Source: Flavobacterium sp. M31R6
GTDB taxonomy: Bacteria; Bacteroidota; Bacteroidia; Flavobacteriales; Flavobacteriaceae
Direction of reading: 5' to 3'
NCBI RefSeq assembly: GCF_013284035.1
Contig: NZ_CP054141.1
Location: 1,116,001 to 1,180,000, forward strand
DNA length: 64,000 nucleotides
In this document: in pieces, positions 1-64,000 of the stretch
How positions within the stretch are numbered: position 1 is the first letter of the stretch
How the letters are laid out: each line of letters begins with the position of its first letter
Made by a program: the position numbers and the translations under genes
The notes under the pieces: generated by a model
Told to the model about the DNA's origin: nothing
The model's input: the letters and a program-made list of their open reading frames with translations, nothing else
The model's database searches: none

Positions 1-182
1 ACAATTACGTTATCTCCACAGTCCACGTGTGGCGTATAACTTGGCTTGTACTTACCTCTTAAAATCATAGCGACTTTTGAAGCAAGACGACCTAAGTTAT
101 GACCGTCAGCATCTACAACAATCCATTCTTTTGTAGAATTGGCTTTTGTTGTTGAAATTGTCTTGTAGCTTAATGCGTTCAC
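1..182 (-). CDS. rplM: 50S ribosomal protein L13, N-terminal part (cut by window edge)
   Basis: The reverse strand from 182 downwards reads [10 protein letters not shown], then [19 protein letters not shown] and [17 protein letters not shown], which is the N-terminus of ribosomal protein L13, an early-assembling protein of the large subunit. About 60 codons are present; the rest, and probably rpsI, lie outside the window. The start is placed at GTG (180-182) because flavobacterial L13 begins M-N-A-L-S and no in-frame ATG precedes the conserved part. A well-formed Bacteroidota promoter lies about 46 bases upstream. The family assignment is secure; the GTG start is an inference from family alignment. 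Confidence 0.93.
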
Positions 183-533
183 AATAATATATTTTAATTA
201 AACATTCCATCCCCAATAAAGGGGTTGCAAAAGTACAATTAATTATTTTAAATACAAATAGCTTATTTGAATATTTTTTTGTTGGATTCCTGCTGATTAT
301 CAAATATATATTTGGATTGAGTCAAATAACATTTAGTTTGAGATTCATTTTTTTAAAATAATTTACTGGAATATTTTTTTTGATGTTGCATTTTTTTTGT
401 AATTTTCGCTTTTAACCTTTCAAATGCCTGTTAAATTTTATATATTTAATAAAAATTTAGCATGTTTTGTTTAATCCTTTGTTGTTTTAATTTTTTTAAC
501 GACTCTTAATATAGTACCAAATACCATTCTACA
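183..533. other. Intergenic region between rplM and a LacI-family gene
   Basis: This is 351 bases of very AT-rich DNA between divergent genes. It holds the rplM promoter (228-257). A 14-bp palindrome, CAAATATATATTTG (301-314), contains a TATATTTG -7-like box on both strands and could be a promoter or operator for the regulator gene at 534. A TTG at 282-284 lies 22 bases upstream of the plus-strand box, so that promoter is only weakly supported. I see no RNA gene or small ORF of convincing character here. Confidence 0.5.
228..257 (-). promoter_or_regulatory. Bacteroidota-type promoter for rplM
   Basis: On the minus strand TTG (revcomp of 255-257) is followed by a 19-base spacer and TACTTTTG (revcomp of 228-235). 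This matches the TTG-N19-TAnnTTTG consensus of the primary sigma factor in this phylum. The predicted transcript has a leader of about 40 nt that can fold a short CCCC/GGGG hairpin (revcomp of 211-224). Confidence 0.8.
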
Positions 534-1553
534 ATGAAAGCAAAAGCAACATTAAAACAAATTGCAAAAGAACTTAATGTTTCGGTATCGACTGTTTCTA
601 AGGCACTTAATGATAGTCCGGAAATAAGCGAGCAAACAAAAATTAGAATTAAAGAATACGCCAAATTAAAAAATTATAAGCCCAATGTTATTGGTTTGAA
701 TCTTAAAAACAGAAAAACCAAAACGATTGGTGTTATTATACCTAATATATTAAACTCCTTTTTTGCCAAAGTTTTTAGTGGTATTGAGAAAGTGGCTGAC
801 GAGAAAGGATACAATGTTATTATGTGTATTTCCAATGAGTCGCTAGAAAAAGAAGCCCACACTCTTGAAATGTTGAGTAATGGTACTATAGATGGATTTG
901 TTTTGTCAATTTCTGAAGAAGCGCAAAAGTTACATGAATACAATCATTTCAAGGATATTATAAATGATGGTACTCCGATTGTGATGTTCGATAGAACCAC
1001 AGACGAAGTGGAATGTGATAAAGTTATTGTGGATGATTTTGATTCAGGTCATAATGCGACGCAGCATTTAATTGATTTGGGGTGTAAAAATATCGCGTTA
1101 ATTTCATCGGTGGATAATTTGAGTGTCGGTAAATTGAGAGCTGAAGGATACTTAAAGGCATTGAGTGATAATAATATTACAATAAATGAGAATATTATTA
1201 TCAGAACAGATTCAGAAATGGATCTTATTGATAAAATTACGGACTTGTATTCGAATAATCTTGTTGACGGTGTTTTTGCATTAGATGAAAACGATTCCGT
1301 TGCAGCTTTGAAAGTAGGTGCTAAGAAAGGATACAAAATACCAAAGGATCTTAAAATTATTGGTTTTGCGGATGGGATTCTTGCCTCAAGAAGATTATCC
1401 CCAAGTTTAACGACAGTTAGTCAACATGGAATTGACATTGGTGAGGTTGCCGTAAAATTGTTAATTGACAGATTGGAATCCAAGGAAGAACACAAGCCTT
1501 ATGAAACCGTTGTTATCAAAACAAAATTAAAGGAAAGAGAATCTACTAAATAA
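534..1553 (+). CDS. LacI/GalR-family transcriptional regulator
   Basis: A 339-residue protein of standard LacI length. Residues 1-55 form the helix-turn-helix headpiece (LKQIAKELNVS then TVSKALND) with the hinge region; residues from about 60 carry the periplasmic-binding-protein-like sensor domain (TIGVIIPNILNSFF, VMFDRTTDEV, KIIGFADG). Such proteins normally bind palindromic operators and respond to a sugar or sugar phosphate. It is paralogous to the two LacI proteins at 50176-52304, sharing the ATLKQIA start and the VSTVSKA motif, but is more distant from them than they are from each other. No sugar-use gene lies next to it in the window, so its target cannot be named. A strong terminator follows immediately. 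Confidence 0.9.
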   Translation: MKAKATLKQIAKELNVSVSTVSKALNDSPEISEQTKIRIKEYAKLKNYKPNVIGLNLKNRKTKTIGVIIPNILNSFFAKVFSGIEKVADEKGYNVIMCISNESLEKEAHTLEMLSNGTIDGFVLSISEEAQKLHEYNHFKDIINDGTPIVMFDRTTDEVECDKVIVDDFDSGHNATQHLIDLGCKNIALISSVDNLSVGKLRAEGYLKALSDNNITINENIIIRTDSEMDLIDKITDLYSNNLVDGVFALDENDSVAALKVGAKKGYKIPKDLKIIGFADGILASRRLSPSLTTVSQHGIDIGEVAVKLLIDRLESKEEHKPYETVVIKTKLKERESTK

Positions 1554-1592
1554 TAAAAAAAGCCATTCAAAATTAAAGAATGGCTTTTTTTA
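1553..1592. terminator. Bidirectional intrinsic terminator
   Basis: Stem AGCCATTC (1561-1568) pairs with GAATGGCT (1578-1585) around a 9-base loop, with an A-run on the left and a T-run on the right. It can end both the LacI gene on the plus strand and the convergent small gene on the minus strand. Confidence 0.85.
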
Positions 1593-1609
1593 TGGAGGGT
1601 TTTTAATGT

Positions 1610-1999
1610 TTATGATTTGTTTATTAGTGATATAAAATAAACAAATAAAATTATTACGATAAGAGCAATTCTAAAAGACTTTTGTTGTTGCGCTTTAAGA
1701 GTGTAACCATCTTTTTTCAATTCCCAAGTAAACAGTAATTCAAAAATTGTTGATTTAGGTTTTAAAATAAAATCTGAAATTTGATAGCTTTTTTTAGCTT
1801 TTTTTAATTCTTCGGCTTCTTCATTTTTGATAGCTAACATGACAGCATTGTCAATTTCTTTTGTGTCAACGTTTCTATTTGATAATTCACTCTTTGCTAA
1901 TTTGAGTGCTTCAGGGTTCCATTTTTTTGGAGAACCTACAATCGCTAGTAAATCATTCGTCGTTCTGCTTTTAATAGGAGGTTTGAAATTGTCAATCAT
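1610..1999 (-). CDS. Hypothetical protein with C-terminal membrane segment
   Basis: A 129-residue protein that I do not recognise as a named family. There is no signal peptide. The first 70 residues are charged and probably helical (PKKWNPEALKLAKSELSNR, then EEAEELKKAKKSYQ), and residues about 106-126 form one hydrophobic helix (IALIVIILFVYFISL) followed only by INKS, like a tail-anchored inner-membrane protein. It lies downstream of polA in the same orientation with a 100-base gap, so co-transcription with polA is possible but unproven. It is convergent with the LacI gene across a shared terminator. Confidence 0.65.
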   Translation of the reverse strand: MIDNFKPPIKSRTTNDLLAIVGSPKKWNPEALKLAKSELSNRNVDTKEIDNAVMLAIKNEEAEELKKAKKSYQISDFILKPKSTIFELLFTWELKKDGYTLKAQQQKSFRIALIVIILFVYFISLINKS

Positions 2000-2099
2000 T
2001 CTTAAATTTGTGTTTTATAAAATTGCAAAATGGTTTAATTTGCTGTCTATTTTTTACCATCAATCCTCTGTGAACTGCTGCTGAATACTGAACACTTTC

Positions 2100-4973
2100 T
2101 TAATGCGCTTCCAGCCAATCTTTTCCGGCTCCTATCTCTACATCCAAAGGAACTGCCATTGTAAATGCATTTTCCATCTCATATTTAATCATTGGTTTGA
2201 TTTTTTCCAGTTCAGAATTGTGAACATCAAACACAAGCTCATCATGAACTTGGAGTAACATTTTGCTTTTCCAGTTTTCAGATATTAGTTTTTTGTGAAT
2301 ATTGATCATCGCAATTTTGATAATATCTGCGGCACTTCCCTGAATAGGAGCATTCACAGCATTTCTTTCTGCTGCGCCACGAACTACGGCATTCGCTGAA
2401 TTGATGTCTTTTAAATAGCGACGACGACCAGATATGGTTTGTACATATCCGTTTTTTCTGGCAAAATCCACTTGATTGGACATGTATGATTTTAGTTTTG
2501 GATAAGACGCATAATAGGCATCAATCAGTTCGGCACTTTCTTTTCGCGAAAGTGAGGTTTGATTGCTTAATCCAAAAGCCGAAACTCCATAGATTATTCC
2601 AAAATTCACCGTTTTGGCATTGCTACGTTGTTCTTTTGTAACTTCTTCTAATGGGACATGGAAAACTTTTGCAGCGGTACTTCTGTGAATATCTTCGTGG
2701 TTTTTGAAGGCTTTAATCATGTTTTCTTCGCCAGATAAAGCCGCTATAATTCGCAGTTCTATCTGAGAATAATCCGCAGAAACCAAAGTGTAATTTTCAT
2801 CACGGGCGATAAATGCTTTTCTAATCAATCGTCCTCTTTCGGTACGGATCGGAATGTTTTGTAAGTTCGGATTGTTTGAACTCAAACGCCCCGTTGCCGC
2901 AACAGTTTGCATATAATCGGTGTGAACACGTCCTGTTTTTTCATCAACTTGGTTAGGTAAAGCATCAATATAAGTGCTTTGCAATTTCACCATTTGTCTC
3001 CATTCAAGAATATCGCGGACAATTTCATTGTCATTGGCCAGATACGATAAAACCTCTTCGCCAGTGGCATATTGACCGGTTTTGGTTTTCTTTTGTTTGG
3101 CTCCGCCAATTTTTAATTTGTCAAATAAAACATCACCAAGTTGTTTTGGGGAAGCCAAATTGAATTTCTCGCCAGCGGTTTCATAGATTTTTTGTTCCAA
3201 TGCATTACTTTCGGCAGCCATTTCAACCGACATTGATTTTAAGAAAGGAACATCCAGATTAATTCCTTCCAATTCCATTGCTGCCAAAACAGGTATTAAC
3301 GGAATTTCGATTTCTTCAAAAAGCTTTTTTGTTTCGGCTTTATCTAGAATCGGACTGAAATTTTGCTTCAATTGATAAGTAACATCGGCATCTTCGGCGG
3401 CATATTCTTTAATGTCTTCCAATGGAACCTCACGCATCGTTTTTTGACCTTTTCCTTTTTTGCCAATTAAATCTTCAATGGATTTTGGTGAATATTTCAA
3501 ATAGGTTTCCGATAAAACATCCATATTATGACGCATATCAGGATTAATCAAGTAATGCGCAATCATCGTGTCGAATAATTTTCCTTTGATTTGAACGCCA
3601 TAATGAGAAAGAATCTTTAAATCGTATTTGACGTTTTGACCAATTTTTTCGATGTTTTCATTTTCGAAAAAAGGTTTGAATTTGTCAACTAAAGCTTGTG
3701 CTTCGTCTCGGCTCTCTGGAAACGGAATATAAAATGCTTTCCCTTTTTCATATGAAAATGACATTCCAACCAGTTCAGCATTCAAGGCATCAATTCCTGT
3801 AGTTTCGGTGTCAAAACAAACCGAAGTTTGGTTCATTAAGTTTTGCAACAGCAATTTCACGGCAAAATCGCCTTGTATACTTTGGTAAAAATGTTCCGTA
3901 TTTTCTAAAGTGGCATAATGCGAACTCGATTTTACCTCGCCAGTTTCTTCATCTGAAAAACCGAATAAATCAAACTGGTCTTCATTGGATTTTTTGGCAG
4001 GAGCTTTTTTAATTATTTTTTCGCTGTCATTGTCACTGCCATTACCATTTCCGTTACCATTGGTATCGATTTCATCGTAGTCTTTTCCAGTTCCAAAAAA
4101 CTTGTCAAACTGTGCTTTCATTTGACGAAATTCCAATTCCTGGAATAATTCGTCTGTTCTTTCAACATCGGGTTTCGATAATTCGTAGTCACTTTCATTA
4201 AATTGTACAGGACAATCAAGTAAAATGGTTGCTAACTTTTTAGACAAAATTCCTTTGTCTGCATTGGCTTCAATTTTCTCTTTCATGGCGCCTTTCAGCT
4301 TGTCGGTATTAGCCAAAAGATTTTCCATTGATCCAAATTCCTTCAGTAATTTCTTAGCAGTTACTTCGCCTACACCCGGAAGTCCCGGTATATTATCGGC
4401 AGCATCGCCCATCATTCCCAGATAATCAATAACTTGCTCTGGACGTTCTATTTCAAATCGGGCTAAAACTTCTGGAACTCCCCAAATTTCTATACCATTT
4501 CCCATACGTGCGGGTTTGTACATAAAAATATTCTCGGAAACCAATTGGGCAAAATCTTTATCAGGAGTAACCATAAAGACTTGATAGTTTTCTTTTTCTG
4601 CCTGTTTAGCAATGGTTCCTATTAAATCGTCCGCTTCATAACCGGGTACTTCAATAATCGGAATATGCATTGCCTTCAATAATTCTTGAATGTAGGGAAC
4701 GGCAATCTTGATCGCTTCTGGAGTTTCGTCGCGATGTGCTTTGTATTCTTTATACATTTCGTATCGATAGGTGCTTCCGCCTTTGTCAAAAGCCACTGCC
4801 AAATGGTCTGGCTTGTCTCGTTTTATAACATCCATCAAGGCATTCATAAATCCCATAATAGCCGAAGTATCCATTCCTTTCGAATTGATTCTTGGGTTTT
4901 TTATAAAGGCAAAATAACCACGAAATATTAATGCATAAGCATCAAGAAGGTAAAGGCGTTTTTGAACAGACAT
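2100..4973 (-). CDS. polA: DNA polymerase I
   Basis: A 957-residue protein with the complete three-domain layout of PolA, used for Okazaki-fragment maturation and excision repair. The N-terminal 5'-3' exonuclease (about 1-290) shows LLDAYALIFRGYFAF, GYEADDLIGT and DAADNIPGLPGVG. The 3'-5' proofreading domain keeps its acidic residues in DTETTG (near residue 388), GQNVKYDLKIL and AAEDADVTYQL, so proofreading should be active. The polymerase domain carries SADYSQIELR (near 733), RSNAKTVNFGIIYG and the motif C LQVHDELVFD (near 909). Between the exonucleases is a low-complexity GNGNGNGSDNDSE linker. The start ATG at 4973 gives the normal N-terminus. Confidence 0.97.
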   Translation of the reverse strand: MSVQKRLYLLDAYALIFRGYFAFIKNPRINSKGMDTSAIMGFMNALMDVIKRDKPDHLAVAFDKGGSTYRYEMYKEYKAHRDETPEAIKIAVPYIQELLKAMHIPIIEVPGYEADDLIGTIAKQAEKENYQVFMVTPDKDFAQLVSENIFMYKPARMGNGIEIWGVPEVLARFEIERPEQVIDYLGMMGDAADNIPGLPGVGEVTAKKLLKEFGSMENLLANTDKLKGAMKEKIEANADKGILSKKLATILLDCPVQFNESDYELSKPDVERTDELFQELEFRQMKAQFDKFFGTGKDYDEIDTNGNGNGNGSDNDSEKIIKKAPAKKSNEDQFDLFGFSDEETGEVKSSSHYATLENTEHFYQSIQGDFAVKLLLQNLMNQTSVCFDTETTGIDALNAELVGMSFSYEKGKAFYIPFPESRDEAQALVDKFKPFFENENIEKIGQNVKYDLKILSHYGVQIKGKLFDTMIAHYLINPDMRHNMDVLSETYLKYSPKSIEDLIGKKGKGQKTMREVPLEDIKEYAAEDADVTYQLKQNFSPILDKAETKKLFEEIEIPLIPVLAAMELEGINLDVPFLKSMSVEMAAESNALEQKIYETAGEKFNLASPKQLGDVLFDKLKIGGAKQKKTKTGQYATGEEVLSYLANDNEIVRDILEWRQMVKLQSTYIDALPNQVDEKTGRVHTDYMQTVAATGRLSSNNPNLQNIPIRTERGRLIRKAFIARDENYTLVSADYSQIELRIIAALSGEENMIKAFKNHEDIHRSTAAKVFHVPLEEVTKEQRSNAKTVNFGIIYGVSAFGLSNQTSLSRKESAELIDAYYASYPKLKSYMSNQVDFARKNGYVQTISGRRRYLKDINSANAVVRGAAERNAVNAPIQGSAADIIKIAMINIHKKLISENWKSKMLLQVHDELVFDVHNSELEKIKPMIKYEMENAFTMAVPLDVEIGAGKDWLEAH

Positions 4974-5130
4974 ATAAAAAATTTAGTCTGTAAAAATAGG
5001 CAATTGAGTTTTAAAAATGAATTTGTTATCGAAATTTATAATTACCAATAGAAAAGTAATAATGAACTCTTTTTTTGACTTTAAAGATGAGTTCGTTAAG
5101 GCAAAGTTAAACTTTTATTGAGGGGTAAAT

Positions 5131-5165
5131 CTTCATTTTGTCTTCATTTATCGGTTATACATTTG
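5131..5165 (+). promoter_or_regulatory. Tandem-repeat operator plus -7 box upstream of basic exported peptide 1
   Basis: Two direct repeats CTTCATTT (5131-5138 and 5142-5149) are spaced with an 11-bp period, then 8 bases, then TACATTTG (5158-5165), a perfect TAnnTTTG -7 element. The -33 position has no TTG and is occupied by the repeats, as expected for an activator-dependent promoter. The same layout recurs before the paralogous gene at 7721. OmpR/PhoB-family regulators typically bind such 11-bp-period direct repeats, and one is encoded directly downstream. Confidence 0.75.
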
Positions 5166-5206
5166 ACCTATAAATAACAAATTATTAATTCAAAATTTTA
5201 GAAATC

Positions 5207-5398
5207 ATGAAAAAAGTATTGTTGTTAATCGCAGTATTATTTGGAACAGCAGTGATGGTAAATGCTAAAACACTGCCTGAAAAATCAGCTACAGTGAAAG
5301 AAGTGAAAATGACTAAACATCCAAAACACAAAAAAGCGAAAAAAGAACAAAAAGAAGCAGCGCCAACTGGAGCGTCAACTTCTAAAACAAAAAAATAA
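5207..5398 (+). CDS. Small exported lysine-rich protein (paralogue 1)
   Basis: A 63-residue protein with a classic signal peptide (MKKVLLLIAVLFGTAVMVNA, cleavage after residue 20), leaving a mature peptide of about 43 residues that is almost a third lysine, with His-Lys clusters (KHPKHKKAKKEQKE). It is similar in signal peptide, length and composition to the protein at 7721-7918. The two flank a two-component system and have the same promoter architecture and a 41-base leader. The family is unknown to me. In charge and size it recalls periplasmic acid-shock (Asr-like) peptides, but this is an analogy and not demonstrated homology. Confidence 0.8.
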   Translation: MKKVLLLIAVLFGTAVMVNAKTLPEKSATVKEVKMTKHPKHKKAKKEQKEAAPTGASTSKTKK

Positions 5399-5463
5399 TT
5401 AATGTTTCTGTTTTGTTTGCATATGAGGATGGACGCAAAACAAAAGGGTTGATTGTTTATGAA

Positions 5464-5492
5464 AGTCAGTGGAGAAATTTACTGGCTTTTTT
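5464..5492 (+). terminator. Intrinsic terminator after basic peptide 1
   Basis: AGTCAGT (5464-5470) pairs with ACTGGCT (5481-5487), including two G-T pairs, around a 10-base loop and is followed by a run of T. It separates the small gene from the response-regulator gene. Confidence 0.6.
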
Positions 5493-5546
5493 GTATTTTT
5501 AGATACGTTAAAATTTTAATAACGTTTTGTGTTTTAATTTTTCATT

Positions 5547-5559
5547 AGTTGTTACTTTG
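5547..5559 (+). promoter_or_regulatory. Possible promoter element for the two-component genes
   Basis: AGTTGTTACTTTG ends in a variant -7 box (TTACTTTG) 24 bases before the response-regulator ATG, with a TTG at 5527-5529, 22 bases upstream of the box. The identical 13-mer is found at 8064-8076 before the metallophosphoesterase gene. The box departs from TAnnTTTG at one base. Confidence 0.4.
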
Positions 5560-5583
5560 AGTGTTTTTTAATAAAAAATATTT

Positions 5584-6258
5584 ATGAAAATTCTTATTGT
5601 TGAAGATAATCCCGAATTGGCTTTGGAAGTGAAAGAATATCTTTCCAGCAATGGCTATATCTGCAAAATTTCCAAGAATTGTGAAGAGGCATTGGAGGAA
5701 ATCAACAGTAATGATTATGACATTATGCTTTTGGATTTAGGCTTGCCCGACGGAAGTGGTTTTGATGTTTTAAAAAGCATTCGTAAAACAGATTCCAAAG
5801 TTGCGGTGATTATCATTACTGCCCAAGGAGAATTGGAAGACAGAATAAATGGACTGCAACTTGGCGCAGATGATTATTTGACAAAACCTTTTGCTTTAAC
5901 AGAGTTGGGAGCTCGTTTATTTGCCATTATTCGAAGAATGCACGGATATACTGTTAATCAGTTGGATGTTCATGGGTTTAGTTTGAAGTTGCAAGATTAC
6001 AAAGTAAGTTATGATGAGATTCCAATTAATTTGACCAAAAAGGAATTTGATATTTTTCAATATTTAGTTTTAAACAAAAATCGTGTAATAACACGTTTGC
6101 AATTGACCGAGCATATTTGGGGAGATATTCTTGAAGTAAATTCCGATTCCAATTTTATAGATGTCCATGTTCGAAATCTTAGAAAAAAATTAGATAAACA
6201 TTCCCAAATCGAATGGTTTGAAACTGTTAGAAATGTGGGTTATAGGATAAATGTGTAG
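5584..6258 (+). CDS. OmpR/PhoB-family response regulator
   Basis: A 224-residue regulator. The receiver domain (1-115) has the acidic pair E7-D8, phospho-acceptor D51 in DIMLLDLGLPDG, and the conserved Lys of DDYLTKPF. The C-terminal winged helix (about 130-224) shows LTKKEFDIFQYLV, then HVRNLRKKL and TVRNVGYRI, typical of OmpR/PhoB DNA-binding domains. The kinase gene follows 24 bases later, so the pair is one operon. The probable targets are the two flanking genes for basic exported peptides, because both carry an 11-bp-period direct repeat that fits this regulator class. The signal is unknown. Confidence 0.93.
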   Translation: MKILIVEDNPELALEVKEYLSSNGYICKISKNCEEALEEINSNDYDIMLLDLGLPDGSGFDVLKSIRKTDSKVAVIIITAQGELEDRINGLQLGADDYLTKPFALTELGARLFAIIRRMHGYTVNQLDVHGFSLKLQDYKVSYDEIPINLTKKEFDIFQYLVLNKNRVITRLQLTEHIWGDILEVNSDSNFIDVHVRNLRKKLDKHSQIEWFETVRNVGYRINV

Positions 6259-6282
6259 CGTTTAATAATTAATATTCTGTAT

Positions 6283-7617
6283 ATGAAAATCAAGCATCAA
6301 TTGGCTATTTTTAATGCATTGTCGCGTTTGTTGCTGATTTTGGTTTTATGGCTAATGCTTCCTGTTTTGGTCGAAAAAGTGGTTTACAATCACATAAACA
6401 AGAGTTTACTGGAGAAAAAACAAAAGTTCATTGAGCATTTAGACAAGGAAGAAATAAATGATTTCATTGTTCGGAATGACACTTCCGAGACTTATGCCAG
6501 TTTTTCAACTTTACATAGTGAGTTCCTTTCGCTTTCCAGAGTACCTTCTAAAGTCAAAATTGATCAAACACTTTTTATTACAGAGCAAAGAATAATTGAA
6601 GATGAGCGAAATGATTATAGAATTCTTCAGTATTATTTTAAGTATGAAAACACAAACTACCTTTTGGAAATTGGAAATAGTTTAAGCGAAATCGACGATC
6701 TTACCTTTGTAATTCGATTTTTCTTCATAATTGTTTTAATTATAATTGTGGTCATTACTTTTTTGGCAGATACTTTTTATATCGAATATTTATTAAAGCC
6801 TTTTTATAAAATTATTGATACTAAAATCCGTCATGTAAATGAACCCGAATCTTTTGATCACACTCCAATAAAAACACATTCTAGGGATTTTCAGGAATTG
6901 GATACTGTTCTAAATCAAATGATGGACAGAATTACTGAATTGTTTAAGAAGGAAAAGCAATTTATAGCCAATGTTTCCCATGAACTTTTGACTCCAATTG
7001 CATTATTGAAAAACAAATTTGAGAATTTACTTCAAAATGAATCTTTGGATGATAATGCAGTGGATAAAATTGTAGGTTCTCTAAGTACATTAGATCTGCT
7101 GAAAAAGATAATTGCCAATTTATTGTTGATTTCAAAAATCGAAAACAATCAATATGAAGCAAATGAGACGATTGATTTTGATGCTATAATTACCGATTTA
7201 CTAGCAGACTTGCAAGATAGGATTGAAGATAAGGAATTGTCTTTTAATAAAAATTTGGAACATCATTTTAGTTTTAGGGGAAATAAAACCCTGATGCATA
7301 TTCTCTTTTATAATTTGATAGTCAATGCGATTAAATACAATAACCCTTTAGGTACAATTGAAATTAAGGACGGTTTTTTGCATGGAAATTATTTCTTGTC
7401 AGTTTCGGATTCGGGTATCGGAATGAATAAAAAACAACAGCAGAATGTTTTCAAACGATTCACCAGAGTAAGTTCTGATCAGGAAGGGCAGGGGCTGGGG
7501 CTTGCAATTGTTGAAAGTATTGCTCAATTTCATCATATTACTCTTGAGATAACTTCAGAAATAAATATTGGTACCACTTTTATTTTGTTGTTTCCAAATG
7601 AGTCAAAACCCAATTAA
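6283..7617 (+). CDS. Membrane sensor histidine kinase
   Basis: A 444-residue kinase. Two membrane helices (about 9-31 and 143-165) bracket a periplasmic domain of about 110 residues that I cannot assign. The H-box is NVSHELLTPI with H233; the usual Arg after HEL is Leu here. The ATPase domain shows the N-box (NLIVNAIKYNN), G1 (SVSDSGIGM), F (FKRFTR) and G2 (GQGLGLAIVES) motifs, all intact, so it should autophosphorylate. It is co-transcribed with the regulator at 5584. The periplasmic domain presumably reads an envelope condition, which matches the envelope location of the two basic peptides beside it. Confidence 0.92.
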   Translation: MKIKHQLAIFNALSRLLLILVLWLMLPVLVEKVVYNHINKSLLEKKQKFIEHLDKEEINDFIVRNDTSETYASFSTLHSEFLSLSRVPSKVKIDQTLFITEQRIIEDERNDYRILQYYFKYENTNYLLEIGNSLSEIDDLTFVIRFFFIIVLIIIVVITFLADTFYIEYLLKPFYKIIDTKIRHVNEPESFDHTPIKTHSRDFQELDTVLNQMMDRITELFKKEKQFIANVSHELLTPIALLKNKFENLLQNESLDDNAVDKIVGSLSTLDLLKKIIANLLLISKIENNQYEANETIDFDAIITDLLADLQDRIEDKELSFNKNLEHHFSFRGNKTLMHILFYNLIVNAIKYNNPLGTIEIKDGFLHGNYFLSVSDSGIGMNKKQQQNVFKRFTRVSSDQEGQGLGLAIVESIAQFHHITLEITSEINIGTTFILLFPNESKPN

Positions 7618-7644
7618 AAGTTAATTTTTTCGAGAAGACCAAAA

Positions 7645-7679
7645 CTTCATTTAATCTTCATTTAGCATGTATAGCTTTG
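7645..7679 (+). promoter_or_regulatory. Tandem-repeat operator plus -7 box upstream of basic exported peptide 2
   Basis: CTTCATTT occurs at 7645-7652 and 7656-7663 (11-bp period), followed by exactly 8 bases and TAGCTTTG (7672-7679), a TAnnTTTG -7 element. Repeat sequence, period, distance to the -7 box and leader length (41 bases) are the same as at 5131-5165. Confidence 0.75.
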
Positions 7680-7720
7680 ACCTATTAATAAACTAAATTA
7701 TTAATCTAAAATTTAAAATC

Positions 7721-7918
7721 ATGAAAAATTTATTGATGGTATTGGCAGTAGCTTTAGGAACAACAGTTATGGTAAGTGCACAAACTACACCAGCTCAAAC
7801 TACACCTACTAAAGAAGTAAAAGCTACTAAAAAAGAAGCAAAAAAAGAAACAAAAAAAGCGCACAAAACAGAAGTTAGCAAACCAACTACTACTGAGACT
7901 GCAACTCCAAAAAAATAA
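7721..7918 (+). CDS. Small exported lysine/threonine-rich protein (paralogue 2)
   Basis: A 65-residue protein with a signal peptide (MKNLLMVLAVALGTTVMVSA, cleaved before QTTP), then a mature region made of Thr-Pro and Lys-Lys runs (QTTPAQTTPTKEVKATKKE, later KKETKKAHK). No cysteine, no membrane segment. It is paralogous to the protein at 5207-5398, and the two bracket the two-component genes. I infer a soluble, very basic periplasmic or surface peptide under control of the adjacent regulator. The function is unknown. Confidence 0.8.
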   Translation: MKNLLMVLAVALGTTVMVSAQTTPAQTTPTKEVKATKKEAKKETKKAHKTEVSKPTTTETATPKK

Positions 7919-7987
7919 AACAATCTTTTGTTAGTGAATATTTCATAGAATATTTCAAAAGATGTTAAAAGTTGGTTTTAATAGGAG

Positions 7988-8022
7988 AAAAGGGGAGATA
8001 AAGAAATTTACTCCCTTTTTTT
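7988..8022 (+). terminator. Intrinsic terminator after basic peptide 2
   Basis: AAAAGGGGAG (7988-7997) pairs with CTCCCTTTTT (from 8011) around a 13-base loop and runs into seven Ts (8016-8022). Confidence 0.75.
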
Positions 8023-8063
8023 GCGTTAAAATTATGGTAATATGGGTATTTAGCATTTTCAAT

Positions 8064-8076
8064 AGTTGTTACTTTG
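8064..8076 (+). promoter_or_regulatory. Possible promoter element for metallophosphoesterase
   Basis: The 13-mer AGTTGTTACTTTG is identical to the one at 5547-5559 and ends 19 bases before the ATG at 8096. It contains a one-mismatch -7 box. Confidence 0.4.
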
Positions 8077-8095
8077 TATAAAATTTTATAAAATA

Positions 8096-9331
8096 ATGAT
8101 CTTACGTTTATTCTTTATAGGTGCTATTCTTTTTGTTATTGAGCTTTATGCTTTTCAGGCAATTAAAACTTTAATTAAATTGAAATGGCTGCTGATTTCT
8201 TATCAAATAATAAGCCTTTTTCTTTTTGTATTTATCCTTTATTCTTTCACGCAATTTGACCGTTCAGTTGGGCAAACCAAGCAGACGATGTTTACTATGG
8301 GCTTGTTGCTGGTGGTTTATCTTCCTAAAATTGTAATGACGGTAATTCTTTTGGGAGAAGATGTATTCCGACTGGCAGCGGGGTCAATCAATTATTTTAT
8401 TGATAATAATAGTAATTCCGATTTTTTGCCTTCCAGACGTAAATTTGTTAGTCAAATAGGTTTAGGGTTGGCTGCCATTCCTTTTTTATCGCTAATTTAT
8501 GGAATATTTGAAGGGAAGTATAATTATAAAGTCATAAAGCAAGCGATACATTTTCCGGATTTGCCCGATGCTTTCGATGGCTTTACAATTACCCAAATTT
8601 CAGATGTACATAGCGGTAGTTTTGATAATCCTGAGAAGATTAATTACGCTATTGATTTGGTGAATGCCCAGAATTCTGACATGATATTATTTACGGGTGA
8701 TATTGTTAATACACATGCCAAGGAAATGCATCCCTGGATTGAAACTTTTAACAGGATTGATAAACATGAATATGGTAAGTTTTCGGTTCTTGGAAATCAT
8801 GATTATGGAGAATATGTGACTTGGCCAACACAAGCCGCCAAGGATAAAAATTTTGAGGACATAAAAAAGTTATACGGTCAAATAGGATTTCAACTGTTAT
8901 TGAATGAACATACTTTTATCGAAAAAGACGGCGATAAAATTGCATTGGTTGGAGTAGAAAATTGGGGTAAAAATTTCAAACAGGCTGGTGATTTAAAGAA
9001 AGCAGCACAACATTTGAGTAAGGAGGATTTTAAAATCTTAATGAGTCATGATCCAAGCCATTGGAATGAAGTGGTTCAGTACGACGATAAGCATTTTCAT
9101 TTAACCTTGTCTGGACATACTCACGGAATGCAATTTGGGATTGAAATTCCAGGTTTTTTTAAGTGGAGTTTGGCTCAATATGTTTACAAACAATGGGCGG
9201 GATTATACGAAAATTTGGGGAGATATGTGTATGTAAATCGTGGTTTTGGATTTCATGCCTATCCTGGCAGGGTTGGGATTATGCCGGAAATCACAGTAAT
9301 TCAACTAATAAAGAGTAAAAAATTAGCATAA
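8096..9331 (+). CDS. Membrane-anchored metallophosphoesterase (calcineurin-like)
   Basis: A 411-residue protein. The first 115 residues contain several hydrophobic helices (LRLFFIGAILFVIELYAF, LLISYQIISLFLFVFIL and others), then the phosphoesterase domain with the metal motifs ISDVHSGS (about 172), FTGDIVNTH, LGNHDYGEY, LMSHDP and SGHTHGMQFG, in the order of the calcineurin-like superfamily with the catalytic side probably facing the periplasm. Members of this YkuE-like group are often annotated as phosphohydrolases; the substrate cannot be told from sequence. I chose ATG 8096 because a reading frame extension to TTG 8066 would overlap a putative -7 element (8064-8076). Confidence 0.88.
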   Translation: MILRLFFIGAILFVIELYAFQAIKTLIKLKWLLISYQIISLFLFVFILYSFTQFDRSVGQTKQTMFTMGLLLVVYLPKIVMTVILLGEDVFRLAAGSINYFIDNNSNSDFLPSRRKFVSQIGLGLAAIPFLSLIYGIFEGKYNYKVIKQAIHFPDLPDAFDGFTITQISDVHSGSFDNPEKINYAIDLVNAQNSDMILFTGDIVNTHAKEMHPWIETFNRIDKHEYGKFSVLGNHDYGEYVTWPTQAAKDKNFEDIKKLYGQIGFQLLLNEHTFIEKDGDKIALVGVENWGKNFKQAGDLKKAAQHLSKEDFKILMSHDPSHWNEVVQYDDKHFHLTLSGHTHGMQFGIEIPGFFKWSLAQYVYKQWAGLYENLGRYVYVNRGFGFHAYPGRVGIMPEITVIQLIKSKKLA

Positions 9332-9345
9332 TTAGTTTAAAATGC

Positions 9346-9353
9346 TAAATTTG
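9346..9353 (+). promoter_or_regulatory. -7 promoter element for the thioredoxin-like gene
   Basis: TAAATTTG matches TAnnTTTG and lies 50 bases before the ATG at 9404. No clear TTG is present at the -33 position. Confidence 0.5.
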
Positions 9354-9403
9354 CAGGATGATATCTCTTTTCGAAAGTAATAGAAATTAAATATTTTGGT
9401 TTT

Positions 9404-9700
9404 ATGTCAAAATTTGGAGAACTTATAAATACTCAAGTTCCTGTGTTAATAGATTTTTACACAGATTGGAACGAATCTTCGGTATCGATGCATCCTGTTA
9501 TAAAAGATGTAGCAGCGGCGCTTGGTGACAAAGTAAAGGTAATCAAGATAGACGTTGACAAAAATCAAGAATTAGCTGATGCTTTACGCATAAAAGGCTT
9601 GCCTACTTTGATGATTTATAAAGAAGGTATGATGATCTGGAGACAGTCTGGTGAGTTGGATGCCAATACTTTAATCGGAATAGTGCAAGAGCAATTGTAA
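9404..9700 (+). CDS. Thioredoxin-fold protein lacking the CxxC active site
   Basis: A 98-residue single-domain thioredoxin. The fold is clear from VLIDFYTDW, KVIKIDVDKN, the cis-proline loop KGLPTLMIYKEG and a C-terminal helix, and the length is normal. However, the catalytic W-C-G-P-C is replaced by W-N-E-S-S and the protein has no cysteine at all, so it cannot be a dithiol oxidoreductase. It probably acts as a binding or scaffold domain. It sits 72 bases after the metallophosphoesterase with its own -7 box (9346-9353) and is convergent with the deacetylase gene. Confidence 0.88.
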   Translation: MSKFGELINTQVPVLIDFYTDWNESSVSMHPVIKDVAAALGDKVKVIKIDVDKNQELADALRIKGLPTLMIYKEGMMIWRQSGELDANTLIGIVQEQL

Positions 9701-9714
9701 TCTTTGGTTTTAGA

Positions 9715-10365
9715 TTATTGAATTACTTCAAAAGTAAATCCCCTCTGTTTTAATATTTCCAAAGATCTTGGGAGTGTGTATTCTAAGTTTTTGAATGCTT
9801 TTACACTGTCATGGAATACAATTATACTTCCCGATTCTACATTTTGCAATACATTTTCCAGACATTTTTCTGGTGTTATGGTTTGGTCAAAATCAGCGCT
9901 AAGTACATCCCACATGATTATTTTATAACCTAATTGTTGCAATTTTTTGGATTGCGAGTTTTTTATTTTGCCGTAAGGTGGACGAAAAATTTTAGATTTT
10001 AGATTGGAGATTTTAGGTTGCAGATTTAAGATTTCCGATTCGCACAAGGCAATATTGTATAAATAGTCTTCGGTTGGTGTATTCCATCCTTTCAAATGAT
10101 TGTAGGTATGATTTCCAATGGAATGGCCTTCTTCTATGGTTTTGAAAAAAATCTCTCCGTGATTGTTTATGTTTTTTCCAATGCAGAAAAATGTGGCTTT
10201 TGCGTTGTATTTTTTTAGTTCTTTCAATACCCATTCTGTGATCTCAGGAGTTGGACCATCGTCAAAAGTGAGGTAGATTTTATTCTCCACATTTGGAATG
10301 TCCCAAATGTAATTGGAGAATATTTTTTTAATAAAGTTATTTGTTTTAATCCAATAGGGTTTCAT
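9715..10365 (-). CDS. Polysaccharide deacetylase family protein (NodB domain)
   Basis: A 216-residue protein that is essentially one carbohydrate esterase 4 (NodB) domain. It has the catalytic/metal motif LTFDDGPTP, the metal-binding histidines in GNHTYNHL, the RPPYG motif and the late FHDS motif, so it should be an active metal-dependent N-deacetylase on a GlcNAc-containing polymer. There is no signal peptide, so either it acts in the cytoplasm or export is by another route. Residues around ILNLQPKISNLKSKIF, just before RPPYG, are encoded by a stretch of short AT-rich repeats (see 9989-10039) that looks like a secondary insertion. Confidence 0.88.
   Translation of the reverse strand: MKPYWIKTNNFIKKIFSNYIWDIPNVENKIYLTFDDGPTPEITEWVLKELKKYNAKATFFCIGKNINNHGEIFFKTIEEGHSIGNHTYNHLKGWNTPTEDYLYNIALCESEILNLQPKISNLKSKIFRPPYGKIKNSQSKKLQQLGYKIIMWDVLSADFDQTITPEKCLENVLQNVESGSIIVFHDSVKAFKNLEYTLPRSLEILKQRGFTFEVIQ
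9989..10039. repeat. Short-period GATTTTAGATT repeat inside a gene
   Basis: On the plus strand the DNA reads as imperfect repeats of GATTTTAGATTGGAGATTTT type with a period of about 8-12 bases. The stretch lies in frame in the deacetylase gene and is unlike the surrounding coding sequence. Confidence 0.6.
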
Positions 10366-10459
10366 AATTCAATAGCACAATTCACTGCAATTTAAACAAA
10401 AAAATGCAGTGCTTTTTTAATTGCACTGCATTTTTAAGTGATGATTTTAATCTTGACAC

Positions 10460-13400
10460 TTATTCTTTTTTGCGTCCAAATCGAGCAAATATTTCAATAT
10501 AAGTATTGAAAGTTTTTTTGCTTGAATTGTAATAATCAATGTCTTTACTGTCTTTCATCACAATCAATAAACCTCTGTAGCGTTCTAAGTCAGTTATGAT
10601 TTCAATACTGATGCTAGATTGTTCAGATGGAGCTAATTTGGCATAATAATTAAGGTTCTCCTTGTATTTTTGCATTAGTTTATCCAATAAGTCATGAGCT
10701 TTTGCTTTTTCTCCAACATCATAATATCCTTTTGCGAATGGCTCTACAAGTGAATAGTAGCCAAACTTTTCCAAAGGCATTTTTGTCATAGCCAAATCAA
10801 TGATGTTTTTCGCTTTGTCAATCTTTCCTTCAGCAATGAGTTTGTTCATCAAGCGAGACAAATTCATTCTGTAAGTAAGACTTTCTCTGCGGGTTTCAGG
10901 ATCGTGGTATATTTTGTCACTTTCGCTATTACCCCAGTCCCATTTCATTACTTTATTATACATATTATCTGCATCAATTCGACCCATATCCATTTGACCT
11001 GAATCTTCTGGCAATGCCGTTTTTATTGGAACTAATTTGTAAACCATCCCTTCTAATTGAAGATAGTCTTTCATCCATAAATAATCTTCGGCATCAAAAG
11101 CTCCTCCACTAAAATACACCGGTCTTTTCCAATTGTTGTTGTTAATTAGATCGAGCATCATTAACCTGTTTTTATAGATGGCGCTTCCTTTGATGTCAAT
11201 GTCGATGTACGGAACAATAGAATCGCTAAGTTTAGGATCAACCACTTTATTCTTTAGGATATTTGCTTTGTCTATCGGAATTCTGATTTTATTTGTTGGG
11301 AAGAAATGTATGGTTTGCCCGTTTTGCATTTCTACTGTAGATCTTGGGTCTTTTATAAATTTTATAAAAGCATTTAAATCCCAACGGCTTTCGGTTTTTT
11401 GAATGTGTGCTACATAGTCAAGTTTGTCTCCAACGTATTCATCATGTGTAAATGATATCGGTAAAGCTTCAGACTGGTACGCTTTTCTTTTCATTTGATC
11501 AATATACCAGTCTGTCATGAATAAGCTGGTGTTAACAATCTTAATGTCGGTACGAATGCCTTCTATTTCTTGAGCATACCAAAGCGGGAAAGTGTCGTTA
11601 TCCCCAATTGTGAATAAAATCGCGTTAGGGTCACAGGATTCAAGATAGGCTTTTGCCATTGCAGTAGCGGTATATTTTCCAGAACGGTCATGGTCATCCC
11701 AGTTTTGGTATGCCATAAGCATTGGCGCAGCCAATAAACATCCACCGATAAGCAGTGGTCCGGCAATTTTTGGAGCAAGGTATTTTTGTGCACTTTCATA
11801 CAATGCATATACTCCGAATCCAATCCAAATCGCAAATACGTAAAACGAACCTACTAAGGCATAGTCTCTTTCGCGAGGTTCAAATGGTCGTTCGTTTAAG
11901 TAGATCTTCAATGCAATCCCCAAGAAAAGGAAAAGAGCCAATAAAACATAGAAGCTTTTTCTGTCTTTGCTTGCATGATACATGATTCCGATAAGACCAA
12001 GTATAAACGGTAAGAAGAAATACACGTTTCTGCCTTTGTTATTTAAAACATCAGAAGGTAGGTTTTCTTGTGAGCCTAAATGTAAGTTGTCAAGGAATGT
12101 AATTCCGCTTATCCAGTTTCCATCCAGATAATCATATCTTCCTTGTTCGTCGTTTTGTCTTCCAACAAAATTCCACATCAAATATCTCCAATACATATAG
12201 CCAAATTGGTATTCAAACATAAAGCTGAAATTGTCAGCAGTAGTTGGCTTTTCAATGATTAAATAATCTCCATAATGTTTTAGGAAAGAAACATAACCTT
12301 CATTGTCGATCTGTTTTTGAGCATAGGCTTGTCTGAACTCGGCTATCGTTTTTTCAGTTTCGTTTTTTAATTGAGCAATAGCTTTATTGTAATCTTCCTC
12401 GCTTAATTTACTTGGATCCAATCCGTATTTTGCTAAATCCTCTTCATAAGGATAGTCAGGATTCATTCTAAATGCTGGTGGATTCGTGAAATTAATGTAG
12501 TTTTCGATATGTTCTGTGCTCCACATTCTTGGCAAAATAGTTTTTTGATTATCATCACTATTTTGTTCTGCTTTTATGTAGTTGTTTACAATAACATATT
12601 TCCCGGTTTTATAATCTCTCTCGTAATTAGGAGCTTTGTCTAAATACGGATTGTTAGGATCTAATCCTGCAAAAGCTTCTGTGTATTGTGGGCCATAAAA
12701 TAATGGATTTACACCATATTGCTCTCTGTTGTAATAAGCAAGAACTTCGGCAGCATCGGATGGTTTATTTTCGTTAATAACCGTATTTGAATTGGCGCGA
12801 ATTGGTAACATTAACCAAGTTGAGAATCCAATTAGGATAAAAAGAACGCATAAAATAAGGGTATTATAATGTATTAATCCTTTTTTATGGGTGTAGTTTA
12901 AACCAAAATAAAAGAAAGCTATAAGAAGCAGAGTTACAAAAATGGTTCCTGAATTAAAAGGCAATCCCATTGAATTAACCATGAAAACTTCGGTTTTACC
13001 AAAGAATGCCATCGTTAAAGGAAGTAATAATTTGAATATAAAAAGTAAAACAGAAACAACAACAATATTCGCTATAATGAAGTTTTTAACAGTGACTACT
13101 TTATAGTTTTTGAAAAAATATAAAAATCCTATTGCAGGAATTGTCAATAGAGACATAAAGTGTACCCCAAAAGACAATCCAACTACCAAAGAAATTAAAA
13201 GAAGCCATCTGTTTCCTCTGGGAGTGTTCATGTCTTGTTCCCAGCGCAATCCTAACCATAACAGTAAAGAGATTAATAAGGTAGCCATCGCGTAAACTTC
13301 AGCTTCAACAGCATTGAACCAAAAACTATCCGAGAAGGTGTATGCTAAAGCACCAACTAAAGAACTTCCAAGGATTACAATCGAATTGTTTGTGTTGATT

Positions 13401-13735
13401 TCTGAATATTGTCCAATTATTTTTTTTAGTATCATTGTTGATGACCAAAACATAAATAATATAGTAAACGCACTGGAAAATACAGAAGTCATATTCACCA
13501 TTAAAGCAATGTGCTCTTTATCCATGGCAAACATCGCAAAAAAAGCACCAATCATTTGGAATAATGGGGCTCCTGGTGGGTGGCCAACCTCAAGTTTGGC
13601 GGCTGTAGCGATATATTCACCACAATCCCAAAAACTCATTGTGGGTTCAACAGTAAGTGTATAAGTTATTAGTGCGATTGAAAAGGCAAGCCAACCTGTA
13701 ATTGTATTCCATTTGTTGAAATTGAATGATGTCAT
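10460..13735 (-). CDS. Large DUF2723 membrane protein
   Basis: A 1091-residue protein. The first half holds about 12 membrane helices and the DUF2723 signature region near the N-terminus (MSFWDCGEYIATA followed by EVGHPPGAPLFQM). After further helices around residues 590-680 comes a soluble region with FTIGDNDTFPLWYAQE and a C-terminal TPR-like helical part (about 960-1091). DUF2723 proteins are widespread in Bacteroidota and resemble GT-C glycosyltransferases: many helices and an acidic residue in the first extracytoplasmic loop (here DCGE). A role in glycan or glycoprotein assembly is an inference. It is a single-gene unit. Confidence 0.88.
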   Translation of the reverse strand: MTSFNFNKWNTITGWLAFSIALITYTLTVEPTMSFWDCGEYIATAAKLEVGHPPGAPLFQMIGAFFAMFAMDKEHIALMVNMTSVFSSAFTILFMFWSSTMILKKIIGQYSEINTNNSIVILGSSLVGALAYTFSDSFWFNAVEAEVYAMATLLISLLLWLGLRWEQDMNTPRGNRWLLLISLVVGLSFGVHFMSLLTIPAIGFLYFFKNYKVVTVKNFIIANIVVVSVLLFIFKLLLPLTMAFFGKTEVFMVNSMGLPFNSGTIFVTLLLIAFFYFGLNYTHKKGLIHYNTLILCVLFILIGFSTWLMLPIRANSNTVINENKPSDAAEVLAYYNREQYGVNPLFYGPQYTEAFAGLDPNNPYLDKAPNYERDYKTGKYVIVNNYIKAEQNSDDNQKTILPRMWSTEHIENYINFTNPPAFRMNPDYPYEEDLAKYGLDPSKLSEEDYNKAIAQLKNETEKTIAEFRQAYAQKQIDNEGYVSFLKHYGDYLIIEKPTTADNFSFMFEYQFGYMYWRYLMWNFVGRQNDEQGRYDYLDGNWISGITFLDNLHLGSQENLPSDVLNNKGRNVYFFLPFILGLIGIMYHASKDRKSFYVLLALFLFLGIALKIYLNERPFEPRERDYALVGSFYVFAIWIGFGVYALYESAQKYLAPKIAGPLLIGGCLLAAPMLMAYQNWDDHDRSGKYTATAMAKAYLESCDPNAILFTIGDNDTFPLWYAQEIEGIRTDIKIVNTSLFMTDWYIDQMKRKAYQSEALPISFTHDEYVGDKLDYVAHIQKTESRWDLNAFIKFIKDPRSTVEMQNGQTIHFFPTNKIRIPIDKANILKNKVVDPKLSDSIVPYIDIDIKGSAIYKNRLMMLDLINNNNWKRPVYFSGGAFDAEDYLWMKDYLQLEGMVYKLVPIKTALPEDSGQMDMGRIDADNMYNKVMKWDWGNSESDKIYHDPETRRESLTYRMNLSRLMNKLIAEGKIDKAKNIIDLAMTKMPLEKFGYYSLVEPFAKGYYDVGEKAKAHDLLDKLMQKYKENLNYYAKLAPSEQSSISIEIITDLERYRGLLIVMKDSKDIDYYNSSKKTFNTYIEIFARFGRKKE

Positions 13736-13935
13736 ATACTAGTCTTCTGTTTTTTTATATGTTTTAAAAAGTGTTACAAAGAAAATGTTTTTTTTTTTAA
13801 AGTTAAGTCGCATTATTATAATTTTATTGAAAATAATCGTTTTGGTAAATGCTTTGTCTTTCAGTATTTTAATCAGATTTTGTTTTTTAAATTGAAATTT
13901 GTTTCATTTTTTTTGAAGAAAAAGGCAAAAAAAGT

Positions 13936-13965
13936 TTGCACAGCTTGGAATTTGTTTTAAATTTG
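13936..13965 (+). promoter_or_regulatory. Promoter for tRNA-Gln
   Basis: TTG (13936-13938), a 19-base spacer and TAAATTTG (13958-13965) match the phylum consensus exactly. The tRNA begins 32 bases after the -7 box. Confidence 0.82.
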
Positions 13966-13997
13966 CACTCGCTTAGCAGAAATGTTAGCAACAAAGC

Positions 13998-14068
13998 TGG
14001 TCTATGGTGTAATGGTAACACAACTGTTTTTGGTGCAGTCTTTCTAGGTTCGAGTCCTAGTAGACCAA
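13998..14068 (+). tRNA. tRNA-Gln (anticodon TTG)
   Basis: A 71-nt cloverleaf. The acceptor TGGTCTA pairs with TAGACCA (14061-14067) with discriminator A. The anticodon stem ACTGT/GCAGT encloses the loop TTTTGGT with anticodon TTG. The T-arm is CTAGG-TTCGAGT-CCTAG. No CCA is encoded, as usual in this phylum. It stands alone between a strong promoter and a terminator. Confidence 0.96.
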
Positions 14069-14071
14069 CGG

Positions 14072-14100
14072 AAGCCCTTCAAAATTGAGGGGCTTTTTTT
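14072..14100 (+). terminator. Terminator of the tRNA-Gln transcript
   Basis: AAGCCC and GGGCTT form a stem extended by CTTCAA/TTGAGG pairing and run directly into seven Ts (14094-14100). Confidence 0.85.
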
Positions 14101-14126
14101 ATGGTATTAATTGAAGTGTTAATATG

Positions 14127-14167
14127 TGAAAAAAAGAAAGCCTCTCAAAATTTGAGAGGCTTTCTTT
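14127..14167 (-). terminator. Perfect 17-bp inverted repeat, terminator of the universal stress protein gene
   Basis: 14133-14149 and 14151-14167 are perfect complements (AAAGAAAGCCTCTCAAA type) around one base. On the minus strand the stem ends in a run of T derived from the A-run at 14129-14135, directly after the stop of the minus-strand gene at 14178. Confidence 0.85.
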
Positions 14168-14177
14168 GTGTTGAGAA

Positions 14178-15002
14178 TTATATTCTAAATGTTAATACGG
14201 GTTTTGTGGCGTGATTTACCAAATCTTCTGAGATGCTTCCGGCAAAAAAATGGTTAAGGCCGGTTCTTCCATGAGTGCAAAATGCGATCAAGTCGGCATC
14301 TTTTTCATTGGAATAGTTGATTATTCCTTTTTCTACATTGTTTTCGTTGTATATTTCAAATGAGTATTCAGGCATGTCAAAATCAGCTACAAAATCGGTA
14401 ACTATTTTGCGTGCGGCCGAAGTGCTTTTGAAGCTATTTGGCGTGCAAATCATTACCAGATTTAGTTTTGATCCAAATAATTTGGTAAAATCAAGCATTT
14501 TTTGAAATGGTTTTTTGATTTCTTTTGAAAAATCGGAAGCAAAAATGATGTTTTGGATTTTGAAATTATTTATTTTGCTTTTAATAACCAAAACAGGGGT
14601 TTCTGATTGTCTTACTACTTTTTCAGTATTCGATCCAATGATGATTTCGTTGATTCCGGTTGCTCCATGTGAACCCATAACAATGAGGTCTATGTCGTTT
14701 TGTTTGATGTAATTGTTTATTCCGTGATAAGCTCCATCAAGTCGTACTACTTCGGTAATTTTGATGCCAGCCAGATAAGGACGGTTTTTGATGTTTTTTA
14801 ATGTTTCTTCTGCTTTACGTTTGAATAACATTACCTCTGGTATGCTTGTTCCTCCTGTTAAGGCGTCATTCATTTGACCTGGTAGTTCAAGCATATGGAG
14901 TAAAATGATTTCACAGTCGTTTTTTTTTGCAATTTCTGCGCCAACTTCTATTGCTTCATCAGCATATTTAGAGAAGTCAGTGGGAATTAAAATTCTTTTC
15001 AT
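14178..15002 (-). CDS. Tandem universal stress protein (two UspA domains)
   Basis: A 274-residue protein made of two Usp domains (about 1-140 and 147-274). The first half has IPTDFSKYADEAIEVGAEIA, then the ATP-binding loop GSHGATGINEIIIGSNTEKV, so nucleotide binding is likely. The second half has THGRTGLNHFFAGSISE, a similar loop, with KPVLTF at the end. Universal stress proteins are cytosolic and accumulate under starvation or energy stress; the exact role here is unknown. It is monocistronic, ended by a perfect inverted repeat. Confidence 0.92.
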   Translation of the reverse strand: MKRILIPTDFSKYADEAIEVGAEIAKKNDCEIILLHMLELPGQMNDALTGGTSIPEVMLFKRKAEETLKNIKNRPYLAGIKITEVVRLDGAYHGINNYIKQNDIDLIVMGSHGATGINEIIIGSNTEKVVRQSETPVLVIKSKINNFKIQNIIFASDFSKEIKKPFQKMLDFTKLFGSKLNLVMICTPNSFKSTSAARKIVTDFVADFDMPEYSFEIYNENNVEKGIINYSNEKDADLIAFCTHGRTGLNHFFAGSISEDLVNHATKPVLTFRI

Positions 15003-15086
15003 GGTGTTCGGGGTTTGATTTATCAGTAAAACTGTGCTAATTTAATAGATTAAAGATATAAAATTTTTTAATAGTAATCAATTTTT

Positions 15087-15113
15087 TTGATTTATAAAAA
15101 AACACTATATTTG
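15087..15113 (+). promoter_or_regulatory. Promoter of the rimP-nusA-infB operon
   Basis: TATATTTG (15106-15113) is a perfect -7 element. A TTG (15087-15089) lies 16 bases upstream, slightly short of the usual spacing. The predicted leader is about 58 nt and contains a terminator-like hairpin. Confidence 0.65.
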
Positions 15114-15142
15114 CACCGTTATTTATTAATATACTAGATAAT

Positions 15143-15168
15143 GAGGCACGCATAGCGTGCCTCTTTTT
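15143..15168 (+). terminator. Leader hairpin with terminator form before rimP (possible attenuator)
   Basis: GAGGCACGC (15143-15151) and GCGTGCCTC (15155-15163) form a perfect 9-bp GC-rich stem with a 3-base loop, followed by TTTTT. It lies between the -7 box (15113) and the rimP ATG (15177), so it is inside the operon's leader. It has the form of an intrinsic terminator, suggesting transcription attenuation of an operon that encodes the termination factor NusA. Confidence 0.7.
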
Positions 15169-15176
15169 ATAAAGAT

Positions 15177-15641
15177 ATGACATTTAAAGAAAAAGTAAAG
15201 CAAGTATTAGAAGAGGCTCTTCTTGAAAAACCATCTGTTTTTTTAATTGACCTGACCATTACGGACAGTTTTAAGATTATTATTGGTATTGATGGGGATA
15301 ATGGTGTGGTTTTGCAAGACTGTATTGATATAAGTCGTGCTGTTGAGAATAATTTAGATAGAGAAGAACAGGATTACTCTTTAGAAGTGGCTTCTGTTGG
15401 AGTAGGTTCTCCTTTAAAATTGGTTAGACAGTATAAAAAAAATATAGGTAGAACATTAATCGTTAAGACGAATACAGAAAATATTGAAGCAGAATTAGTT
15501 GAAGCTAATGATCTTTTTATAATTTTGTCGTGGAAAGCTAGAGAACCCAAAAAAATTGGTAAAGGAAAAGAGACGGTTCAAAAAGAACAACAAATTCCTT
15601 ACTCAGATATTAAAGAAGCAATTGTTACAGTAACATTTTAA
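15177..15641 (+). CDS. rimP: Ribosome maturation factor RimP
   Basis: A 154-residue protein of the size expected for RimP, which helps assembly of the 30S subunit. It shows the N-terminal alpha/beta domain ([19 protein letters not shown]), the central conserved D-C-I-D-I-S-R segment and the [20 protein letters not shown] region equivalent to the family's Y-x-L-E-V-S-S-P-G motif, then a C-terminal SH3-like domain. It is first in the conserved rimP-nusA-infB order, 13 bases before nusA. In [14 protein letters not shown] the usual SPG is varied to SVGVGSP, which is common in this group. Confidence 0.95.
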
Positions 15642-15654
15642 TTAAAGAATTCGC

Positions 15655-16908
15655 ATGGAAAATTTAGCATTAATCGATTCATTTTCAGAGTTTAAAGATG
15701 ATAAACTTATTGATCGTGTAACGCTTATGGCAATTTTGGAAGATGTATTTAGAAATGCATTGAAGAAAAAATACGGTTCAGATGATAATTTCGATATCAT
15801 TATAAATCCTGATAAAGGAGATATGGAGATTTGGAGAAGAAGGGTAATCGTTGCTGACGAGGATTTGGATTTTGAAAATGAGGAAATTACATTAACTGAA
15901 GCTAGAAAAATAGAAGCCGATTTTGAAATTGGTGAAGAGGTTTCTGAAGAAGTTAAGCTGATAGATTTAGGTAGAAGAGCGATATTGGCTTTAAGACAAA
16001 ACTTAATTTCAAAAATACACGAACACGATAATACTAATCTTTACAAACAGTTTAAAGATATTATTGGTGATATTTACACAGCGGAAGTACATCATGTACG
16101 TCCAAGAGTTGTAATTTTGGTGGATGATGATGGAAACGAAATCATTTTACCAAAAGAAAAACAAATCCCTTCAGATTTCTTCCGTAAAGGTGATAATGTG
16201 AGAGGTATAATTGAAAGCGTTGAACTAAAAGGAAATAAACCTCAGATTATTATGTCTAGAACTTCAGATAAGTTCTTGGAGAAATTGTTTGAGCAAGAAA
16301 TACCGGAAGTTTTTGACGGTTTGATTATGGTTAAAAATGTTGTGAGAATTCCAGGTGAAAAAGCAAAAGTAGCTGTTGATTCTTATGATGATCGTATTGA
16401 TCCGGTTGGTGCCTGTGTAGGTATGAAAGGGTCGCGTATTCATGGAATTGTTCGTGAATTAGGAAATGAAAATATTGATGTAATCAATTATACTAGCAAT
16501 ATTCAATTGTATATTACTAGAGCATTAAGTCCTGCTAAAGTTTCTTCAATCAAAATTAATGAAGAGACAAAAAGAGCTGAAGTGTTTTTGAAATTGGAAG
16601 AAGTTTCTAAAGCAATCGGTAGAGGAGGTCATAATATTCGTTTGGCTGGTTTGTTAACTGGTTATGAATTGGATGTAATACGTGAAGGTGATGTAGCTGG
16701 TGCGATTGCAGATGATGACGATGTTGAATTGACTGAGTTCTCAGATGAGATAGAAGAGTGGGTAATTGAAGAATTTGCAAAAATTGGGTTGGATACTGCT
16801 AAAAGTATTTTGAAACATAATGTGGATGATTTAGTTAGAAGAACAGACCTAGAAGAGGAAACGATTCTAGATGTAATGAGAATATTAAATGAAGAGTTTG
16901 ATAGTTAA
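15655..16908 (+). CDS. nusA: Transcription termination/antitermination factor NusA
   Basis: A 417-residue NusA. The N-terminal RNA polymerase-binding domain (1-125) is followed by an S1 domain (about 130-200, AEVHHVRPRVVILVDDDGNE) and two KH domains, with the diagnostic DPVGACVGMKGSRIHGIVRE (about 244-263) and the second KH loop AIGRGGHNIRLA (about 321-332). The acidic C-terminal repeats found in Escherichia coli are absent; a short helical tail (EEFAKIGLDTAKSIL) ends the protein. It binds RNA polymerase and nascent RNA and controls pausing and termination. A 90-base gap separates it from infB. Confidence 0.97.
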   Translation: MENLALIDSFSEFKDDKLIDRVTLMAILEDVFRNALKKKYGSDDNFDIIINPDKGDMEIWRRRVIVADEDLDFENEEITLTEARKIEADFEIGEEVSEEVKLIDLGRRAILALRQNLISKIHEHDNTNLYKQFKDIIGDIYTAEVHHVRPRVVILVDDDGNEIILPKEKQIPSDFFRKGDNVRGIIESVELKGNKPQIIMSRTSDKFLEKLFEQEIPEVFDGLIMVKNVVRIPGEKAKVAVDSYDDRIDPVGACVGMKGSRIHGIVRELGNENIDVINYTSNIQLYITRALSPAKVSSIKINEETKRAEVFLKLEEVSKAIGRGGHNIRLAGLLTGYELDVIREGDVAGAIADDDDVELTEFSDEIEEWVIEEFAKIGLDTAKSILKHNVDDLVRRTDLEEETILDVMRILNEEFDS

Positions 16909-16998
16909 CATGCTATTAATTCCTCATATAAAATAAATTTCTATTTTTATTATAAAATATAAATAGAACAACGAATAAGGTAAAAATAAAAAGGTTTT

Positions 16999-19902
16999 AT
17001 GTCTGAAGAGAGAATTATTAGAATAAACAAGGTTTTAAGGGAATTAAATATTTCGTTAGAAAGAGCTGTGGATTATCTAAAAGATAAGGGTATTGCTATT
17101 GAGTCAAACCCAAACACAAAAATTTCTGAACAGGAATTTAATATCCTACAAAGTCAGTTTGCAGGCGACAAGGGGAATAAAGAAGCTTCGAAAGAAGTGA
17201 GTGAGGAGAAAAGGAAAGAGAAAGAAGCGTTGCGTATTGAGCGTGAAAAAGAAGTTGAAGACAAACGTAAATTAGAAGAAGATCGTTTGAAACAACAAGA
17301 AGTTATAAAAGCTAGAGCTGTTTTGTCGGGTCCAGTACAAGTTGGTAAAATTGATCTTAATCCTAAAAAGCCTACTGTCACTCCAGATCCTGTTGTTGCT
17401 GAAAAAGTAATTGCTCCTAAAGAGGTAGTTCCTGAAGACAAACCTGTTCTAAAAGAAGAAGTTAAAAAAGAAGCTGTTGAGAATGTTATAAAAACTGACT
17501 CTCCAGTAGAAAAAGTTAAAAAAGAGATCCCAACTTCTGAGGTAAAAGATAAACCAAAGTTTAAGGAGGTTAAAAATGTTGAGAAGCCAGAAGCGGTAAC
17601 AGAGAAAAAAACTGAAGCAACTTCAGGTGAAGCTCCGGTTGAAGAATCTATCACGACTCAGTATCAAAAACTTTCTGGTGCAACTTTAACGGGTCAAGTT
17701 ATTGATTTGTCTCAATTCAATAAACCGAAAAAGAAAAAAGAAGATCCAAAAATTACGCCTAATAAGCCTGGGGCTCCTGGAGCGGCTGGTGCTAATAATG
17801 CTAATAAAAATAAACGTAAAAGAATTGCTCCAAAGCCAGGTGCGCCTAGACCGCCTGCTACTCCTGGAGTTCCTGGAGCGCCAAATCCAAATAAAATCAC
17901 TCCAAACACTGGAGGTGGTGGTTTCAATGCAAATAGAAGTGCAAGACCAGGATTTGTAAAAGGAAATCGACCTGCAATTGTTGCAAAAGTGGAGCCTACC
18001 GAGGAAGAGGTTAAAAACCAAATCCGTGAAACTTTGGAGAAACTTCAAGGTAAAGGAGGTAAATCTAAAGCTGCAAAATACAGAAGAGATAAAAGAGATA
18101 CACACCGTCAGAAATCTGATGATGAGCAAAGAGCTTTAGACGAAGGAAGTAAAACAATCAAAGTTACTGAGTTTGTTACTGTAGGTGAAATTGCAATCAT
18201 GATGGATGTGCCAATTACTAAAGTAATCGGTACTTGTATGTCACTTGGAATCATGGTTACCATGAACCAACGTTTGGATGCTGAAACATTAACTATTGTT
18301 GCAGATGAATTTGGTTATGATGTTGAGTTTATTACTGTAGATATCGAAGAAGCTATTCAAGTTGTTGAAGACAAAGAAGAAGATTTAGTATTCAGAGCTC
18401 CTATTGTAACTGTAATGGGTCACGTCGATCACGGTAAAACATCTTTACTGGATTACATCCGTAAAGAAAATGTTATCGCTGGTGAATCCGGAGGAATTAC
18501 ACAACACATTGGTGCCTACGGAGTAACTTTAGATAATGGTCAAAAAATTGCATTTTTAGATACACCAGGTCACGAAGCTTTTACTGCGATGCGTGCTCGT
18601 GGTGCTCAAGTTACAGATATTGCAATTATTGTGATTGCTGCAGATGATGATATCATGCCGCAAACTAAAGAGGCTATTTCTCATGCTCAAGCAGCGGGAG
18701 TACCTATTATTTTTGCAATCAATAAAATTGATAAACCAAATGCTAATCCTGAAAAAGTAAAAGAAAGATTGGCGGGTATGAACCTTTTGGTAGAAGATTG
18801 GGGTGGAAAAATTCAATCTCATGATATCTCTGCAAAAGTGGGTACAGGTGTTAAAGAGTTGTTAGAAAAAGTATTGCTAGAAGCTGAAATTTTAGATTTG
18901 AAATCGAATCCAAATAAAGCGGCTCAAGGAACAGTTGTTGAAGCTTTCTTGGATAAAGGAAAAGGATATGTTTCTACTATATTAGTACAACATGGTACTC
19001 TTAAAATTGGAGACTATATGTTGGCTGGAAAACATCATGGTAAAATTAAAGCCATGCATGATGAAAGAGGTAATATAGTTACTGTTGCAGGTCCTTCGAC
19101 TCCGGTTTCTGTTTTAGGTCTTGATGGTGCAGCTACTGCCGGGGATAAATTCAATATTTTTGAAGACGAAAAAGAAGCAAAACAAATTGCTGCAAAACGT
19201 TCTCAATTAATGCGTGAACAATCAGTACGTACTCAACGTCATATTACATTAGATGAAATTGGACGTAGAATTGCATTGGGTCAATTTAAAGAATTGAACA
19301 TAATCCTTAAAGGGGATGTGGATGGTTCTGTTGAGGCATTGTCTGATTCGTTCTCTAAATTATCTACTGAAGAAATCCAAATTAACATTATACACAAAGG
19401 AGTTGGTGCGATTACAGAAACTGACGTTATGTTGGCTTCTGCTTCTGATGCAATCATTATCGGATTTAACGTTCGTCCTGCTGGAAATGCTAGACAATTG
19501 GCTGATAAAGAAGAAATCGATATCCGTTATTACTCTATTATCTATGCAGCTATCGATGATTTGAAAGATGCAATGGAAGGAATGTTAGCTCCTGAAATGA
19601 AAGAAGAAGTACTTGGTACTGCTGAGATCAGAGAGATATTCAAAATTTCTAAAGTTGGTTCTATCGCAGGATGTATGGTTATGGATGGTAAAATTGCCAA
19701 AAATGCCAAAATCAGAATTATCAGAGAAGGTGTGGTTGTATTCACAGGTGAACTACTTGCATTGAAACGTTTCAAAGACGATGTGAAAGAAGTGGCTAAA
19801 GGATATGATTGTGGTATTCAAATAAAAGGTTACAATGATATTGAAGAAAGAGATGTTATTGAAGCATACCATGAAGTTGCAATCAAAAAGAAATTGAAAT
19901 AA
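16999..19902 (+). CDS. infB: Translation initiation factor IF-2
   Basis: A 967-residue IF-2, the GTPase that brings initiator tRNA to the ribosome. The N-terminal domain begins [19 protein letters not shown], followed by a long Lys/Glu-rich and Pro/Ala/Gly-rich linker (about 60-340, with [19 protein letters not shown]) typical of Bacteroidota. The G domain (from about 470) has [12 protein letters not shown] (G1), DTPGHEAF (G3) and NKIDKP (G4). The C-terminal domains II-IV follow, ending in [17 protein letters not shown]. It is the last gene of the operon; a UUCG-capped terminator follows. Confidence 0.97.
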
Positions 19903-19922
19903 GATTTTATAGATCTATAATT

Positions 19923-19951
19923 AAAAATCCCAATTCGTTGGGATTTTTTTG
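19923..19951 (+). terminator. Terminator after infB with TTCG tetraloop
   Basis: AATCCCAA (19926-19933) pairs with TTGGGATT (19938-19945) around a TTCG loop and is followed by a T-run to 19950. UUCG loops make very stable hairpins. Confidence 0.9.
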
Positions 19952-20227
19952 TTTAGGTAATGATCGTTTTGTTGTTTGTTAATTTAAAAATTGACAATAA
20001 GTTGAAGTTGAATATTTGTTTTTAGGAGCAGAAAGATTTGGCTTTTTTGTAATGATGGTTTCCTGCTGTCCTTCCAAATCTTTTGTGAACTTTGTCAAAG
20101 TTTAAAACTTTGACAAAGTTCACAAAAGGATTTTCCCTCCCATCAGGGCTAAGGGGAAAAATTTTACTTTTTTGCCATCATCCAAAAAAAGATAAAAAGT
20201 AATAATCGAATTCAGATTTAAAACAAA
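19952..20227. other. Intergenic region with dispersed repeat copy A
   Basis: There is no gene between the infB terminator and mtnN. The middle is occupied by a palindromic repeat (20061-20154). After it a second inverted repeat, TTACTTTTT (20164-20172) with AAAAAGTAA (20194-20202), may be the right-hand end of the same element. A promoter for mtnN is not obvious. Confidence 0.5.
20061..20154. repeat. Dispersed repeat copy A (conserved edges, palindromic core)
   Basis: Left edge TCCTGCTGTCC (20061-20071), right edge ATCAGGGCTAAGG (20142-20154). The core is a perfect 24-bp inverted repeat, 20080-20103 against 20105-20128, beginning CTTTTGTGAACTTTG. Copy B at 34137-34208 has the same two edges (left differs at one base) and a different palindrome. 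It is non-coding and lies between genes. Confidence 0.75.
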
Positions 20228-20992
20228 ATGCAGTATATGAATAGAATTGGAATTCTTGGCGCAATGCCCGAGGAGATAAGTGGTGTTGTTTCTTTGTTAA
20301 AAGACAAAACGGAAGTCGTAAAGGGAATGCGTACCTATTATTTAGGGACAATAAATGATATTGAAGTAGTTGTCGTTTTTTCTCGTTGGGGAAAAGTGGC
20401 TTCAGCTACAACTGTTACCCATTTAATTATTGAGTTTGGAATAACGGAATTATTTTTTACTGGAGTTGCAGGTGCTATTCATCCAGATTTAAATATTGGT
20501 GATGTTGTTATAGCTAACAGTTTAATTCAGCATGATTTGGATGCACGTCCCATAATGAAGAGGTTTGAAATTCCTTTATTGGGGAAAACAATACTTTGTC
20601 CTCCAAAAGAGATGTTGGATAAGGCAGTAGAGAGTATCGATGAATTGATAAGGGATGAGAGTTTAATTCATTTGCTTTCGCCAAAACAAAGAGAGAAGTT
20701 TTCTTTATCGAATCCCAAAATGGTTGTTGGTCAAATTGCCAGTGGAGACCGTTTCTTTGCAAGTCATGAAGACAAAGAAGGTCTTTTGGTAATGCTTCCT
20801 GAAGTTTTATGTGTTGAGATGGAAGGTGCTGCAGTAGCACAAGTTTGTTTTGAATACAATATACCTTATGTTATAATTCGGACTATTTCAGATGAGGCAA
20901 ATGATAATTCTGTGGTCGATTTTAAAGAATTTATATCTCAGATAGCTTCACGGTTTGGAGTTGAAATAGTAAAAAAAATGCTAAAAAAATAG
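20228..20992 (+). CDS. mtnN: 5'-methylthioadenosine/S-adenosylhomocysteine nucleosidase
   Basis: A 254-residue member of the purine/uridine phosphorylase superfamily. It shows IGILGAMPEEISGVV (catalytic-loop Glu), FTGVAGAIHPDLNIGDVV, GDRFFAS, the ribose-binding VEMEGAAVAQV and the catalytic Asp in RTISDEAN. It hydrolyses methylthioadenosine and S-adenosylhomocysteine to adenine and a thioribose product, removing inhibitors of methyl transfer. Two start codons are possible, ATG 20228 and ATG 20237 (MNRIGIL); the second fits the family N-terminus better. It is a single gene; its TAG stop lies inside the terminator stem. Confidence 0.93.
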   Translation: MQYMNRIGILGAMPEEISGVVSLLKDKTEVVKGMRTYYLGTINDIEVVVVFSRWGKVASATTVTHLIIEFGITELFFTGVAGAIHPDLNIGDVVIANSLIQHDLDARPIMKRFEIPLLGKTILCPPKEMLDKAVESIDELIRDESLIHLLSPKQREKFSLSNPKMVVGQIASGDRFFASHEDKEGLLVMLPEVLCVEMEGAAVAQVCFEYNIPYVIIRTISDEANDNSVVDFKEFISQIASRFGVEIVKKMLKK

Positions 20993-21014
20993 CCCTTTTA
21001 AGGGCTATTTTTTG
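20986..21014. terminator. Bidirectional terminator between mtnN and SPOR gene
   Basis: AATAGCCCTT and AAGGGCTATT form a palindromic stem flanked by an A-run and a T-run. The mtnN stop codon is part of the left arm. It serves both convergent genes. Confidence 0.88.
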
Positions 21015-21023
21015 TTAGAAACA

Positions 21024-21413
21024 TTATTTACTTGGTTTTATTAAAAACACATTTTTATATTTCTTTTGGATGTCAATAAGATTCCTTTCGGCTTCCATTC
21101 GAGTTCTGAAATTACCAACCCAAACTTTGTAATTTGGTGTATTGAAAATAATAGTTCCATCTAAGTTTTTAAATTCTTGGCGAAATTCGTTTAAAGTTTT
21201 TTTGGCGCTTTCACTTGCTCCATTGAAAATTTGAATTTTATAACGATCGGAATAAGATAAATTTGAGTTGGATTTTCTTTTTTCATTCAACAATTGCTCA
21301 AATTTGGGGTCTTGATTTACGCTTAAATTGGAGTTCTGAGCTGTTATTCTGGTTGTTGTTATTAAAAATAAAGTAAATAGCAACAGTGCTTTAAGGTTTC
21401 TTAAAAATCTCAT
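21024..21413 (-). CDS. Exported SPOR-domain protein
   Basis: A 129-residue protein with a signal peptide (about 1-26, LLLFTLFLITTTRITAQ) and a C-terminal SPOR domain (about 55-127: YKIQIFNGASESAKKTL, then YKVWVGNFRTRMEAERNL and YKNVFLIKP). SPOR domains bind glycan strands of peptidoglycan that lack stem peptides, often at division sites. No membrane anchor remains after cleavage, so it is probably a soluble periplasmic protein. It is convergent with mtnN. Confidence 0.88.
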   Translation of the reverse strand: MRFLRNLKALLLFTLFLITTTRITAQNSNLSVNQDPKFEQLLNEKRKSNSNLSYSDRYKIQIFNGASESAKKTLNEFRQEFKNLDGTIIFNTPNYKVWVGNFRTRMEAERNLIDIQKKYKNVFLIKPSK

Positions 21414-21515
21414 AATGTGATTATTTATTCTGCAAAAATAGTTTTTTAACAGGAAATCGTAATAGTTTTGTTATTTAGATTTAATATAAATTATAATTAA
21501 GATTATTTTAAGGTT

Positions 21516-21544
21516 TTGAGAATAGTTCTTAAGTCGTATTTTTG
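21516..21544 (+). promoter_or_regulatory. Promoter of the act-cox cluster
   Basis: TTG (21516-21518), an 18-base spacer and TATTTTTG (21537-21544). A GTG at 21542 that would extend the actA frame lies inside this -7 box, which supports ATG 21632 as the real start. Confidence 0.8.
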
Positions 21545-21631
21545 TGCAAGTTTTTAAATAAGGTTCGTTTTGTCTTCTATTTTTTTAGAATACAAGCGAA
21601 CAATTTTTTAGTAGATAATCAATATATTAAT

Positions 21632-22966
21632 ATGAAAAAGGTGGGTAACCATAATTCGAATTCAAGGAAATTATTTTTAAGCTTAGCATTGATGTTGAGT
21701 ATTTCCGTAGCTTCATTTGCTCAGGATGCAGCTCCGGTTGCAGCTGCTGCAACTACAGCAGCTCCAGCGGCGAGTTCTGGAGGTGATGCGGCAAAAGGTA
21801 AAGAGCTTTTTAATGCCAATTGTGCAGCATGTCACAAATTAGATGCTAAATCTACGGGTCCAGCTCTTAGAGATGTTATTTCAAGACATGAAATTTCTTG
21901 GATTTATAAGTGGGTTCACAATAGTTCGGATTTAATTAAATCTGGTGATGCTGCTGCTGTCAAAGTTTTTGAGGCAAATAACAAAATTCCAATGACTGCA
22001 TTTCCTCAGTTGTCTGAAGGAGATATTGATAATATTATTGCTTATACATCTGAGCCAAAAGCTGCTGCTCCTGCCGCAGCTGCTGGTGCTTCTGCCGCTG
22101 TGCCTGGTACAGTTCAAGAAGAGGGGATTTCTAATAATGTAATATTAGGTGCTTTGTCATTAGTGATGGCGATACTAATAGTGATGTTGGTTTTGGTCAA
22201 CAACGTATTAAGAAAGGTGGCTGCTGCAAACGGAATTGAAGTAGTTGCAAAAGAGCCTACTTTGCCTATTTGGAAAGCATTTGTTAAAAATCAGTTTTTA
22301 GTTTTGGTTTCTGCTATATTCTTATTGCTTTCAGGAGCTTATTTAGTATATGGATTTTTAATGCAAGTTGGTGTAGATCAAAACTACGAGCCAATTCAGC
22401 CAATACACTACTCTCATAGAATTCATGCTGGTGATAATGAAATCAACTGTAAATATTGTCACTCTGCTTCTCGTGTAAGTAAGAACGCAGGTATTCCTTC
22501 TTTGAATGTTTGTATGAACTGTCATAAAAGTATTAGCGAGGTTGCTGAAACTACTGCGACTCCGGAATACAGCAAAGCTTTTTATGATGAGCAAATCCAG
22601 AAATTGTATAAAGCTGTGGGATGGGATGCAACTTCTCAATCATACACTGGAAAAACTGAGCCTGTAAAATGGGTTCGTATTCATAATTTACCTGACTTTG
22701 TTTATTTTAATCACTCACAACACGTTACTGTAGCTGGTATTGAATGTCAAACATGTCACGGTCCGGTTCAAGAATTCGAAGTCATGAAACAATTCTCTCC
22801 GCTTACAATGGGATGGTGTGTTAATTGCCATAGAAAAACTGATGTTAAAATGGAAGGTAATGAGTATTACACAAAAATACACGAAGAGCTTTCTAAAAAA
22901 TATGGTGTAGATAAGTTAACCGCTGCTCAAATGGGTGGATTGGAATGTGGTAAATGTCACTACTAA
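21632..22966 (+). CDS. actA: Alternative complex III, multiheme cytochrome c subunit ActA (with fused monoheme domain)
   Basis: A 444-residue protein from ATG 21632, with a signal peptide (SLALMLSISVASFAQ). It has six CxxCH haem-binding motifs: CAACH near residue 64 in an N-terminal class I cytochrome c domain, then CKYCH, CMNCH, CQTCH, CVNCH and CGKCH in the pentahaem part (about 270-443). Two membrane helices (about 168-190 and 220-245) separate the parts. In alternative complex III this subunit carries electrons from the quinol site toward the oxidase. The N-terminal monohaem module is a fusion relative to the plain pentahaem form. It is the first gene of the cluster. Confidence 0.93.
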   Translation: MKKVGNHNSNSRKLFLSLALMLSISVASFAQDAAPVAAAATTAAPAASSGGDAAKGKELFNANCAACHKLDAKSTGPALRDVISRHEISWIYKWVHNSSDLIKSGDAAAVKVFEANNKIPMTAFPQLSEGDIDNIIAYTSEPKAAAPAAAAGASAAVPGTVQEEGISNNVILGALSLVMAILIVMLVLVNNVLRKVAAANGIEVVAKEPTLPIWKAFVKNQFLVLVSAIFLLLSGAYLVYGFLMQVGVDQNYEPIQPIHYSHRIHAGDNEINCKYCHSASRVSKNAGIPSLNVCMNCHKSISEVAETTATPEYSKAFYDEQIQKLYKAVGWDATSQSYTGKTEPVKWVRIHNLPDFVYFNHSQHVTVAGIECQTCHGPVQEFEVMKQFSPLTMGWCVNCHRKTDVKMEGNEYYTKIHEELSKKYGVDKLTAAQMGGLECGKCHY

Positions 22967-22970
22967 AAAA

Positions 22971-23039
22971 GGTTTAAAGTTTTAAGATTAAAGTTGCCTT
23001 TGTGTGACTTGAAACTTGAGACAAAGAAAACTTGAAACT
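22971..23039. repeat. Short-period repeat between actA and actB
   Basis: The gap contains GTTTAAAGTTTTAAGATTAAAG followed by two exact copies of ACTTGAAACT-like units (GACTTGAAACTTGAG, later AACTTGAAACT). CTTTGT (from 22999) can pair with ACAAAG (to 23026). Its texture differs from both genes, and no ORF is present. Confidence 0.55.
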
Positions 23040-23074
23040 AAAAAAAATTATTAAGATTAATATTTATATATAAT

Positions 23075-26000
23075 ATGTCATCAAACAAAAAATACTGGAA
23101 AAGTGTTGAAGAACTAGACGGAAATAGTTCTATTGTTGAGGCGCTTAGAAATAACGAATTTGTTGAAGAGATTCCTACAGATGAATTTTTAGGGAATGAA
23201 GCAGCTTTGTCTTCTTCTTCAACTACACGTCGTGACTTTTTAAAGTACGTTGGTTTTAGTACAGCGGCAGCTTCTCTAGCTGCGTGCGAAGGTCCTGTGC
23301 ATTTGTCAATTCCTTATGTGTTACAACCAGAACAAATTATTCCTGGAGTAGCGGATTATTATGCAACTTCGGTTTTTGATGGATTTGATTTCGCAAACCT
23401 TTTGGTAAAAACGCGTGAAGGTCGTCCAATTAAAATAGATAATAACACTATTGCTGGAGCTAAGTTTGCAGCTAATGCTAGAATTCATGGTTCGATATTG
23501 TCATTGTATGATAATATGCGTTTGAAAGAGCCTAAGCTTGATGCTAAAAATGCTTCTTGGTCTGCAGTTGATTCAAAAATCAAATCTAGTATTGTTGATG
23601 CTAAAGCAAAAGGTGGGCAAGTAGTATTTTTGACAAATACATTGGCAAGCCCTTCTACCGAAAAATTAATTGCTGATTTTATCGCCAAGAATCCAAATGC
23701 AAAACATGTAATATATGATGCTGTTTCTTCTTCAGAAGCTTTAGATGCTTTTGAAACTGTTTATGGAGAAAGAGCTTTAGTGGATTATGATTTTTCTAAA
23801 GCTTCGGTTATTGTTTCTGTTGGAGCTGATTTCCTTGGTGATTGGCAAGGTGGAGGATATGACTCCGGTTATGCTAAAGGAAGAATCCCATCTGGTGCTG
23901 TTGGAAAGAAAACAATATCAAAACACATACAATTAGAGTCTAATATGACTTTATCTGGTGCTGCAGCTGATAAGCGTGTTGCTATGTCAACCGCTAATCA
24001 AAAACAAGCATTAGTTCAAATATATAATGTTGTTACTGGATCCTCTGTAGCAACTTCATTGGATGCTGCTTTCAAAGCAGATGTAATTAAAGCAGCTCAA
24101 CAATTGAAAGCTGCTGGATCTAAAGGAGTTTTAGTATCAGGTATTCAAGATAAAAATGCTCAATTATTAGTTCTTGCTATCAATCAAGTTTTGGCAAGTG
24201 AAGCTTTTACAACTTCTGGAACTAGACAAATCCGTAAAGGATCTAATGAGAAGGTTGCTCAATTAGTAAAAGATATGAATGCTGGAAGTGTCCATACTTT
24301 AATTATGAGTGGTGTTAATCCAGTTTATACTTTAGCAGACAGTAAATTATTTGTTGAAGGATTGAAAAAAGTAAAAACTTCTGTTTCGTTGTCGTTAAAA
24401 GAAGACGAAACTGCTTCATTGTCTACAATTGCTGCACCAGTTCCTCATTATTTGGAAGCTTGGGGAGATCTAGCTTTGACAAAAGGAACTTATAGTATTA
24501 CTCAACCTACTATTCGTCCATTATTCAATACAAAACAATTTCAAGATATTTTATTGTCTATAAACGGAATTCCTGGAACGTACTATGATTATTTGAGAGC
24601 GTTTGCAGCTTCAGTGATTGTGGGTTCATCTTGGAATAAAGTTTTACATGACGGTGTTTATGTAGGTGTTGTGCCTACATCTGCAGCTGGTACTGTTGAT
24701 TACAATGGTGCTGCAAACACATTGGCTCAAGCCAAATCTACCGGTATTGAATTGGTATTGTATACTAAAACAGGAATGGGAGATGGTCAACAAGCTAATA
24801 ACCCATGGTTGCAAGAGTTCCCAGATCCGTTGACAAGAGTATCTTGGGATAATTATGTTACTGTTTCTAATGCGGATGCTAAGAAATGGGGATTGACAAA
24901 TGAAATCGTTGCTAATGGCGGATTAAATGGTAGCTATGTTACTTTGACCGCTAACGGTGTAAAACTTGAAAATGTTCCTGTAATTGTTCAACCAGGTCAA
25001 GCTGTTGGGACTGTGGGGATGGCTTTAGGATATGGCCGTAAAGCAGCTTTAAAGGAAGAAATGCAAGTAGGTATTAATGCTTACGCTTTATATAGTGGAT
25101 TTAATAATGTACAATCTGTTTCAATAGTGAAAGCAGACGGTGAACACGAATTTGCTTGTGTTCAAGGTCAAAAAACATTAATGGGAAGAGGAGATATCAT
25201 TAAAGAAACTACTCTTGAAATTTTCAATACTAAAGATGCTGAATTTTGGAATGAAAAACCAATGGTTTCTTTAGATCACAAAGAAGTTGAAGCTACTTCG
25301 GTAGATTTATGGGGTTCATTTGATCGTTCTACTGGACATCACTTTAATCTTTCTATTGATTTGAATGCTTGTACTGGATGTGGGGCTTGTGTAATTGCAT
25401 GTCATGCTGAGAACAACGTTCCTGTAGTTGGTAAATCTGAAGTAAGAAGAAGTAGAGATATGCACTGGTTGCGTATTGACAGATACTATTCTTCTGAAAG
25501 TACTTTTGCAGGGGATGATGAAAGAAAAGAAAATATTGCTGGTTTATCTAGTTCATTATCTACTTTTAATGAAATGGAAAAAGCGGGCGATAATCCACAA
25601 GTTTCTTTCCAACCTGTAATGTGTCAACATTGTAATCACGCTCCTTGTGAGACTGTTTGTCCAGTTGCTGCAACTTCACACGGTCGTCAAGGTCAAAATC
25701 AAATGGCTTATAACAGATGTGTTGGTACTCGTTACTGTGCTAACAACTGTCCTTATAAAGTACGTCGTTTCAACTGGTTCTTATATAACAAAAACAGTGA
25801 ATTTGATTATCATATGAATGATGATTTAGGACGTATGGTTTTAAATCCAGATGTTAACGTTCGTTCTCGTGGAGTAATGGAAAAATGTTCAATGTGTATT
25901 CAAATGACACAAGCAACAATTTTGAAAGCTAAAAACGAAGGAAGAACGATTAAAGATGGTGAATTCCAAACTGCTTGTTCAAATGCTTGTTCTACTGGAG

Positions 26001-26137
26001 CAATGATATTTGGAGATGTAAATGATAAAGAAGCGGCTGTTACTAAATTGGCAGAAGACGAAAGAAGTTATCATTTATTGGAGCATGTTGGAACAAAACC
26101 AAATGTTGTATACCACGTTAAAGTTAGAAATACCTAG
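23075..26137 (+). CDS. actB: Alternative complex III, iron-sulfur/molybdopterin-like subunit ActB
   Basis: A 1020-residue protein. Around residues 50-72 there is a twin-arginine motif (TRRDFLKYVGF) leading to SLAAC, a lipobox, so it is probably Tat-exported and lipid-anchored. The middle (about 75-740) is a molybdopterin-oxidoreductase-like domain, which in this complex is known not to carry molybdenum. The C-terminal ferredoxin-like part (from about 765) has clusters CTGCGACVIAC, CQHCNHAPCETVC, CVGTRYCANNC and CSMC/CSNAC, enough for several iron-sulfur clusters. It passes electrons from menaquinol oxidation at ActC towards the haem subunits. Confidence 0.95.
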   Translation: MSSNKKYWKSVEELDGNSSIVEALRNNEFVEEIPTDEFLGNEAALSSSSTTRRDFLKYVGFSTAAASLAACEGPVHLSIPYVLQPEQIIPGVADYYATSVFDGFDFANLLVKTREGRPIKIDNNTIAGAKFAANARIHGSILSLYDNMRLKEPKLDAKNASWSAVDSKIKSSIVDAKAKGGQVVFLTNTLASPSTEKLIADFIAKNPNAKHVIYDAVSSSEALDAFETVYGERALVDYDFSKASVIVSVGADFLGDWQGGGYDSGYAKGRIPSGAVGKKTISKHIQLESNMTLSGAAADKRVAMSTANQKQALVQIYNVVTGSSVATSLDAAFKADVIKAAQQLKAAGSKGVLVSGIQDKNAQLLVLAINQVLASEAFTTSGTRQIRKGSNEKVAQLVKDMNAGSVHTLIMSGVNPVYTLADSKLFVEGLKKVKTSVSLSLKEDETASLSTIAAPVPHYLEAWGDLALTKGTYSITQPTIRPLFNTKQFQDILLSINGIPGTYYDYLRAFAASVIVGSSWNKVLHDGVYVGVVPTSAAGTVDYNGAANTLAQAKSTGIELVLYTKTGMGDGQQANNPWLQEFPDPLTRVSWDNYVTVSNADAKKWGLTNEIVANGGLNGSYVTLTANGVKLENVPVIVQPGQAVGTVGMALGYGRKAALKEEMQVGINAYALYSGFNNVQSVSIVKADGEHEFACVQGQKTLMGRGDIIKETTLEIFNTKDAEFWNEKPMVSLDHKEVEATSVDLWGSFDRSTGHHFNLSIDLNACTGCGACVIACHAENNVPVVGKSEVRRSRDMHWLRIDRYYSSESTFAGDDERKENIAGLSSSLSTFNEMEKAGDNPQVSFQPVMCQHCNHAPCETVCPVAATSHGRQGQNQMAYNRCVGTRYCANNCPYKVRRFNWFLYNKNSEFDYHMNDDLGRMVLNPDVNVRSRGVMEKCSMCIQMTQATILKAKNEGRTIKDGEFQTACSNACSTGAMIFGDVNDKEAAVTKLAEDERSYHLLEHVGTKPNVVYHVKVRNT

Positions 26138-26173
26138 TACAAAAATTATTAATTAAGAATCAAATAAAGGATT

Positions 26174-27577
26174 ATGTCGTCTCACTACGAAGCAGCCATT
26201 AGAAAACCCTTAGTTATAGGTGATAAATCTTATCACGATATAACTGTTGATGTAGCCGCACCTATCGAAGGTAAAGCAAATAAACAATGGTGGATTGTAT
26301 TTACAATTGCATTAACAGCTTTCCTTTGGGGATTAGGCTGTATTATATACACAGTGTCCACAGGTATCGGTACTTGGGGATTGAATAAAACAGTTGGTTG
26401 GGCTTGGGATATTACTAACTTCGTTTGGTGGGTTGGTATTGGTCACGCAGGAACTCTTATCTCTGCTGTACTTTTATTATTCCGTCAACGATGGAGAATG
26501 GCGATTAACCGTTCTGCAGAGGCGATGACAATTTTCTCTGTAATCCAAGCAGGTTTATTTCCAATTATACACATGGGACGTCCTTGGTTGGCGTATTGGG
26601 TATTACCAATTCCAAATCAATTTGGATCTCTTTGGGTGAATTTTAATTCTCCATTACTTTGGGACGTATTCGCTATCTCAACTTATCTTTCGGTATCGTT
26701 GGTTTTCTGGTGGACTGGATTGTTACCTGACTTTGCAATGTTGCGCGATAGAGCTATCACACCTTTTAATAAAAGAGTTTATTCTATCCTAAGTTTTGGG
26801 TGGAGTGGTAGAGCTAAAGATTGGCAACGTTTTGAAGAAGTTTCATTAGTTCTAGCAGGTTTGGCGACTCCTCTTGTACTTTCTGTGCATACTATCGTAT
26901 CGATGGACTTTGCTACTTCTGTTATTCCAGGATGGCATACTACAATTTTCCCTCCATACTTTGTTGCTGGAGCTGTTTTCTCCGGATTTGCAATGGTGAA
27001 CACTTTGCTTATCATTATGAGAAAAGTTTCTAATCTTGAAGCTTACATTACTATTCAACATATCGAATTGATGAACATTGTAATTATGATTACTGGTTCC
27101 ATCGTTGGGGTTGCTTATATTACTGAGTTGTTTATCGCTTGGTATTCTGGAGTAGAGTATGAGCAATATGCTTTCTTGAACAGAGCAACTGGACCTTATG
27201 CTTGGGCATATTGGGCTATGATGACCTGTAACGTGTTCTCTCCGCAATTTATGTGGTTCAAAAAATTAAGAACAAGTATTATGTTTTCTTTCATTATTTC
27301 AATTGTTGTAAACATTGGAATGTGGTTTGAAAGATTTGTAATTATCGTAACTTCATTACATAGAGATTATTTACCATCTTCATGGACTATGTTCTCTCCG
27401 ACATTTGTAGATATTGGAATTTTTATCGGGACAATAGGTTTCTTCTTTGTGTTATTCTTATTGTATGCAAGAACATTTCCTGTTATTGCGCAAGCCGAGG
27501 TTAAAACAATATTGAAAGCTACAGGAGAACATTATATTAAAGAAAGAGAAGCTAATAAACATTCACATCATGAGTAA
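26174..27577 (+). CDS. actC: Alternative complex III, NrfD-like quinol-oxidising membrane subunit ActC
   Basis: A 467-residue polytopic protein of the NrfD/PsrC family with about ten membrane helices. Recognisable stretches are FVWWVGIGHAGTLISA, GRPWLAYWVLP, VHTIVSMDFATSVIPGWH and FPPYFVAGAVFSG, which in the family line the quinol pocket and proton path. It ends with a His-rich tail (HSHHE). Its last 8 bases overlap the start of actD, indicating translational coupling. Together with ActB it forms the quinol-oxidising core. Confidence 0.95.
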   Translation: MSSHYEAAIRKPLVIGDKSYHDITVDVAAPIEGKANKQWWIVFTIALTAFLWGLGCIIYTVSTGIGTWGLNKTVGWAWDITNFVWWVGIGHAGTLISAVLLLFRQRWRMAINRSAEAMTIFSVIQAGLFPIIHMGRPWLAYWVLPIPNQFGSLWVNFNSPLLWDVFAISTYLSVSLVFWWTGLLPDFAMLRDRAITPFNKRVYSILSFGWSGRAKDWQRFEEVSLVLAGLATPLVLSVHTIVSMDFATSVIPGWHTTIFPPYFVAGAVFSGFAMVNTLLIIMRKVSNLEAYITIQHIELMNIVIMITGSIVGVAYITELFIAWYSGVEYEQYAFLNRATGPYAWAYWAMMTCNVFSPQFMWFKKLRTSIMFSFIISIVVNIGMWFERFVIIVTSLHRDYLPSSWTMFSPTFVDIGIFIGTIGFFFVLFLLYARTFPVIAQAEVKTILKATGEHYIKEREANKHSHHE

Positions 27578-28094
27578 TAAAGTTATATACGCCATTTATA
27601 ATGACGATGATATTTTGATGGATGCCGTAAAAAAGACACGTGCAGCTCATCACCATATTGAAGAAGTATTTACGCCTTTCCCAGTTCACGGATTGGACAA
27701 AGCAATGGGACTTGCACCTACACGTTTAGCGATATGTGCTTTTATCTATGGTTTGTGTGGTTTGTCTTTTGGTACTTGGATGATGAATTATATTATGATT
27801 CAAGACTGGCCTCAAGATATTGGAGGTAAGCCAAGTTTCAGTTATATTGATAATATGCCAGCTTTTGTGCCTATTATGTTTGAAGAAACGGTATTTTTTG
27901 CAGCTCACTTAATGGTTATTACTTTTTATATGAGAAGTAGATTGTGGCCGTTTAAAGAAGCTGAAAATCCTGATGTAAGAACTACTGACGATCATTTTTT
28001 GATGGAAGTAGCGATTAACAATAACGAAGAAGAATTAGTTTCTTTCTTTGAAGGTACTGGGGCAGTAGAAGTTAAAGTAATTGAAAAGCATTAA
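27570..28094 (+). CDS. actD: Alternative complex III subunit ActD (DUF3341)
   Basis: A 174-residue protein with a cytoplasmic N-terminal domain (VIYAIYNDDDILMDAVKKT) followed by two membrane helices (about 58-78, and 95-118 in PAFVPIMFEETVFFAAHLMV) and a C-terminal cytoplasmic tail. This is the DUF3341 architecture of ActD. It packs against ActC; it has no cofactor motif. The gene overlaps actC by 8 bases and actE begins 8 bases after its stop. Confidence 0.93.
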   Translation: MSNKVIYAIYNDDDILMDAVKKTRAAHHHIEEVFTPFPVHGLDKAMGLAPTRLAICAFIYGLCGLSFGTWMMNYIMIQDWPQDIGGKPSFSYIDNMPAFVPIMFEETVFFAAHLMVITFYMRSRLWPFKEAENPDVRTTDDHFLMEVAINNNEEELVSFFEGTGAVEVKVIEKH

Positions 28095-28101
28095 TTGTAA
28101 T

Positions 28102-28650
28102 ATGAAAAGTTTATATAAAATAACGCTTGTATTGGGTTTAATGATATTGGTGTCGTCATGTCATAGTAATGATAAGCCAAATTATCAATATATGCCTAAT
28201 ATGTATGAAGCAGTGAGTGGAGAAACTTATGCTTCAGCTCCAGTTGATGTATTTAAAAACGGTAAAGAAGGTCAGCTTCCTGCTGTTGGTTCAATAAATA
28301 GAGGTTTTGAGCCGTTCGAATATGAAAATACTCCAGAAGGATATGCTTTGGCTAAAGCCAATTTAAAATCTCCTTTAGATTCTTTAGATAGAGATTCTGG
28401 TAAAGGAAAAGAGCTTTTTGAGATTTATTGCATTAGCTGTCACGGTGCTGCTGGTGATGGTAAAGGAAAATTAGTTGAAAGAGAAAAATTTCTTGGTGTT
28501 CCTAATTATAAAGACAGAGAAATTACTGAAGGTAGTATTTTTTATGTGGAAACTTATGGTTTAAATGCTATGGGTTCACATGCTAATCAAATGAGTGCAC
28601 ACGAACGTTGGTTAGTTGCTGACTATGTTCTTAAACTAAAAGCACAATAA
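28102..28650 (+). CDS. actE: Alternative complex III, monohaem cytochrome c lipoprotein ActE
   Basis: A 182-residue lipoprotein from ATG 28102. The signal LVLGLMILVSSC has a lipobox with the Cys acceptor near residue 20. The mature protein contains one class I cytochrome c domain with the haem site CISCH (about 112-116) and the distal Met region ETYGLNAMGSHANQMS. A frame extension to TTG 28081 overlaps actD and is less likely than ATG 28102. It probably docks on the periplasmic face and hands electrons on to the oxidase. Confidence 0.93.
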   Translation: MKSLYKITLVLGLMILVSSCHSNDKPNYQYMPNMYEAVSGETYASAPVDVFKNGKEGQLPAVGSINRGFEPFEYENTPEGYALAKANLKSPLDSLDRDSGKGKELFEIYCISCHGAAGDGKGKLVEREKFLGVPNYKDREITEGSIFYVETYGLNAMGSHANQMSAHERWLVADYVLKLKAQ

Positions 28651-28680
28651 TAATTGTTGAACAAACTGATCGTAATAGAT

Positions 28681-30009
28681 ATGTATACATTTTCAAGTAA
28701 ATTAAAAACTTTTTCTTTCGTCTTAATGGCTGTTGGTCTTTTGGGAATTGGATATGGTTTTTTAACTGCACCTAAAGATATTCAAGATGTTGAAAAAATA
28801 CTTGCTGCTGATGCTCACGGTAGTCATCATGAGGCAAGTAGCGAATCTGAAGGAGCTCACGCAGTTTCTGCTGAAGCAAAAGTGAAAGCTGAAGCCGAAC
28901 ATACAGAACATTTAACTCATGTTTTGCATCAATTAGAAAATAAACCATGGTCTGCATTATATGTAGCCTGTATTTTCTTTATGTTACTTTCTTTAGGAAC
29001 ATTAGTTTTTTATGGTATTCAACAAGTAGCACAAGCAGGTTGGTCTCCTGTTCTTTTTAGAGTGATGCAGGGAATTACTGCCTACTTACCTGTAGGGTCG
29101 GTTATTTTCTTTATATTTTTAATTTTATGCGGCTTACATTTTAATCATTTGTTTATTTGGTTAGATCCTGAAGTAGTTGCTCATGATAAAATTATTGCCA
29201 ATAAATCTGGGTATTTAAATTTTCCTTTTTGGATTGTTAGAGCCGCTATCTTTTTAGCAGGTTGGAATGCCTACAGATATTTTTCAAGAAAAAATTGTTT
29301 GGCTCAAGATGAATCAGATGATAATAGTTTCTATAAAAAGAATTTTAACATATCAGCTATGTTCTTAGTATTCTTTATTGTTTCAGAATCTATTATGTCT
29401 TGGGACTGGATTATGTCTTTAGATCCTCACTGGTCTAGTACACTTTTTGGATGGTATGTATTTGCTAGCTTCTTTGTAAGTGGTATTACTATGATTGCCA
29501 TGGTGACTATTTATCTAAAATCTAGAGGGTATTTAGAAAATGTAAACACAAGTCATATCCATGATTTGGCTAAGTTTATGTTTGGTATCAGCGTATTTTG
29601 GACTTACTTATGGTTTTCTCAATTTATGTTGATATGGTATGCTAATATACCTGAAGAGATTACTTATTTTGTGATGAGAATTCAAGTTTATAATTTACCT
29701 TTCTTTGGTGCTGTTGTTATGAATTTCTTGTTTCCAGTTTTAATTTTGATTAATACTGATTTCAAAAGAATCACTTGGATTTTGGTTATGGCTGGTATTG
29801 TAATTTTGTTAGGTCATTATATTGACTTCTTTAATATGATTATGCCGGGTACCGTTGGTGGTAGTTGGTTTATCGGTGTTTCAGAAATTGCATCCGTTTT
29901 ATTCTTTCTTGGATTATTTATTTTTGTTGTCTTCTCAGCATTAACTAAAGCTCCTTTGTTACCAAAAAGAAATCCATATATAGAAGAGAGTAAACATTTT
30001 CATTATTAA
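28681..30009 (+). CDS. actF: Alternative complex III membrane subunit ActF
   Basis: A 442-residue polytopic protein of the ActF/NrfD-like group, with about ten helices (LGIGYGFLTAP at the N-terminus, then DWIMSLDPHWSSTLFGWYVF, a family-diagnostic stretch). Between helices 1 and 2 is a periplasmic or cytoplasmic loop rich in His and Glu (HGSHHEASSESEGAH), not required by the family. The start is ATG 28681 (MYTFSSKLK), because the upstream TTG 28654 would add only nine atypical residues. In the complex ActF is the structural counterpart of ActC without a quinol site. Confidence 0.92.
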   Translation: MYTFSSKLKTFSFVLMAVGLLGIGYGFLTAPKDIQDVEKILAADAHGSHHEASSESEGAHAVSAEAKVKAEAEHTEHLTHVLHQLENKPWSALYVACIFFMLLSLGTLVFYGIQQVAQAGWSPVLFRVMQGITAYLPVGSVIFFIFLILCGLHFNHLFIWLDPEVVAHDKIIANKSGYLNFPFWIVRAAIFLAGWNAYRYFSRKNCLAQDESDDNSFYKKNFNISAMFLVFFIVSESIMSWDWIMSLDPHWSSTLFGWYVFASFFVSGITMIAMVTIYLKSRGYLENVNTSHIHDLAKFMFGISVFWTYLWFSQFMLIWYANIPEEITYFVMRIQVYNLPFFGAVVMNFLFPVLILINTDFKRITWILVMAGIVILLGHYIDFFNMIMPGTVGGSWFIGVSEIASVLFFLGLFIFVVFSALTKAPLLPKRNPYIEESKHFHY

Positions 30010-30028
30010 TATTTAAAGAGATAAACAG

Positions 30029-31192
30029 ATGACAAGTTTGTTGGTAATTATAGTTTTAGTTTTATTGGCTGTTGCTGTTTGGCAATTGACGAAAATATTC
30101 GATTTAACACAAGTTGCTTCGACTTCGGACAATTCCCAAATTGCAACCGACGATGACAATAATGTGCAAGGGTATTTGATGTTTGGTTTCTTAGCCTTCA
30201 TCTATATCTTTACAATTTACGGAGTTTATACATGGGGACCATTAGTTCTGCATACTCCTGCATCTGAACATGGTGCTTTGATTGACAACCTGATGAATAT
30301 CACTTGGGTATTGATTTTTACTGTTCAGGCAATTACTCAAGTTCTATTACACTACTTTGCTTTCAAATACAGAGGTAATAAGGATAAAAGAGCCTTGTAT
30401 TTTGCAGACAATAATAAATTGGAAGCAATCTGGAGCGTTATCCCTGCTGTTGTATTAGCTGGTTTGATTCTTTACGGTCTTTATGCATGGACAAATATCA
30501 TGTTTATTGATGAAGATGAAGATACAGTTGTTATTGAGTTATATGCTCAGCAATTTAAATGGACTGCAAGGTATGCTGGAGCTGATAATGTTTTAGGGAA
30601 AGCAAATGTTAGATTGATCGAAGGAGTTAATACTCTTGGAGTTGATTTATCAGATCCATATGCTCAAGACGATATTGTAGTTTCTGAATTGCATATTCCT
30701 AAAGGCAAGAAGATTCACTTTAAGATGAGATCTCAAGATGTGTTGCACTCAGCGTACTTCCCTTATTTTAGAGCTCAAATGAACTGTGTACCAGGGATGG
30801 TTACTGAGTTTGCTTTTACTCCAATTTATACTACTGCTGAGTATCAAGCTTTACCATTCATGATTGAAAAAGTAGCTAATATTAATGCTATTAGAGCTAA
30901 AAAAAGCTTAGAATTGGTAGCTAAAGGTGAAACTGGTTTAGATCCTTACACTTTTGATTATTTGTTATTATGTAACAAAATTTGTGGAGCTTCTCACTAT
31001 AACATGCAAATGAAAGTTGTAGTTGATACTCCTGAGGATTATAAAAAATGGTTAGGCGAAAAAACTACTTTAGTTAGCGAAGTAAAAGCTTCTAAAGCTG
31101 AACCAGCTGCTCCAGATGCAGCTTCAGCTCCAGGAAAAGATTCAACTCTTGCAAAAGATACTGCAGCTGTTGCGAAAATAGCTATGAAATAA
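30029..31192 (+). CDS. coxB: Cytochrome c oxidase subunit II
   Basis: A 387-residue subunit II. It has an extra N-terminal helix (about 2-20) before the usual two-helix hairpin (about 47-70, and 93-155 region with LEAIWSVIPAVVLAGLIL). The periplasmic cupredoxin domain carries VLHSAYFPYFRAQMN and the CuA ligands in CNKICGASHYNMQMK (near 314-328: Cys, Cys, His, Met). The C-terminal 35 residues form an Ala/Lys/Ser-rich tail (PAAPDAASAPGKDSTLAK). CuA accepts electrons from the cytochrome c subunits encoded just upstream. Confidence 0.95.
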   Translation: MTSLLVIIVLVLLAVAVWQLTKIFDLTQVASTSDNSQIATDDDNNVQGYLMFGFLAFIYIFTIYGVYTWGPLVLHTPASEHGALIDNLMNITWVLIFTVQAITQVLLHYFAFKYRGNKDKRALYFADNNKLEAIWSVIPAVVLAGLILYGLYAWTNIMFIDEDEDTVVIELYAQQFKWTARYAGADNVLGKANVRLIEGVNTLGVDLSDPYAQDDIVVSELHIPKGKKIHFKMRSQDVLHSAYFPYFRAQMNCVPGMVTEFAFTPIYTTAEYQALPFMIEKVANINAIRAKKSLELVAKGETGLDPYTFDYLLLCNKICGASHYNMQMKVVVDTPEDYKKWLGEKTTLVSEVKASKAEPAAPDAASAPGKDSTLAKDTAAVAKIAMK

Positions 31193-31220
31193 TTATTAAG
31201 AAAATTTAAAGTATAAATAT

Positions 31221-33017
31221 ATGTCAGCAGAAGGTCACGATCACGGACACGATCACGAACACGAACACCACCATAAGGACACATTCATTACTAAATATAT
31301 TTTTAGTATTGATCACAAAATGATTGCCAAACAATACCTGCTTACTGGTATTATTATGGGAGTTATAGGTGTTGGTATGTCTATGCTTTTTAGAATGCAA
31401 TTAGCTTGGCCAGAAGAATCTTTTAAGATTTTCAATATATTACTTGGAGACAAATGGGCTCCAAACGGAGTAATGGCAAACGATATTTACCTTTCATTAG
31501 TTACAATACACGGAACTATAATGGTATTCTTTGTTCTTACCGCAGGTTTAAGTGGTACTTTTAGTAACTTATTGATTCCACTTCAAATTGGAGCAAGAGA
31601 TATGGCATCAGGATTCATGAATATGATTTCTTATTGGTTGTTCTTTTTGTCTAGTGTATTAATGGTTTGTTCATTATTTGTTGAATCAGGACCTGCTAAT
31701 GCTGGTTGGACGATTTACCCACCTTTAAGTGCGCTTCCTCAAGCTATATCTGGTTCAGGTGCCGGTATGACTTTATGGCTAGTTTCAATGGCAATTTTCA
31801 TTGCGTCTTCATTAATGGGATCTTTGAACTATGTTGTAACTGTGATTAACTTGAGAACAAAAGGAATGTCTATGACAAGATTGCCTCTTACTATTTGGGC
31901 TTTCTTTGTGACTGCAATTATTGGTATCGTTTCTTTCCCTGTCTTATTGTCAGCAGCATTGTTGTTGATTTTTGATAGAAGTTTTGGTACTTCTTTCTTC
32001 TTATCCGATATTTATATTGCTGGTGAAGTTTTACATTACCAAGGAGGTTCTCCTGTTCTTTTTGAACATTTGTTTTGGTTCTTAGGTCACCCTGAAGTTT
32101 ATATTGTAATCTTACCTGCATTGGGGATTACTTCTGAAATTATTGCTACAAACTCTCGTAAACCAATTTTTGGTTATAGAGCGATGATTATGTCAATTAT
32201 TGCGATTGCATTTTTATCTACAATTGTTTGGGGACACCACATGTTTATTTCTGGAATGAATCCATTCTTAGGGTCAGTATTTACATTTACAACCCTGTTG
32301 ATTGCAATTCCATCTGCTGTAAAAGCATTTAATTATATTACAACACTTTGGAAAGGTAATCTTCAAATGAATCCTGCCATGTTGTTTTCTATTGGTTTGG
32401 TTTCTACTTTCATTACTGGAGGTTTAACTGGAATCATTCTTGGAGACAGTACATTAGATATTAATGTTCACGATACTTATTTCGTAGTAGCTCACTTTCA
32501 CTTGGTAATGGGTATATCGGCTCTTTACGGAATGTTTGCTGGAATTTACCACTGGTATCCAAAAATGTTCGGTAGAATGTTGAATAAGAATTTAGGATAT
32601 GTTCACTTTTGGGTAACTGCAATCTGTGCTTATGGAGTATTTTTCCCAATGCACTTTATTGGACTTGCAGGTTTACCAAGACGTTACTATACTAATACAA
32701 ACTTCCCGTTATTCGACGATTTGCAAAATGTAAATGTATTGATCACAACATTTGCCTTAATCGGTGGAGCTTTCCAATTGGTGTTTTTATATAACTTCTT
32801 TAGCAGTATTTTCTACGGTAAAAAAGCAGTTCAAAATCCTTGGAAATCAAATACTTTGGAATGGACAACACCAGTAGAGCATATGCATGGTAACTGGCCT
32901 GGAGAAATCCCAGAAGTTCACCGTTGGCCTTATGATTACAGTAATCCTGCTCATGAGGAGGATTTTGTACCTCAAACGGTTCCAATGAAAGAAGGTGAAG
33001 TAGTTTTACATCACTAG
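31221..33017 (+). CDS. coxA: Cytochrome c oxidase subunit I
   Basis: A 598-residue haem-copper oxidase subunit I with 12 helices, catalysing oxygen reduction coupled to proton pumping. The CuB and haem ligands are visible: HGTIMVFFV (haem a His), GHPEVYIVILP (CuB His and the cross-linked Tyr, A-type oxidase), WGHHMF (two CuB His), and VAHFHLVMG (haem a3 and haem a His). The N-terminus is an unusual His/Asp/Glu-rich tail (GHDHGHDHEHEHHHKD), which could bind metal. It is the last gene of the respiratory cluster; a strong terminator follows. Subunits III and IV are not in the window. Confidence 0.96.
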   Translation: MSAEGHDHGHDHEHEHHHKDTFITKYIFSIDHKMIAKQYLLTGIIMGVIGVGMSMLFRMQLAWPEESFKIFNILLGDKWAPNGVMANDIYLSLVTIHGTIMVFFVLTAGLSGTFSNLLIPLQIGARDMASGFMNMISYWLFFLSSVLMVCSLFVESGPANAGWTIYPPLSALPQAISGSGAGMTLWLVSMAIFIASSLMGSLNYVVTVINLRTKGMSMTRLPLTIWAFFVTAIIGIVSFPVLLSAALLLIFDRSFGTSFFLSDIYIAGEVLHYQGGSPVLFEHLFWFLGHPEVYIVILPALGITSEIIATNSRKPIFGYRAMIMSIIAIAFLSTIVWGHHMFISGMNPFLGSVFTFTTLLIAIPSAVKAFNYITTLWKGNLQMNPAMLFSIGLVSTFITGGLTGIILGDSTLDINVHDTYFVVAHFHLVMGISALYGMFAGIYHWYPKMFGRMLNKNLGYVHFWVTAICAYGVFFPMHFIGLAGLPRRYYTNTNFPLFDDLQNVNVLITTFALIGGAFQLVFLYNFFSSIFYGKKAVQNPWKSNTLEWTTPVEHMHGNWPGEIPEVHRWPYDYSNPAHEEDFVPQTVPMKEGEVVLHH

Positions 33018-33034
33018 AATTTCAAAATCATATA

Positions 33035-33067
33035 AATGCCTTTCAATATTGAAAGGCATTTTTTTTA
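33035..33067 (+). terminator. Terminator of the act-cox cluster
   Basis: A 13-bp perfect inverted repeat (AATGCCTTTCAAT with ATTGAAAGGCATT) is followed by a run of eight or more Ts. Confidence 0.9.
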
Positions 33068-33099
33068 TATAGAATGATTACTTTTTTTACCTTTACCCC

Positions 33100-34122
33100 A
33101 TGAATGAAAACTTAGATCCAACAAATAATAATTTTAGTTCCGAAGAACTGGATATTGAGAAAAGATTAAGACCATTATCTTTTGATGATTTTGCAGGTCA
33201 AGATCAAGTGTTGGAAAACCTTAAAGTTTTTGTTGCGGCAGCCAATCAAAGGAAAGAAGCTCTTGATCACACCCTTTTTCACGGCCCTCCAGGTTTGGGT
33301 AAAACTACCTTAGCCAATATTTTAGCCAATGAATTAGAAGTGGGTATCAAAATCACTTCTGGTCCTGTTTTGGATAAGCCGGGTGATTTGGCTGGCTTAC
33401 TGACGAATCTCGAGGAAAGGGATGTTTTGTTTATTGACGAGATACACCGTTTAAGCCCTATAGTCGAGGAGTACTTGTATTCAGCTATGGAGGACTTTAA
33501 GATTGACATTATGATTGAATCTGGGCCAAATGCAAGAACGGTTCAAATCAATTTGAATCCGTTTACGCTTATCGGAGCAACTACACGTTCGGGGCTTTTA
33601 ACCGCTCCTATGCGGGCCCGTTTTGGTATTTCTTCAAGATTGCAATATTATACTACTGAGCTTTTGACCACTATTGTGGAACGTAGTGCCATGATTTTCA
33701 AAATGCCCATTACTATGGAAGCCGCTATCGAAATTGCAGGTAGAAGCAGAGGGACACCTCGTATTGCGAATGCTTTATTGCGTCGTGTCCGTGATTTTGC
33801 TCAAATAAAAGGTAATGGAACCATTGATATAGAAATTGCCCGTTATGCCTTAAAGGCATTGAATGTAGATGCCCATGGTTTGGATGAAATGGACAACAAA
33901 ATTTTGAATACCATCATTGATAAATTCAAAGGCGGTCCCGTTGGTTTATCGACTTTGGCTACAGCTGTATCCGAAAGTAGTGAAACTATTGAGGAAGTTT
34001 ATGAGCCTTTTTTGATTCAAGAGGGTTTTATTATGCGTACCCCAAGAGGGCGTGAAGTTACGGAAAAAGCTTATAAGCATTTAGGTAAAATCAAAACCAA
34101 TATTCAAGGCGGACTGTTCTAA
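33100..34122 (+). CDS. ruvB: Holliday junction branch-migration ATPase RuvB
   Basis: A 340-residue AAA+ motor of usual length. Walker A is GPPGLGKTT, Walker B DEIHRL, and sensor I/arginine-finger regions lie around [19 protein letters not shown]. The C-terminal winged helix has [29 protein letters not shown] and [10 protein letters not shown]. With RuvA it drives branch migration of recombination intermediates. It is monocistronic, starting 33 bases after the cox terminator. A dispersed repeat (34137-34208) begins 14 bases after its stop. Confidence 0.97.
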
Positions 34123-34136
34123 TAGTTAGGAGCTAT

Positions 34137-34208
34137 TCCTGCTATCCACTATATCTTTTCTTGCTTAAAGAAAGCAAGAAAAGGATGCCGTTTCTATCAG
34201 GGCTAAGG
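34137..34208. repeat. Dispersed repeat copy B (conserved edges, different palindromic core)
   Basis: Left edge TCCTGCTATCC (34137-34147), right edge ATCAGGGCTAAGG (34196-34208), the latter identical to copy A. The core is a 12-bp perfect inverted repeat: CTTTTCTTGCTT (34155-34166) with AAGCAAGAAAAG (34172-34183) around AAAGA. The core shares only the outer CTTTT/AAAAGGAT with copy A. Confidence 0.75.
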
Positions 34209-34249
34209 CAGTAGTGTTAACTAAGTTATTTTCTTTAAAATAAGGAACC

Positions 34250-35170
34250 ATAAACAATAAGTCTAAATACACGCAATTTATAAAATCCGAGGCCAAGCGT
34301 CTCGGGTTTTTATCTTGTGGTATATCGAAAGCTGGTTTTCTGGAGCAGGAGGCACCTCGTTTGGAAAATTGGTTGAATCAAAATTATAATGGACAAATGT
34401 CCTATATGGAGAATCATTTTGACAAACGTTTGGACCCAACTTTATTGGTCGATGATGCCAAAAGTGTGGTATCTCTTTTATTGAACTACTATCCTTCGGA
34501 ATTTCAAAATCCTGATTCTTATAAAATATCCAAATATGCTTATGGGCAGGATTATCATTTTGTCATAAAAGACAAACTTAAAGAATTGCTTTTTTCAATA
34601 GAATCTAATATTGGTGATGTATCTGGACGTGCTTTTGTAGATTCTGCTCCTGTTTTGGATAAAGCTTGGGCTGCAAAAAGTGGTTTGGGTTGGATAGGCA
34701 AAAACAGTAATTTATTAACACAAAAAGTGGGTTCTTTTTATTTCATCGCAGAGCTTATCATAGACCTAGATTTAGAATATGACCAGGCTGTCACAGACCA
34801 TTGTGGAGCTTGTACCGCCTGCATTGATGCTTGCCCAACAGAGGCAATTGTGGCACCTTATGTTGTGGATGGCAGTAAATGTATTTCTTACTTCACTATT
34901 GAACTTAAGGAGAATATTCCATCAGAGATGAAAGGGAAATTTGATGAGTGGGCATTTGGCTGTGATATTTGTCAAGACGTTTGTCCTTGGAATCGTTTTT
35001 CAAAATCTCATAATGAACCTTTGTTTAATCCCAATTCAGAATTACTTTCGATGTCCAAAAAAGATTGGATTGAAATAACCGAGGAAACTTTTAAAATCGT
35101 GTTTAAGGATTCTCCTCTTAAACGTGCTAAATATCAAGGTATTAATAGGAATATTTCGTTTCTGGAATAA
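34250..35170 (+). CDS. queG: Epoxyqueuosine reductase QueG, with no canonical start codon
   Basis: The frame 34250-35170 encodes a 306-residue cobalamin-dependent reductase, the last step of queuosine synthesis in tRNA. Conserved parts include [38 protein letters not shown] with the catalytic Asp, and two 4Fe-4S motifs, [11 protein letters not shown] and [10 protein letters not shown]. Homologous sequence begins right after an in-frame TAA (34241-34243) with GGA ACC ATA AAC AAT AAG, so the expected start is ATA at 34250. The next usable in-frame codon is TTG 34361, which would remove about 37 conserved residues. Either ATA is used as a start, or the gene has lost its ATG by a one-base change. 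It is preceded by repeat copy B. Confidence 0.85.
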
Positions 35171-35405
35171 TTCTTTTTTTTTAACAAGTTTTTAGTATTA
35201 CTTGTTGATGACGTTTTTTCTCTTCCTTAGAAGAAATCATTAAATTATTCGTTATAATTGTTTGTAATTTAACGTTTTAATTTGTATTTTATCGAGTAAA
35301 GCGCTTATTAGCGACAAAATTTGCAGTTAAACGGATTTTGTTAATAAGTTATTAATAATTATATAGTTTTGTAGAACCCAATCTATTGAAACTTAATGCT
35401 TAATT
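35171..35405. other. Intergenic region before the adhesin gene
   Basis: It contains a weak terminator-like hairpin after queG (AACAAGT 35183-35189 with ACTTGTT 35200-35206), a small CGCT-TATT-AGCG hairpin near 35305-35315, and the adhesin promoter. There is no ORF. Confidence 0.5.
35348..35371 (+). promoter_or_regulatory. Candidate promoter for the giant adhesin
   Basis: TAGTTTTG (35364-35371) is a perfect -7 element 34 bases before the ATG at 35406. The nearest TTG (about 35338-35340) is 23 bases upstream of it, at the long end of the accepted spacing. Confidence 0.5.
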
Positions 35406-38400
35406 ATGACGAACTTTACTTTCAAAAGGCTTAACCTTATTAAGCCATTGTTAATTGTTGCTTTATTTTTATTCAGTAGTCATACTGTTTTTTCTCAATT
35501 TTACACGAAACACTATGTAGCTCCGGCACCATGGCAATACTTTAGTAAGGCTAATGAAATTATCATAGCTACAAATTCTACTACTACTGTAAATATAGCT
35601 TTGAAAAAAAGTGATGGTACTTTAATAACGAATTTAACGGCAATTAAAGGGACGCCAGCAGTTTATAGATTTTCAGGCCTTCCAAGTGCTTTAGGTGTTC
35701 ATCCTTTTAATACAATTGTAAATGCAGCAGGACTAATAATAACTAGTGATGGTCCTACTTCAGTTAATTTAAGAAATGTGGCCTCAGATAATTTAGGTTC
35801 TGATGGAACTGATGCTAATATAAAAGGGAATGCATCGTTAACAAGTTTTGGTGATGCAGGAATTGGGGTACGTTATAGAATTGGGTATTACAGAGATGGA
35901 AGTTTGGCGGGTACGGAAAAGCCGACTTACAGTATAATGGCTATAAATAATGGCACAACAATAAAATTAAATGGCGTCGTTTTAACGACATTAAATGCAG
36001 GTGAGAGTTATTTGTTTCAGGCAGCTATAGGTTCTTTGGTGGAGTCTTCTAGTGGGACAGTTATGAATACTTCAGCAAGACTCGATGCGCCAGGGGGCTG
36101 TGGAGACGGAGCTTTTGATCAGATACCACCGGAATCTGTTTTGGGTGCTGAATATTTTATAGAAAGAGGTAAAGGAAATGATACTGCCGAGCAAACAACG
36201 GTAGTTGCTATAAAGGCCAATACGGTATTAACCATTAATACATTTTCAACAACTGGAACTTTGACGGGTACAGTAACTACCACTCTTGTGAATGCAGGAG
36301 ATTTTTACACATTTAAAAATGGAGTTTCCAATACTCCATTTACCGCAACAAGAGTTTCCTCAACAGAAAATGTAGCTGTTTATTCAGGTACTGCACAATC
36401 TTGTGAGGTGGATATTTCAGTAATTGCTCCGGTATCTGCCTGTGGAGGCTCAAACTTTATAGAGACCAAAAAATTTAGAGCTTATAATTCTGCTACTTCT
36501 TTACCTTATTTTGGATATGTCCTTTTGAAAGACGCAACAGCTGTTGTTGATGTTAATGGGGTTAATATTGAAACTCTTGCAGGGGCAAGATATCAATTAG
36601 GTACAACTGGATGGTATTTAATAAATTTTACGGATACACAAATAAGTAGTCCTGATATAATTTCGGTTTCAAGTTCGGCTAAGTTGACCGTTTCTATTGT
36701 ACAGCAAGGAGGAGGGTTTTCTATGGCAGGTTTTTTCTCGAATTTTGCACAACAGCCAGATGATCCTACTTTGACTTATATTTCAGGAGGTGGATGTACT
36801 AATAATTCGGCAATTTTATCTACACCATCTGGATTTGCTCCTTATCAATGGTATTATAATGGAGTTGCTATTTCAGGAGAAACTTCAAATACATACACAG
36901 CTACACAGACTGGTTCGTATTCAGTTGCGTCAACTTTAGTTTGCGGGTCTCTGATTCAATCAAGACCGATTATTGTTACTTTATGTACTGATCTTGAAGT
37001 ACTCAAAACAGTTGATGTTGCTAATCCTTGTGTCGGTTCAAATGTTGAATTTACAGTTAAGGTGACTAATTTAGGTCCCAATAATGCTTCTGGATTATCG
37101 GTTAACGATTTATTGCCTTCAGGCTACACATATATAAGTTCTGTTCCATCGGTTGGAACGTATAATTCAACTACAGGTATTTGGAGTATAGGTAATTTAA
37201 ATAATGCGCAGGTTATTACTTTAAAAGTTTTGTGTAAAGTAAATGCTAGCGGAGTATATTTGAATACGGCTGCTATTCCAGCAGGTAGTCAGCCAGACAG
37301 TAACACTTCAAACAATTCAGCTAGTGTATCGACTACTCCCGTTGCATTACCCACAGTTCTTTCTTTAACAGGCAGCACAATTTGCGTGTCTCCTGGCTCA
37401 AATGGCACAATAACTTCAACGACATCAGTAAGCGGAATAACTTATCAATTGTATAATTCCGGTAACGTCGCGGTACAAAGTGCTAAAGCAGGAACAGGAT
37501 CAGGATTAACATGGTCTTCATTGCCAGCCGGAAATGGTTATTATGTTGTGGCTACCAATGCTGCACTTTGTACTGCAACGAGTGGTACTGTAAATGTTTC
37601 AACAACTCCCAATCCAACAGCTCTTTCTTTAACAGGAAGTACAATTTGTGTATCTCCTGGTTCAAATGGCACAATAACTTCAACGACATCTGTAAGCGGA
37701 GTGACTTATCAATTGTATAATTCCGGTAATGTCGCGGTACAAAGCGCTAAAGCAGGAACAGGATCAGGATTAACATGGTCTTCATTGCCCGCCGGAAATG
37801 GTTATTATGTTGTGGCTACCAATGCTGCACTTTGTACTGCAACGAGTGGCACTGTAAATGTTTCAACAACTCCCAATCCAACAGCTCTTTCTTTAACAGG
37901 AAGTACAATTTGTGTATCTCCTGGTTCAAATGGCACAATAACATCAACAACATCTGTAAGCGGAGTGACTTATCAATTGTATAATTCCGGTAATGTTGCT
38001 GTACAAAGTGCTAAAGCAGGAACAGGATCAGGATTAACATGGTCTTCATTGCCAGCCGGAAATGGTTATTATGTTGTGGCTACCAATGCTGCACTTTGTA
38101 CTGCAACGAGTGGTACTGTAAATGTTTCAACAACTCCCAATCCAACAGCTCTTTCTTTAACAGGAAGTACAATTTGTGTATCTCCTGGTTCAAATGGCAC
38201 AATAATATCAACAACATCTGTAAGCGGAGTGACTTATCAATTGTATAATTTGGGTAACGTTTCTGTGCAAAGTGCTATAGCAGGAACAGGATCAGGATTA
38301 ACATGGTCTTCATTGCCCGCCGGAAATGGTTATTATGTTGTGGCTACCAATGCTGCACTTTGTACTGCAACGAGTGGCACTGTAAATGTTTCAACAACTC

Positions 38401-41400
38401 CCAATCCAACAGCTCTTTCTTTAACAGGAAGTACAATTTGTGTATCTCCTGGTTCAAATGGCACAATAACATCAACAACATCTGTAAGCGGAGTGATTTA
38501 TCAATTGTATAATTCCGGTAATGTTGCTGTACAAAGTGCTATAGCAGGAACAGGATCAGGATTAACATGGTCTTCATTGCCAGCCGGAAATGGTTATTAT
38601 GTTGTGGCTACCAATGCTGCACTTTGTACTGCAACGAGTGGTACTGTAAATGTTTCAACAACTCCTAATCCAACAGCTCTTTCTTTAACAGGAAGTACAA
38701 TTTGTGTATCTCCTGGTTCAAATGGCACAATAACATCAACAACATCTGTAAGCGGAGTGACTTATCAATTGTATAATTCGGGTAACGTTTCTGTGCAAAG
38801 TGCTATAGCAGGAACAGGATCAGGATTAACATGGTCTTCATTGCCAGCGGGAAATGGTTATTATGTTGTGGCTACCAATGCTGCACTTTGTACTGCAACG
38901 AGTGGCACTGTAAATGTTTCAACAACTCCCAATCCAACTACTGCCAGTGCAGGAGCGGACCAAATAGGAGTGACTACATGCGGACTTACTGCGGTTGTTC
39001 TTGATGCAAATACTCCTACAGTTGGTACTGGTAAATGGACTATTGTAAGTGGAACGGGTGGCTCCTTTGTTTTGGATACCAATCCAACTACAACTTTCTC
39101 AGGCATAGCAGGAACAGCTTATGTGCTGCGTTGGACAATTTCTAATGCTCCTTGTACAGACTCTGCGGATGATGTTAATGTTACTTTTAATTTGTTCCCT
39201 GCGGTTCCGACTATTGCCTCGGTTGCGCCAACATGCGCGGCAGCGGGGACAAGCACCATCAGCAATTACATTGGAACAAATACTTATACTTTCAGCCCTG
39301 CGGGTCCAACGGTGGATGCTACGGGATTGGTAAGTTCAATGGTGTTTGGCACCAGTTATACGGTTACCTCAAACAACGGAAGCTGTACTTCGGGGGCTTC
39401 GGCTTCGTTCAGCAATCTGGATAAGTTGGTTACTCCTGCGGTTCCGACTATTGCCTCGGTTGCGCCAACATGCACGGCGGCTGGGACAAGCAGTATCAGC
39501 AATTACATTGGAACAAATACTTATACTTTCAGCCCTGCGGGTCCAACGGTGGATGGTACGGGATTGGTAAGTTCAATGGTGTTTGGCACAAGCTATACGG
39601 TTACTTCAAATAACGCAAGCTGTACTTCAGGGGCTTCGGCTTCGTTCAGCAATCTGGATAAGTTGGTTACTCCTGCGGTTCCGACTATTGCCTCGGTTGC
39701 GCCAACATGCGCGGCAGCGGGGACAAGCAGTATCAGCAATTACATTGGAACAAATACTTATACTTTCAGCCCTGCGGGTCCAACGGTAGACGCCACGGGA
39801 TTGGTAAGTTCAATGGTGTTTGGCACCAGTTATACGGTTACCTCAAACAACGGAAGCTGTACTTCGGGGGCTTCGGCTTCGTTCAGCAATTTGGATAAGT
39901 TGGTTACTCCTGCGGTTCCGACTATTGCCTCGGTTGCGCCAACATGCGCGGCAGCTGGGACAAGCAGCATCAGCAATTACATTGGAACAAATACTTATAC
40001 TTTCAGTCCTGCGGGTCCAACGGTGGACGCCACGGGATTGGTAAGTTCAATGGTGTTTGGCACCAGTTATACGGTTACCTCAAACAACGGAAGCTGTACT
40101 TCAGGGGCTTCGGCTTCGTTCAGCAATCTGGATAAGTTGGTTACTCCTGCGGTTCCGACTATTGCCTCGGTTGCGCCAACATGCGCGGCAGCGGGGACAA
40201 GCAGCATCAGTAATTACATTGGAACAAATACTTATACTTTCAGCCCTGCGGGTCCAACGGTGGACGCCACGGGATTGGTAAGTTCAATGGTGTTTGGCAC
40301 CAGTTATACGGTTACCTCAAACAACGGAAGCTGTACTTCGGGGGCTTCGGCTTCGTTCAGCAATCTGGATAAGTTGGTTACTCCTGCGGTTCCGACTATT
40401 GCCTCGGTTGCGCCAACATGCGCGGCAGCTGGGACAAGCAGCATCAGTAATTACATTGGAACAAATACTTATACTTTCAGCCCTGCGGGTCCAACGGTAG
40501 ACGCCACGGGATTGGTAAGTTCAATGGTGTTTGGCACCAGTTATACGGTTACCTCAAACAACGGAAGCTGTACTTCGGGGGCTTCGGCTTCGTTCAGCAA
40601 TTTGGATAAGTTGGTTACTCCTGCGGTTCCGACTATTGCCTCGGTTGCGCCAACATGCGCGGCAGCTGGGACAAGCAGCATCAGCAATTACATTGGAACA
40701 AATACTTATACTTTCAGCCCTGCGGGTCCAACGGTGGACGCCACGGGATTGGTAAGTTCAATGGTGTTTGGCACCAGTTATACGGTTACCTCAAACAACG
40801 GAAGCTGTACTTCAGGGGCTTCGGCTTCGTTCAGCAATCTGGATAAGTTGGTTACTCCTGCGGTTCCGACTATTGCCTCGGTTGCGCCAACATGCGCGGC
40901 AGCTGGGACAAGCAGCATCAGTAATTACATTGGAACAAATACTTATACTTTCAGCCCTGCGGGTCCAACGGTGGACGCCACGGGATTGGTAAGTTCAATG
41001 GTGTTTGGCACCAGCTATACGGTTACCTCAAACAACGGAAGCTGTACTTCGGGGGCTTCGGCTTCGTTCAGCAATCTGGATAAGTTGGTTACTCCTGCGG
41101 TTCCGACTATTGCCTCGGTTGCGCCAACATGCGCGGCAGCTGGGACAAGCAGCATCAGTAATTACATTGGAACAAATACTTATACTTTTAGCCCTGCGGG
41201 TCCAACGGTGGATGCCACGGGATTGGTAAGTTCAATGGTGTTTGGCACCAGTTATACGGTTACCTCAAACAACGGAAGCTGTACTTCAGGGGCTTCGGCT
41301 TCGTTCAGCAATCTGGATAAGTTGGTTACTCCTGCGGTTCCGACTATTGCCTCGGTTGCGCCAACATGCGCGGCAGCTGGTACAAGCAGTATCAGCAATT

Positions 41401-44400
41401 ACATTGGAACAAATACTTATACTTTCAGCCCTGCGGGTCCAACGGTGGACGCCACGGGATTGGTAAGTTCAATGGTGTTTGGCACCAGTTATACGGTTAC
41501 CTCAAACAACGGAAGCTGTACTTCGGGGGCTTCGGCTTCGTTCAGCAATCTGGATAAGTTGGTTACTCCTGCGGTTCCGACTATTAGTTCAAGCAGTTCA
41601 GTTTGTTCAGGAAGCGATGCTATCTTTACAATAACAGGCACAGCAGGGAATATAGTGACCTATTCTGGAGCCGCTTCGGGCACTGCGACAATAGGAGTCG
41701 CAGGAACTGTAGATATTACAATAACAGGAATAACAACCGCCACAACATTGAATCTAACAACTGTTAGTAATGGTAGTTGTACACGTCCATTGAGTGCAAC
41801 AACTACAGTAGCGATAATACTAAGACCCGATGCTGGAACGGATGGTACTTTGACCATTTGTTCAGGTAGTACGGTAACTGCAGGACAATTATTTGCACAA
41901 TTAGGTGGAACACCAACAGCAGGAGGGATTTGGACACCGGCATTGGCGGGAGCTGGAACCTATACTTATACCGTTGCTGCTACGACACCTTGTACGGTTG
42001 ATGCGACAGCCTCGGTGGTGGTAAGTGCGCAGGCACAACCTAGTGCTGGAACTCTTTCGGGGATACAAGCTGTTTGTGTAGGAGGAAATACGACATTCAG
42101 TTCAACAGTAACAGGAGGAATTTGGACTAGCGGAGATCTTTCGAAAGCGACTGTTGATTCATTAACAGGGGTAATTACAGGATTAACTGCAGGAACAGTA
42201 ACGATTACTTATACTGTAGCGGGAACTGGAGTATGTTCAGATGTGACTGCGACAAGAGATGTTAGTGTAATTGCCTTGCCAGTTGTACCTGCAATCACAG
42301 GGGGTTCAATTAATGTATGTGCTGGTTCAGGAACAGTAACTTTCTTAAATGCTATGGCAGGGGGAACATGGTCTGTAACCAACGGTACAGGCACAGCAAG
42401 TATTACAATTGGTGGAGTTTTAACTGGACAAACAGCTGGAACGGTAACAGTAGAATACACAATGACTAACATAATTGGTTGTGCTGTCAAGCAAGCGTTT
42501 AATTTGACCATAAATGCTGCTCCAAATGCAGGTACATTATCTGGAACACAAGCTATTTGTGTAAGCGGAAGTACTACATTTAGTTCAACCGTAGCTGGTG
42601 GAAGTTGGTCTAGTAGTAATGCTTCAATAGCGACAGTAGATCCTGTAACAGGATTAATTACTGGAATCTCATCAGGAACAGCTACCATAACATATAAAGT
42701 TGTAGGAACTGGCGGGTGTCCTGATGCAACCGTTACGAGAACTGTAAGTGTTTATTCGCCGACCGTATCTTTATCAGGTTCTACAAATGTTTTAGAAAAT
42801 TCAATAGGAACGGTTGATTTAACAGCAAGTTTATCTACAATATCATATGAAGATGTTACAGTTAATTTATCGTTTACAGGTACTGCAAGTGGTCTAGATT
42901 ATAATGCATCGGGTATTTCAATTGTAATTCCTGCAGGTTCTTTGTCAGGAACAGTAAGCATTGATCCTATTGATGATAGTATATCGGAAGGGAATGAATC
43001 AGTTATTGCTAATATAACAAGTGTAGTAGGAGGTTGTGCTGTTGAAAATGGTATTCAAACGGCTACAGTAACAATATTAGATAACGAAGCCACGCCAACG
43101 GTGAGCATCAGTAACCCAACGGTTACCGAAGGAGCCAACGCGGTATTTACGGTATCGATAGACGTTGCAAGTTCAGTTGATACGGTTGTTGACGTTGTAA
43201 CGGCTACAGGCACAGCAGGAACATCGGATTACACGGCAACGACTACGACAGTAACCATCCCAGCGGGACAAACCAGCGTTACGGTAAGCGTTCCAACGAC
43301 GGACGACATTATAGATGAGCCATCGGAGAGTTTTACTTTGAACGCTACGGTGACATCAGGGAATACAAGCAATACATCGGTAGCGGGAACTGCCACTATC
43401 ACTGATAACGATGCCACGCCAACGGTGAGCATCAGTAACCCAACGGTTACCGAAGGAGTCAACGCGGTATTTACGGTATCGATAGACGTTGCTAGTTCGG
43501 TTGATACGGTTGTTGACGTTGTAACGGCCACAGGCACAGCGGGAACATCGGATTACACTGCCACCACTACGACAGTAACAATCCCAGCGGGACAAACCAG
43601 CGTAACAGTAAATGTGCCAACGACAGATGATGCAACGGATGAACCAGCAGAGAACTTTACTTTAAACGGAACAGTAACCTCAGGCAACACTAGCAATACA
43701 ACTCCATTCGGAACAGCGACAATCAATGATAACGATGCGACTCCAATGGTAAGCATCAGCAGTCCATCGGTTATCGAAGGAGCCAATGCGTTATTCACGG
43801 TATCGATAGACGTTGCAAGTTCGGTTGATACGGTTGTTGACGTTGTAACAGCTACAGGTACAGCAGGAACATCGGATTACACTGCCACCACTACAACAGT
43901 AACCATCCCAGCGGGACAAACCAGCGTAACGGTAAGCGTTCCAACGACGGACGACATTATAGATGAGCCATCGGAGAGTTTTACTTTGAACGCTACGGTG
44001 ACATCAGGGAATACAAGCAATACATCGGTAGCGGGAACGGCCACTATCACTGATAACGAAGCCACTCCAACGGTGAGCATCAGTAGCCCAACCGTTACCG
44101 AAGGAGCCAACGCGGTATTCACGGTGTCGATAGACGTTGCCAGTTCAGTAGATACAGTAATTGATATTGTAACCAATACAGGCACAGCGGGAACATCGGA
44201 TTACACGGCAACGACTACGACAGTAACGATCCCAGCGGGACAAACCAGCGTAACGGTAAGCGTTCCAACGACGGACGACATAATAGATGAACCATCGGAG
44301 AGTTTTACTTTGAACGCTACGGTGACATCAGGGAATACAAGCAATACATCGGTAGCGGGAACTGCCACTATCACTGATAACGATGCCACGCCAACGGTGA

Positions 44401-47183
44401 GCATCAGTAACCCAACGGTTACCGAAGGAGCCAACGCGGTATTTACGGTATCGATAGACGTTGCTAGTTCGGTTGATACGGTTGTTGACGTTGTAACGGC
44501 CACAGGCACGGCAGGAACATCGGATTACACCGCCACCACTACGACAGTAACCATCCCAGCGGGACAAACCAGCGTAACGGTAAGCGTTCCAACGACGGAC
44601 GACATTATAGATGAGCCATCGGAGAGTTTTACTTTGAACGCTACGGTGACATCAGGGAATACAAGCAATACATCGGTAGCGGGAACGGCCACTATCACTG
44701 ATAACGAAGCCACGCCAACGGTGAGCATCAGTAACCCAACGGTTACCGAAGGAGCCAACGCGGTATTTACGGTATCGATAGACGTTGCAAGTTCAGTTGA
44801 TACGGTTGTTGACGTTGTAACGGCTACAGGCACAGCAGGAACATCGGATTACACTGCGACCACCACGACAGTAACGATCCCAGCGGGACAAACCAGTGTA
44901 ACGGTAAGTGTTCCAACGACGGACGACATTATAGATGAGCCATCGGAGAGTTTTACTTTGAACGCTACGGTGACATCAGGGAATACAAGCAATACATCGG
45001 TAGCGGGAACGGCCACTATCACTGATAATGATATTCCTGCTCCTGCTCCACCAGCAGTTTTTGCAGTTGATGATCTTTCAGGTCCTATAACAAGTAGCAA
45101 TGGTGTTCAAAATATTTTGAATGTCTTGGACAATGATTTTGTAGATTTAAACAAAGCCACTTTGAGTAATGTGACATTATCGACTGTAGCAGCAGATTCT
45201 ACTGGATTTATGAAATTAAAACTTGACGGAACTATTGAGTTAGCGGCCAATACCCCTGCAGGAACTTATAGTTTAACTTATTCAATTTGCGATATAAATA
45301 ATACTAATAATTGTGCATCTGCAAAAGTCACACTAACGGTAATATGTAATTTGTCTACAGCTATTTCAGGAGTAGTTTATAATGCGGGGACAAATACACC
45401 ATTAGCCAACGTTCCAGTTACATTAAAACCAATCAATAATGCAACCGGCCCTGTTTTATTAAGTTTAACAAAATTAGATGGTTCTTATGCATTTACTGGA
45501 ATGATTCCTGGAGATTATGTATTGCAAGTCCAGGATGCTAATTTGAATGCGGCTCAAGAATTATTTAATACAACTCCTAGTTTCCTGATATTAAAAGTTG
45601 AAGATTGTAACTATCAAAAAATTGATTTTGGGTATGATAAAACAGATTTATTAGTACTAGGTGATTTTGTATGGTATGACATAAATAACAACGGAATACA
45701 AGACGAGTGGTATGATGCCAACAATGACGGACTTGTGACTAAAAATCTACCAGATGCCAATGGAGTTGTCGATTACAGTAAATGGGAATGGATAGATTTT
45801 AATGGAGACGGTAGTTATAAAGGAAAAGAAAATACGGGAGAATTAAATGCAGCAGGTTTCGGAAATGGTACAACCAATGTTCCAAATATATTCGTAACTG
45901 GTCCTAATGGATTCTCAAGAAGTGTAACCATGGGTGTTGAAGGATATTGGAGAACAAGAGCACCAAAAGATGCTTACGGGGAATATAAAATTGAGTTTAT
46001 AAAAGAAGCTAATTTTGAAATGGCTTCCGAAGCGATGTCTGCATCTGGATTGGTAAAAGTATTACCAAGCCTTACTCTTAAACAATCCAGCACTAATAAA
46101 TCAAAAAGTTATGTTGATTGTGGATTAACAACGAATAATATTTTGTACGCACAATTTTCAGCAACGGAGAAGGTTCATTTGGATCTGGATTTTGGAATTA
46201 GTTGTAAAACATATGCTGATATATTAGCAAACAATGATGATGCTGGAATAATAGATGGATTAAAAGCATCAAATGGAATTTTTAATGCTATTGCCAATGA
46301 TACTTTTAATGGGGTGCCTATAAATCCGTCTGATGTAATCTTGACATTTACTCCAAGTCCCAATTTTACAATGGGTACAAATGGATTGTTAAATACGTTG
46401 TCAAATATTCCAGGCGGGACTTATACTTTGACATATAGTATTTGTGAGAAAGCAAATCCAAATAATTGTAGTACGGCTTCAGTCAATGTTTTTGTGGCAC
46501 GACCAAGTATAGCATTGGTAAAAACGGCCCATTTCAATGATGAGAACGCTGATGGTTATGCGCAAGCCGGTGAAACTATATCCTATAGTTTTGAAGTAAC
46601 GAACACTGGAAATGTGCCATTGACGAATGTAACCATATTAGATCCATTACCTGGAGTTGTAATGACAGGGACCCCGTTGACATTGGCAATAGGAGAAACT
46701 AATGCAACCCATTTTCAAGGGGTATATGCGATTAAACAAACGGATATTAATAAAGGATCCATTTCGAATCAAGCAACGGTTTTTGGAACGAGCCCAAATA
46801 ATAGAGTGGTTGAGGATAAATCAGATGACATAAATGTTGTCAATGACAACCCTACAGTATTGACAGTCTCTGGATGCGCAATTAAAGTGTATAATGCAGT
46901 AACACCAGACGGAAGTGATAAATATGATAAGTTATATATTCAGGGAATAGAATGTTATACTGATAATTCAATAGAGATTTTTAATCGTTGGGGAGTTTTA
47001 GTATTCGAGCGAGAACACTATAACAATGATGATGTTGTCTTTAGAGGTATCTCTGAAGGAAGAGTGACCGTCGAAAAATCACAGGAATTGCCAGCTGGGA
47101 CCTATTTCTACATACTGAAATACAAAGACAGTGAATCCAATGCTTTTGAGAAAACAGGTTATTTGTATTTGAATAGAAAATAG
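35406..47183 (+). CDS. Giant repeat-rich surface adhesin with T9SS type B sorting domain
   Basis: A 3925-residue secreted protein. Signal peptide about 1-31 (LLIVALFLFSSHTVFSQ). Residues about 32-450 resemble an IgGFc-binding/adhesin N-terminal domain; about 530-645 form a DUF11-type domain (LEVLKTVDVANPCVGSNVEF). Three arrays follow: six 88-residue Ig-like repeats (about 651-1178), ten 79-residue repeats (about 1266-2055) and, after several Ig-like modules, six 108-residue Calx-beta-like repeats (about 2562-3209) with TEGANAVFTVSID and TITDND. Then a SdrD B/Cna-like part with LGDFVWYDINNNGIQD (possible Ca site), a second DUF11 domain (PSIALVKTAHFNDEN), and a gliding-motility-type C-terminal domain with NSIEIFNRWGVLVFE and PAGTYFYILKY, which is the T9SS type B signal. 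It is followed at once by porP/sprF-like and ompA-like genes. Confidence 0.95.
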   Translation: MTNFTFKRLNLIKPLLIVALFLFSSHTVFSQFYTKHYVAPAPWQYFSKANEIIIATNSTTTVNIALKKSDGTLITNLTAIKGTPAVYRFSGLPSALGVHPFNTIVNAAGLIITSDGPTSVNLRNVASDNLGSDGTDANIKGNASLTSFGDAGIGVRYRIGYYRDGSLAGTEKPTYSIMAINNGTTIKLNGVVLTTLNAGESYLFQAAIGSLVESSSGTVMNTSARLDAPGGCGDGAFDQIPPESVLGAEYFIERGKGNDTAEQTTVVAIKANTVLTINTFSTTGTLTGTVTTTLVNAGDFYTFKNGVSNTPFTATRVSSTENVAVYSGTAQSCEVDISVIAPVSACGGSNFIETKKFRAYNSATSLPYFGYVLLKDATAVVDVNGVNIETLAGARYQLGTTGWYLINFTDTQISSPDIISVSSSAKLTVSIVQQGGGFSMAGFFSNFAQQPDDPTLTYISGGGCTNNSAILSTPSGFAPYQWYYNGVAISGETSNTYTATQTGSYSVASTLVCGSLIQSRPIIVTLCTDLEVLKTVDVANPCVGSNVEFTVKVTNLGPNNASGLSVNDLLPSGYTYISSVPSVGTYNSTTGIWSIGNLNNAQVITLKVLCKVNASGVYLNTAAIPAGSQPDSNTSNNSASVSTTPVALPTVLSLTGSTICVSPGSNGTITSTTSVSGITYQLYNSGNVAVQSAKAGTGSGLTWSSLPAGNGYYVVATNAALCTATSGTVNVSTTPNPTALSLTGSTICVSPGSNGTITSTTSVSGVTYQLYNSGNVAVQSAKAGTGSGLTWSSLPAGNGYYVVATNAALCTATSGTVNVSTTPNPTALSLTGSTICVSPGSNGTITSTTSVSGVTYQLYNSGNVAVQSAKAGTGSGLTWSSLPAGNGYYVVATNAALCTATSGTVNVSTTPNPTALSLTGSTICVSPGSNGTIISTTSVSGVTYQLYNLGNVSVQSAIAGTGSGLTWSSLPAGNGYYVVATNAALCTATSGTVNVSTTPNPTALSLTGSTICVSPGSNGTITSTTSVSGVIYQLYNSGNVAVQSAIAGTGSGLTWSSLPAGNGYYVVATNAALCTATSGTVNVSTTPNPTALSLTGSTICVSPGSNGTITSTTSVSGVTYQLYNSGNVSVQSAIAGTGSGLTWSSLPAGNGYYVVATNAALCTATSGTVNVSTTPNPTTASAGADQIGVTTCGLTAVVLDANTPTVGTGKWTIVSGTGGSFVLDTNPTTTFSGIAGTAYVLRWTISNAPCTDSADDVNVTFNLFPAVPTIASVAPTCAAAGTSTISNYIGTNTYTFSPAGPTVDATGLVSSMVFGTSYTVTSNNGSCTSGASASFSNLDKLVTPAVPTIASVAPTCTAAGTSSISNYIGTNTYTFSPAGPTVDGTGLVSSMVFGTSYTVTSNNASCTSGASASFSNLDKLVTPAVPTIASVAPTCAAAGTSSISNYIGTNTYTFSPAGPTVDATGLVSSMVFGTSYTVTSNNGSCTSGASASFSNLDKLVTPAVPTIASVAPTCAAAGTSSISNYIGTNTYTFSPAGPTVDATGLVSSMVFGTSYTVTSNNGSCTSGASASFSNLDKLVTPAVPTIASVAPTCAAAGTSSISNYIGTNTYTFSPAGPTVDATGLVSSMVFGTSYTVTSNNGSCTSGASASFSNLDKLVTPAVPTIASVAPTCAAAGTSSISNYIGTNTYTFSPAGPTVDATGLVSSMVFGTSYTVTSNNGSCTSGASASFSNLDKLVTPAVPTIASVAPTCAAAGTSSISNYIGTNTYTFSPAGPTVDATGLVSSMVFGTSYTVTSNNGSCTSGASASFSNLDKLVTPAVPTIASVAPTCAAAGTSSISNYIGTNTYTFSPAGPTVDATGLVSSMVFGTSYTVTSNNGSCTSGASASFSNLDKLVTPAVPTIASVAPTCAAAGTSSISNYIGTNTYTFSPAGPTVDATGLVSSMVFGTSYTVTSNNGSCTSGASASFSNLDKLVTPAVPTIASVAPTCAAAGTSSISNYIGTNTYTFSPAGPTVDATGLVSSMVFGTSYTVTSNNGSCTSGASASFSNLDKLVTPAVPTISSSSSVCSGSDAIFTITGTAGNIVTYSGAASGTATIGVAGTVDITITGITTATTLNLTTVSNGSCTRPLSATTTVAIILRPDAGTDGTLTICSGSTVTAGQLFAQLGGTPTAGGIWTPALAGAGTYTYTVAATTPCTVDATASVVVSAQAQPSAGTLSGIQAVCVGGNTTFSSTVTGGIWTSGDLSKATVDSLTGVITGLTAGTVTITYTVAGTGVCSDVTATRDVSVIALPVVPAITGGSINVCAGSGTVTFLNAMAGGTWSVTNGTGTASITIGGVLTGQTAGTVTVEYTMTNIIGCAVKQAFNLTINAAPNAGTLSGTQAICVSGSTTFSSTVAGGSWSSSNASIATVDPVTGLITGISSGTATITYKVVGTGGCPDATVTRTVSVYSPTVSLSGSTNVLENSIGTVDLTASLSTISYEDVTVNLSFTGTASGLDYNASGISIVIPAGSLSGTVSIDPIDDSISEGNESVIANITSVVGGCAVENGIQTATVTILDNEATPTVSISNPTVTEGANAVFTVSIDVASSVDTVVDVVTATGTAGTSDYTATTTTVTIPAGQTSVTVSVPTTDDIIDEPSESFTLNATVTSGNTSNTSVAGTATITDNDATPTVSISNPTVTEGVNAVFTVSIDVASSVDTVVDVVTATGTAGTSDYTATTTTVTIPAGQTSVTVNVPTTDDATDEPAENFTLNGTVTSGNTSNTTPFGTATINDNDATPMVSISSPSVIEGANALFTVSIDVASSVDTVVDVVTATGTAGTSDYTATTTTVTIPAGQTSVTVSVPTTDDIIDEPSESFTLNATVTSGNTSNTSVAGTATITDNEATPTVSISSPTVTEGANAVFTVSIDVASSVDTVIDIVTNTGTAGTSDYTATTTTVTIPAGQTSVTVSVPTTDDIIDEPSESFTLNATVTSGNTSNTSVAGTATITDNDATPTVSISNPTVTEGANAVFTVSIDVASSVDTVVDVVTATGTAGTSDYTATTTTVTIPAGQTSVTVSVPTTDDIIDEPSESFTLNATVTSGNTSNTSVAGTATITDNEATPTVSISNPTVTEGANAVFTVSIDVASSVDTVVDVVTATGTAGTSDYTATTTTVTIPAGQTSVTVSVPTTDDIIDEPSESFTLNATVTSGNTSNTSVAGTATITDNDIPAPAPPAVFAVDDLSGPITSSNGVQNILNVLDNDFVDLNKATLSNVTLSTVAADSTGFMKLKLDGTIELAANTPAGTYSLTYSICDINNTNNCASAKVTLTVICNLSTAISGVVYNAGTNTPLANVPVTLKPINNATGPVLLSLTKLDGSYAFTGMIPGDYVLQVQDANLNAAQELFNTTPSFLILKVEDCNYQKIDFGYDKTDLLVLGDFVWYDINNNGIQDEWYDANNDGLVTKNLPDANGVVDYSKWEWIDFNGDGSYKGKENTGELNAAGFGNGTTNVPNIFVTGPNGFSRSVTMGVEGYWRTRAPKDAYGEYKIEFIKEANFEMASEAMSASGLVKVLPSLTLKQSSTNKSKSYVDCGLTTNNILYAQFSATEKVHLDLDFGISCKTYADILANNDDAGIIDGLKASNGIFNAIANDTFNGVPINPSDVILTFTPSPNFTMGTNGLLNTLSNIPGGTYTLTYSICEKANPNNCSTASVNVFVARPSIALVKTAHFNDENADGYAQAGETISYSFEVTNTGNVPLTNVTILDPLPGVVMTGTPLTLAIGETNATHFQGVYAIKQTDINKGSISNQATVFGTSPNNRVVEDKSDDINVVNDNPTVLTVSGCAIKVYNAVTPDGSDKYDKLYIQGIECYTDNSIEIFNRWGVLVFEREHYNNDDVVFRGISEGRVTVEKSQELPAGTYFYILKYKDSESNAFEKTGYLYLNRK
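37358..38941 (+). repeat. Adhesin repeat array A: 6 x 264 bp
   Basis: Six tandem copies of an 88-codon unit (each beginning near LSLTGSTICVSPGSNG and ending TSGTVNVSTTPNP). Copies are nearly identical in DNA. Silent markers alternate: GGTACT in copies 1, 3, 5 and GGCACT in copies 2, 4, 6 at the same place, so a two-copy unit has been duplicated. Confidence 0.92.
39201..41570 (+). repeat. Adhesin repeat array B: 10 x 237 bp
   Basis: Exactly ten copies of a 79-codon unit (AVPTIASVAPTC to SASFSNLDKLVTP); a partial eleventh start (GCGGTTCCGACTATT) follows at 41571. It is visibly richer in G+C than the flanks. Copies 3-4-5 and 6-7-8 share the same ordered set of silent variants, indicating duplication of a three-copy block of 711 bp. 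Confidence 0.93.
43089..45032 (+). repeat. Adhesin repeat array C: 6 x 324 bp Calx-beta-like
   Basis: Six copies of a 108-codon unit with TVSIS-P-TVTEGANAVFTV at the start and AGTATITDND at the end, the pattern of Calx-beta domains. Copy 3 (43737-44060) and the tail of copy 2 (TDEPAENFTLNGTVTSGNT) are the most divergent; copy 1 and copy 6 share long identical DNA. Confidence 0.9.
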
Positions 47184-47220
47184 TCATATGAGCCCAAGTA
47201 TTATGAATAAAAAACAGCAC

Positions 47221-48150
47221 ATGAAAACAAAAATAATCGGGTTGGTAGTAATGCTTTTCACTATTGTCAGTTCTGCACAGCAAGATGCTCAATATACCCA
47301 ATATATGTACAATACGATAGTGGTGAATCCCGCTTATGCAGGATCCAGACAAGCGATGAGTATTTTTGCTTTGCATCGTAACCAATGGGTTGGAGTAGAT
47401 GGAGCCCCAGTGACGAATTCCTTTTCTATTAATACTCCTTTAAATGAAAGTAAAGTTGGATTGGGATTGTCCGTTGTAAATGATAAAATTGGAATTTCTA
47501 CAGAGAATAATATTGCTGCGGATTTTTCATATACAATACCAGCATCTGAAAGGTATAAAATCTCTTTTGGAATAAAAGCAAGTGCCAATTTGTTAAGTGT
47601 TGATTTCAACAAACTTACATATCAACCCGGTGATCCTAATATGTATCAGGATAACATCGATAATAAATTTTCTCCTAATATCGGAGTTGGATTCTATTTG
47701 CATTCTGATAATAGTTATATCGGAATATCGGCACCGAATTTGATTGAAACCGAACATTTTGATAAATCTGCGACATCAAGTTCTACAAGCCATGTTGCTA
47801 CAGAGAAAATCAACTATTATTTGATAGCAGGATATGTATTTGATTTAAGTCCAAGCTTAAAATTGAAACCTTCTTTGGAAACTAAATACGTTCAAGGAGC
47901 TCCTTTGCAAGTGGATGTGTCGGCTAATTTTATGATGAACGAAAAATTTGTCGCAGGACTGGCTTACAGATGGAGTGCTGCTATGAGCGCCATGGTAGGA
48001 TTTCAGGCAAGCGATTCATGGTTTATTGGATACAGTTATGATTTTGACACCACTGAATTTGCGAAATACAATTCCGGTTCTCACGAAATCTTTTTGCGAT
48101 ACGAATTGTTTAATAAATATGACAAAATTATCTCCCCAAGATTCTTCTAA
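47221..48150 (+). CDS. PorP/SprF-family outer-membrane protein
   Basis: A 309-residue protein from ATG 47221 (MKTKIIGLVVMLFTIVSSAQ, a clean signal peptide); ATGs at 47188 and 47203 would place charged residues before the signal peptide. The family signature QDAQYTQYMYNTIVVNPAYAGSRQ follows the cleavage site, and alternating beta strands (YKISFGIKASANLLS, FVAGLAYRWSAAMSAMVGF) fill the rest, ending FLRYELFNKYDKIISPRFF. PorP/SprF proteins are partners of T9SS substrates with type B C-terminal domains, so this one is probably dedicated to the adhesin encoded 37 bases upstream. Confidence 0.92.
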   Translation: MKTKIIGLVVMLFTIVSSAQQDAQYTQYMYNTIVVNPAYAGSRQAMSIFALHRNQWVGVDGAPVTNSFSINTPLNESKVGLGLSVVNDKIGISTENNIAADFSYTIPASERYKISFGIKASANLLSVDFNKLTYQPGDPNMYQDNIDNKFSPNIGVGFYLHSDNSYIGISAPNLIETEHFDKSATSSSTSHVATEKINYYLIAGYVFDLSPSLKLKPSLETKYVQGAPLQVDVSANFMMNEKFVAGLAYRWSAAMSAMVGFQASDSWFIGYSYDFDTTEFAKYNSGSHEIFLRYELFNKYDKIISPRFF

Positions 48151-48161
48151 AACCGACACTT

Positions 48162-50108
48162 ATGAAAATTAAAAAATTACTATATAGTTTGTTCTTGAGT
48201 ATTTTCTTTTTGCATGGATTTGCCCAAAAATCTACGGTAACCAAAGCCGAAAAAAATTATGATCGTTTTGCTTATGTAGATGCGATAGATAATTATGAAA
48301 AAGTTGCCGCAAAAGGGTATCAAGATGAGAAAATGTTTCAAAAATTAGGAAATTCCTATTATTTTAAAGCGGAATTTTCACAAGCTTTAAAGTGGTACGA
48401 TCAACTTTTTGCGTTATATCCTAATCAAGAGCCAGAGTATTTTTATCGTTATTCCCAGACTTTAAAATCCAATGGTGATTATAGTAAAGCCGATCAAATG
48501 CTGGAGCAGTTCAATCAAAAAACAACTAACGATAAACGAGGAAAACTGTTCAAAGACAATCGAAATTACCTTGACGAAATCAAAGCCAATTCAGGTCGCT
48601 TTCAAGTTGTAGATGCTGGGGTAAACTCAGTTTTTTCAGATTATGGAAGTTCAATTTTAGGAAATAAACTAGTGTTTGCATCTGCTAGAGATACAGGAGG
48701 AGTCTCTAAGAAAGTATTCAAATGGACTAATAAATCTTTTACAAACCTTTATTGGTCTGAGATTAAACCCGATGGGGAAATGGGAACACCGGAACGATTC
48801 GAACGCAAGATTAACTCCAAGTTCAATGAATCAACTCCTATATTTACGCAAGACGGTCAAACGATGTACTTTACCAGAAACAATTTTTTGGAAGGGAAAA
48901 GAGGTAGAGATGCCAATAAAAATACTTTACTTAAATTATACAAAGCCACACTCGATCAGGAGGGTCAATGGAGTAATGTTACGGAATTGCCATTTAATAG
49001 CAATGAGTATAGTGTAGCACACCCAACGTTGAGCGTTGATGAAAAAACGTTGTATTTTGCTTCGGATATGCCCGGAACATTTGGGCAGTCAGATTTGTTT
49101 AGAGTTAAAATAAATGGCGATGGTACTTATGGAGTTCCTGAGAATCTTGGTTCAGAAGTCAATACTGAAGGTAGAGAAACCTTTCCTTTTATCTCCAATG
49201 ATAACGAATTATATTTTGCCTCTGATGGAAGACCAGGTTTAGGCGGATTAGATGTTTTTGTGGCTCGAATAGGGACAGATAATAGCTTTTATGATATACA
49301 GAATGTAGGTGAACCGATTAATAGTACGCAAGATGATTTCGCTTTTTTAATTAACAGCAAAAACAGAAATGGATTTTTTACCTCAAATAGAGAAGGCGGC
49401 CAAGGATACGATGATATTTACCGATTTGTGGAGAATAAAAAACTGGCTTGTGAACAAACGCTTTCAGGATTAGTAACCGACTTGGATTCAGGCCAAATTT
49501 TGATTAATGCTCAGATGAGTTTGTTTGATGCTAACTTCAAACCTCTTCAAGTGGTTCAAACGGATGGGCAAGGGCGTTATAGCTTTCCTGTGGATTGCAG
49601 TAAAACCTATTATGTAAGAGGGGAGAAAGAGGAGTATCAGACTAATGAAGTTCCTGTTACAACAAAGACGTTCTCTGGTAGTAAAGACCTTCCTGTGGCG
49701 CTGGAACGACGCATCAAACCAGTAGGAGTTGGGACTGATTTAGCCAAAACATTGAATATTCCGATTGTTTATTTTGATTTGGATAAATCGTCCATTCGTA
49801 AAGATGCGGCCTATGAATTGTCCAAAGTATTAGCAGTGATGCAACAATATCCAGAGATGAAAATCGAAGTTCGGTCGCATACAGACAGTCGTCAAACGGC
49901 TAAGTACAATGATAAATTATCAGATAAGAGAGCTAAAGCCACAGTGGATTGGTTAGTGAATAACGGTATCAATTCGGTTAGATTAATAGGGAATGGTTAT
50001 GGGGAATCCCAGTTAGTAAATCATTGTTCTGATGGAGTGAAATGCACCGAAGAAGAACATCAAGCCAATAGAAGAAGTGAATTCATCATTGTTTCGATGC
50101 ATGAATAG
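48162..50108 (+). CDS. OmpA-family protein with TPR and PD40 repeats
   Basis: A 648-residue protein. Signal peptide about 1-21 (LLYSLFLSIFFLHGFAQ), a TPR-like region (about 25-130, FAYVDAIDNYEKVAAKGY), PD40/WD40-type beta-propeller strands (about 165-430, with TLYFASDMPGTFGQSDLF and ELYFASDGRPGLGGLDVF), a carboxypeptidase-regulatory-like domain (about 440-520) and a C-terminal OmpA peptidoglycan-binding domain (VYFDLDKSSIRKDA, RSHTDSRQTAKYNDKLSDKR, NRRSEFIIV). Such proteins lie next to PorP/SprF and link T9SS surface components to the cell wall. It begins 11 bases after the PorP/SprF gene, in one operon with the adhesin. Confidence 0.92.
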   Translation: MKIKKLLYSLFLSIFFLHGFAQKSTVTKAEKNYDRFAYVDAIDNYEKVAAKGYQDEKMFQKLGNSYYFKAEFSQALKWYDQLFALYPNQEPEYFYRYSQTLKSNGDYSKADQMLEQFNQKTTNDKRGKLFKDNRNYLDEIKANSGRFQVVDAGVNSVFSDYGSSILGNKLVFASARDTGGVSKKVFKWTNKSFTNLYWSEIKPDGEMGTPERFERKINSKFNESTPIFTQDGQTMYFTRNNFLEGKRGRDANKNTLLKLYKATLDQEGQWSNVTELPFNSNEYSVAHPTLSVDEKTLYFASDMPGTFGQSDLFRVKINGDGTYGVPENLGSEVNTEGRETFPFISNDNELYFASDGRPGLGGLDVFVARIGTDNSFYDIQNVGEPINSTQDDFAFLINSKNRNGFFTSNREGGQGYDDIYRFVENKKLACEQTLSGLVTDLDSGQILINAQMSLFDANFKPLQVVQTDGQGRYSFPVDCSKTYYVRGEKEEYQTNEVPVTTKTFSGSKDLPVALERRIKPVGVGTDLAKTLNIPIVYFDLDKSSIRKDAAYELSKVLAVMQQYPEMKIEVRSHTDSRQTAKYNDKLSDKRAKATVDWLVNNGINSVRLIGNGYGESQLVNHCSDGVKCTEEEHQANRRSEFIIVSMHE

Positions 50109-50130
50109 TTAATAAGAATTTATGAAAATC

Positions 50131-50168
50131 AGCTTCTTTGTGAAGTAATTCAGAGATAAGCTTTTTTA
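50131..50168 (+). terminator. Weak terminator candidate after the adhesin operon
   Basis: AGCTT (50131-50135) and AAGCT (50158-50162) are followed by five or more Ts. The loop is long, so support is modest. The convergent LacI gene ends at 50176. Confidence 0.35.
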
Positions 50169-50175
50169 GATATAC

Positions 50176-51198
50176 TTAGCGAGTAGTTGATTCTCGTATA
50201 ATAATATTGGTTTCCAGTTCTATGGTTCTTGGTGTAAAAGGTAGTTCATCTCTATGGGCGTTCATTTCTTCCAATAATAAATTAAAGGACGCAACTCCCA
50301 TTTCATGACTTGGTTGGTCAACTGAACTTAATTTTGGTGAAATTACTTGGGACATGAACCAATTGCTAAAACCAATTACAGCAATTTGATGGGGTATTTT
50401 AATTTGGTTTTCGTTGCAATATGATATAACACCCGAAGCAGCTAAATCAGTGATAATAAAGATACCGTCTACATCAGGATGTTCCTTTATTATTTGTGCT
50501 GTAAAATCGTAACCTTCTTGAAAAGATACTTTGTCACAAGTATAAACAAGGTTTGAATCGTATGGAATGTTGTTTTTTTCTAATGCTTTTTTGTATCCAA
50601 TAAAACGATCAATGGAATTTTGCGGATTAAGCGGTCCACGAATATGTGCTATTTTTTTGCATCCGATATTTATTAAATGTTGAACAGCATTAAAACCGGC
50701 TTTTTGATCATCTATAATGACTTTAGAACAAGAAGCCAACTTGGTTATCTTATCAAACATTACAAAAGGAATTTTTCTATTTATAATCTGTTGGATGTGA
50801 TCATCATAATTACTTTCATTGGACAAAGACATCAAGATACCATCAACCCTTTTGTTAATTAATAAATCAACTTGTTTTCTTTCTAAATCAATAGATTCAT
50901 TTGATTGTAGGATGATAACCAAATAACCATTTTTTTCAGCCTCGTCTATAATGGCGTTAATTACATTCGAAAAAAAATGGTGCATTACCTCTGGAATAAT
51001 CAAACCTATGGTTTTGGATTCTTTCGTTCGTAAGTTTACGGCAAAACTATTCGGGGTGTAATGTAAATTTTGGGCAAGGTCAATTACCGCCTGTTTGGTT
51101 TTGGCACTTACATCTGGATAGTTTTTTAAAGCTTTTGAAACCGTAGTAATTGAAATTCCTAATGTAGTCGCTATTTCTTTAAGAGTAATGTCTTTCAT
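50176..51198 (-). CDS. LacI/GalR-family transcriptional regulator (tandem copy 1)
   Basis: A 340-residue regulator with a LacI headpiece (KEIATTLGISITTVSKALKN) and a sugar-binding-protein-like effector domain (KTIGLIIPEVMHHFFSNV, IPFVMFDKI, IAVIGFSNWF). It is a close paralogue of the gene 86 bases upstream at 51285, sharing YTPNSFAVNLRTKESKTIG exactly, so the pair arose by tandem duplication. Their effector halves differ more than their DNA-binding halves, which suggests similar operators but different ligands. Likely targets are the nearby carbohydrate genes, but no operator could be assigned. Confidence 0.92.
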   Translation of the reverse strand: MKDITLKEIATTLGISITTVSKALKNYPDVSAKTKQAVIDLAQNLHYTPNSFAVNLRTKESKTIGLIIPEVMHHFFSNVINAIIDEAEKNGYLVIILQSNESIDLERKQVDLLINKRVDGILMSLSNESNYDDHIQQIINRKIPFVMFDKITKLASCSKVIIDDQKAGFNAVQHLINIGCKKIAHIRGPLNPQNSIDRFIGYKKALEKNNIPYDSNLVYTCDKVSFQEGYDFTAQIIKEHPDVDGIFIITDLAASGVISYCNENQIKIPHQIAVIGFSNWFMSQVISPKLSSVDQPSHEMGVASFNLLLEEMNAHRDELPFTPRTIELETNIIIRESTTR

Positions 51199-51284
51199 AA
51201 TTAAAAGAGGCTAAACTAAGTTTAAAATTAAGTTTTGGTGTTTAAAATGCTTCGGCAATATATTAATTATAATCGAATAACCAA

Positions 51285-52304
51285 TTAAGTGGATTCTCTT
51301 TCTAAAATAGATGTTCCCAATTCTATAGATTGAAAAACAATAGGCTCATTTCGTTTTTTTGAATTGATTTCATCAAACAAAACCGATGCAGCAACTCTGC
51401 CTATCTCAAATCCTGGTTGGTCAACTGTTGACAGTCTTGGAGTGGTTACTTCGGTGACAAATGAATTACAAAAACCAACAATGGCAATTTGTTTTGGCAT
51501 TGAAATACCTACCTCATTTAAGTACTTGAGAACACCAACTGCAACCATGTCGGTTACAGTAAAAATCCCATCTAAATAAGGGTGTTCAGCAATGGCTTTT
51601 ATCGCATTTGCATAACCGTCTTCTAAGTCGGTATTGTTGTCACAAACATAAACTAAAGATGGGTCATAAGGAATATTGTGATCTTCAAGTGCTTTCTTGT
51701 ATCCTAAAAATCGATCAATTGAGTTTTGAGGCATATAAGATCCACGGAAATGCGCAATTTTTTTACGTCCTTTTTTAATTAAGTAAGCGGTTGCATCATA
51801 AGCCGCTTTTCTGTCATTTATGGTTACTTTGGAACAATTAACTAATTTGGCAATTTTATCAAAAAGGACTAAAGGGATATTTTGTGCAAGTACGTTTTTT
51901 ATATGATCAAATTCACCCGTTTCATTGGATAGTGAAATGATAATTCCATCGACTCTTTTGCTTAATAGTAATTCAAGTTGTTTTTTTTCTAATTCTAATT
52001 TTTCATTAGATCGTAGAATGATAACTAAATAATTTCTTTTCTCGGCTTCTTCCAATACTCCTTGGAATACTTTAGAGAAAAAATGATAATCCACAGTTGG
52101 TATGATTACTCCAATGGTTTTGGACTCTTTGGTTCTAAGGTTTACGGCAAAGCTATTTGGGGTGTAGTTTAGAGAAGTAGCTAAGTCAACTACCATTTTT
52201 TTTGTAGCAGGGCTTACATCGGGATAGTTTTTAATCGCTTTTGAAACAGTAGTGATGGAAATACCTAGCTGATCAGCGATTTGTTTGAGTGTTGCGTTTT
52301 TCAT
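51285..52304 (-). CDS. LacI/GalR-family transcriptional regulator (tandem copy 2)
   Basis: A 339-residue regulator with headpiece KQIADQLGISITTVSKAIKN and effector domain KTIGVIIPTVDYHFFSKVF, LVLFDKIAKLVN and IAIVGFCNSF. It is paralogous to the genes at 50176 and 534. It is read in the same direction as the 50176 gene and as the distant glycosidase operon. A long hairpin that ends in a T-run on the minus strand (52340-52405) lies 35 bases before its start codon. It may control sugar uptake genes nearby (inference). Confidence 0.92.
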   Translation of the reverse strand: MKNATLKQIADQLGISITTVSKAIKNYPDVSPATKKMVVDLATSLNYTPNSFAVNLRTKESKTIGVIIPTVDYHFFSKVFQGVLEEAEKRNYLVIILRSNEKLELEKKQLELLLSKRVDGIIISLSNETGEFDHIKNVLAQNIPLVLFDKIAKLVNCSKVTINDRKAAYDATAYLIKKGRKKIAHFRGSYMPQNSIDRFLGYKKALEDHNIPYDPSLVYVCDNNTDLEDGYANAIKAIAEHPYLDGIFTVTDMVAVGVLKYLNEVGISMPKQIAIVGFCNSFVTEVTTPRLSTVDQPGFEIGRVAASVLFDEINSKKRNEPIVFQSIELGTSILEREST

Positions 52305-52763
52305 AATAGTAAACCCAGATGTAAAAATCTAATTAAAAAAAACTGTTACTTGAAAAACAAACATACAATTTATTTATTGTATTTCCATTTTTCAAGTAAC
52401 AGTTTGAAATTAACTTTACTTAAAATATTAAATTGATTTTTTTTTAAATAGTTAATAATCAATTAATAAAAAAAGTATATAATATTATGTTGAGTTTCTA
52501 TTAAAATTATTTCACTAACTTTTAGTTTTTTGTGGGAATTTAAGCAAGTTCTTACCCTAAAAAGGTGCTTCCTTGCTGTAAAAGCATTTTTTTTTGAAGG
52601 TAATTTAAATAGTTACCAGCCTTAGAATTTGTTTTTAAACATAGTAACCAAACTATTAACTAAATAAAATAGGGTTTTAAGAGTGTTCAGTCAATTAAAG
52701 ACCCATAATTTTATCCATCTAAGACTGTGTAACTAAATAATATATTGTGCTCGATAAATTAAA
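52305..52763. other. Gene-free region between LacI gene and PAP2 operon
   Basis: This is 459 bases of AT-rich DNA. It contains the long hairpin at 52332-52405. A plus-strand terminator-like structure also occurs: TGCTT (52566-52570) with AAGCA (52582-52586), followed by nine Ts, next to an AGCAAG/CTTGCT pairing (about 52542-52577). No plus-strand gene precedes it, so a small RNA is possible but I find no convincing promoter. Confidence 0.4.
52332..52405 (-). terminator. Long 18-bp hairpin with nested stem, terminator-like on the minus strand
   Basis: 52340-52357 (AAACTGTTACTTGAAAAA) and 52388-52405 are perfect complements; inside them ATACAAT (52363-52369) pairs with ATTGTAT (52376-52382). 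On the minus strand the outer stem is followed by eight Ts. It could end transcripts arriving from the operon at 52764-56460 or act in the leader of the LacI gene at 52304. Confidence 0.7.
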
Positions 52764-54320
52764 TTATTCGGCTCCATCTGTTTTGGCTCTTGCCACTGCA
52801 AAGTTACCAACTGTTTCGCCAAGAATCAAACCTTTTTCGCAATCACTTCTGTAATGAATGGCTCCAAACATTCTAGAGTCTGATGCTTCTTTGGCCAAAG
52901 TCTTGAAATTTTCTGCTTTGGCTGGTAAAATATGAGACAAAACAGTACAGGCTGCTCCACTAAAAGTAGAGTGTCCAGATACATATGCCGGAAAATTTGG
53001 AACGCCAGTTGTTGTTTTTATGGACGGATCCATTTGACATGGTCTTGGATTAAAATAAAAATACTTAGCATCCCAGCAACTTATAGCTGCATCCATCATG
53101 GAGATGTTTAATAAAGCCATGTTTCTAGCCCATCTTACTTCACTATAGTTTTGTTCTACAAATGCTTCTGAAGCAATGGCATTCCAGTGTCCTGGTGGAG
53201 TGTAAGTACCAACACCATCAGCCCAGAAAGTAACAATTTCTTGATGTTTTTTAGAATTGTCTTCGCTAAATGCTTTTATTTCTGCCAATTCTTTTGCAAA
53301 TTGTTCCGATTTTGTGGAAGGAGGCGGTACTGGACGACTGGCTACAACCATAGCAGGAGTCATCAAGAAAGATTTTACTTTTCCAAACAAAGGTAACATT
53401 GGAGGTCTTGCTGGCATTTCTAATGATTTCCAAGGCGTTTCACCTGTTGCCGCAGTTTGTGTTTCGAGCAGAGTCCATAAGTCTTGATTTCCTACAGCAG
53501 CCCCAGCCCCATCTGTTGAAGCACGTGCGATAAACTTGGCGGCTATTTTTCGTCCTAAACTTATTCCAGCATCGACATCGCTGCGAACATTGGCTCCACT
53601 AATAATACGGTATAGTTTTTCTTCTTCTGCTTTTTCTTGAATGAAAGCAATTTCGGTTGGGAATAATAATTTTAATAATTCAACAGTAACGCCTGCCAAA
53701 ACAGCATCTTCGCAAGGATAAGATGGTAAACTGCTTTTTGGAATTAAAACAGGTAAAGTTGCATCTACAACAAATGGAGCTGGTCTATTATAAAGTTTTT
53801 TGTAATGCCAAGCAGCAATCATTGCGTCATATTGTGCGGCACTTACATAAGCATAAGCCCTGGCAGAATATGGAGGATTTGAAAATGGAAATTCTGGATT
53901 TGCAAAAGGATTTGCGCCAGAAGGAATAGGGTAGGTTCCATCAGGATTTTGAAAAGGTGGGCGATTGTGTTTGGCAACCAGAGTTCTCATGATTTCATTC
54001 CAACGCAAGACTCCGCCAGCACTCCAATAGTCAATGATGGCCTGTTGTTCTTTGGTGATATTGGCTTGGTAGCTTTTTATTTCGTTTATTTCTCTAGTGT
54101 AGGCTGGTAATGTTGTTGCTATAGGAGCATCTAATGGGAATTCATCGGGAGCGGTTAATAGTATAGGTTTCCATGTTCCAGCAAGCTCGTCTGCGTTTGT
54201 TGGGTTTAATTGAGGGAATTGATTGTTACGTTCAGAAATGTCATCGTTGCAGGCATAGTTGAATGCTACTAAAAGTATTAAGAGACTTTTTGAAAGAGTT
54301 ATTTGAATTTTATTTTTCAT
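52764..54320 (-). CDS. PAP2/vanadium-haloperoxidase-type lipoprotein
   Basis: A 518-residue lipoprotein (signal SLLILLVAFNYAC, Cys near 24). The C-terminal half holds the full acid phosphatase/haloperoxidase signature: K-x6-RP in KYFYFNPRP, SGHS in PAYVSGHSTFSG, and SR-x5-H-x3-D in SRMFGAIHYRSD. These residues bind vanadate in haloperoxidases or phosphate in PAP2 phosphatases; which activity applies cannot be read from sequence. The long N-terminal helical region (YSARAYAYVSAAQYDAMIAAW) is typical of vanadium-dependent haloperoxidase-related proteins. It begins one base after the stop of the upstream barrel protein, so the genes are tightly coupled. Confidence 0.88.
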   Translation of the reverse strand: MKNKIQITLSKSLLILLVAFNYACNDDISERNNQFPQLNPTNADELAGTWKPILLTAPDEFPLDAPIATTLPAYTREINEIKSYQANITKEQQAIIDYWSAGGVLRWNEIMRTLVAKHNRPPFQNPDGTYPIPSGANPFANPEFPFSNPPYSARAYAYVSAAQYDAMIAAWHYKKLYNRPAPFVVDATLPVLIPKSSLPSYPCEDAVLAGVTVELLKLLFPTEIAFIQEKAEEEKLYRIISGANVRSDVDAGISLGRKIAAKFIARASTDGAGAAVGNQDLWTLLETQTAATGETPWKSLEMPARPPMLPLFGKVKSFLMTPAMVVASRPVPPPSTKSEQFAKELAEIKAFSEDNSKKHQEIVTFWADGVGTYTPPGHWNAIASEAFVEQNYSEVRWARNMALLNISMMDAAISCWDAKYFYFNPRPCQMDPSIKTTTGVPNFPAYVSGHSTFSGAACTVLSHILPAKAENFKTLAKEASDSRMFGAIHYRSDCEKGLILGETVGNFAVARAKTDGAE

Positions 54321-54321
54321 C

Positions 54322-55233
54322 TTATTTCGCTTTTTTGTTAAAATTGATTACATAAAATGCACCTCCGTAAAAACTAGTTGATTGACCTACGTTTCTGCCG
54401 TCAATCACATAATTAGTTCCTCCAATAAAGGCGAGTTCTGGAATCTTTTTTAAAGTGTATTTTATGTTTGTTCCCAATCGTAAAGCATTCATGGTGTTGC
54501 TTGGAAACGGCATGTTGTTTTGTGTTATATCAAATCCGCCAGATTGCGTAACCCAATTGTCAATAATTGCTTCTGCAATTAATCGGTCAGAACGATAACC
54601 AATTCTACCATTTATGTTGATTACATTAGGCATATCCACTTCATTAGTGTAGTGCATCTCATCAGTGAAATAAGTGTTTCTTTCAATATTGACATTACTT
54701 CTGAATAAATAAGCTCCTGAAAAAGTGGCAAAAAATTTCCCTAGCTGATAGTCTCCCATCAATCGAAAGGTGGCTACTTGACTGCCTAAACCTAGGCTTA
54801 ATGGCAAATAATCAACAGCATAGTTGGAAACCGGAGTGGAGTAGCTGCCAATAGTGTATAAAGAGTAAGTAGCATTTTTAATTTTCTTTTCAAAAGGCAT
54901 GTATTTCACTGTCAAAGAGAGGTCTTGGATGCCTTCTTGTCCTTTCATGGTTCCGGCTGAAGCATTTGTTTTTACATAAGGGATATTAAAAAGAACATTG
55001 ATTTTGTCCGTAATTCCATAGTTGCCCATTACTCCAATGGATTGAGTAGAAACCGTGCCCAAATTCAAATTTTCTCTTTTGTTAGTTCCTTCCCAATACT
55101 TGTCCCAACTGCTGTATTGGTAAACGGAACCAACGCAGAATCGGTTTTTGCTCATCATAATCGCATCAATCTCTGTTTGAGCATTTGCAAAAAAAGTGCC
55201 TAGTAAAAAGCAACCTAAATAAATTTTCTTCAT
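54322..55233 (-). CDS. Predicted outer-membrane beta-barrel protein (transporter-like)
   Basis: A 303-residue protein with a signal peptide (MKKIYLGCFLLGTFFANAQ) and alternating amphipathic strands throughout (GVMGNYGITDKINVLFNIPY, LSLTVKYMPF, YLFRSNVNIE, GRIGYRSDRLIAEAII), ending in FYGGAFYVINF with a C-terminal aromatic pattern of barrels. The GITDKINVLFNIPYV pattern recalls the MetA/phenol-degradation-type transporter barrels. It is similar in plan to the protein at 55255 (which has YGLTDRIQLNATLPYV), so the two are probably distant paralogues. It is the middle gene of a three-gene operon with the PAP2 lipoprotein. Confidence 0.8.
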   Translation of the reverse strand: MKKIYLGCFLLGTFFANAQTEIDAIMMSKNRFCVGSVYQYSSWDKYWEGTNKRENLNLGTVSTQSIGVMGNYGITDKINVLFNIPYVKTNASAGTMKGQEGIQDLSLTVKYMPFEKKIKNATYSLYTIGSYSTPVSNYAVDYLPLSLGLGSQVATFRLMGDYQLGKFFATFSGAYLFRSNVNIERNTYFTDEMHYTNEVDMPNVININGRIGYRSDRLIAEAIIDNWVTQSGGFDITQNNMPFPSNTMNALRLGTNIKYTLKKIPELAFIGGTNYVIDGRNVGQSTSFYGGAFYVINFNKKAK

Positions 55234-55254
55234 GTTTTAATTCTTTTTTAAATC

Positions 55255-56460
55255 TTATAAATTAACTGTTACGTGTTTTTTCTTTCCAAGTCCAAATCGA
55301 TAATAGTATCCCACATTAAAGGAATAATCGGCAAAAGCAGCGTCGCCTTGTACGTGAACGTATTTACTAGGATCGGTTATTTTAGAGTTTGCTAAATCTT
55401 GTGTAGCAATATCTGCTGCACTTTGAATACGGTTTTTTACAATGTTGTAAGGAATGAATAAACTAAAACCATGATGGCCTAATGTATAAGCAAAACCATA
55501 TTCGACAGCTATGACATAGCCAGGACGACGATAGGCAACTTGTCCGCCAAATGCATCATATGCTGGAATCCCTTCAATACGACCAGCTAAAGAAACATTG
55601 AAATTCTGGTTTTTGTCTACGGCAACCATCAATCCACCACGAGCAAAATATTGATCAGGGCAGGCATATATTTCATATCCTTCTAGACCTGCTTTTGGGG
55701 CTGATTTGAATGTGCCGTTAGATTCTTTTGGATTGAATAAGTAATATCCATTGGCAAAACCGTAAAGGCGATCAGTTAATTTTCTAAAAAGTTGAAGTTC
55801 TGATATAATACCTACTCCTCCGTCTCCAGGTTGGATTGCTTGGTCCATTACAACATTTTGTATGCTTCCGTCGGTTTGTGGTGCATTGTCCATTTCGTCA
55901 TGGCTACCATTGTTTAGTTTTACTCCTAAACCTACCATGATATTTCCTTTTGGCATTTTTGAGGGATCAAATATCCAAAAATTAGCGCTCAAGCGAATGT
56001 CTGCTATTCCATCAGCATATACGCTATAGCGATAGTTTTTGGTTGTTGGATTTTGTTTTAAAACTTGGGAACGTTCGTTGTTAACGTAAGGCAATGTGGC
56101 GTTCAACTGAATGCGGTCGGTTAATCCGTAAGAAATGTTTAAATCAAAAGCATGTGAATAGATGTTAACGGCATTACCACGTTCGTTTCCGTTTTCGTCC
56201 AGTCCTCCTCCAGTGGTTTGTCTTTGTGGTTGCTCTTCTTTGCCAACAAAATGTCTCCAAGAATGGAAATAACGATAATTTCCACCTACTTGAAAATCAC
56301 CCTTGTTTAAATTATAGGAGTTGGTCAACGTCATATTGAGTCCTCCCATTTGTCGTACAGCTACACAACCTTGAGCATTGATTTTTTGAGACTGAAAGGC
56401 CGTGAAAAATGATAGTATTAGGGTAAATGTAATATATATAGTAGGGTTTGATTTTTTCAA
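55255..56460 (-). CDS. Predicted outer-membrane beta-barrel protein
   Basis: A 401-residue protein with a signal peptide (YITFTLILSFFTAFQSQKINA) and a barrel-like strand pattern (FQVGGNYRYFHSWRHFVG, FDLNISYGLTDRIQLNATLP, GNIMVGLGVKLNNGSHDEMD, YVIAVEYGFAYTLGHHGF, FNVGYYYRFGLGKKKHV). I cannot name a family with certainty; it shares the G-L-T-D-R-I-Q motif region with the barrel at 54322. It heads the operon barrel-barrel-PAP2 lipoprotein, with a gap of 21 bases to the next gene. An inverted repeat 46 bases upstream of its start could be an operator. Confidence 0.75.
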   Translation of the reverse strand: MKKSNPTIYITFTLILSFFTAFQSQKINAQGCVAVRQMGGLNMTLTNSYNLNKGDFQVGGNYRYFHSWRHFVGKEEQPQRQTTGGGLDENGNERGNAVNIYSHAFDLNISYGLTDRIQLNATLPYVNNERSQVLKQNPTTKNYRYSVYADGIADIRLSANFWIFDPSKMPKGNIMVGLGVKLNNGSHDEMDNAPQTDGSIQNVVMDQAIQPGDGGVGIISELQLFRKLTDRLYGFANGYYLFNPKESNGTFKSAPKAGLEGYEIYACPDQYFARGGLMVAVDKNQNFNVSLAGRIEGIPAYDAFGGQVAYRRPGYVIAVEYGFAYTLGHHGFSLFIPYNIVKNRIQSAADIATQDLANSKITDPSKYVHVQGDAAFADYSFNVGYYYRFGLGKKKHVTVNL

Positions 56461-56820
56461 AATTTTGATTTTACTTGTTTAGTTTTGGACCTATGTGATT
56501 TATGGAACAGGTTTGTTTTGAACAAAACTGTTTTGTGTGAACTAAAAATAATTTTAGCTCCAATCGATAGGCTTTTTGATTTTTTAAGTTGGAAAGAAAA
56601 AAGGGAGAACCGTAAATTTGAGTTTGCTAACAATTAAATCCTAAAATGCGAAAATGGAAATTGTTTGAATCCAATTAATCGAATATTTTAAATATGTCCA
56701 TCCAGAATAATTTCATTCATCACAATTGATGATTGATCATGAAAAGATTTATAATAAATACGAATAAATGGTAATCTCAAATAAAAGTAGTCTTTGCCTT
56801 TTTTCTATAAATAAGAAAAA
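56461..56820. other. Gene-free region upstream of the barrel-PAP2 operon
   Basis: These are 360 AT-rich bases. The only clear structure is an inverted repeat: AACAGGTTTGTT (56506-56517) against AACAAAACTGTT (56521-56532), one mismatch, three-base centre. No TAnnTTTG box is visible on the minus strand near the operon start, so this promoter is of another type or regulated. Confidence 0.4.
56506..56532. promoter_or_regulatory. Inverted repeat upstream of barrel-PAP2 operon (possible operator)
   Basis: Twelve-base arms AACAGGTTTGTT and AACAAAACTGTT are separated by TTG with a single mismatch, 46 bases upstream of the start at 56460. A transcription-factor operator or a leader hairpin are both possible. 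Confidence 0.4.
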
Positions 56821-57372
56821 CTAAACTAAGTCTGGCGGAGAGTAAAATGAAGGTACAAATCCAGCATGCAATTTCTCATTTGAAAAAGAAATTAAAGGGA
56901 TTGATTTGAAATCTGTAGTATTATTGATTGTAATAGATTCTGGATATTGTATAAAATAATCTACCGTAAAAGACTTAACGATTTTTTTTGAAGCTCCTTT
57001 ATTTTCATTGCTAGAATTGAAAAGTTGCATATCAACTATGTTTTCAATCTCTTGGGTTGATAAGGAAGAATTAACATTAGGTAGATAATACAAATTAAGA
57101 ATATTGTCCTTGATTTGTTTTTTGAAAATATGGTAACTCTTATTGTTGATTGAAATATTTTCATTTACATATTCTAATTCCGTATCATCTGCAAAAGTGT
57201 ATAATGAAGCGTTTAGGCGAATTACCTTAAATTCAGGGTCTGGAATTTTTTTCATAGCAGTTACCCATTCCTGCTCTTGGTCAAAAGCAAAAAGCATACG
57301 ATATCCCAATGCATTGTAAAACAATGTTACAATTAGTGTTGTGAATAGTAATATGTAGGCTATTTTTTTCAT
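56821..57372 (-). CDS. Hypothetical membrane-anchored protein
   Basis: A 183-residue protein from ATG 57372. One N-terminal helix (about 4-22, IAYILLFTTLIVTLFYNAL) is followed by a probably periplasmic domain (FAFDQEQEWVTAMKK, later DPEFKVIRLNASLYTF, and a C-terminus with FVPSFYSPPDLV). No Cys motif, no catalytic pattern. I do not recognise the family. A TATTTTTG -7 box ends only 6 bases before the ATG, so the mRNA may be nearly leaderless. It stands alone between two other minus-strand operons. Confidence 0.7.
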   Translation of the reverse strand: MKKIAYILLFTTLIVTLFYNALGYRMLFAFDQEQEWVTAMKKIPDPEFKVIRLNASLYTFADDTELEYVNENISINNKSYHIFKKQIKDNILNLYYLPNVNSSLSTQEIENIVDMQLFNSSNENKGASKKIVKSFTVDYFIQYPESITINNTTDFKSIPLISFSNEKLHAGFVPSFYSPPDLV

Positions 57373-57378
57373 TTGTTC

Positions 57379-57386
57379 CAAAAATA
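57379..57386 (-). promoter_or_regulatory. -7 element of the hypothetical gene at 56821
   Basis: The reverse complement reads TATTTTTG (TAnnTTTG), ending 6 bases before the ATG. No TTG is visible 17-23 bases upstream of it. Confidence 0.45.
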
Positions 57387-57555
57387 ACAATTAATATTGA
57401 TTGTTGTTAATTAAAATAAAAAATTAAGAAATAATTTTTAATATGTTAAAAAATAAGTTAATTTATTTTGTTATTTGTTTTTAAATGTGTTTTTTTGGTT
57501 TGTTTGATTGCATTTTCGCAAATTGATTTTTAATGTTTATGCTTAAAATTTATAA

Positions 57556-59259
57556 TTAAGACTCATTTAGTGCCAAAACAAGTGCCTCAAAAGGTCTCAA
57601 TTCATTTGTTTTGTTTGAAGTTGAATAATTGTTAAGTAATATGGTTGATTTTTCTAGATTATAGCCACAATTATACTTTGCATTTTCTGATGAAAAATTA
57701 AGTAGAATAATTATTTTTTCAGCTTCATATGCTCTTAAATAAATATAAACTTTCGAGTTGTTTTCGTCTAATAAAGTATAGCTTCCATAAACCAAAGCAG
57801 GTTCTTGTTTGCGTAATTGAACAAGTTTTCTAAAATAGTTTAAAGTTGAATCTGGATCTTTTTCTTGAACTTCGGCATTAATCGTTTTATAATTAGGATT
57901 TACTTTTAGCCAAGGTTTGCCATCTGAAAAACCTGCATTTTTTGATCTGTCCCATTGCATCGGTGTTCTTGAATTTTCTCGTGAAGCTTGTTTTTGTTCT
58001 TCAAGGAAAGCCTTCAAATCTCCGTTTTCGTTTTGTAAAGCGATGTATTTGTTTTTCGTGTCAATATCATTATAGTCATCAATGTTGTCAAAGCGAATAT
58101 TGATCATTCCTAACTCATCTCCTTGAAAATAATAAGGCGTCCCTCTCATCGTAATGACAAATGTGGAAAGCATTTTGGAACACATTTCTCTAAATTCGGG
58201 AGTGTCATTTCCAAATTTACTCACCATTCTGGGTTGGTCATGATTAGCCAAGAAGATAGAAAGCCATCCTTTGTCTTTGAACCCTTCATCCCATCTGGAA
58301 TATAATTTTTTGTAGTTTACAAACCCATATTCGTCCAAGTGTTTGCCAATTTCAACGCCTTCCAGATGATAGGCCATACTCAGTTCATTTCGGTCTGGAT
58401 CTACAAAAAGCATCGCTTCTTCGGGAGAAGCACCCGCGCCTTCGGATACCGTCATAACTTCGTATTGACTCAAAACTTCGCGATTCATTTCCTGAATGTA
58501 TTCGTGTAAGTGTGGTTCTCTTCCATAAAATTTCATAATTTCGGGGATATTACCCAAAATCTCAGATGGCAATTCTGGGAAAGAATCATCCTTCGAAATA
58601 AACTGAAACGCATCCATTCGAAACCCATCAATGCCTTTGTCTAGCCAAAAACGCATTACTTGATATAGTTCCTGACGTACTTTTGGATTGTTCCAGTTGA
58701 GATCAGGTTGCTTTTGTGAAAAGTAATGCAAGTAATAAGCATCAGTAGTTTCGTCATATTTCCAGGCATTGCTGTTTACGTCAAACCAACTCCATCGATA
58801 GGGAGGAATTCCTTTTTCGGCTGGCCACCAGTAATAATAATCGCGATAAGGATTGTCTCTAGATTTTCTGCTTTCCTGAAACCAAAAATGTTCATCGCTA
58901 CTGTGATTGAATACCAAATCCATGATGAGTTTGATTCCACGTTCTTGTAGCCCTTTCATCAGTAAATCAAAATCTTCCATAGTGCCAAAATCGGCTAGAA
59001 TTGAGCAATAATCACTCACATCATATCCATTGTCATCGTTGGGAGATTCATAAATGGGATTAATCCAAATAGCATCAATTCCTAAACTTTTGAGGTAATT
59101 CAATTTGGAAATAATTCCCTCTAAATCACCAATTCCATCACCGTTACTATCTTTGAAACTGCGAGGATATATTTGATAAATAATGGCTTCTTTCCACCAT
59201 TTTTTATCTATTTTTGAAACTATAGTGGTTTGTTTGTCTGGGTTTGATGGGGTGTTCAA
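57556..59259 (-). CDS. GH13 alpha-glucosidase, cytoplasmic paralogue with TTG start
   Basis: A 567-residue GH13 enzyme. The (beta/alpha)8 motifs are intact: IYQIYPRSFKDSNGDGIGDL, QPDLNW, nucleophile Asp in GFRMDAFQF (about 217), acid/base Glu in VSEGAGA, and NHDQPRM. QPDLNW places it with the oligo-1,6-glucosidase/alpha-glucosidase group. Residue Ala after the nucleophile is like alpha-1,4-active members. Between the upstream stop and the conserved domain there is no ATG, so TTG 59259 is the start (MNTPSNPDK); there is no signal peptide, unlike the two paralogues upstream. It is last in the sugar operon. Confidence 0.92.
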   Translation of the reverse strand: MNTPSNPDKQTTIVSKIDKKWWKEAIIYQIYPRSFKDSNGDGIGDLEGIISKLNYLKSLGIDAIWINPIYESPNDDNGYDVSDYCSILADFGTMEDFDLLMKGLQERGIKLIMDLVFNHSSDEHFWFQESRKSRDNPYRDYYYWWPAEKGIPPYRWSWFDVNSNAWKYDETTDAYYLHYFSQKQPDLNWNNPKVRQELYQVMRFWLDKGIDGFRMDAFQFISKDDSFPELPSEILGNIPEIMKFYGREPHLHEYIQEMNREVLSQYEVMTVSEGAGASPEEAMLFVDPDRNELSMAYHLEGVEIGKHLDEYGFVNYKKLYSRWDEGFKDKGWLSIFLANHDQPRMVSKFGNDTPEFREMCSKMLSTFVITMRGTPYYFQGDELGMINIRFDNIDDYNDIDTKNKYIALQNENGDLKAFLEEQKQASRENSRTPMQWDRSKNAGFSDGKPWLKVNPNYKTINAEVQEKDPDSTLNYFRKLVQLRKQEPALVYGSYTLLDENNSKVYIYLRAYEAEKIIILLNFSSENAKYNCGYNLEKSTILLNNYSTSNKTNELRPFEALVLALNES

Positions 59260-59286
59260 AATAAATGGATTTAATAATTATTTGAT

Positions 59287-61023
59287 TTACAACTGATAAA
59301 TTATGGCTTCATAAGGTCGCAATTCTTTAGATGTTGATGGAGTAGAATAATTGTTCATTAACACTTTAGCTGTCTTGAGATTGATTCCTGTTTTTGCAGA
59401 AGCATTTTTAGAAGTGAAATTCAAAAGGATTAGCAATTTTTCGCCATTTAATTCTCTAGTATAACCAAAGATAGCAAGATTGTTTTCGTCTACCAATTCA
59501 AATTTACCATAAATCAAGGTGGGTTCCTTTTTACGTAATTGAACTAATTTTTTAAAATAATTCAATGTCGAATTAGGATCCTTTTCTTGTTGGGCAGCAT
59601 TTACGATAGTATAATTTGGATTGACTTTAAGCCAAGGTGTTCCAGTTGTAAAACCTGCATTTTGTTTCGAATCCCATTGAAAAGGAGTTCTTCCGTTTTC
59701 TCTGGATGTTTGTTTTTGCTCTTCTAAAAAAGCCTTCAAATCACCGCCTTTATTTTTTAATGCAATATATTTATTGCGGGTGTCAAGGTCGTGGTAATCG
59801 TCAATATTATCGAAACGTATATTGTCCATTCCTAACTCATCACCGTAATAATAATAGGGAGTTCCTCTCATTGTCATTAAAAAAGTGGAAAGCATTTTGG
59901 ATGAAATTGCTCTAAATTCGGGTGAATCATTGCCAAATTTACTCACCATTCTCGGTTGATCATGATTGGCAAGAAAAATTGCCAACCAACCTTTGTCTTT
60001 AAATTCTTGGTCGTATCGAGAAAAAATAGCTTTGTATTTGACCAGCCCAAAATCACTTAAATGTTTTCCAATATCTACACTTTCAAAATGATAGGCCATA
60101 TTTAATTCTTTTCGAGCAGGATCAACAAAAAGCATGGCGTCGTCGGGAGAACTTCCAGCACCTTCGGCAACGGTCATAATATCGTATTTGCTAAAAACTT
60201 CTTTATTCATTTCTTGCAAATAATCATGTAAATGGGGTCCTACTCCGTAGTATTTTATAATGTCTTTTTCATATCCTTTTGGTAGTTCTGGCCAAGTAGT
60301 GTCTTTGGCAGCAAACTGAAAAGCATCCATTCTAAATCCATCGATGCCTTTATCCAGCCACCAACGCATCATATCATAAATGTCTTCTCGGACTTTTGGA
60401 TTCTCCCAGTTGAGGTCGGGTTGTTTTTGTGAAAAATAATGAAGGTAATACGAATTGGTTGGAGCATCGTATTTCCAAGCATCACTATTTACATCGAAAA
60501 AGCTCCATCTATAAGGAGGTTTTCCTTTTTCGGCTGGCCACCAATGGTAATAATCTCGGTATTTATTGTCTCTCGAACTTCTGGATTGTTTGAACCATTC
60601 GTGTTCATCACTGCTATGATTTACCACTAAATCCATTATGAGTTTAATGCCACGTTTGTGCATTTCTTTCAATAAAAGATCAAAATCTTGCATGGTTCCA
60701 AAGTCCTTCATAATGGCTCTGTAATCACTAATGTCATAGCCGTTATCGTCGTTTGGCGAGGCATAAATAGGATTGAGCCAAACCGCATCAATTCCTAGAC
60801 TTTTTACATAATCCAGTTTGGAAATAATCCCTTTCAAATCACCAACGCCATCTCCGTCACTATCCTTAAAACTGCGTGGATAGATTTGATACACTACAGC
60901 TTCTTTCCACCATTTTGTGTCTACGTCTTTCAATAGTAGCGTCTTATTGTTTTGAGCAGTAAGAGTAGCAGATGAGATTAAGATTAAACCTACGTATAAA
61001 AATAAAAAGTGATTTAACTTCAT
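59287..61023 (-). CDS. GH13 alpha-glucosidase, exported paralogue
   Basis: A 578-residue GH13 enzyme from ATG 61023, with a signal peptide (FLFLYVGLILISSATLTAQ). Longer frames overlapping the upstream gene are unlikely starts. It keeps IYQIYPRSFKDSDGDGVGDL, QPDLNW, the nucleophile Asp in GFRMDAFQF, acid/base Glu in VAEGAGS and NHDQPRM. Ala after the nucleophile suggests alpha-1,4-type specificity, as in the 57556 paralogue, its closest relative. It should act in the periplasm or on the surface. It begins 13 bases after the stop of the 61037 gene. Confidence 0.92.
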   Translation of the reverse strand: MKLNHFLFLYVGLILISSATLTAQNNKTLLLKDVDTKWWKEAVVYQIYPRSFKDSDGDGVGDLKGIISKLDYVKSLGIDAVWLNPIYASPNDDNGYDISDYRAIMKDFGTMQDFDLLLKEMHKRGIKLIMDLVVNHSSDEHEWFKQSRSSRDNKYRDYYHWWPAEKGKPPYRWSFFDVNSDAWKYDAPTNSYYLHYFSQKQPDLNWENPKVREDIYDMMRWWLDKGIDGFRMDAFQFAAKDTTWPELPKGYEKDIIKYYGVGPHLHDYLQEMNKEVFSKYDIMTVAEGAGSSPDDAMLFVDPARKELNMAYHFESVDIGKHLSDFGLVKYKAIFSRYDQEFKDKGWLAIFLANHDQPRMVSKFGNDSPEFRAISSKMLSTFLMTMRGTPYYYYGDELGMDNIRFDNIDDYHDLDTRNKYIALKNKGGDLKAFLEEQKQTSRENGRTPFQWDSKQNAGFTTGTPWLKVNPNYTIVNAAQQEKDPNSTLNYFKKLVQLRKKEPTLIYGKFELVDENNLAIFGYTRELNGEKLLILLNFTSKNASAKTGINLKTAKVLMNNYSTPSTSKELRPYEAIIYQL

Positions 61024-61036
61024 GTTTACTTTAGTT

Positions 61037-62800
61037 TTAAAGTTGGTAAAGTATCGCTTCATACGGTCTAAGTTCTCCCGTTTTTGATGGCGTTGCATAA
61101 TTGTTGATTAAAACTTTGGCTTTCGAGATGTTGATTCCAGTATTTGCGGAAGCATTTTTAGCGCTAAAATTCAATAGTACCAATACTTTCTTGCCATCCA
61201 ATTCTCTGGTGTAGGCATATACATTTGGATTGTCTTTGTCCAAAAGTGTATATTTTCCATAAACCAGCACAGGATTATTTTTACGAAGTTTGACCATTTT
61301 TCTAAAATAATTCAACACCGAGTTGGGGTCTTTATCTTGCGCTTCAGCATTCAAAGTAATGTGATTGTCATTTACTTTTATCCAAGGAGTTCCTGTCGTG
61401 AATCCACCATTTGCGGAAGCATTCCATTGAAAAGGCGTTCTTCCGTTGTCTCTGGCTCCACCGGTTTTTTGATCTTCAATGAATTGTTTTAAATCGCCGC
61501 CTGCATTTTTTACTTTTTCGTATTCAGCAAAAACTTCAATATCACGATAATCTTCAATTTTGTCAAACTTGGCATTTACCATTCCTATTTCATCTCCGTT
61601 ATAATAATAAGGAGTTCCTCTCATTGATAGTAAAAAGGTAGTCAGCAATTTAGAGGAATAATCATGAAATTCAGGAGAATCATTTCCCCATCTTGTTGCC
61701 ATTCTAGGTTGATCGTGATTGCCTAAATAGATGGTTCCCCAACCTTTGGTTTGGTAAACGGCATCCCAGTCTGAATAGATTTTTTTGAAATCGACTAAAG
61801 AATATGGCCCTGCTTTTTTGAAATAGCCAGGAACGTAACCTAAATTGGTTCCTTCAAAATGGTAACCCATATTCAATTCTTTTCTGTCGGCATCCACAAA
61901 ATTCAACGCTGTTGATGTTAGCATTCCGGCACCTTCGGCCAATGACATGCAATCGTATTTACTCAAAACTTCACGATTCATTTCTTGAAGGTATTCGTGT
62001 AAATGCGGCCCGCTTCCCATATAAACGTCCCAACGGCCATGATAGTTTTTGTCTAATTCTGCTTGAGTGATTACTGGAAAACTTGGATCTTTGGAAATAA
62101 AAGGAATCACATCCATTCTAAATCCATCAATACCTTTGTCCAGCCACCAACGCATCATACTGTAGATTTCTTGTCTTACTTTTGGATTTTCCCAATTCAA
62201 ATCGGGTTGTTTGAAATTGAAATAATGAAGGTAATAAGAGTCGGTGGTTTTGTCATATCTCCAACCACTTCCATCGGCTTCAAAAGCTCCTGGGCGAAAC
62301 GCTGGTTTTCCTTTTTCTGCCGGCCACCAATGGTAGTAATCTCGGTATGGATTGTCACGAGATTTACGGCTTTCTTGGAACCATTTGTGTTCGTCACTAC
62401 TGTGATTTACAACTAAATCCATGACTAATTTGATGCCTCGTTCATGCATTCCTTTTAACAAAGCATCAAAATCCTGCATTGTGCCAAATTCTTTCATAAT
62501 ATTTTGATAATCGGAAATATCATAACCGTTATCTGCATTTGGAGAACTGTAAATTGGATTCAGCCAAATGATATCGACACCCAAACTTTTTAAGTAGTCC
62601 AGTTTGGAAATAATTCCTTTCAAATCGCCTACGCCGTCACCATCAGAGTCTTTGAAACTGCGCGGGTAAATCTGGTAAACGACCGCTTCTTTCCACCATT
62701 TTCTGTCAATAGGAGCTTTTTTTTCTTGAGCTGTCATAGTATTGCAAAAGATATTAATTAGTGTAATTAATACGAGCGAAATTGTGATGTTCTTTTTCAT
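61037..62800 (-). CDS. GH13 alpha-glucosidase, exported, isomaltase-like paralogue
   Basis: A 587-residue GH13 enzyme with a signal peptide (MKKNITISLVLITLINIFC, cut before QEKK). Motifs are complete: IYQIYPRSFKDSDGDGVGDL, QPDLNW, nucleophile Asp in GFRMDVIPF (about 229), acid/base Glu in LAEGAGM and NHDQPRM. Val after the nucleophile is the residue associated with alpha-1,6 specificity (isomaltase, oligo-1,6-glucosidase), whereas the two downstream paralogues have Ala. It has an extra loop (KNYHGRWDVYMGSGPH region) compared with them. It lies 12 bases after the kinase gene, third in the operon. Confidence 0.93.
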   Translation of the reverse strand: MKKNITISLVLITLINIFCNTMTAQEKKAPIDRKWWKEAVVYQIYPRSFKDSDGDGVGDLKGIISKLDYLKSLGVDIIWLNPIYSSPNADNGYDISDYQNIMKEFGTMQDFDALLKGMHERGIKLVMDLVVNHSSDEHKWFQESRKSRDNPYRDYYHWWPAEKGKPAFRPGAFEADGSGWRYDKTTDSYYLHYFNFKQPDLNWENPKVRQEIYSMMRWWLDKGIDGFRMDVIPFISKDPSFPVITQAELDKNYHGRWDVYMGSGPHLHEYLQEMNREVLSKYDCMSLAEGAGMLTSTALNFVDADRKELNMGYHFEGTNLGYVPGYFKKAGPYSLVDFKKIYSDWDAVYQTKGWGTIYLGNHDQPRMATRWGNDSPEFHDYSSKLLTTFLLSMRGTPYYYNGDEIGMVNAKFDKIEDYRDIEVFAEYEKVKNAGGDLKQFIEDQKTGGARDNGRTPFQWNASANGGFTTGTPWIKVNDNHITLNAEAQDKDPNSVLNYFRKMVKLRKNNPVLVYGKYTLLDKDNPNVYAYTRELDGKKVLVLLNFSAKNASANTGINISKAKVLINNYATPSKTGELRPYEAILYQL

Positions 62801-62812
62801 TTTAGTTGTTGT

Positions 62813-63721
62813 TTATTTTTTTATTGGATTCATAAAAGAATCTATAGTTGACTCGTTGATTTTAGGATTGGCTCCTTCTTTTTGTGCTACTAATGCCCCG
62901 ATGGCGCAAGCAAAATCGATAGCTTTTTGCGGGTCTTCTTTGGCTAATAATTTACTTAAAAGGCCAGCCAAAAAGGAATCACCAGCTCCAACAGTATCAG
63001 CCACTTTTATTTTGTAACCACTATTGTAATAGAATTGATTGTTATAATACAAAACGGCTCCATGATTACCCTTGGTCACGCAAATATGTTTGGTGTTGGT
63101 TTGTTCGGCCATAAAAAGAATGTTTTGTTCCAATGAATGAAAGGGTGATTGTAGATAATCACTGATTTCATAAATTTCATCATCATTGAATTTTATAAAA
63201 TCGGCTTCATGCATCAGATGATTGAGTACTTCTTTAGTATAAAATGGTGCTCGTAAATTGACATCAAAAACAGTGTATTTTGCATAATTTATTAATTCAA
63301 ATAAAGTGTTTTTCGAAATGGCATCTCTACATACTAAACTGCCAAAAACCAATGCGTCAGCTTTTTTCACAATAATTTCGTCTTCTAGTGTGCCAATAAT
63401 TTTATCCCAAGCAGCAGGATAATTAATGGTGTACGAAGCGGAACCTTTTTCGTTTAATTCTACAATGACTTCGCCTGTTTTTAGATTTTCATCAACTTGT
63501 ATGGAATCCGAATTTACCTTGTGGTCTTTAATATATTCTAGCAATTCTTTTCCTATTTCGTCATTTCCTATTCGGCTTATTATTTGAGATTGTATTCCCA
63601 ATGAAGCCAGTCGAATAGCCACGTTTAATGGAGCTCCTCCTATTTTTTTATGAGTTGGAAAAACGTCAAACAAGACTTCTCCAAAACATACCACACTGAT
63701 TTTTTGATTTGTTGCTTTCAT
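62813..63721 (-). CDS. PfkB-family sugar kinase, probably fructokinase
   Basis: A 302-residue PfkB carbohydrate kinase. The substrate side is VVCFGEVLFDVFPTHKKIGGAPLNVA (GGAPLNVA is the fructokinase-type start), and the C-terminal signature is DTVGAGDSFLAGLLSKLL with the catalytic Asp in GAGD. With a sugar porter and GH13 enzymes it fits phosphorylation of fructose or another hexose freed from an alpha-glucoside. Its ATG overlaps the TGA of the transporter gene (ATGA), so translation is coupled. Confidence 0.9.
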   Translation of the reverse strand: MKATNQKISVVCFGEVLFDVFPTHKKIGGAPLNVAIRLASLGIQSQIISRIGNDEIGKELLEYIKDHKVNSDSIQVDENLKTGEVIVELNEKGSASYTINYPAAWDKIIGTLEDEIIVKKADALVFGSLVCRDAISKNTLFELINYAKYTVFDVNLRAPFYTKEVLNHLMHEADFIKFNDDEIYEISDYLQSPFHSLEQNILFMAEQTNTKHICVTKGNHGAVLYYNNQFYYNSGYKIKVADTVGAGDSFLAGLLSKLLAKEDPQKAIDFACAIGALVAQKEGANPKINESTIDSFMNPIKK

Positions 63722-64000
63722 TCGGTTATCATTTTTAGTTCTAATTCTTCAAGTGATAATCCTTTGGTTTCGGGCATCATAAACAAAACGAATACCAATT
63801 GCAATACCATCATAAAAGCAAAAAACGCAAAAATAGGCCAAGGATTTTCGTGAAATAAATCAATAACCACTGGGCCAAGTAAAGTAATTAATGCAGCAAA
63901 AATCCAATGAATACTGGTGCCGAAAGATTGCCCGCGAGCACGAACGGTATTTGGAAATATTTCGGATATAAAAACCCAAATTACAGCTCCTTGACCAATT
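63718..64000 (-). CDS. Sugar-porter MFS transporter, C-terminal part (cut by window edge)
   Basis: The last 93 codons read IGQGAVIWVFISEIFPN, VRARGQSFG, two membrane helices and PETKGLSLEELE, which is the diagnostic end of the sugar-porter family (MFS). The PETKG motif and the R-A-R-G-Q segment are both present. It is a proton-coupled or facilitative sugar importer of the inner membrane. The stop TGA (63718-63720) overlaps the kinase ATG. The N-terminus and the operon promoter lie outside the window. Confidence 0.9.
   Translation of the reverse strand, partial: IGQGAVIWVFISEIFPNTVRARGQSFGTSIHWIFAALITLLGPVVIDLFHENPWPIFAFFAFMMVLQLVFVLFMMPETKGLSLEELELKMITE

Follow-up and report, generated by a model that had tools for sequence, protein, structure and literature searches.

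Within the window, the whole 64,000-nucleotide stretch of Flavobacterium sp. M31R6 DNA analysed here, the genes for an OmpR/PhoB-type response regulator and a sensor histidine kinase lie between two genes for small, basic, predicted exported peptides (Table 1). The full pattern CTTCATTT-N3-CTTCATTT-N8-TAnnTTTG occurs exactly at 5131-5165 and again at 7645-7679, and the start codon of a peptide gene stands 41 bases 3' of each copy (ATG 5207 and ATG 7721). A sequence-only reading of this DNA had described the same repeats, spacing and 41-base leader before both peptide genes, and direct reading together with a pattern search confirms that description. This 41-base distance runs from the -7 box, not from the transcription start; in the accessible text of PMC9723704, the -7 box of F. 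psychrophilum spans -12 to -5, which predicts the starts given in Table 1 and a leader of ~37 nt. A terminator consensus scan across 5000-8200 returns 3 candidates, against a shuffle mean of 1.3.

Table 1. Features of the locus, in window coordinates.
Feature	Position	Strand	Basis or detail
GTTAA-N6-GTTAA, promoter element of peptide A, 11-bp period	5095..5110	+	5095-5099 and 5106-5110
Operator A, CTTCATTT-TGT-CTTCATTT	5131..5149	+	half-sites 5131-5138 and 5142-5149; conserved in other genomes
-7 box TACATTTG, promoter A	5158..5165	+	predicted start ~5170, from box position in accessible text of PMC9723704
Peptide A, 63 aa, basic, predicted exported	5207..5398	+	ORF translation, peptide profile
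Terminator-like hairpin 3' of peptide A	5461..5490	+	consensus scan, weak evidence
TTACTTTG, likely -7 box of regulator-kinase operon	5552..5559	+	from sequence; no operator there in this genome
Response regulator, OmpR/PhoB type, 224 aa	5584..6258	+	Pfam; conservation across 40 loci
Sensor histidine kinase, 444 aa, periplasmic domain ~residues 31-140	6283..7617	+	Pfam HisKA and HATPase_c; alignment A1; model
GTTAA element, promoter B	7620..7624	+	locus alignment and offset counts
Operator B, CTTCATTT-AAT-CTTCATTT	7645..7663	+	half-sites 7645-7652 and 7656-7663
-7 box TAGCTTTG, promoter B	7672..7679	+	predicted start ~7684, from box position in accessible text of PMC9723704
Peptide B, 65 aa, basic, predicted exported	7721..7918	+	ORF translation, peptide profile

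The assignment of the regulator rests on Pfam (Response_reg 99.8 bits, cut-off 30.2; Trans_reg_C 79.9, cut-off 26.2), and its nearest solved full-length relatives are 1kgs, 8jo2 and 4s04. Its best NCBIfam match, PmrA (NF007928, 187.1 bits), lies below the 330-bit cut-off, and that of the kinase, the PorY family (NF052314, 266 bits over residues 3-424), lies below the 350-bit cut-off; neither protein is assigned to the family concerned. Across 40 regulators the DNA-binding domain is better conserved than the receiver (0.91 vs 0.76), with 16 of 19 positions of the recognition helix invariant. A model of the sensor domain (residues 26-160) gives middling fold matches to PAS/PDC-type sensor domains (WalK, CusS). 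For F. johnsoniae, a mutated OmpR family regulator is mentioned in the accessible text of PMC10197871, but no connection between it and the present regulator emerged.

Peptides A and B are paralogous (43% identity, alignment A2). Each begins with a hydrophobic N-terminus, judged by eye, that ends in VNA (peptide A) or VSA (peptide B); the remainder is basic (+10 and +7, respectively), and a GRAVY of ~-1.6 for both denotes low hydrophobicity. The mature form in all charge and pI figures is a fixed cut at residue 20, and export is predicted by eye only. Across 83 peptide ORFs the mature forms carry charges of +5 to +14, have a pI of at least 9.8 (median 10.1), are Lys-rich, contain no Cys, Trp or Tyr and are probably disordered. 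The motif KE[VAIL][KTR] is retained in 81 of the 83, a retention that exceeds what composition alone needs. Peptide A has no Pfam or NCBIfam match above cut-off.

A search of all 4,464,517 bases of the genome (G000) finds the repeat pair without mismatch at the window locus only; from the window base composition, with bases treated as independent, ~0.01 such pairs would be expected by chance, and 6e-6 copies of the full pattern. Relaxed searches add nothing to the two operators: within the window, the repeat pair at up to 3 mismatches gives 5 matches vs 3.2 expected, which is chance level, and only operators A and B are exact; genome-wide, at up to 2 mismatches, 21 matches stand against 22 in the reversed control; and the full pattern at up to 3 mismatches yields nothing in the 4.46 Mb beyond operators A and B, the reversed control yielding 2. 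Since matches with 2-3 mismatches occur at the level of the reversed control, neither weaker operators elsewhere nor a wider regulon are claimed for this genome.

The cassette is confined to part of the genus Flavobacterium, and its parts occur together. Among 150 genomes the kinase is present in 40 (weakest E 4.4e-174). It is these 40 that encode the regulator with at least 70% identity (next matches 38-43%) and, with the addition of G138, that match the peptide profile at E <1e-9. Environmental species among the carriers include F. aquidurense (L014) and F. taihuense (L011). The exact full pattern is found at 52 sites in 39 of the 150 genomes (reversed control 0), every one of them among the 40 kinase and regulator carriers, and in 0 of the other 110; the fortieth carrier (G064) has a site with 1 mismatch. 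The Fisher p of 2.5e-35 for the co-occurrence of pattern and kinase ignores linkage and kinship. Both genome samples (150 and 299) were drawn evenly from larger groups; 11 candidates per genome were scored in the kinase search of the 150 set and 5 in that of the 299 set. Other Flavobacterium genomes thus show, as expected, the repeat pair ahead of this peptide family and next to the regulator.

The pattern is almost completely restricted to the kinase locus, where 51 of the 52 exact sites lie, and a factor with many other targets is therefore unlikely. At up to 3 mismatches, the 40 loci, scanned on the operon strand only, contain 78 sites, of which 74 stand ahead of peptide genes, 2 ahead of a regulator gene and 2 ahead of a PepSY-like gene that adjoins the regulator gene. 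An output of two peptides is therefore one case among several: loci carry from one to three peptide genes, and at four sites a regulator or PepSY-like gene takes the place of the peptide gene. The 14 peptide ORFs that have no site of their own all lie behind another peptide gene.

The 11-bp half-site period is common to both window promoters and the 78 sites in the 40 loci, over which the half-site consensus is TCTTCATTT; this tandem spacing, which had been put down to OmpR/PhoB-type behaviour, agrees with the head-to-tail tandem binding in the accessible text of PMC4117788. The accompanying suggestion that such a regulator can replace the -33 contact applies to about half of the sites, as 39 of the 78 still have a TTTG in the -33 region, created by the spacer, and the others are without it. 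Of the window promoters, A (spacer TGT) has this TTTG and B (spacer AAT) lacks it. Beyond the repeats and TAnnTTTG, the promoters share a third element, GTTAA, at a fixed upstream distance: 73 of 78 sites carry it at -25/-26 from half-site 1, and it is doubled in 30 of 38 promoters 5' of the kinase. Within the window, the 92 remaining TAnnTTTG boxes have it at the matching distance in 0 cases, a small sample that speaks against a general promoter element. Upstream of the repeats, CTTCATTT is matched best at offset -25 (4.2 of 8; mean over offsets 2.3), which is suggestive of a degenerate half-site; the 25-bp offset is no whole number of 11-bp steps, and GTTAA could belong to a further factor.

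Relaxed to 3 mismatches, the search gives matches in at least 82 of the 150 genomes, control matches are frequent, and these matches are left out of the counts. The one unlinked exact site (G094, L164) faces only a short unclear frame. Nine off-locus stretches with near-matches were read. Five of them (L165-L169, one in G060, which has no kinase match) have TTTA for TTTG and lie ahead of a PepSY-like gene that neighbours a LytTR-type regulator; in two, Pfam runs gave 29.2 bits (above the 28.3 cut-off) and 20.1 (below), and the other three are alike by eye. These five are treated as another system, and the remaining four show no link to the cassette on reading. G138 (L196) contains a true peptide relative with neither the kinase nor an operator at up to 4 mismatches, indicating that the peptide can exist without cassette control. 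Several of 10 weak peptide-match stretches, when read, proved to be a different Cys-containing small exported family.

We infer that the regulator of the locus binds the repeats and acts as an activator. It is probable that the locus forms a closed regulatory cassette, in which an OmpR/PhoB-type activator on tandem half-sites switches on basic exported peptides. The membrane kinase would sense a periplasmic condition and phosphorylate the regulator, a dimer of which would bind the pair of CTTCATTT half-sites head to tail, with their 11-bp spacing, at roughly -39 to -21; placed beside sigma-A at TAnnTTTG, the bound regulator would activate the flanking promoters, with one to three small, very basic and probably disordered exported peptides as the output. 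Such an arrangement points to a dedicated cell-envelope response; as the sequence-only reading proposed, envelope stress, pH, charge or the peptides themselves may be what the kinase responds to.

In E. coli, RstA binds and activates the acid-induced asr and has targets outside its locus, for example csgD, as described in the accessible text of PMC11135836. RstA/RstB-Asr resembles the cassette in its OmpR/PhoB-type regulator, its tandem site, which here the regulator would likewise bind, and its small basic periplasmic disordered protein (accessible parts of PMC11135836, PMC4117788 and PMC10746267). All 83 ORFs encode small, predicted-exported, strongly basic proteins, and by analogy the peptides may act like Asr, as a periplasmic cationic buffer or chaperone under acid or other charge stress, a role that is quite possible though somewhat doubtful. 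The half-site CTTCATTT, however, differs from RstA's TACA, and the sites do not fit the RstA box, given as TACA-N6-TACA in the accessible text of PMC4117788; nearly all exact sites are confined to the locus, in contrast to the outlying RstA targets (accessible text of PMC11135836). Unlike in RstA/RstB, the peptide genes flank the regulator-kinase pair, and the peptides of this genome have no match to the Pfam Asr model PF06392, which matches the E. coli control.

PmrA/PmrB (BasR/BasS) provides the regulator's best NCBIfam match and is near in the PDB list (8jo2, 4s04). The PmrA box is a CTTAA-type tandem with an 11-bp period, and the PmrA output is lipid A modification; the cassette regulator falls below the PmrA cut-off and the outputs differ. 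The PorY-family kinases of Bacteroidota likewise give the best match of the kinase, but it scores below their cut-off and is paired with an adjoining OmpR/PhoB-type regulator and peptide genes. The pho box of PhoB comprises direct repeats ~11 bp apart immediately upstream of the core promoter, whereas the cassette has a half-site of other sequence and the Bacteroidota TAnnTTTG as its core promoter.

The basic peptides might instead be ligands of the acidic sensor domain, switching the kinase off or holding it on, and so serve signalling and not protection. CpxP, a periplasmic product of the Cpx regulon that shuts off CpxA, is a model for such feedback by a product of the system's own regulon, although the cassette peptides are far shorter and are likened to it by description, not sequence. 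The flanking of the kinase by peptide genes in the same 40 genomes, a sensor domain net charge of -5 to -10 in 13 kinases and the retained KE[VAIL][KTR] all suit feedback; acidic periplasmic domains are common, however, and one to three divergent peptides per locus are unlike one fitted ligand, and we regard this explanation as unlikely. The same low probability attaches to a periplasmic-charge homeostat, in which a regulator with almost no targets beyond the flanking peptide genes would be subject to feedback from the peptides on the acidic sensor, and up to four half-sites (the GTTAA pair and the CTTCATTT pair) would set the threshold. Low hydrophobicity of the window pair and the lack of Cys, Trp and Tyr make it improbable that the cell releases the peptides as cationic agents, whether with antibacterial activity or to bind lipopolysaccharide or extracellular DNA in a matrix, and induces them on sensing neighbours or surface damage; their small size, predicted export, Lys-richness and charge would fit, but no immunity or export gene was noticed in the loci, short of a dedicated search.

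All parts lie within ~3 kb and are gained or lost together, so that co-occurrence alone does not name the binder. Linkage would account for it equally if the operator were bound by another regulator encoded elsewhere and the two-component system were a mere neighbour, and both the promoter of the regulator gene, which has no operator ahead of it in this genome, and the additional GTTAA element, suggestive of a further factor, would accord with this. Such a factor would nevertheless have almost no other target in the 150 genomes and no exact site in the 110 kinase-negative ones, and the operator stands ahead of the regulator gene itself in 2 genomes and of the adjoining PepSY-like gene in 2, making an outside binder quite improbable. 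It is hardly credible that the shared promoter is a gene-duplication leftover with no regulatory meaning: paralogous gene and promoter were perhaps copied together, but in 51 sites made non-redundant at <80% identity across 155 bp, the information content is 0.7-2.7 bits per half-site column vs 0-0.7 between GTTAA and half-site 1, so that blocks are kept while the rest drifts.

A literature search, with most subscription papers outside it, found no earlier description of the cassette. To the best of our knowledge, few regulator-operator pairs have been defined in Bacteroidota; here a regulator, a sharply defined operator and an output come together in <3 kb, and the operator could serve as an inducible promoter for Flavobacterium. 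Should the peptides feed back on the kinase, the cassette would represent a new closed sensing loop; should they be Asr-like, two phyla would independently have evolved OmpR/PhoB-type regulation of disordered, basic peptides of the periplasm.

Direct reading and pattern search confirm the features that a sequence-only reading had claimed for promoters A and B: paired half-sites with an N3 spacer, a TAnnTTTG -7 box after a further N8, and 41-base distances from box to peptide gene. The genes between the two basic exported peptides, read as a two-component system, do encode, by domain search, a regulator of the OmpR/PhoB type together with a kinase carrying HisKA and HATPase_c domains. Across the 4.46 Mb genome, a pattern search recovers the exact repeat pair at these two sites alone, and the full pattern with up to three mismatches at the same two (reversed control, 2). 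Given the base composition, chance would yield about 0.01 exact copies of the repeat pair and 6e-6 of the full pattern.

Coordinates of the cassette and associated features
Feature	Position	Remark
Operator A	5131-5149	
Peptide A	5207-5398	63 aa
AGTTGTTACTTTG, regulator copy	5552-5559	
Regulator	5584-6258	224 aa
Kinase	6283-7617	444 aa
Operator B	7645-7663	
Peptide B	7721-7918	65 aa
AGTTGTTACTTTG, phosphoesterase copy	8069-8076	
Membrane-linked calcineurin-like metallophosphoesterase gene	8096-9331	after peptide B; PF00149
Isolated exact pattern	L164 (G094:C57:8489-8523)	
Peptide relative	L196:4028-4231	genome G138
Cys-containing peptide	L203 (G000:C1:3553528)	window's own genome

The proposed search of other Flavobacterium bears this association out. 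Among 150 genomes drawn evenly from the genus, the exact full pattern occurs at 52 sites in 39 (reversed control, 0), and all 39 belong to the 40 that match the kinase profile at E 1e-60 or better (weakest, E 4.4e-174). The fortieth, G064, carries a site with one mismatch, and none of the 110 kinase-negative genomes contains the exact pattern (Fisher p 2.5e-35, ignoring kinship and linkage). Regulators of at least 70% identity occur in the same 40 genomes, the next matches lying at 38-43%, and the peptide profile (E <1e-9) finds these 40 plus G138, a genome without the kinase whose peptide relative has no operator beside its gene. Of 299 genomes sampled family-wide, including 2 of the window's genus, the window's own alone has a full-length kinase match or the exact pattern; two others match the kinase partially, from residue 95 or 133 onward.

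When the operon strand was scanned in the window's locus and 39 other fetched kinase loci, 78 sites were found (51 exact, 24 with one mismatch, 1 with two, 2 with three). They lead 74 peptide genes, 2 regulator genes (G082, G133) and, directly ahead of the regulator, 2 PepSY-like genes (G065, G111; PF11396 scores 16.6 and 26.7 bits, under the 28.3 cut-off). A site precedes 69 of 83 peptide ORFs; each of the other 14 sits after another peptide gene, and these are probably second cistrons. The named loci L009-L031, outside the counts, are arranged as in the window. Kinase loci hold 51 of the 52 exact sites in the 150 genomes; the other, L164 in G094, faces a short unclear frame, with no clear gene. 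Partial matches at L165-L169 (2-3 mismatches, TTTA for TTTG), one of them in G060, which lacks the cassette's kinase, precede PepSY-like genes adjoining a LytTR-type regulator and are possibly a related promoter design.

Fifty-one non-redundant sites give the half-site consensus TCTTCATTT with an 11-bp period, and retain TAnnTTTG nearly always. A position of about -39 to -21 is typical for activators that contact the sigma factor. Half-site 1 would span about -39 to -32 and half-site 2 about -28 to -21, because a study of F. psychrophilum places its TAnnTTTG box at -12 to -5 (PMC9723704). The spacer forms TTTG in the -33 region at 39 of 78 sites, including promoter A and excluding promoter B. 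A third element, GTTAA, lies 25-26 bp 5' of half-site 1 in 73 of the 78, and at the matching distance from none of the window's 92 other TAnnTTTG boxes. Two copies of GTTAA 11 bp apart are present at 30 of the 38 sites that lie upstream of the kinase and at 0 of the 40 that lie downstream. The element could serve the same regulator as a second, weak pair, or be another protein's site.

No operator precedes the metallophosphoesterase gene in the window. This gene and the regulator share the promoter string AGTTGTTACTTTG, which precedes both positions in 3 of 40 loci and the phosphoesterase position alone in a fourth; several other loci read have a comparable 410-414 aa frame downstream.

The data establish a conserved pattern, its restriction to the locus and the co-occurrence of the parts. 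The cassette's regulator would bind the operator and activate the promoters. Identity of the 40 regulators to the window's is 0.91 in the DNA-binding domain, 0.76 in the receiver and 0.99 in the recognition-helix region, conservation that a constant operator would require. The main weakness of this mechanism is linkage, because the parts are inherited together; a stronger argument than co-occurrence is that exact sites hardly occur outside the locus. The nearest named families are PmrA for the regulator (187 bits, below the 330 cut-off) and PorY for the kinase (266, below 350).

Both window peptides have a hydrophobic N-terminus ending, by eye, in a signal-peptidase-like site, followed by a basic remainder, and neither matches Pfam or NCBIfam above cut-off. 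Five operator-led peptides from first-cistron or flanking genes (loci L125, L130, L149, L160, L163) have N-terminal extensions resembling one another, M[KE]S[KQ]IHE...KNKL or PNKL...SK, ahead of the signal-like segment. A separate family of small, Lys-rich exported peptides, each containing several Cys (L203, L197-L201, L204, L205), came up as weak matches to the peptide profile.

That the peptides (median charge +8, median pI 10.1; Cys, Trp and Tyr absent) act like E. coli Asr is a guess by analogy, and they are not members of the Asr family. In E. coli, acid induces asr, a gene that RstA binds and activates (PMC11135836), and the Asr protein has been characterised as a disordered chaperone supporting outer-membrane integrity (PMC10746267). 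The chief rival has the peptides feed back on the acidic sensor domain of the kinase. This periplasmic domain has a net charge of -5 to -10 in 13 kinases, and its model looks PAS/PDC-like, with middling matches only, including WalK and CusS. Two-component systems that pair an OmpR/PhoB-type regulator with an exported effector are an already known kind; a targeted literature search found no earlier description of this cassette, operator or peptide family. In the sampled genomes, the unit is restricted to part of the genus Flavobacterium.
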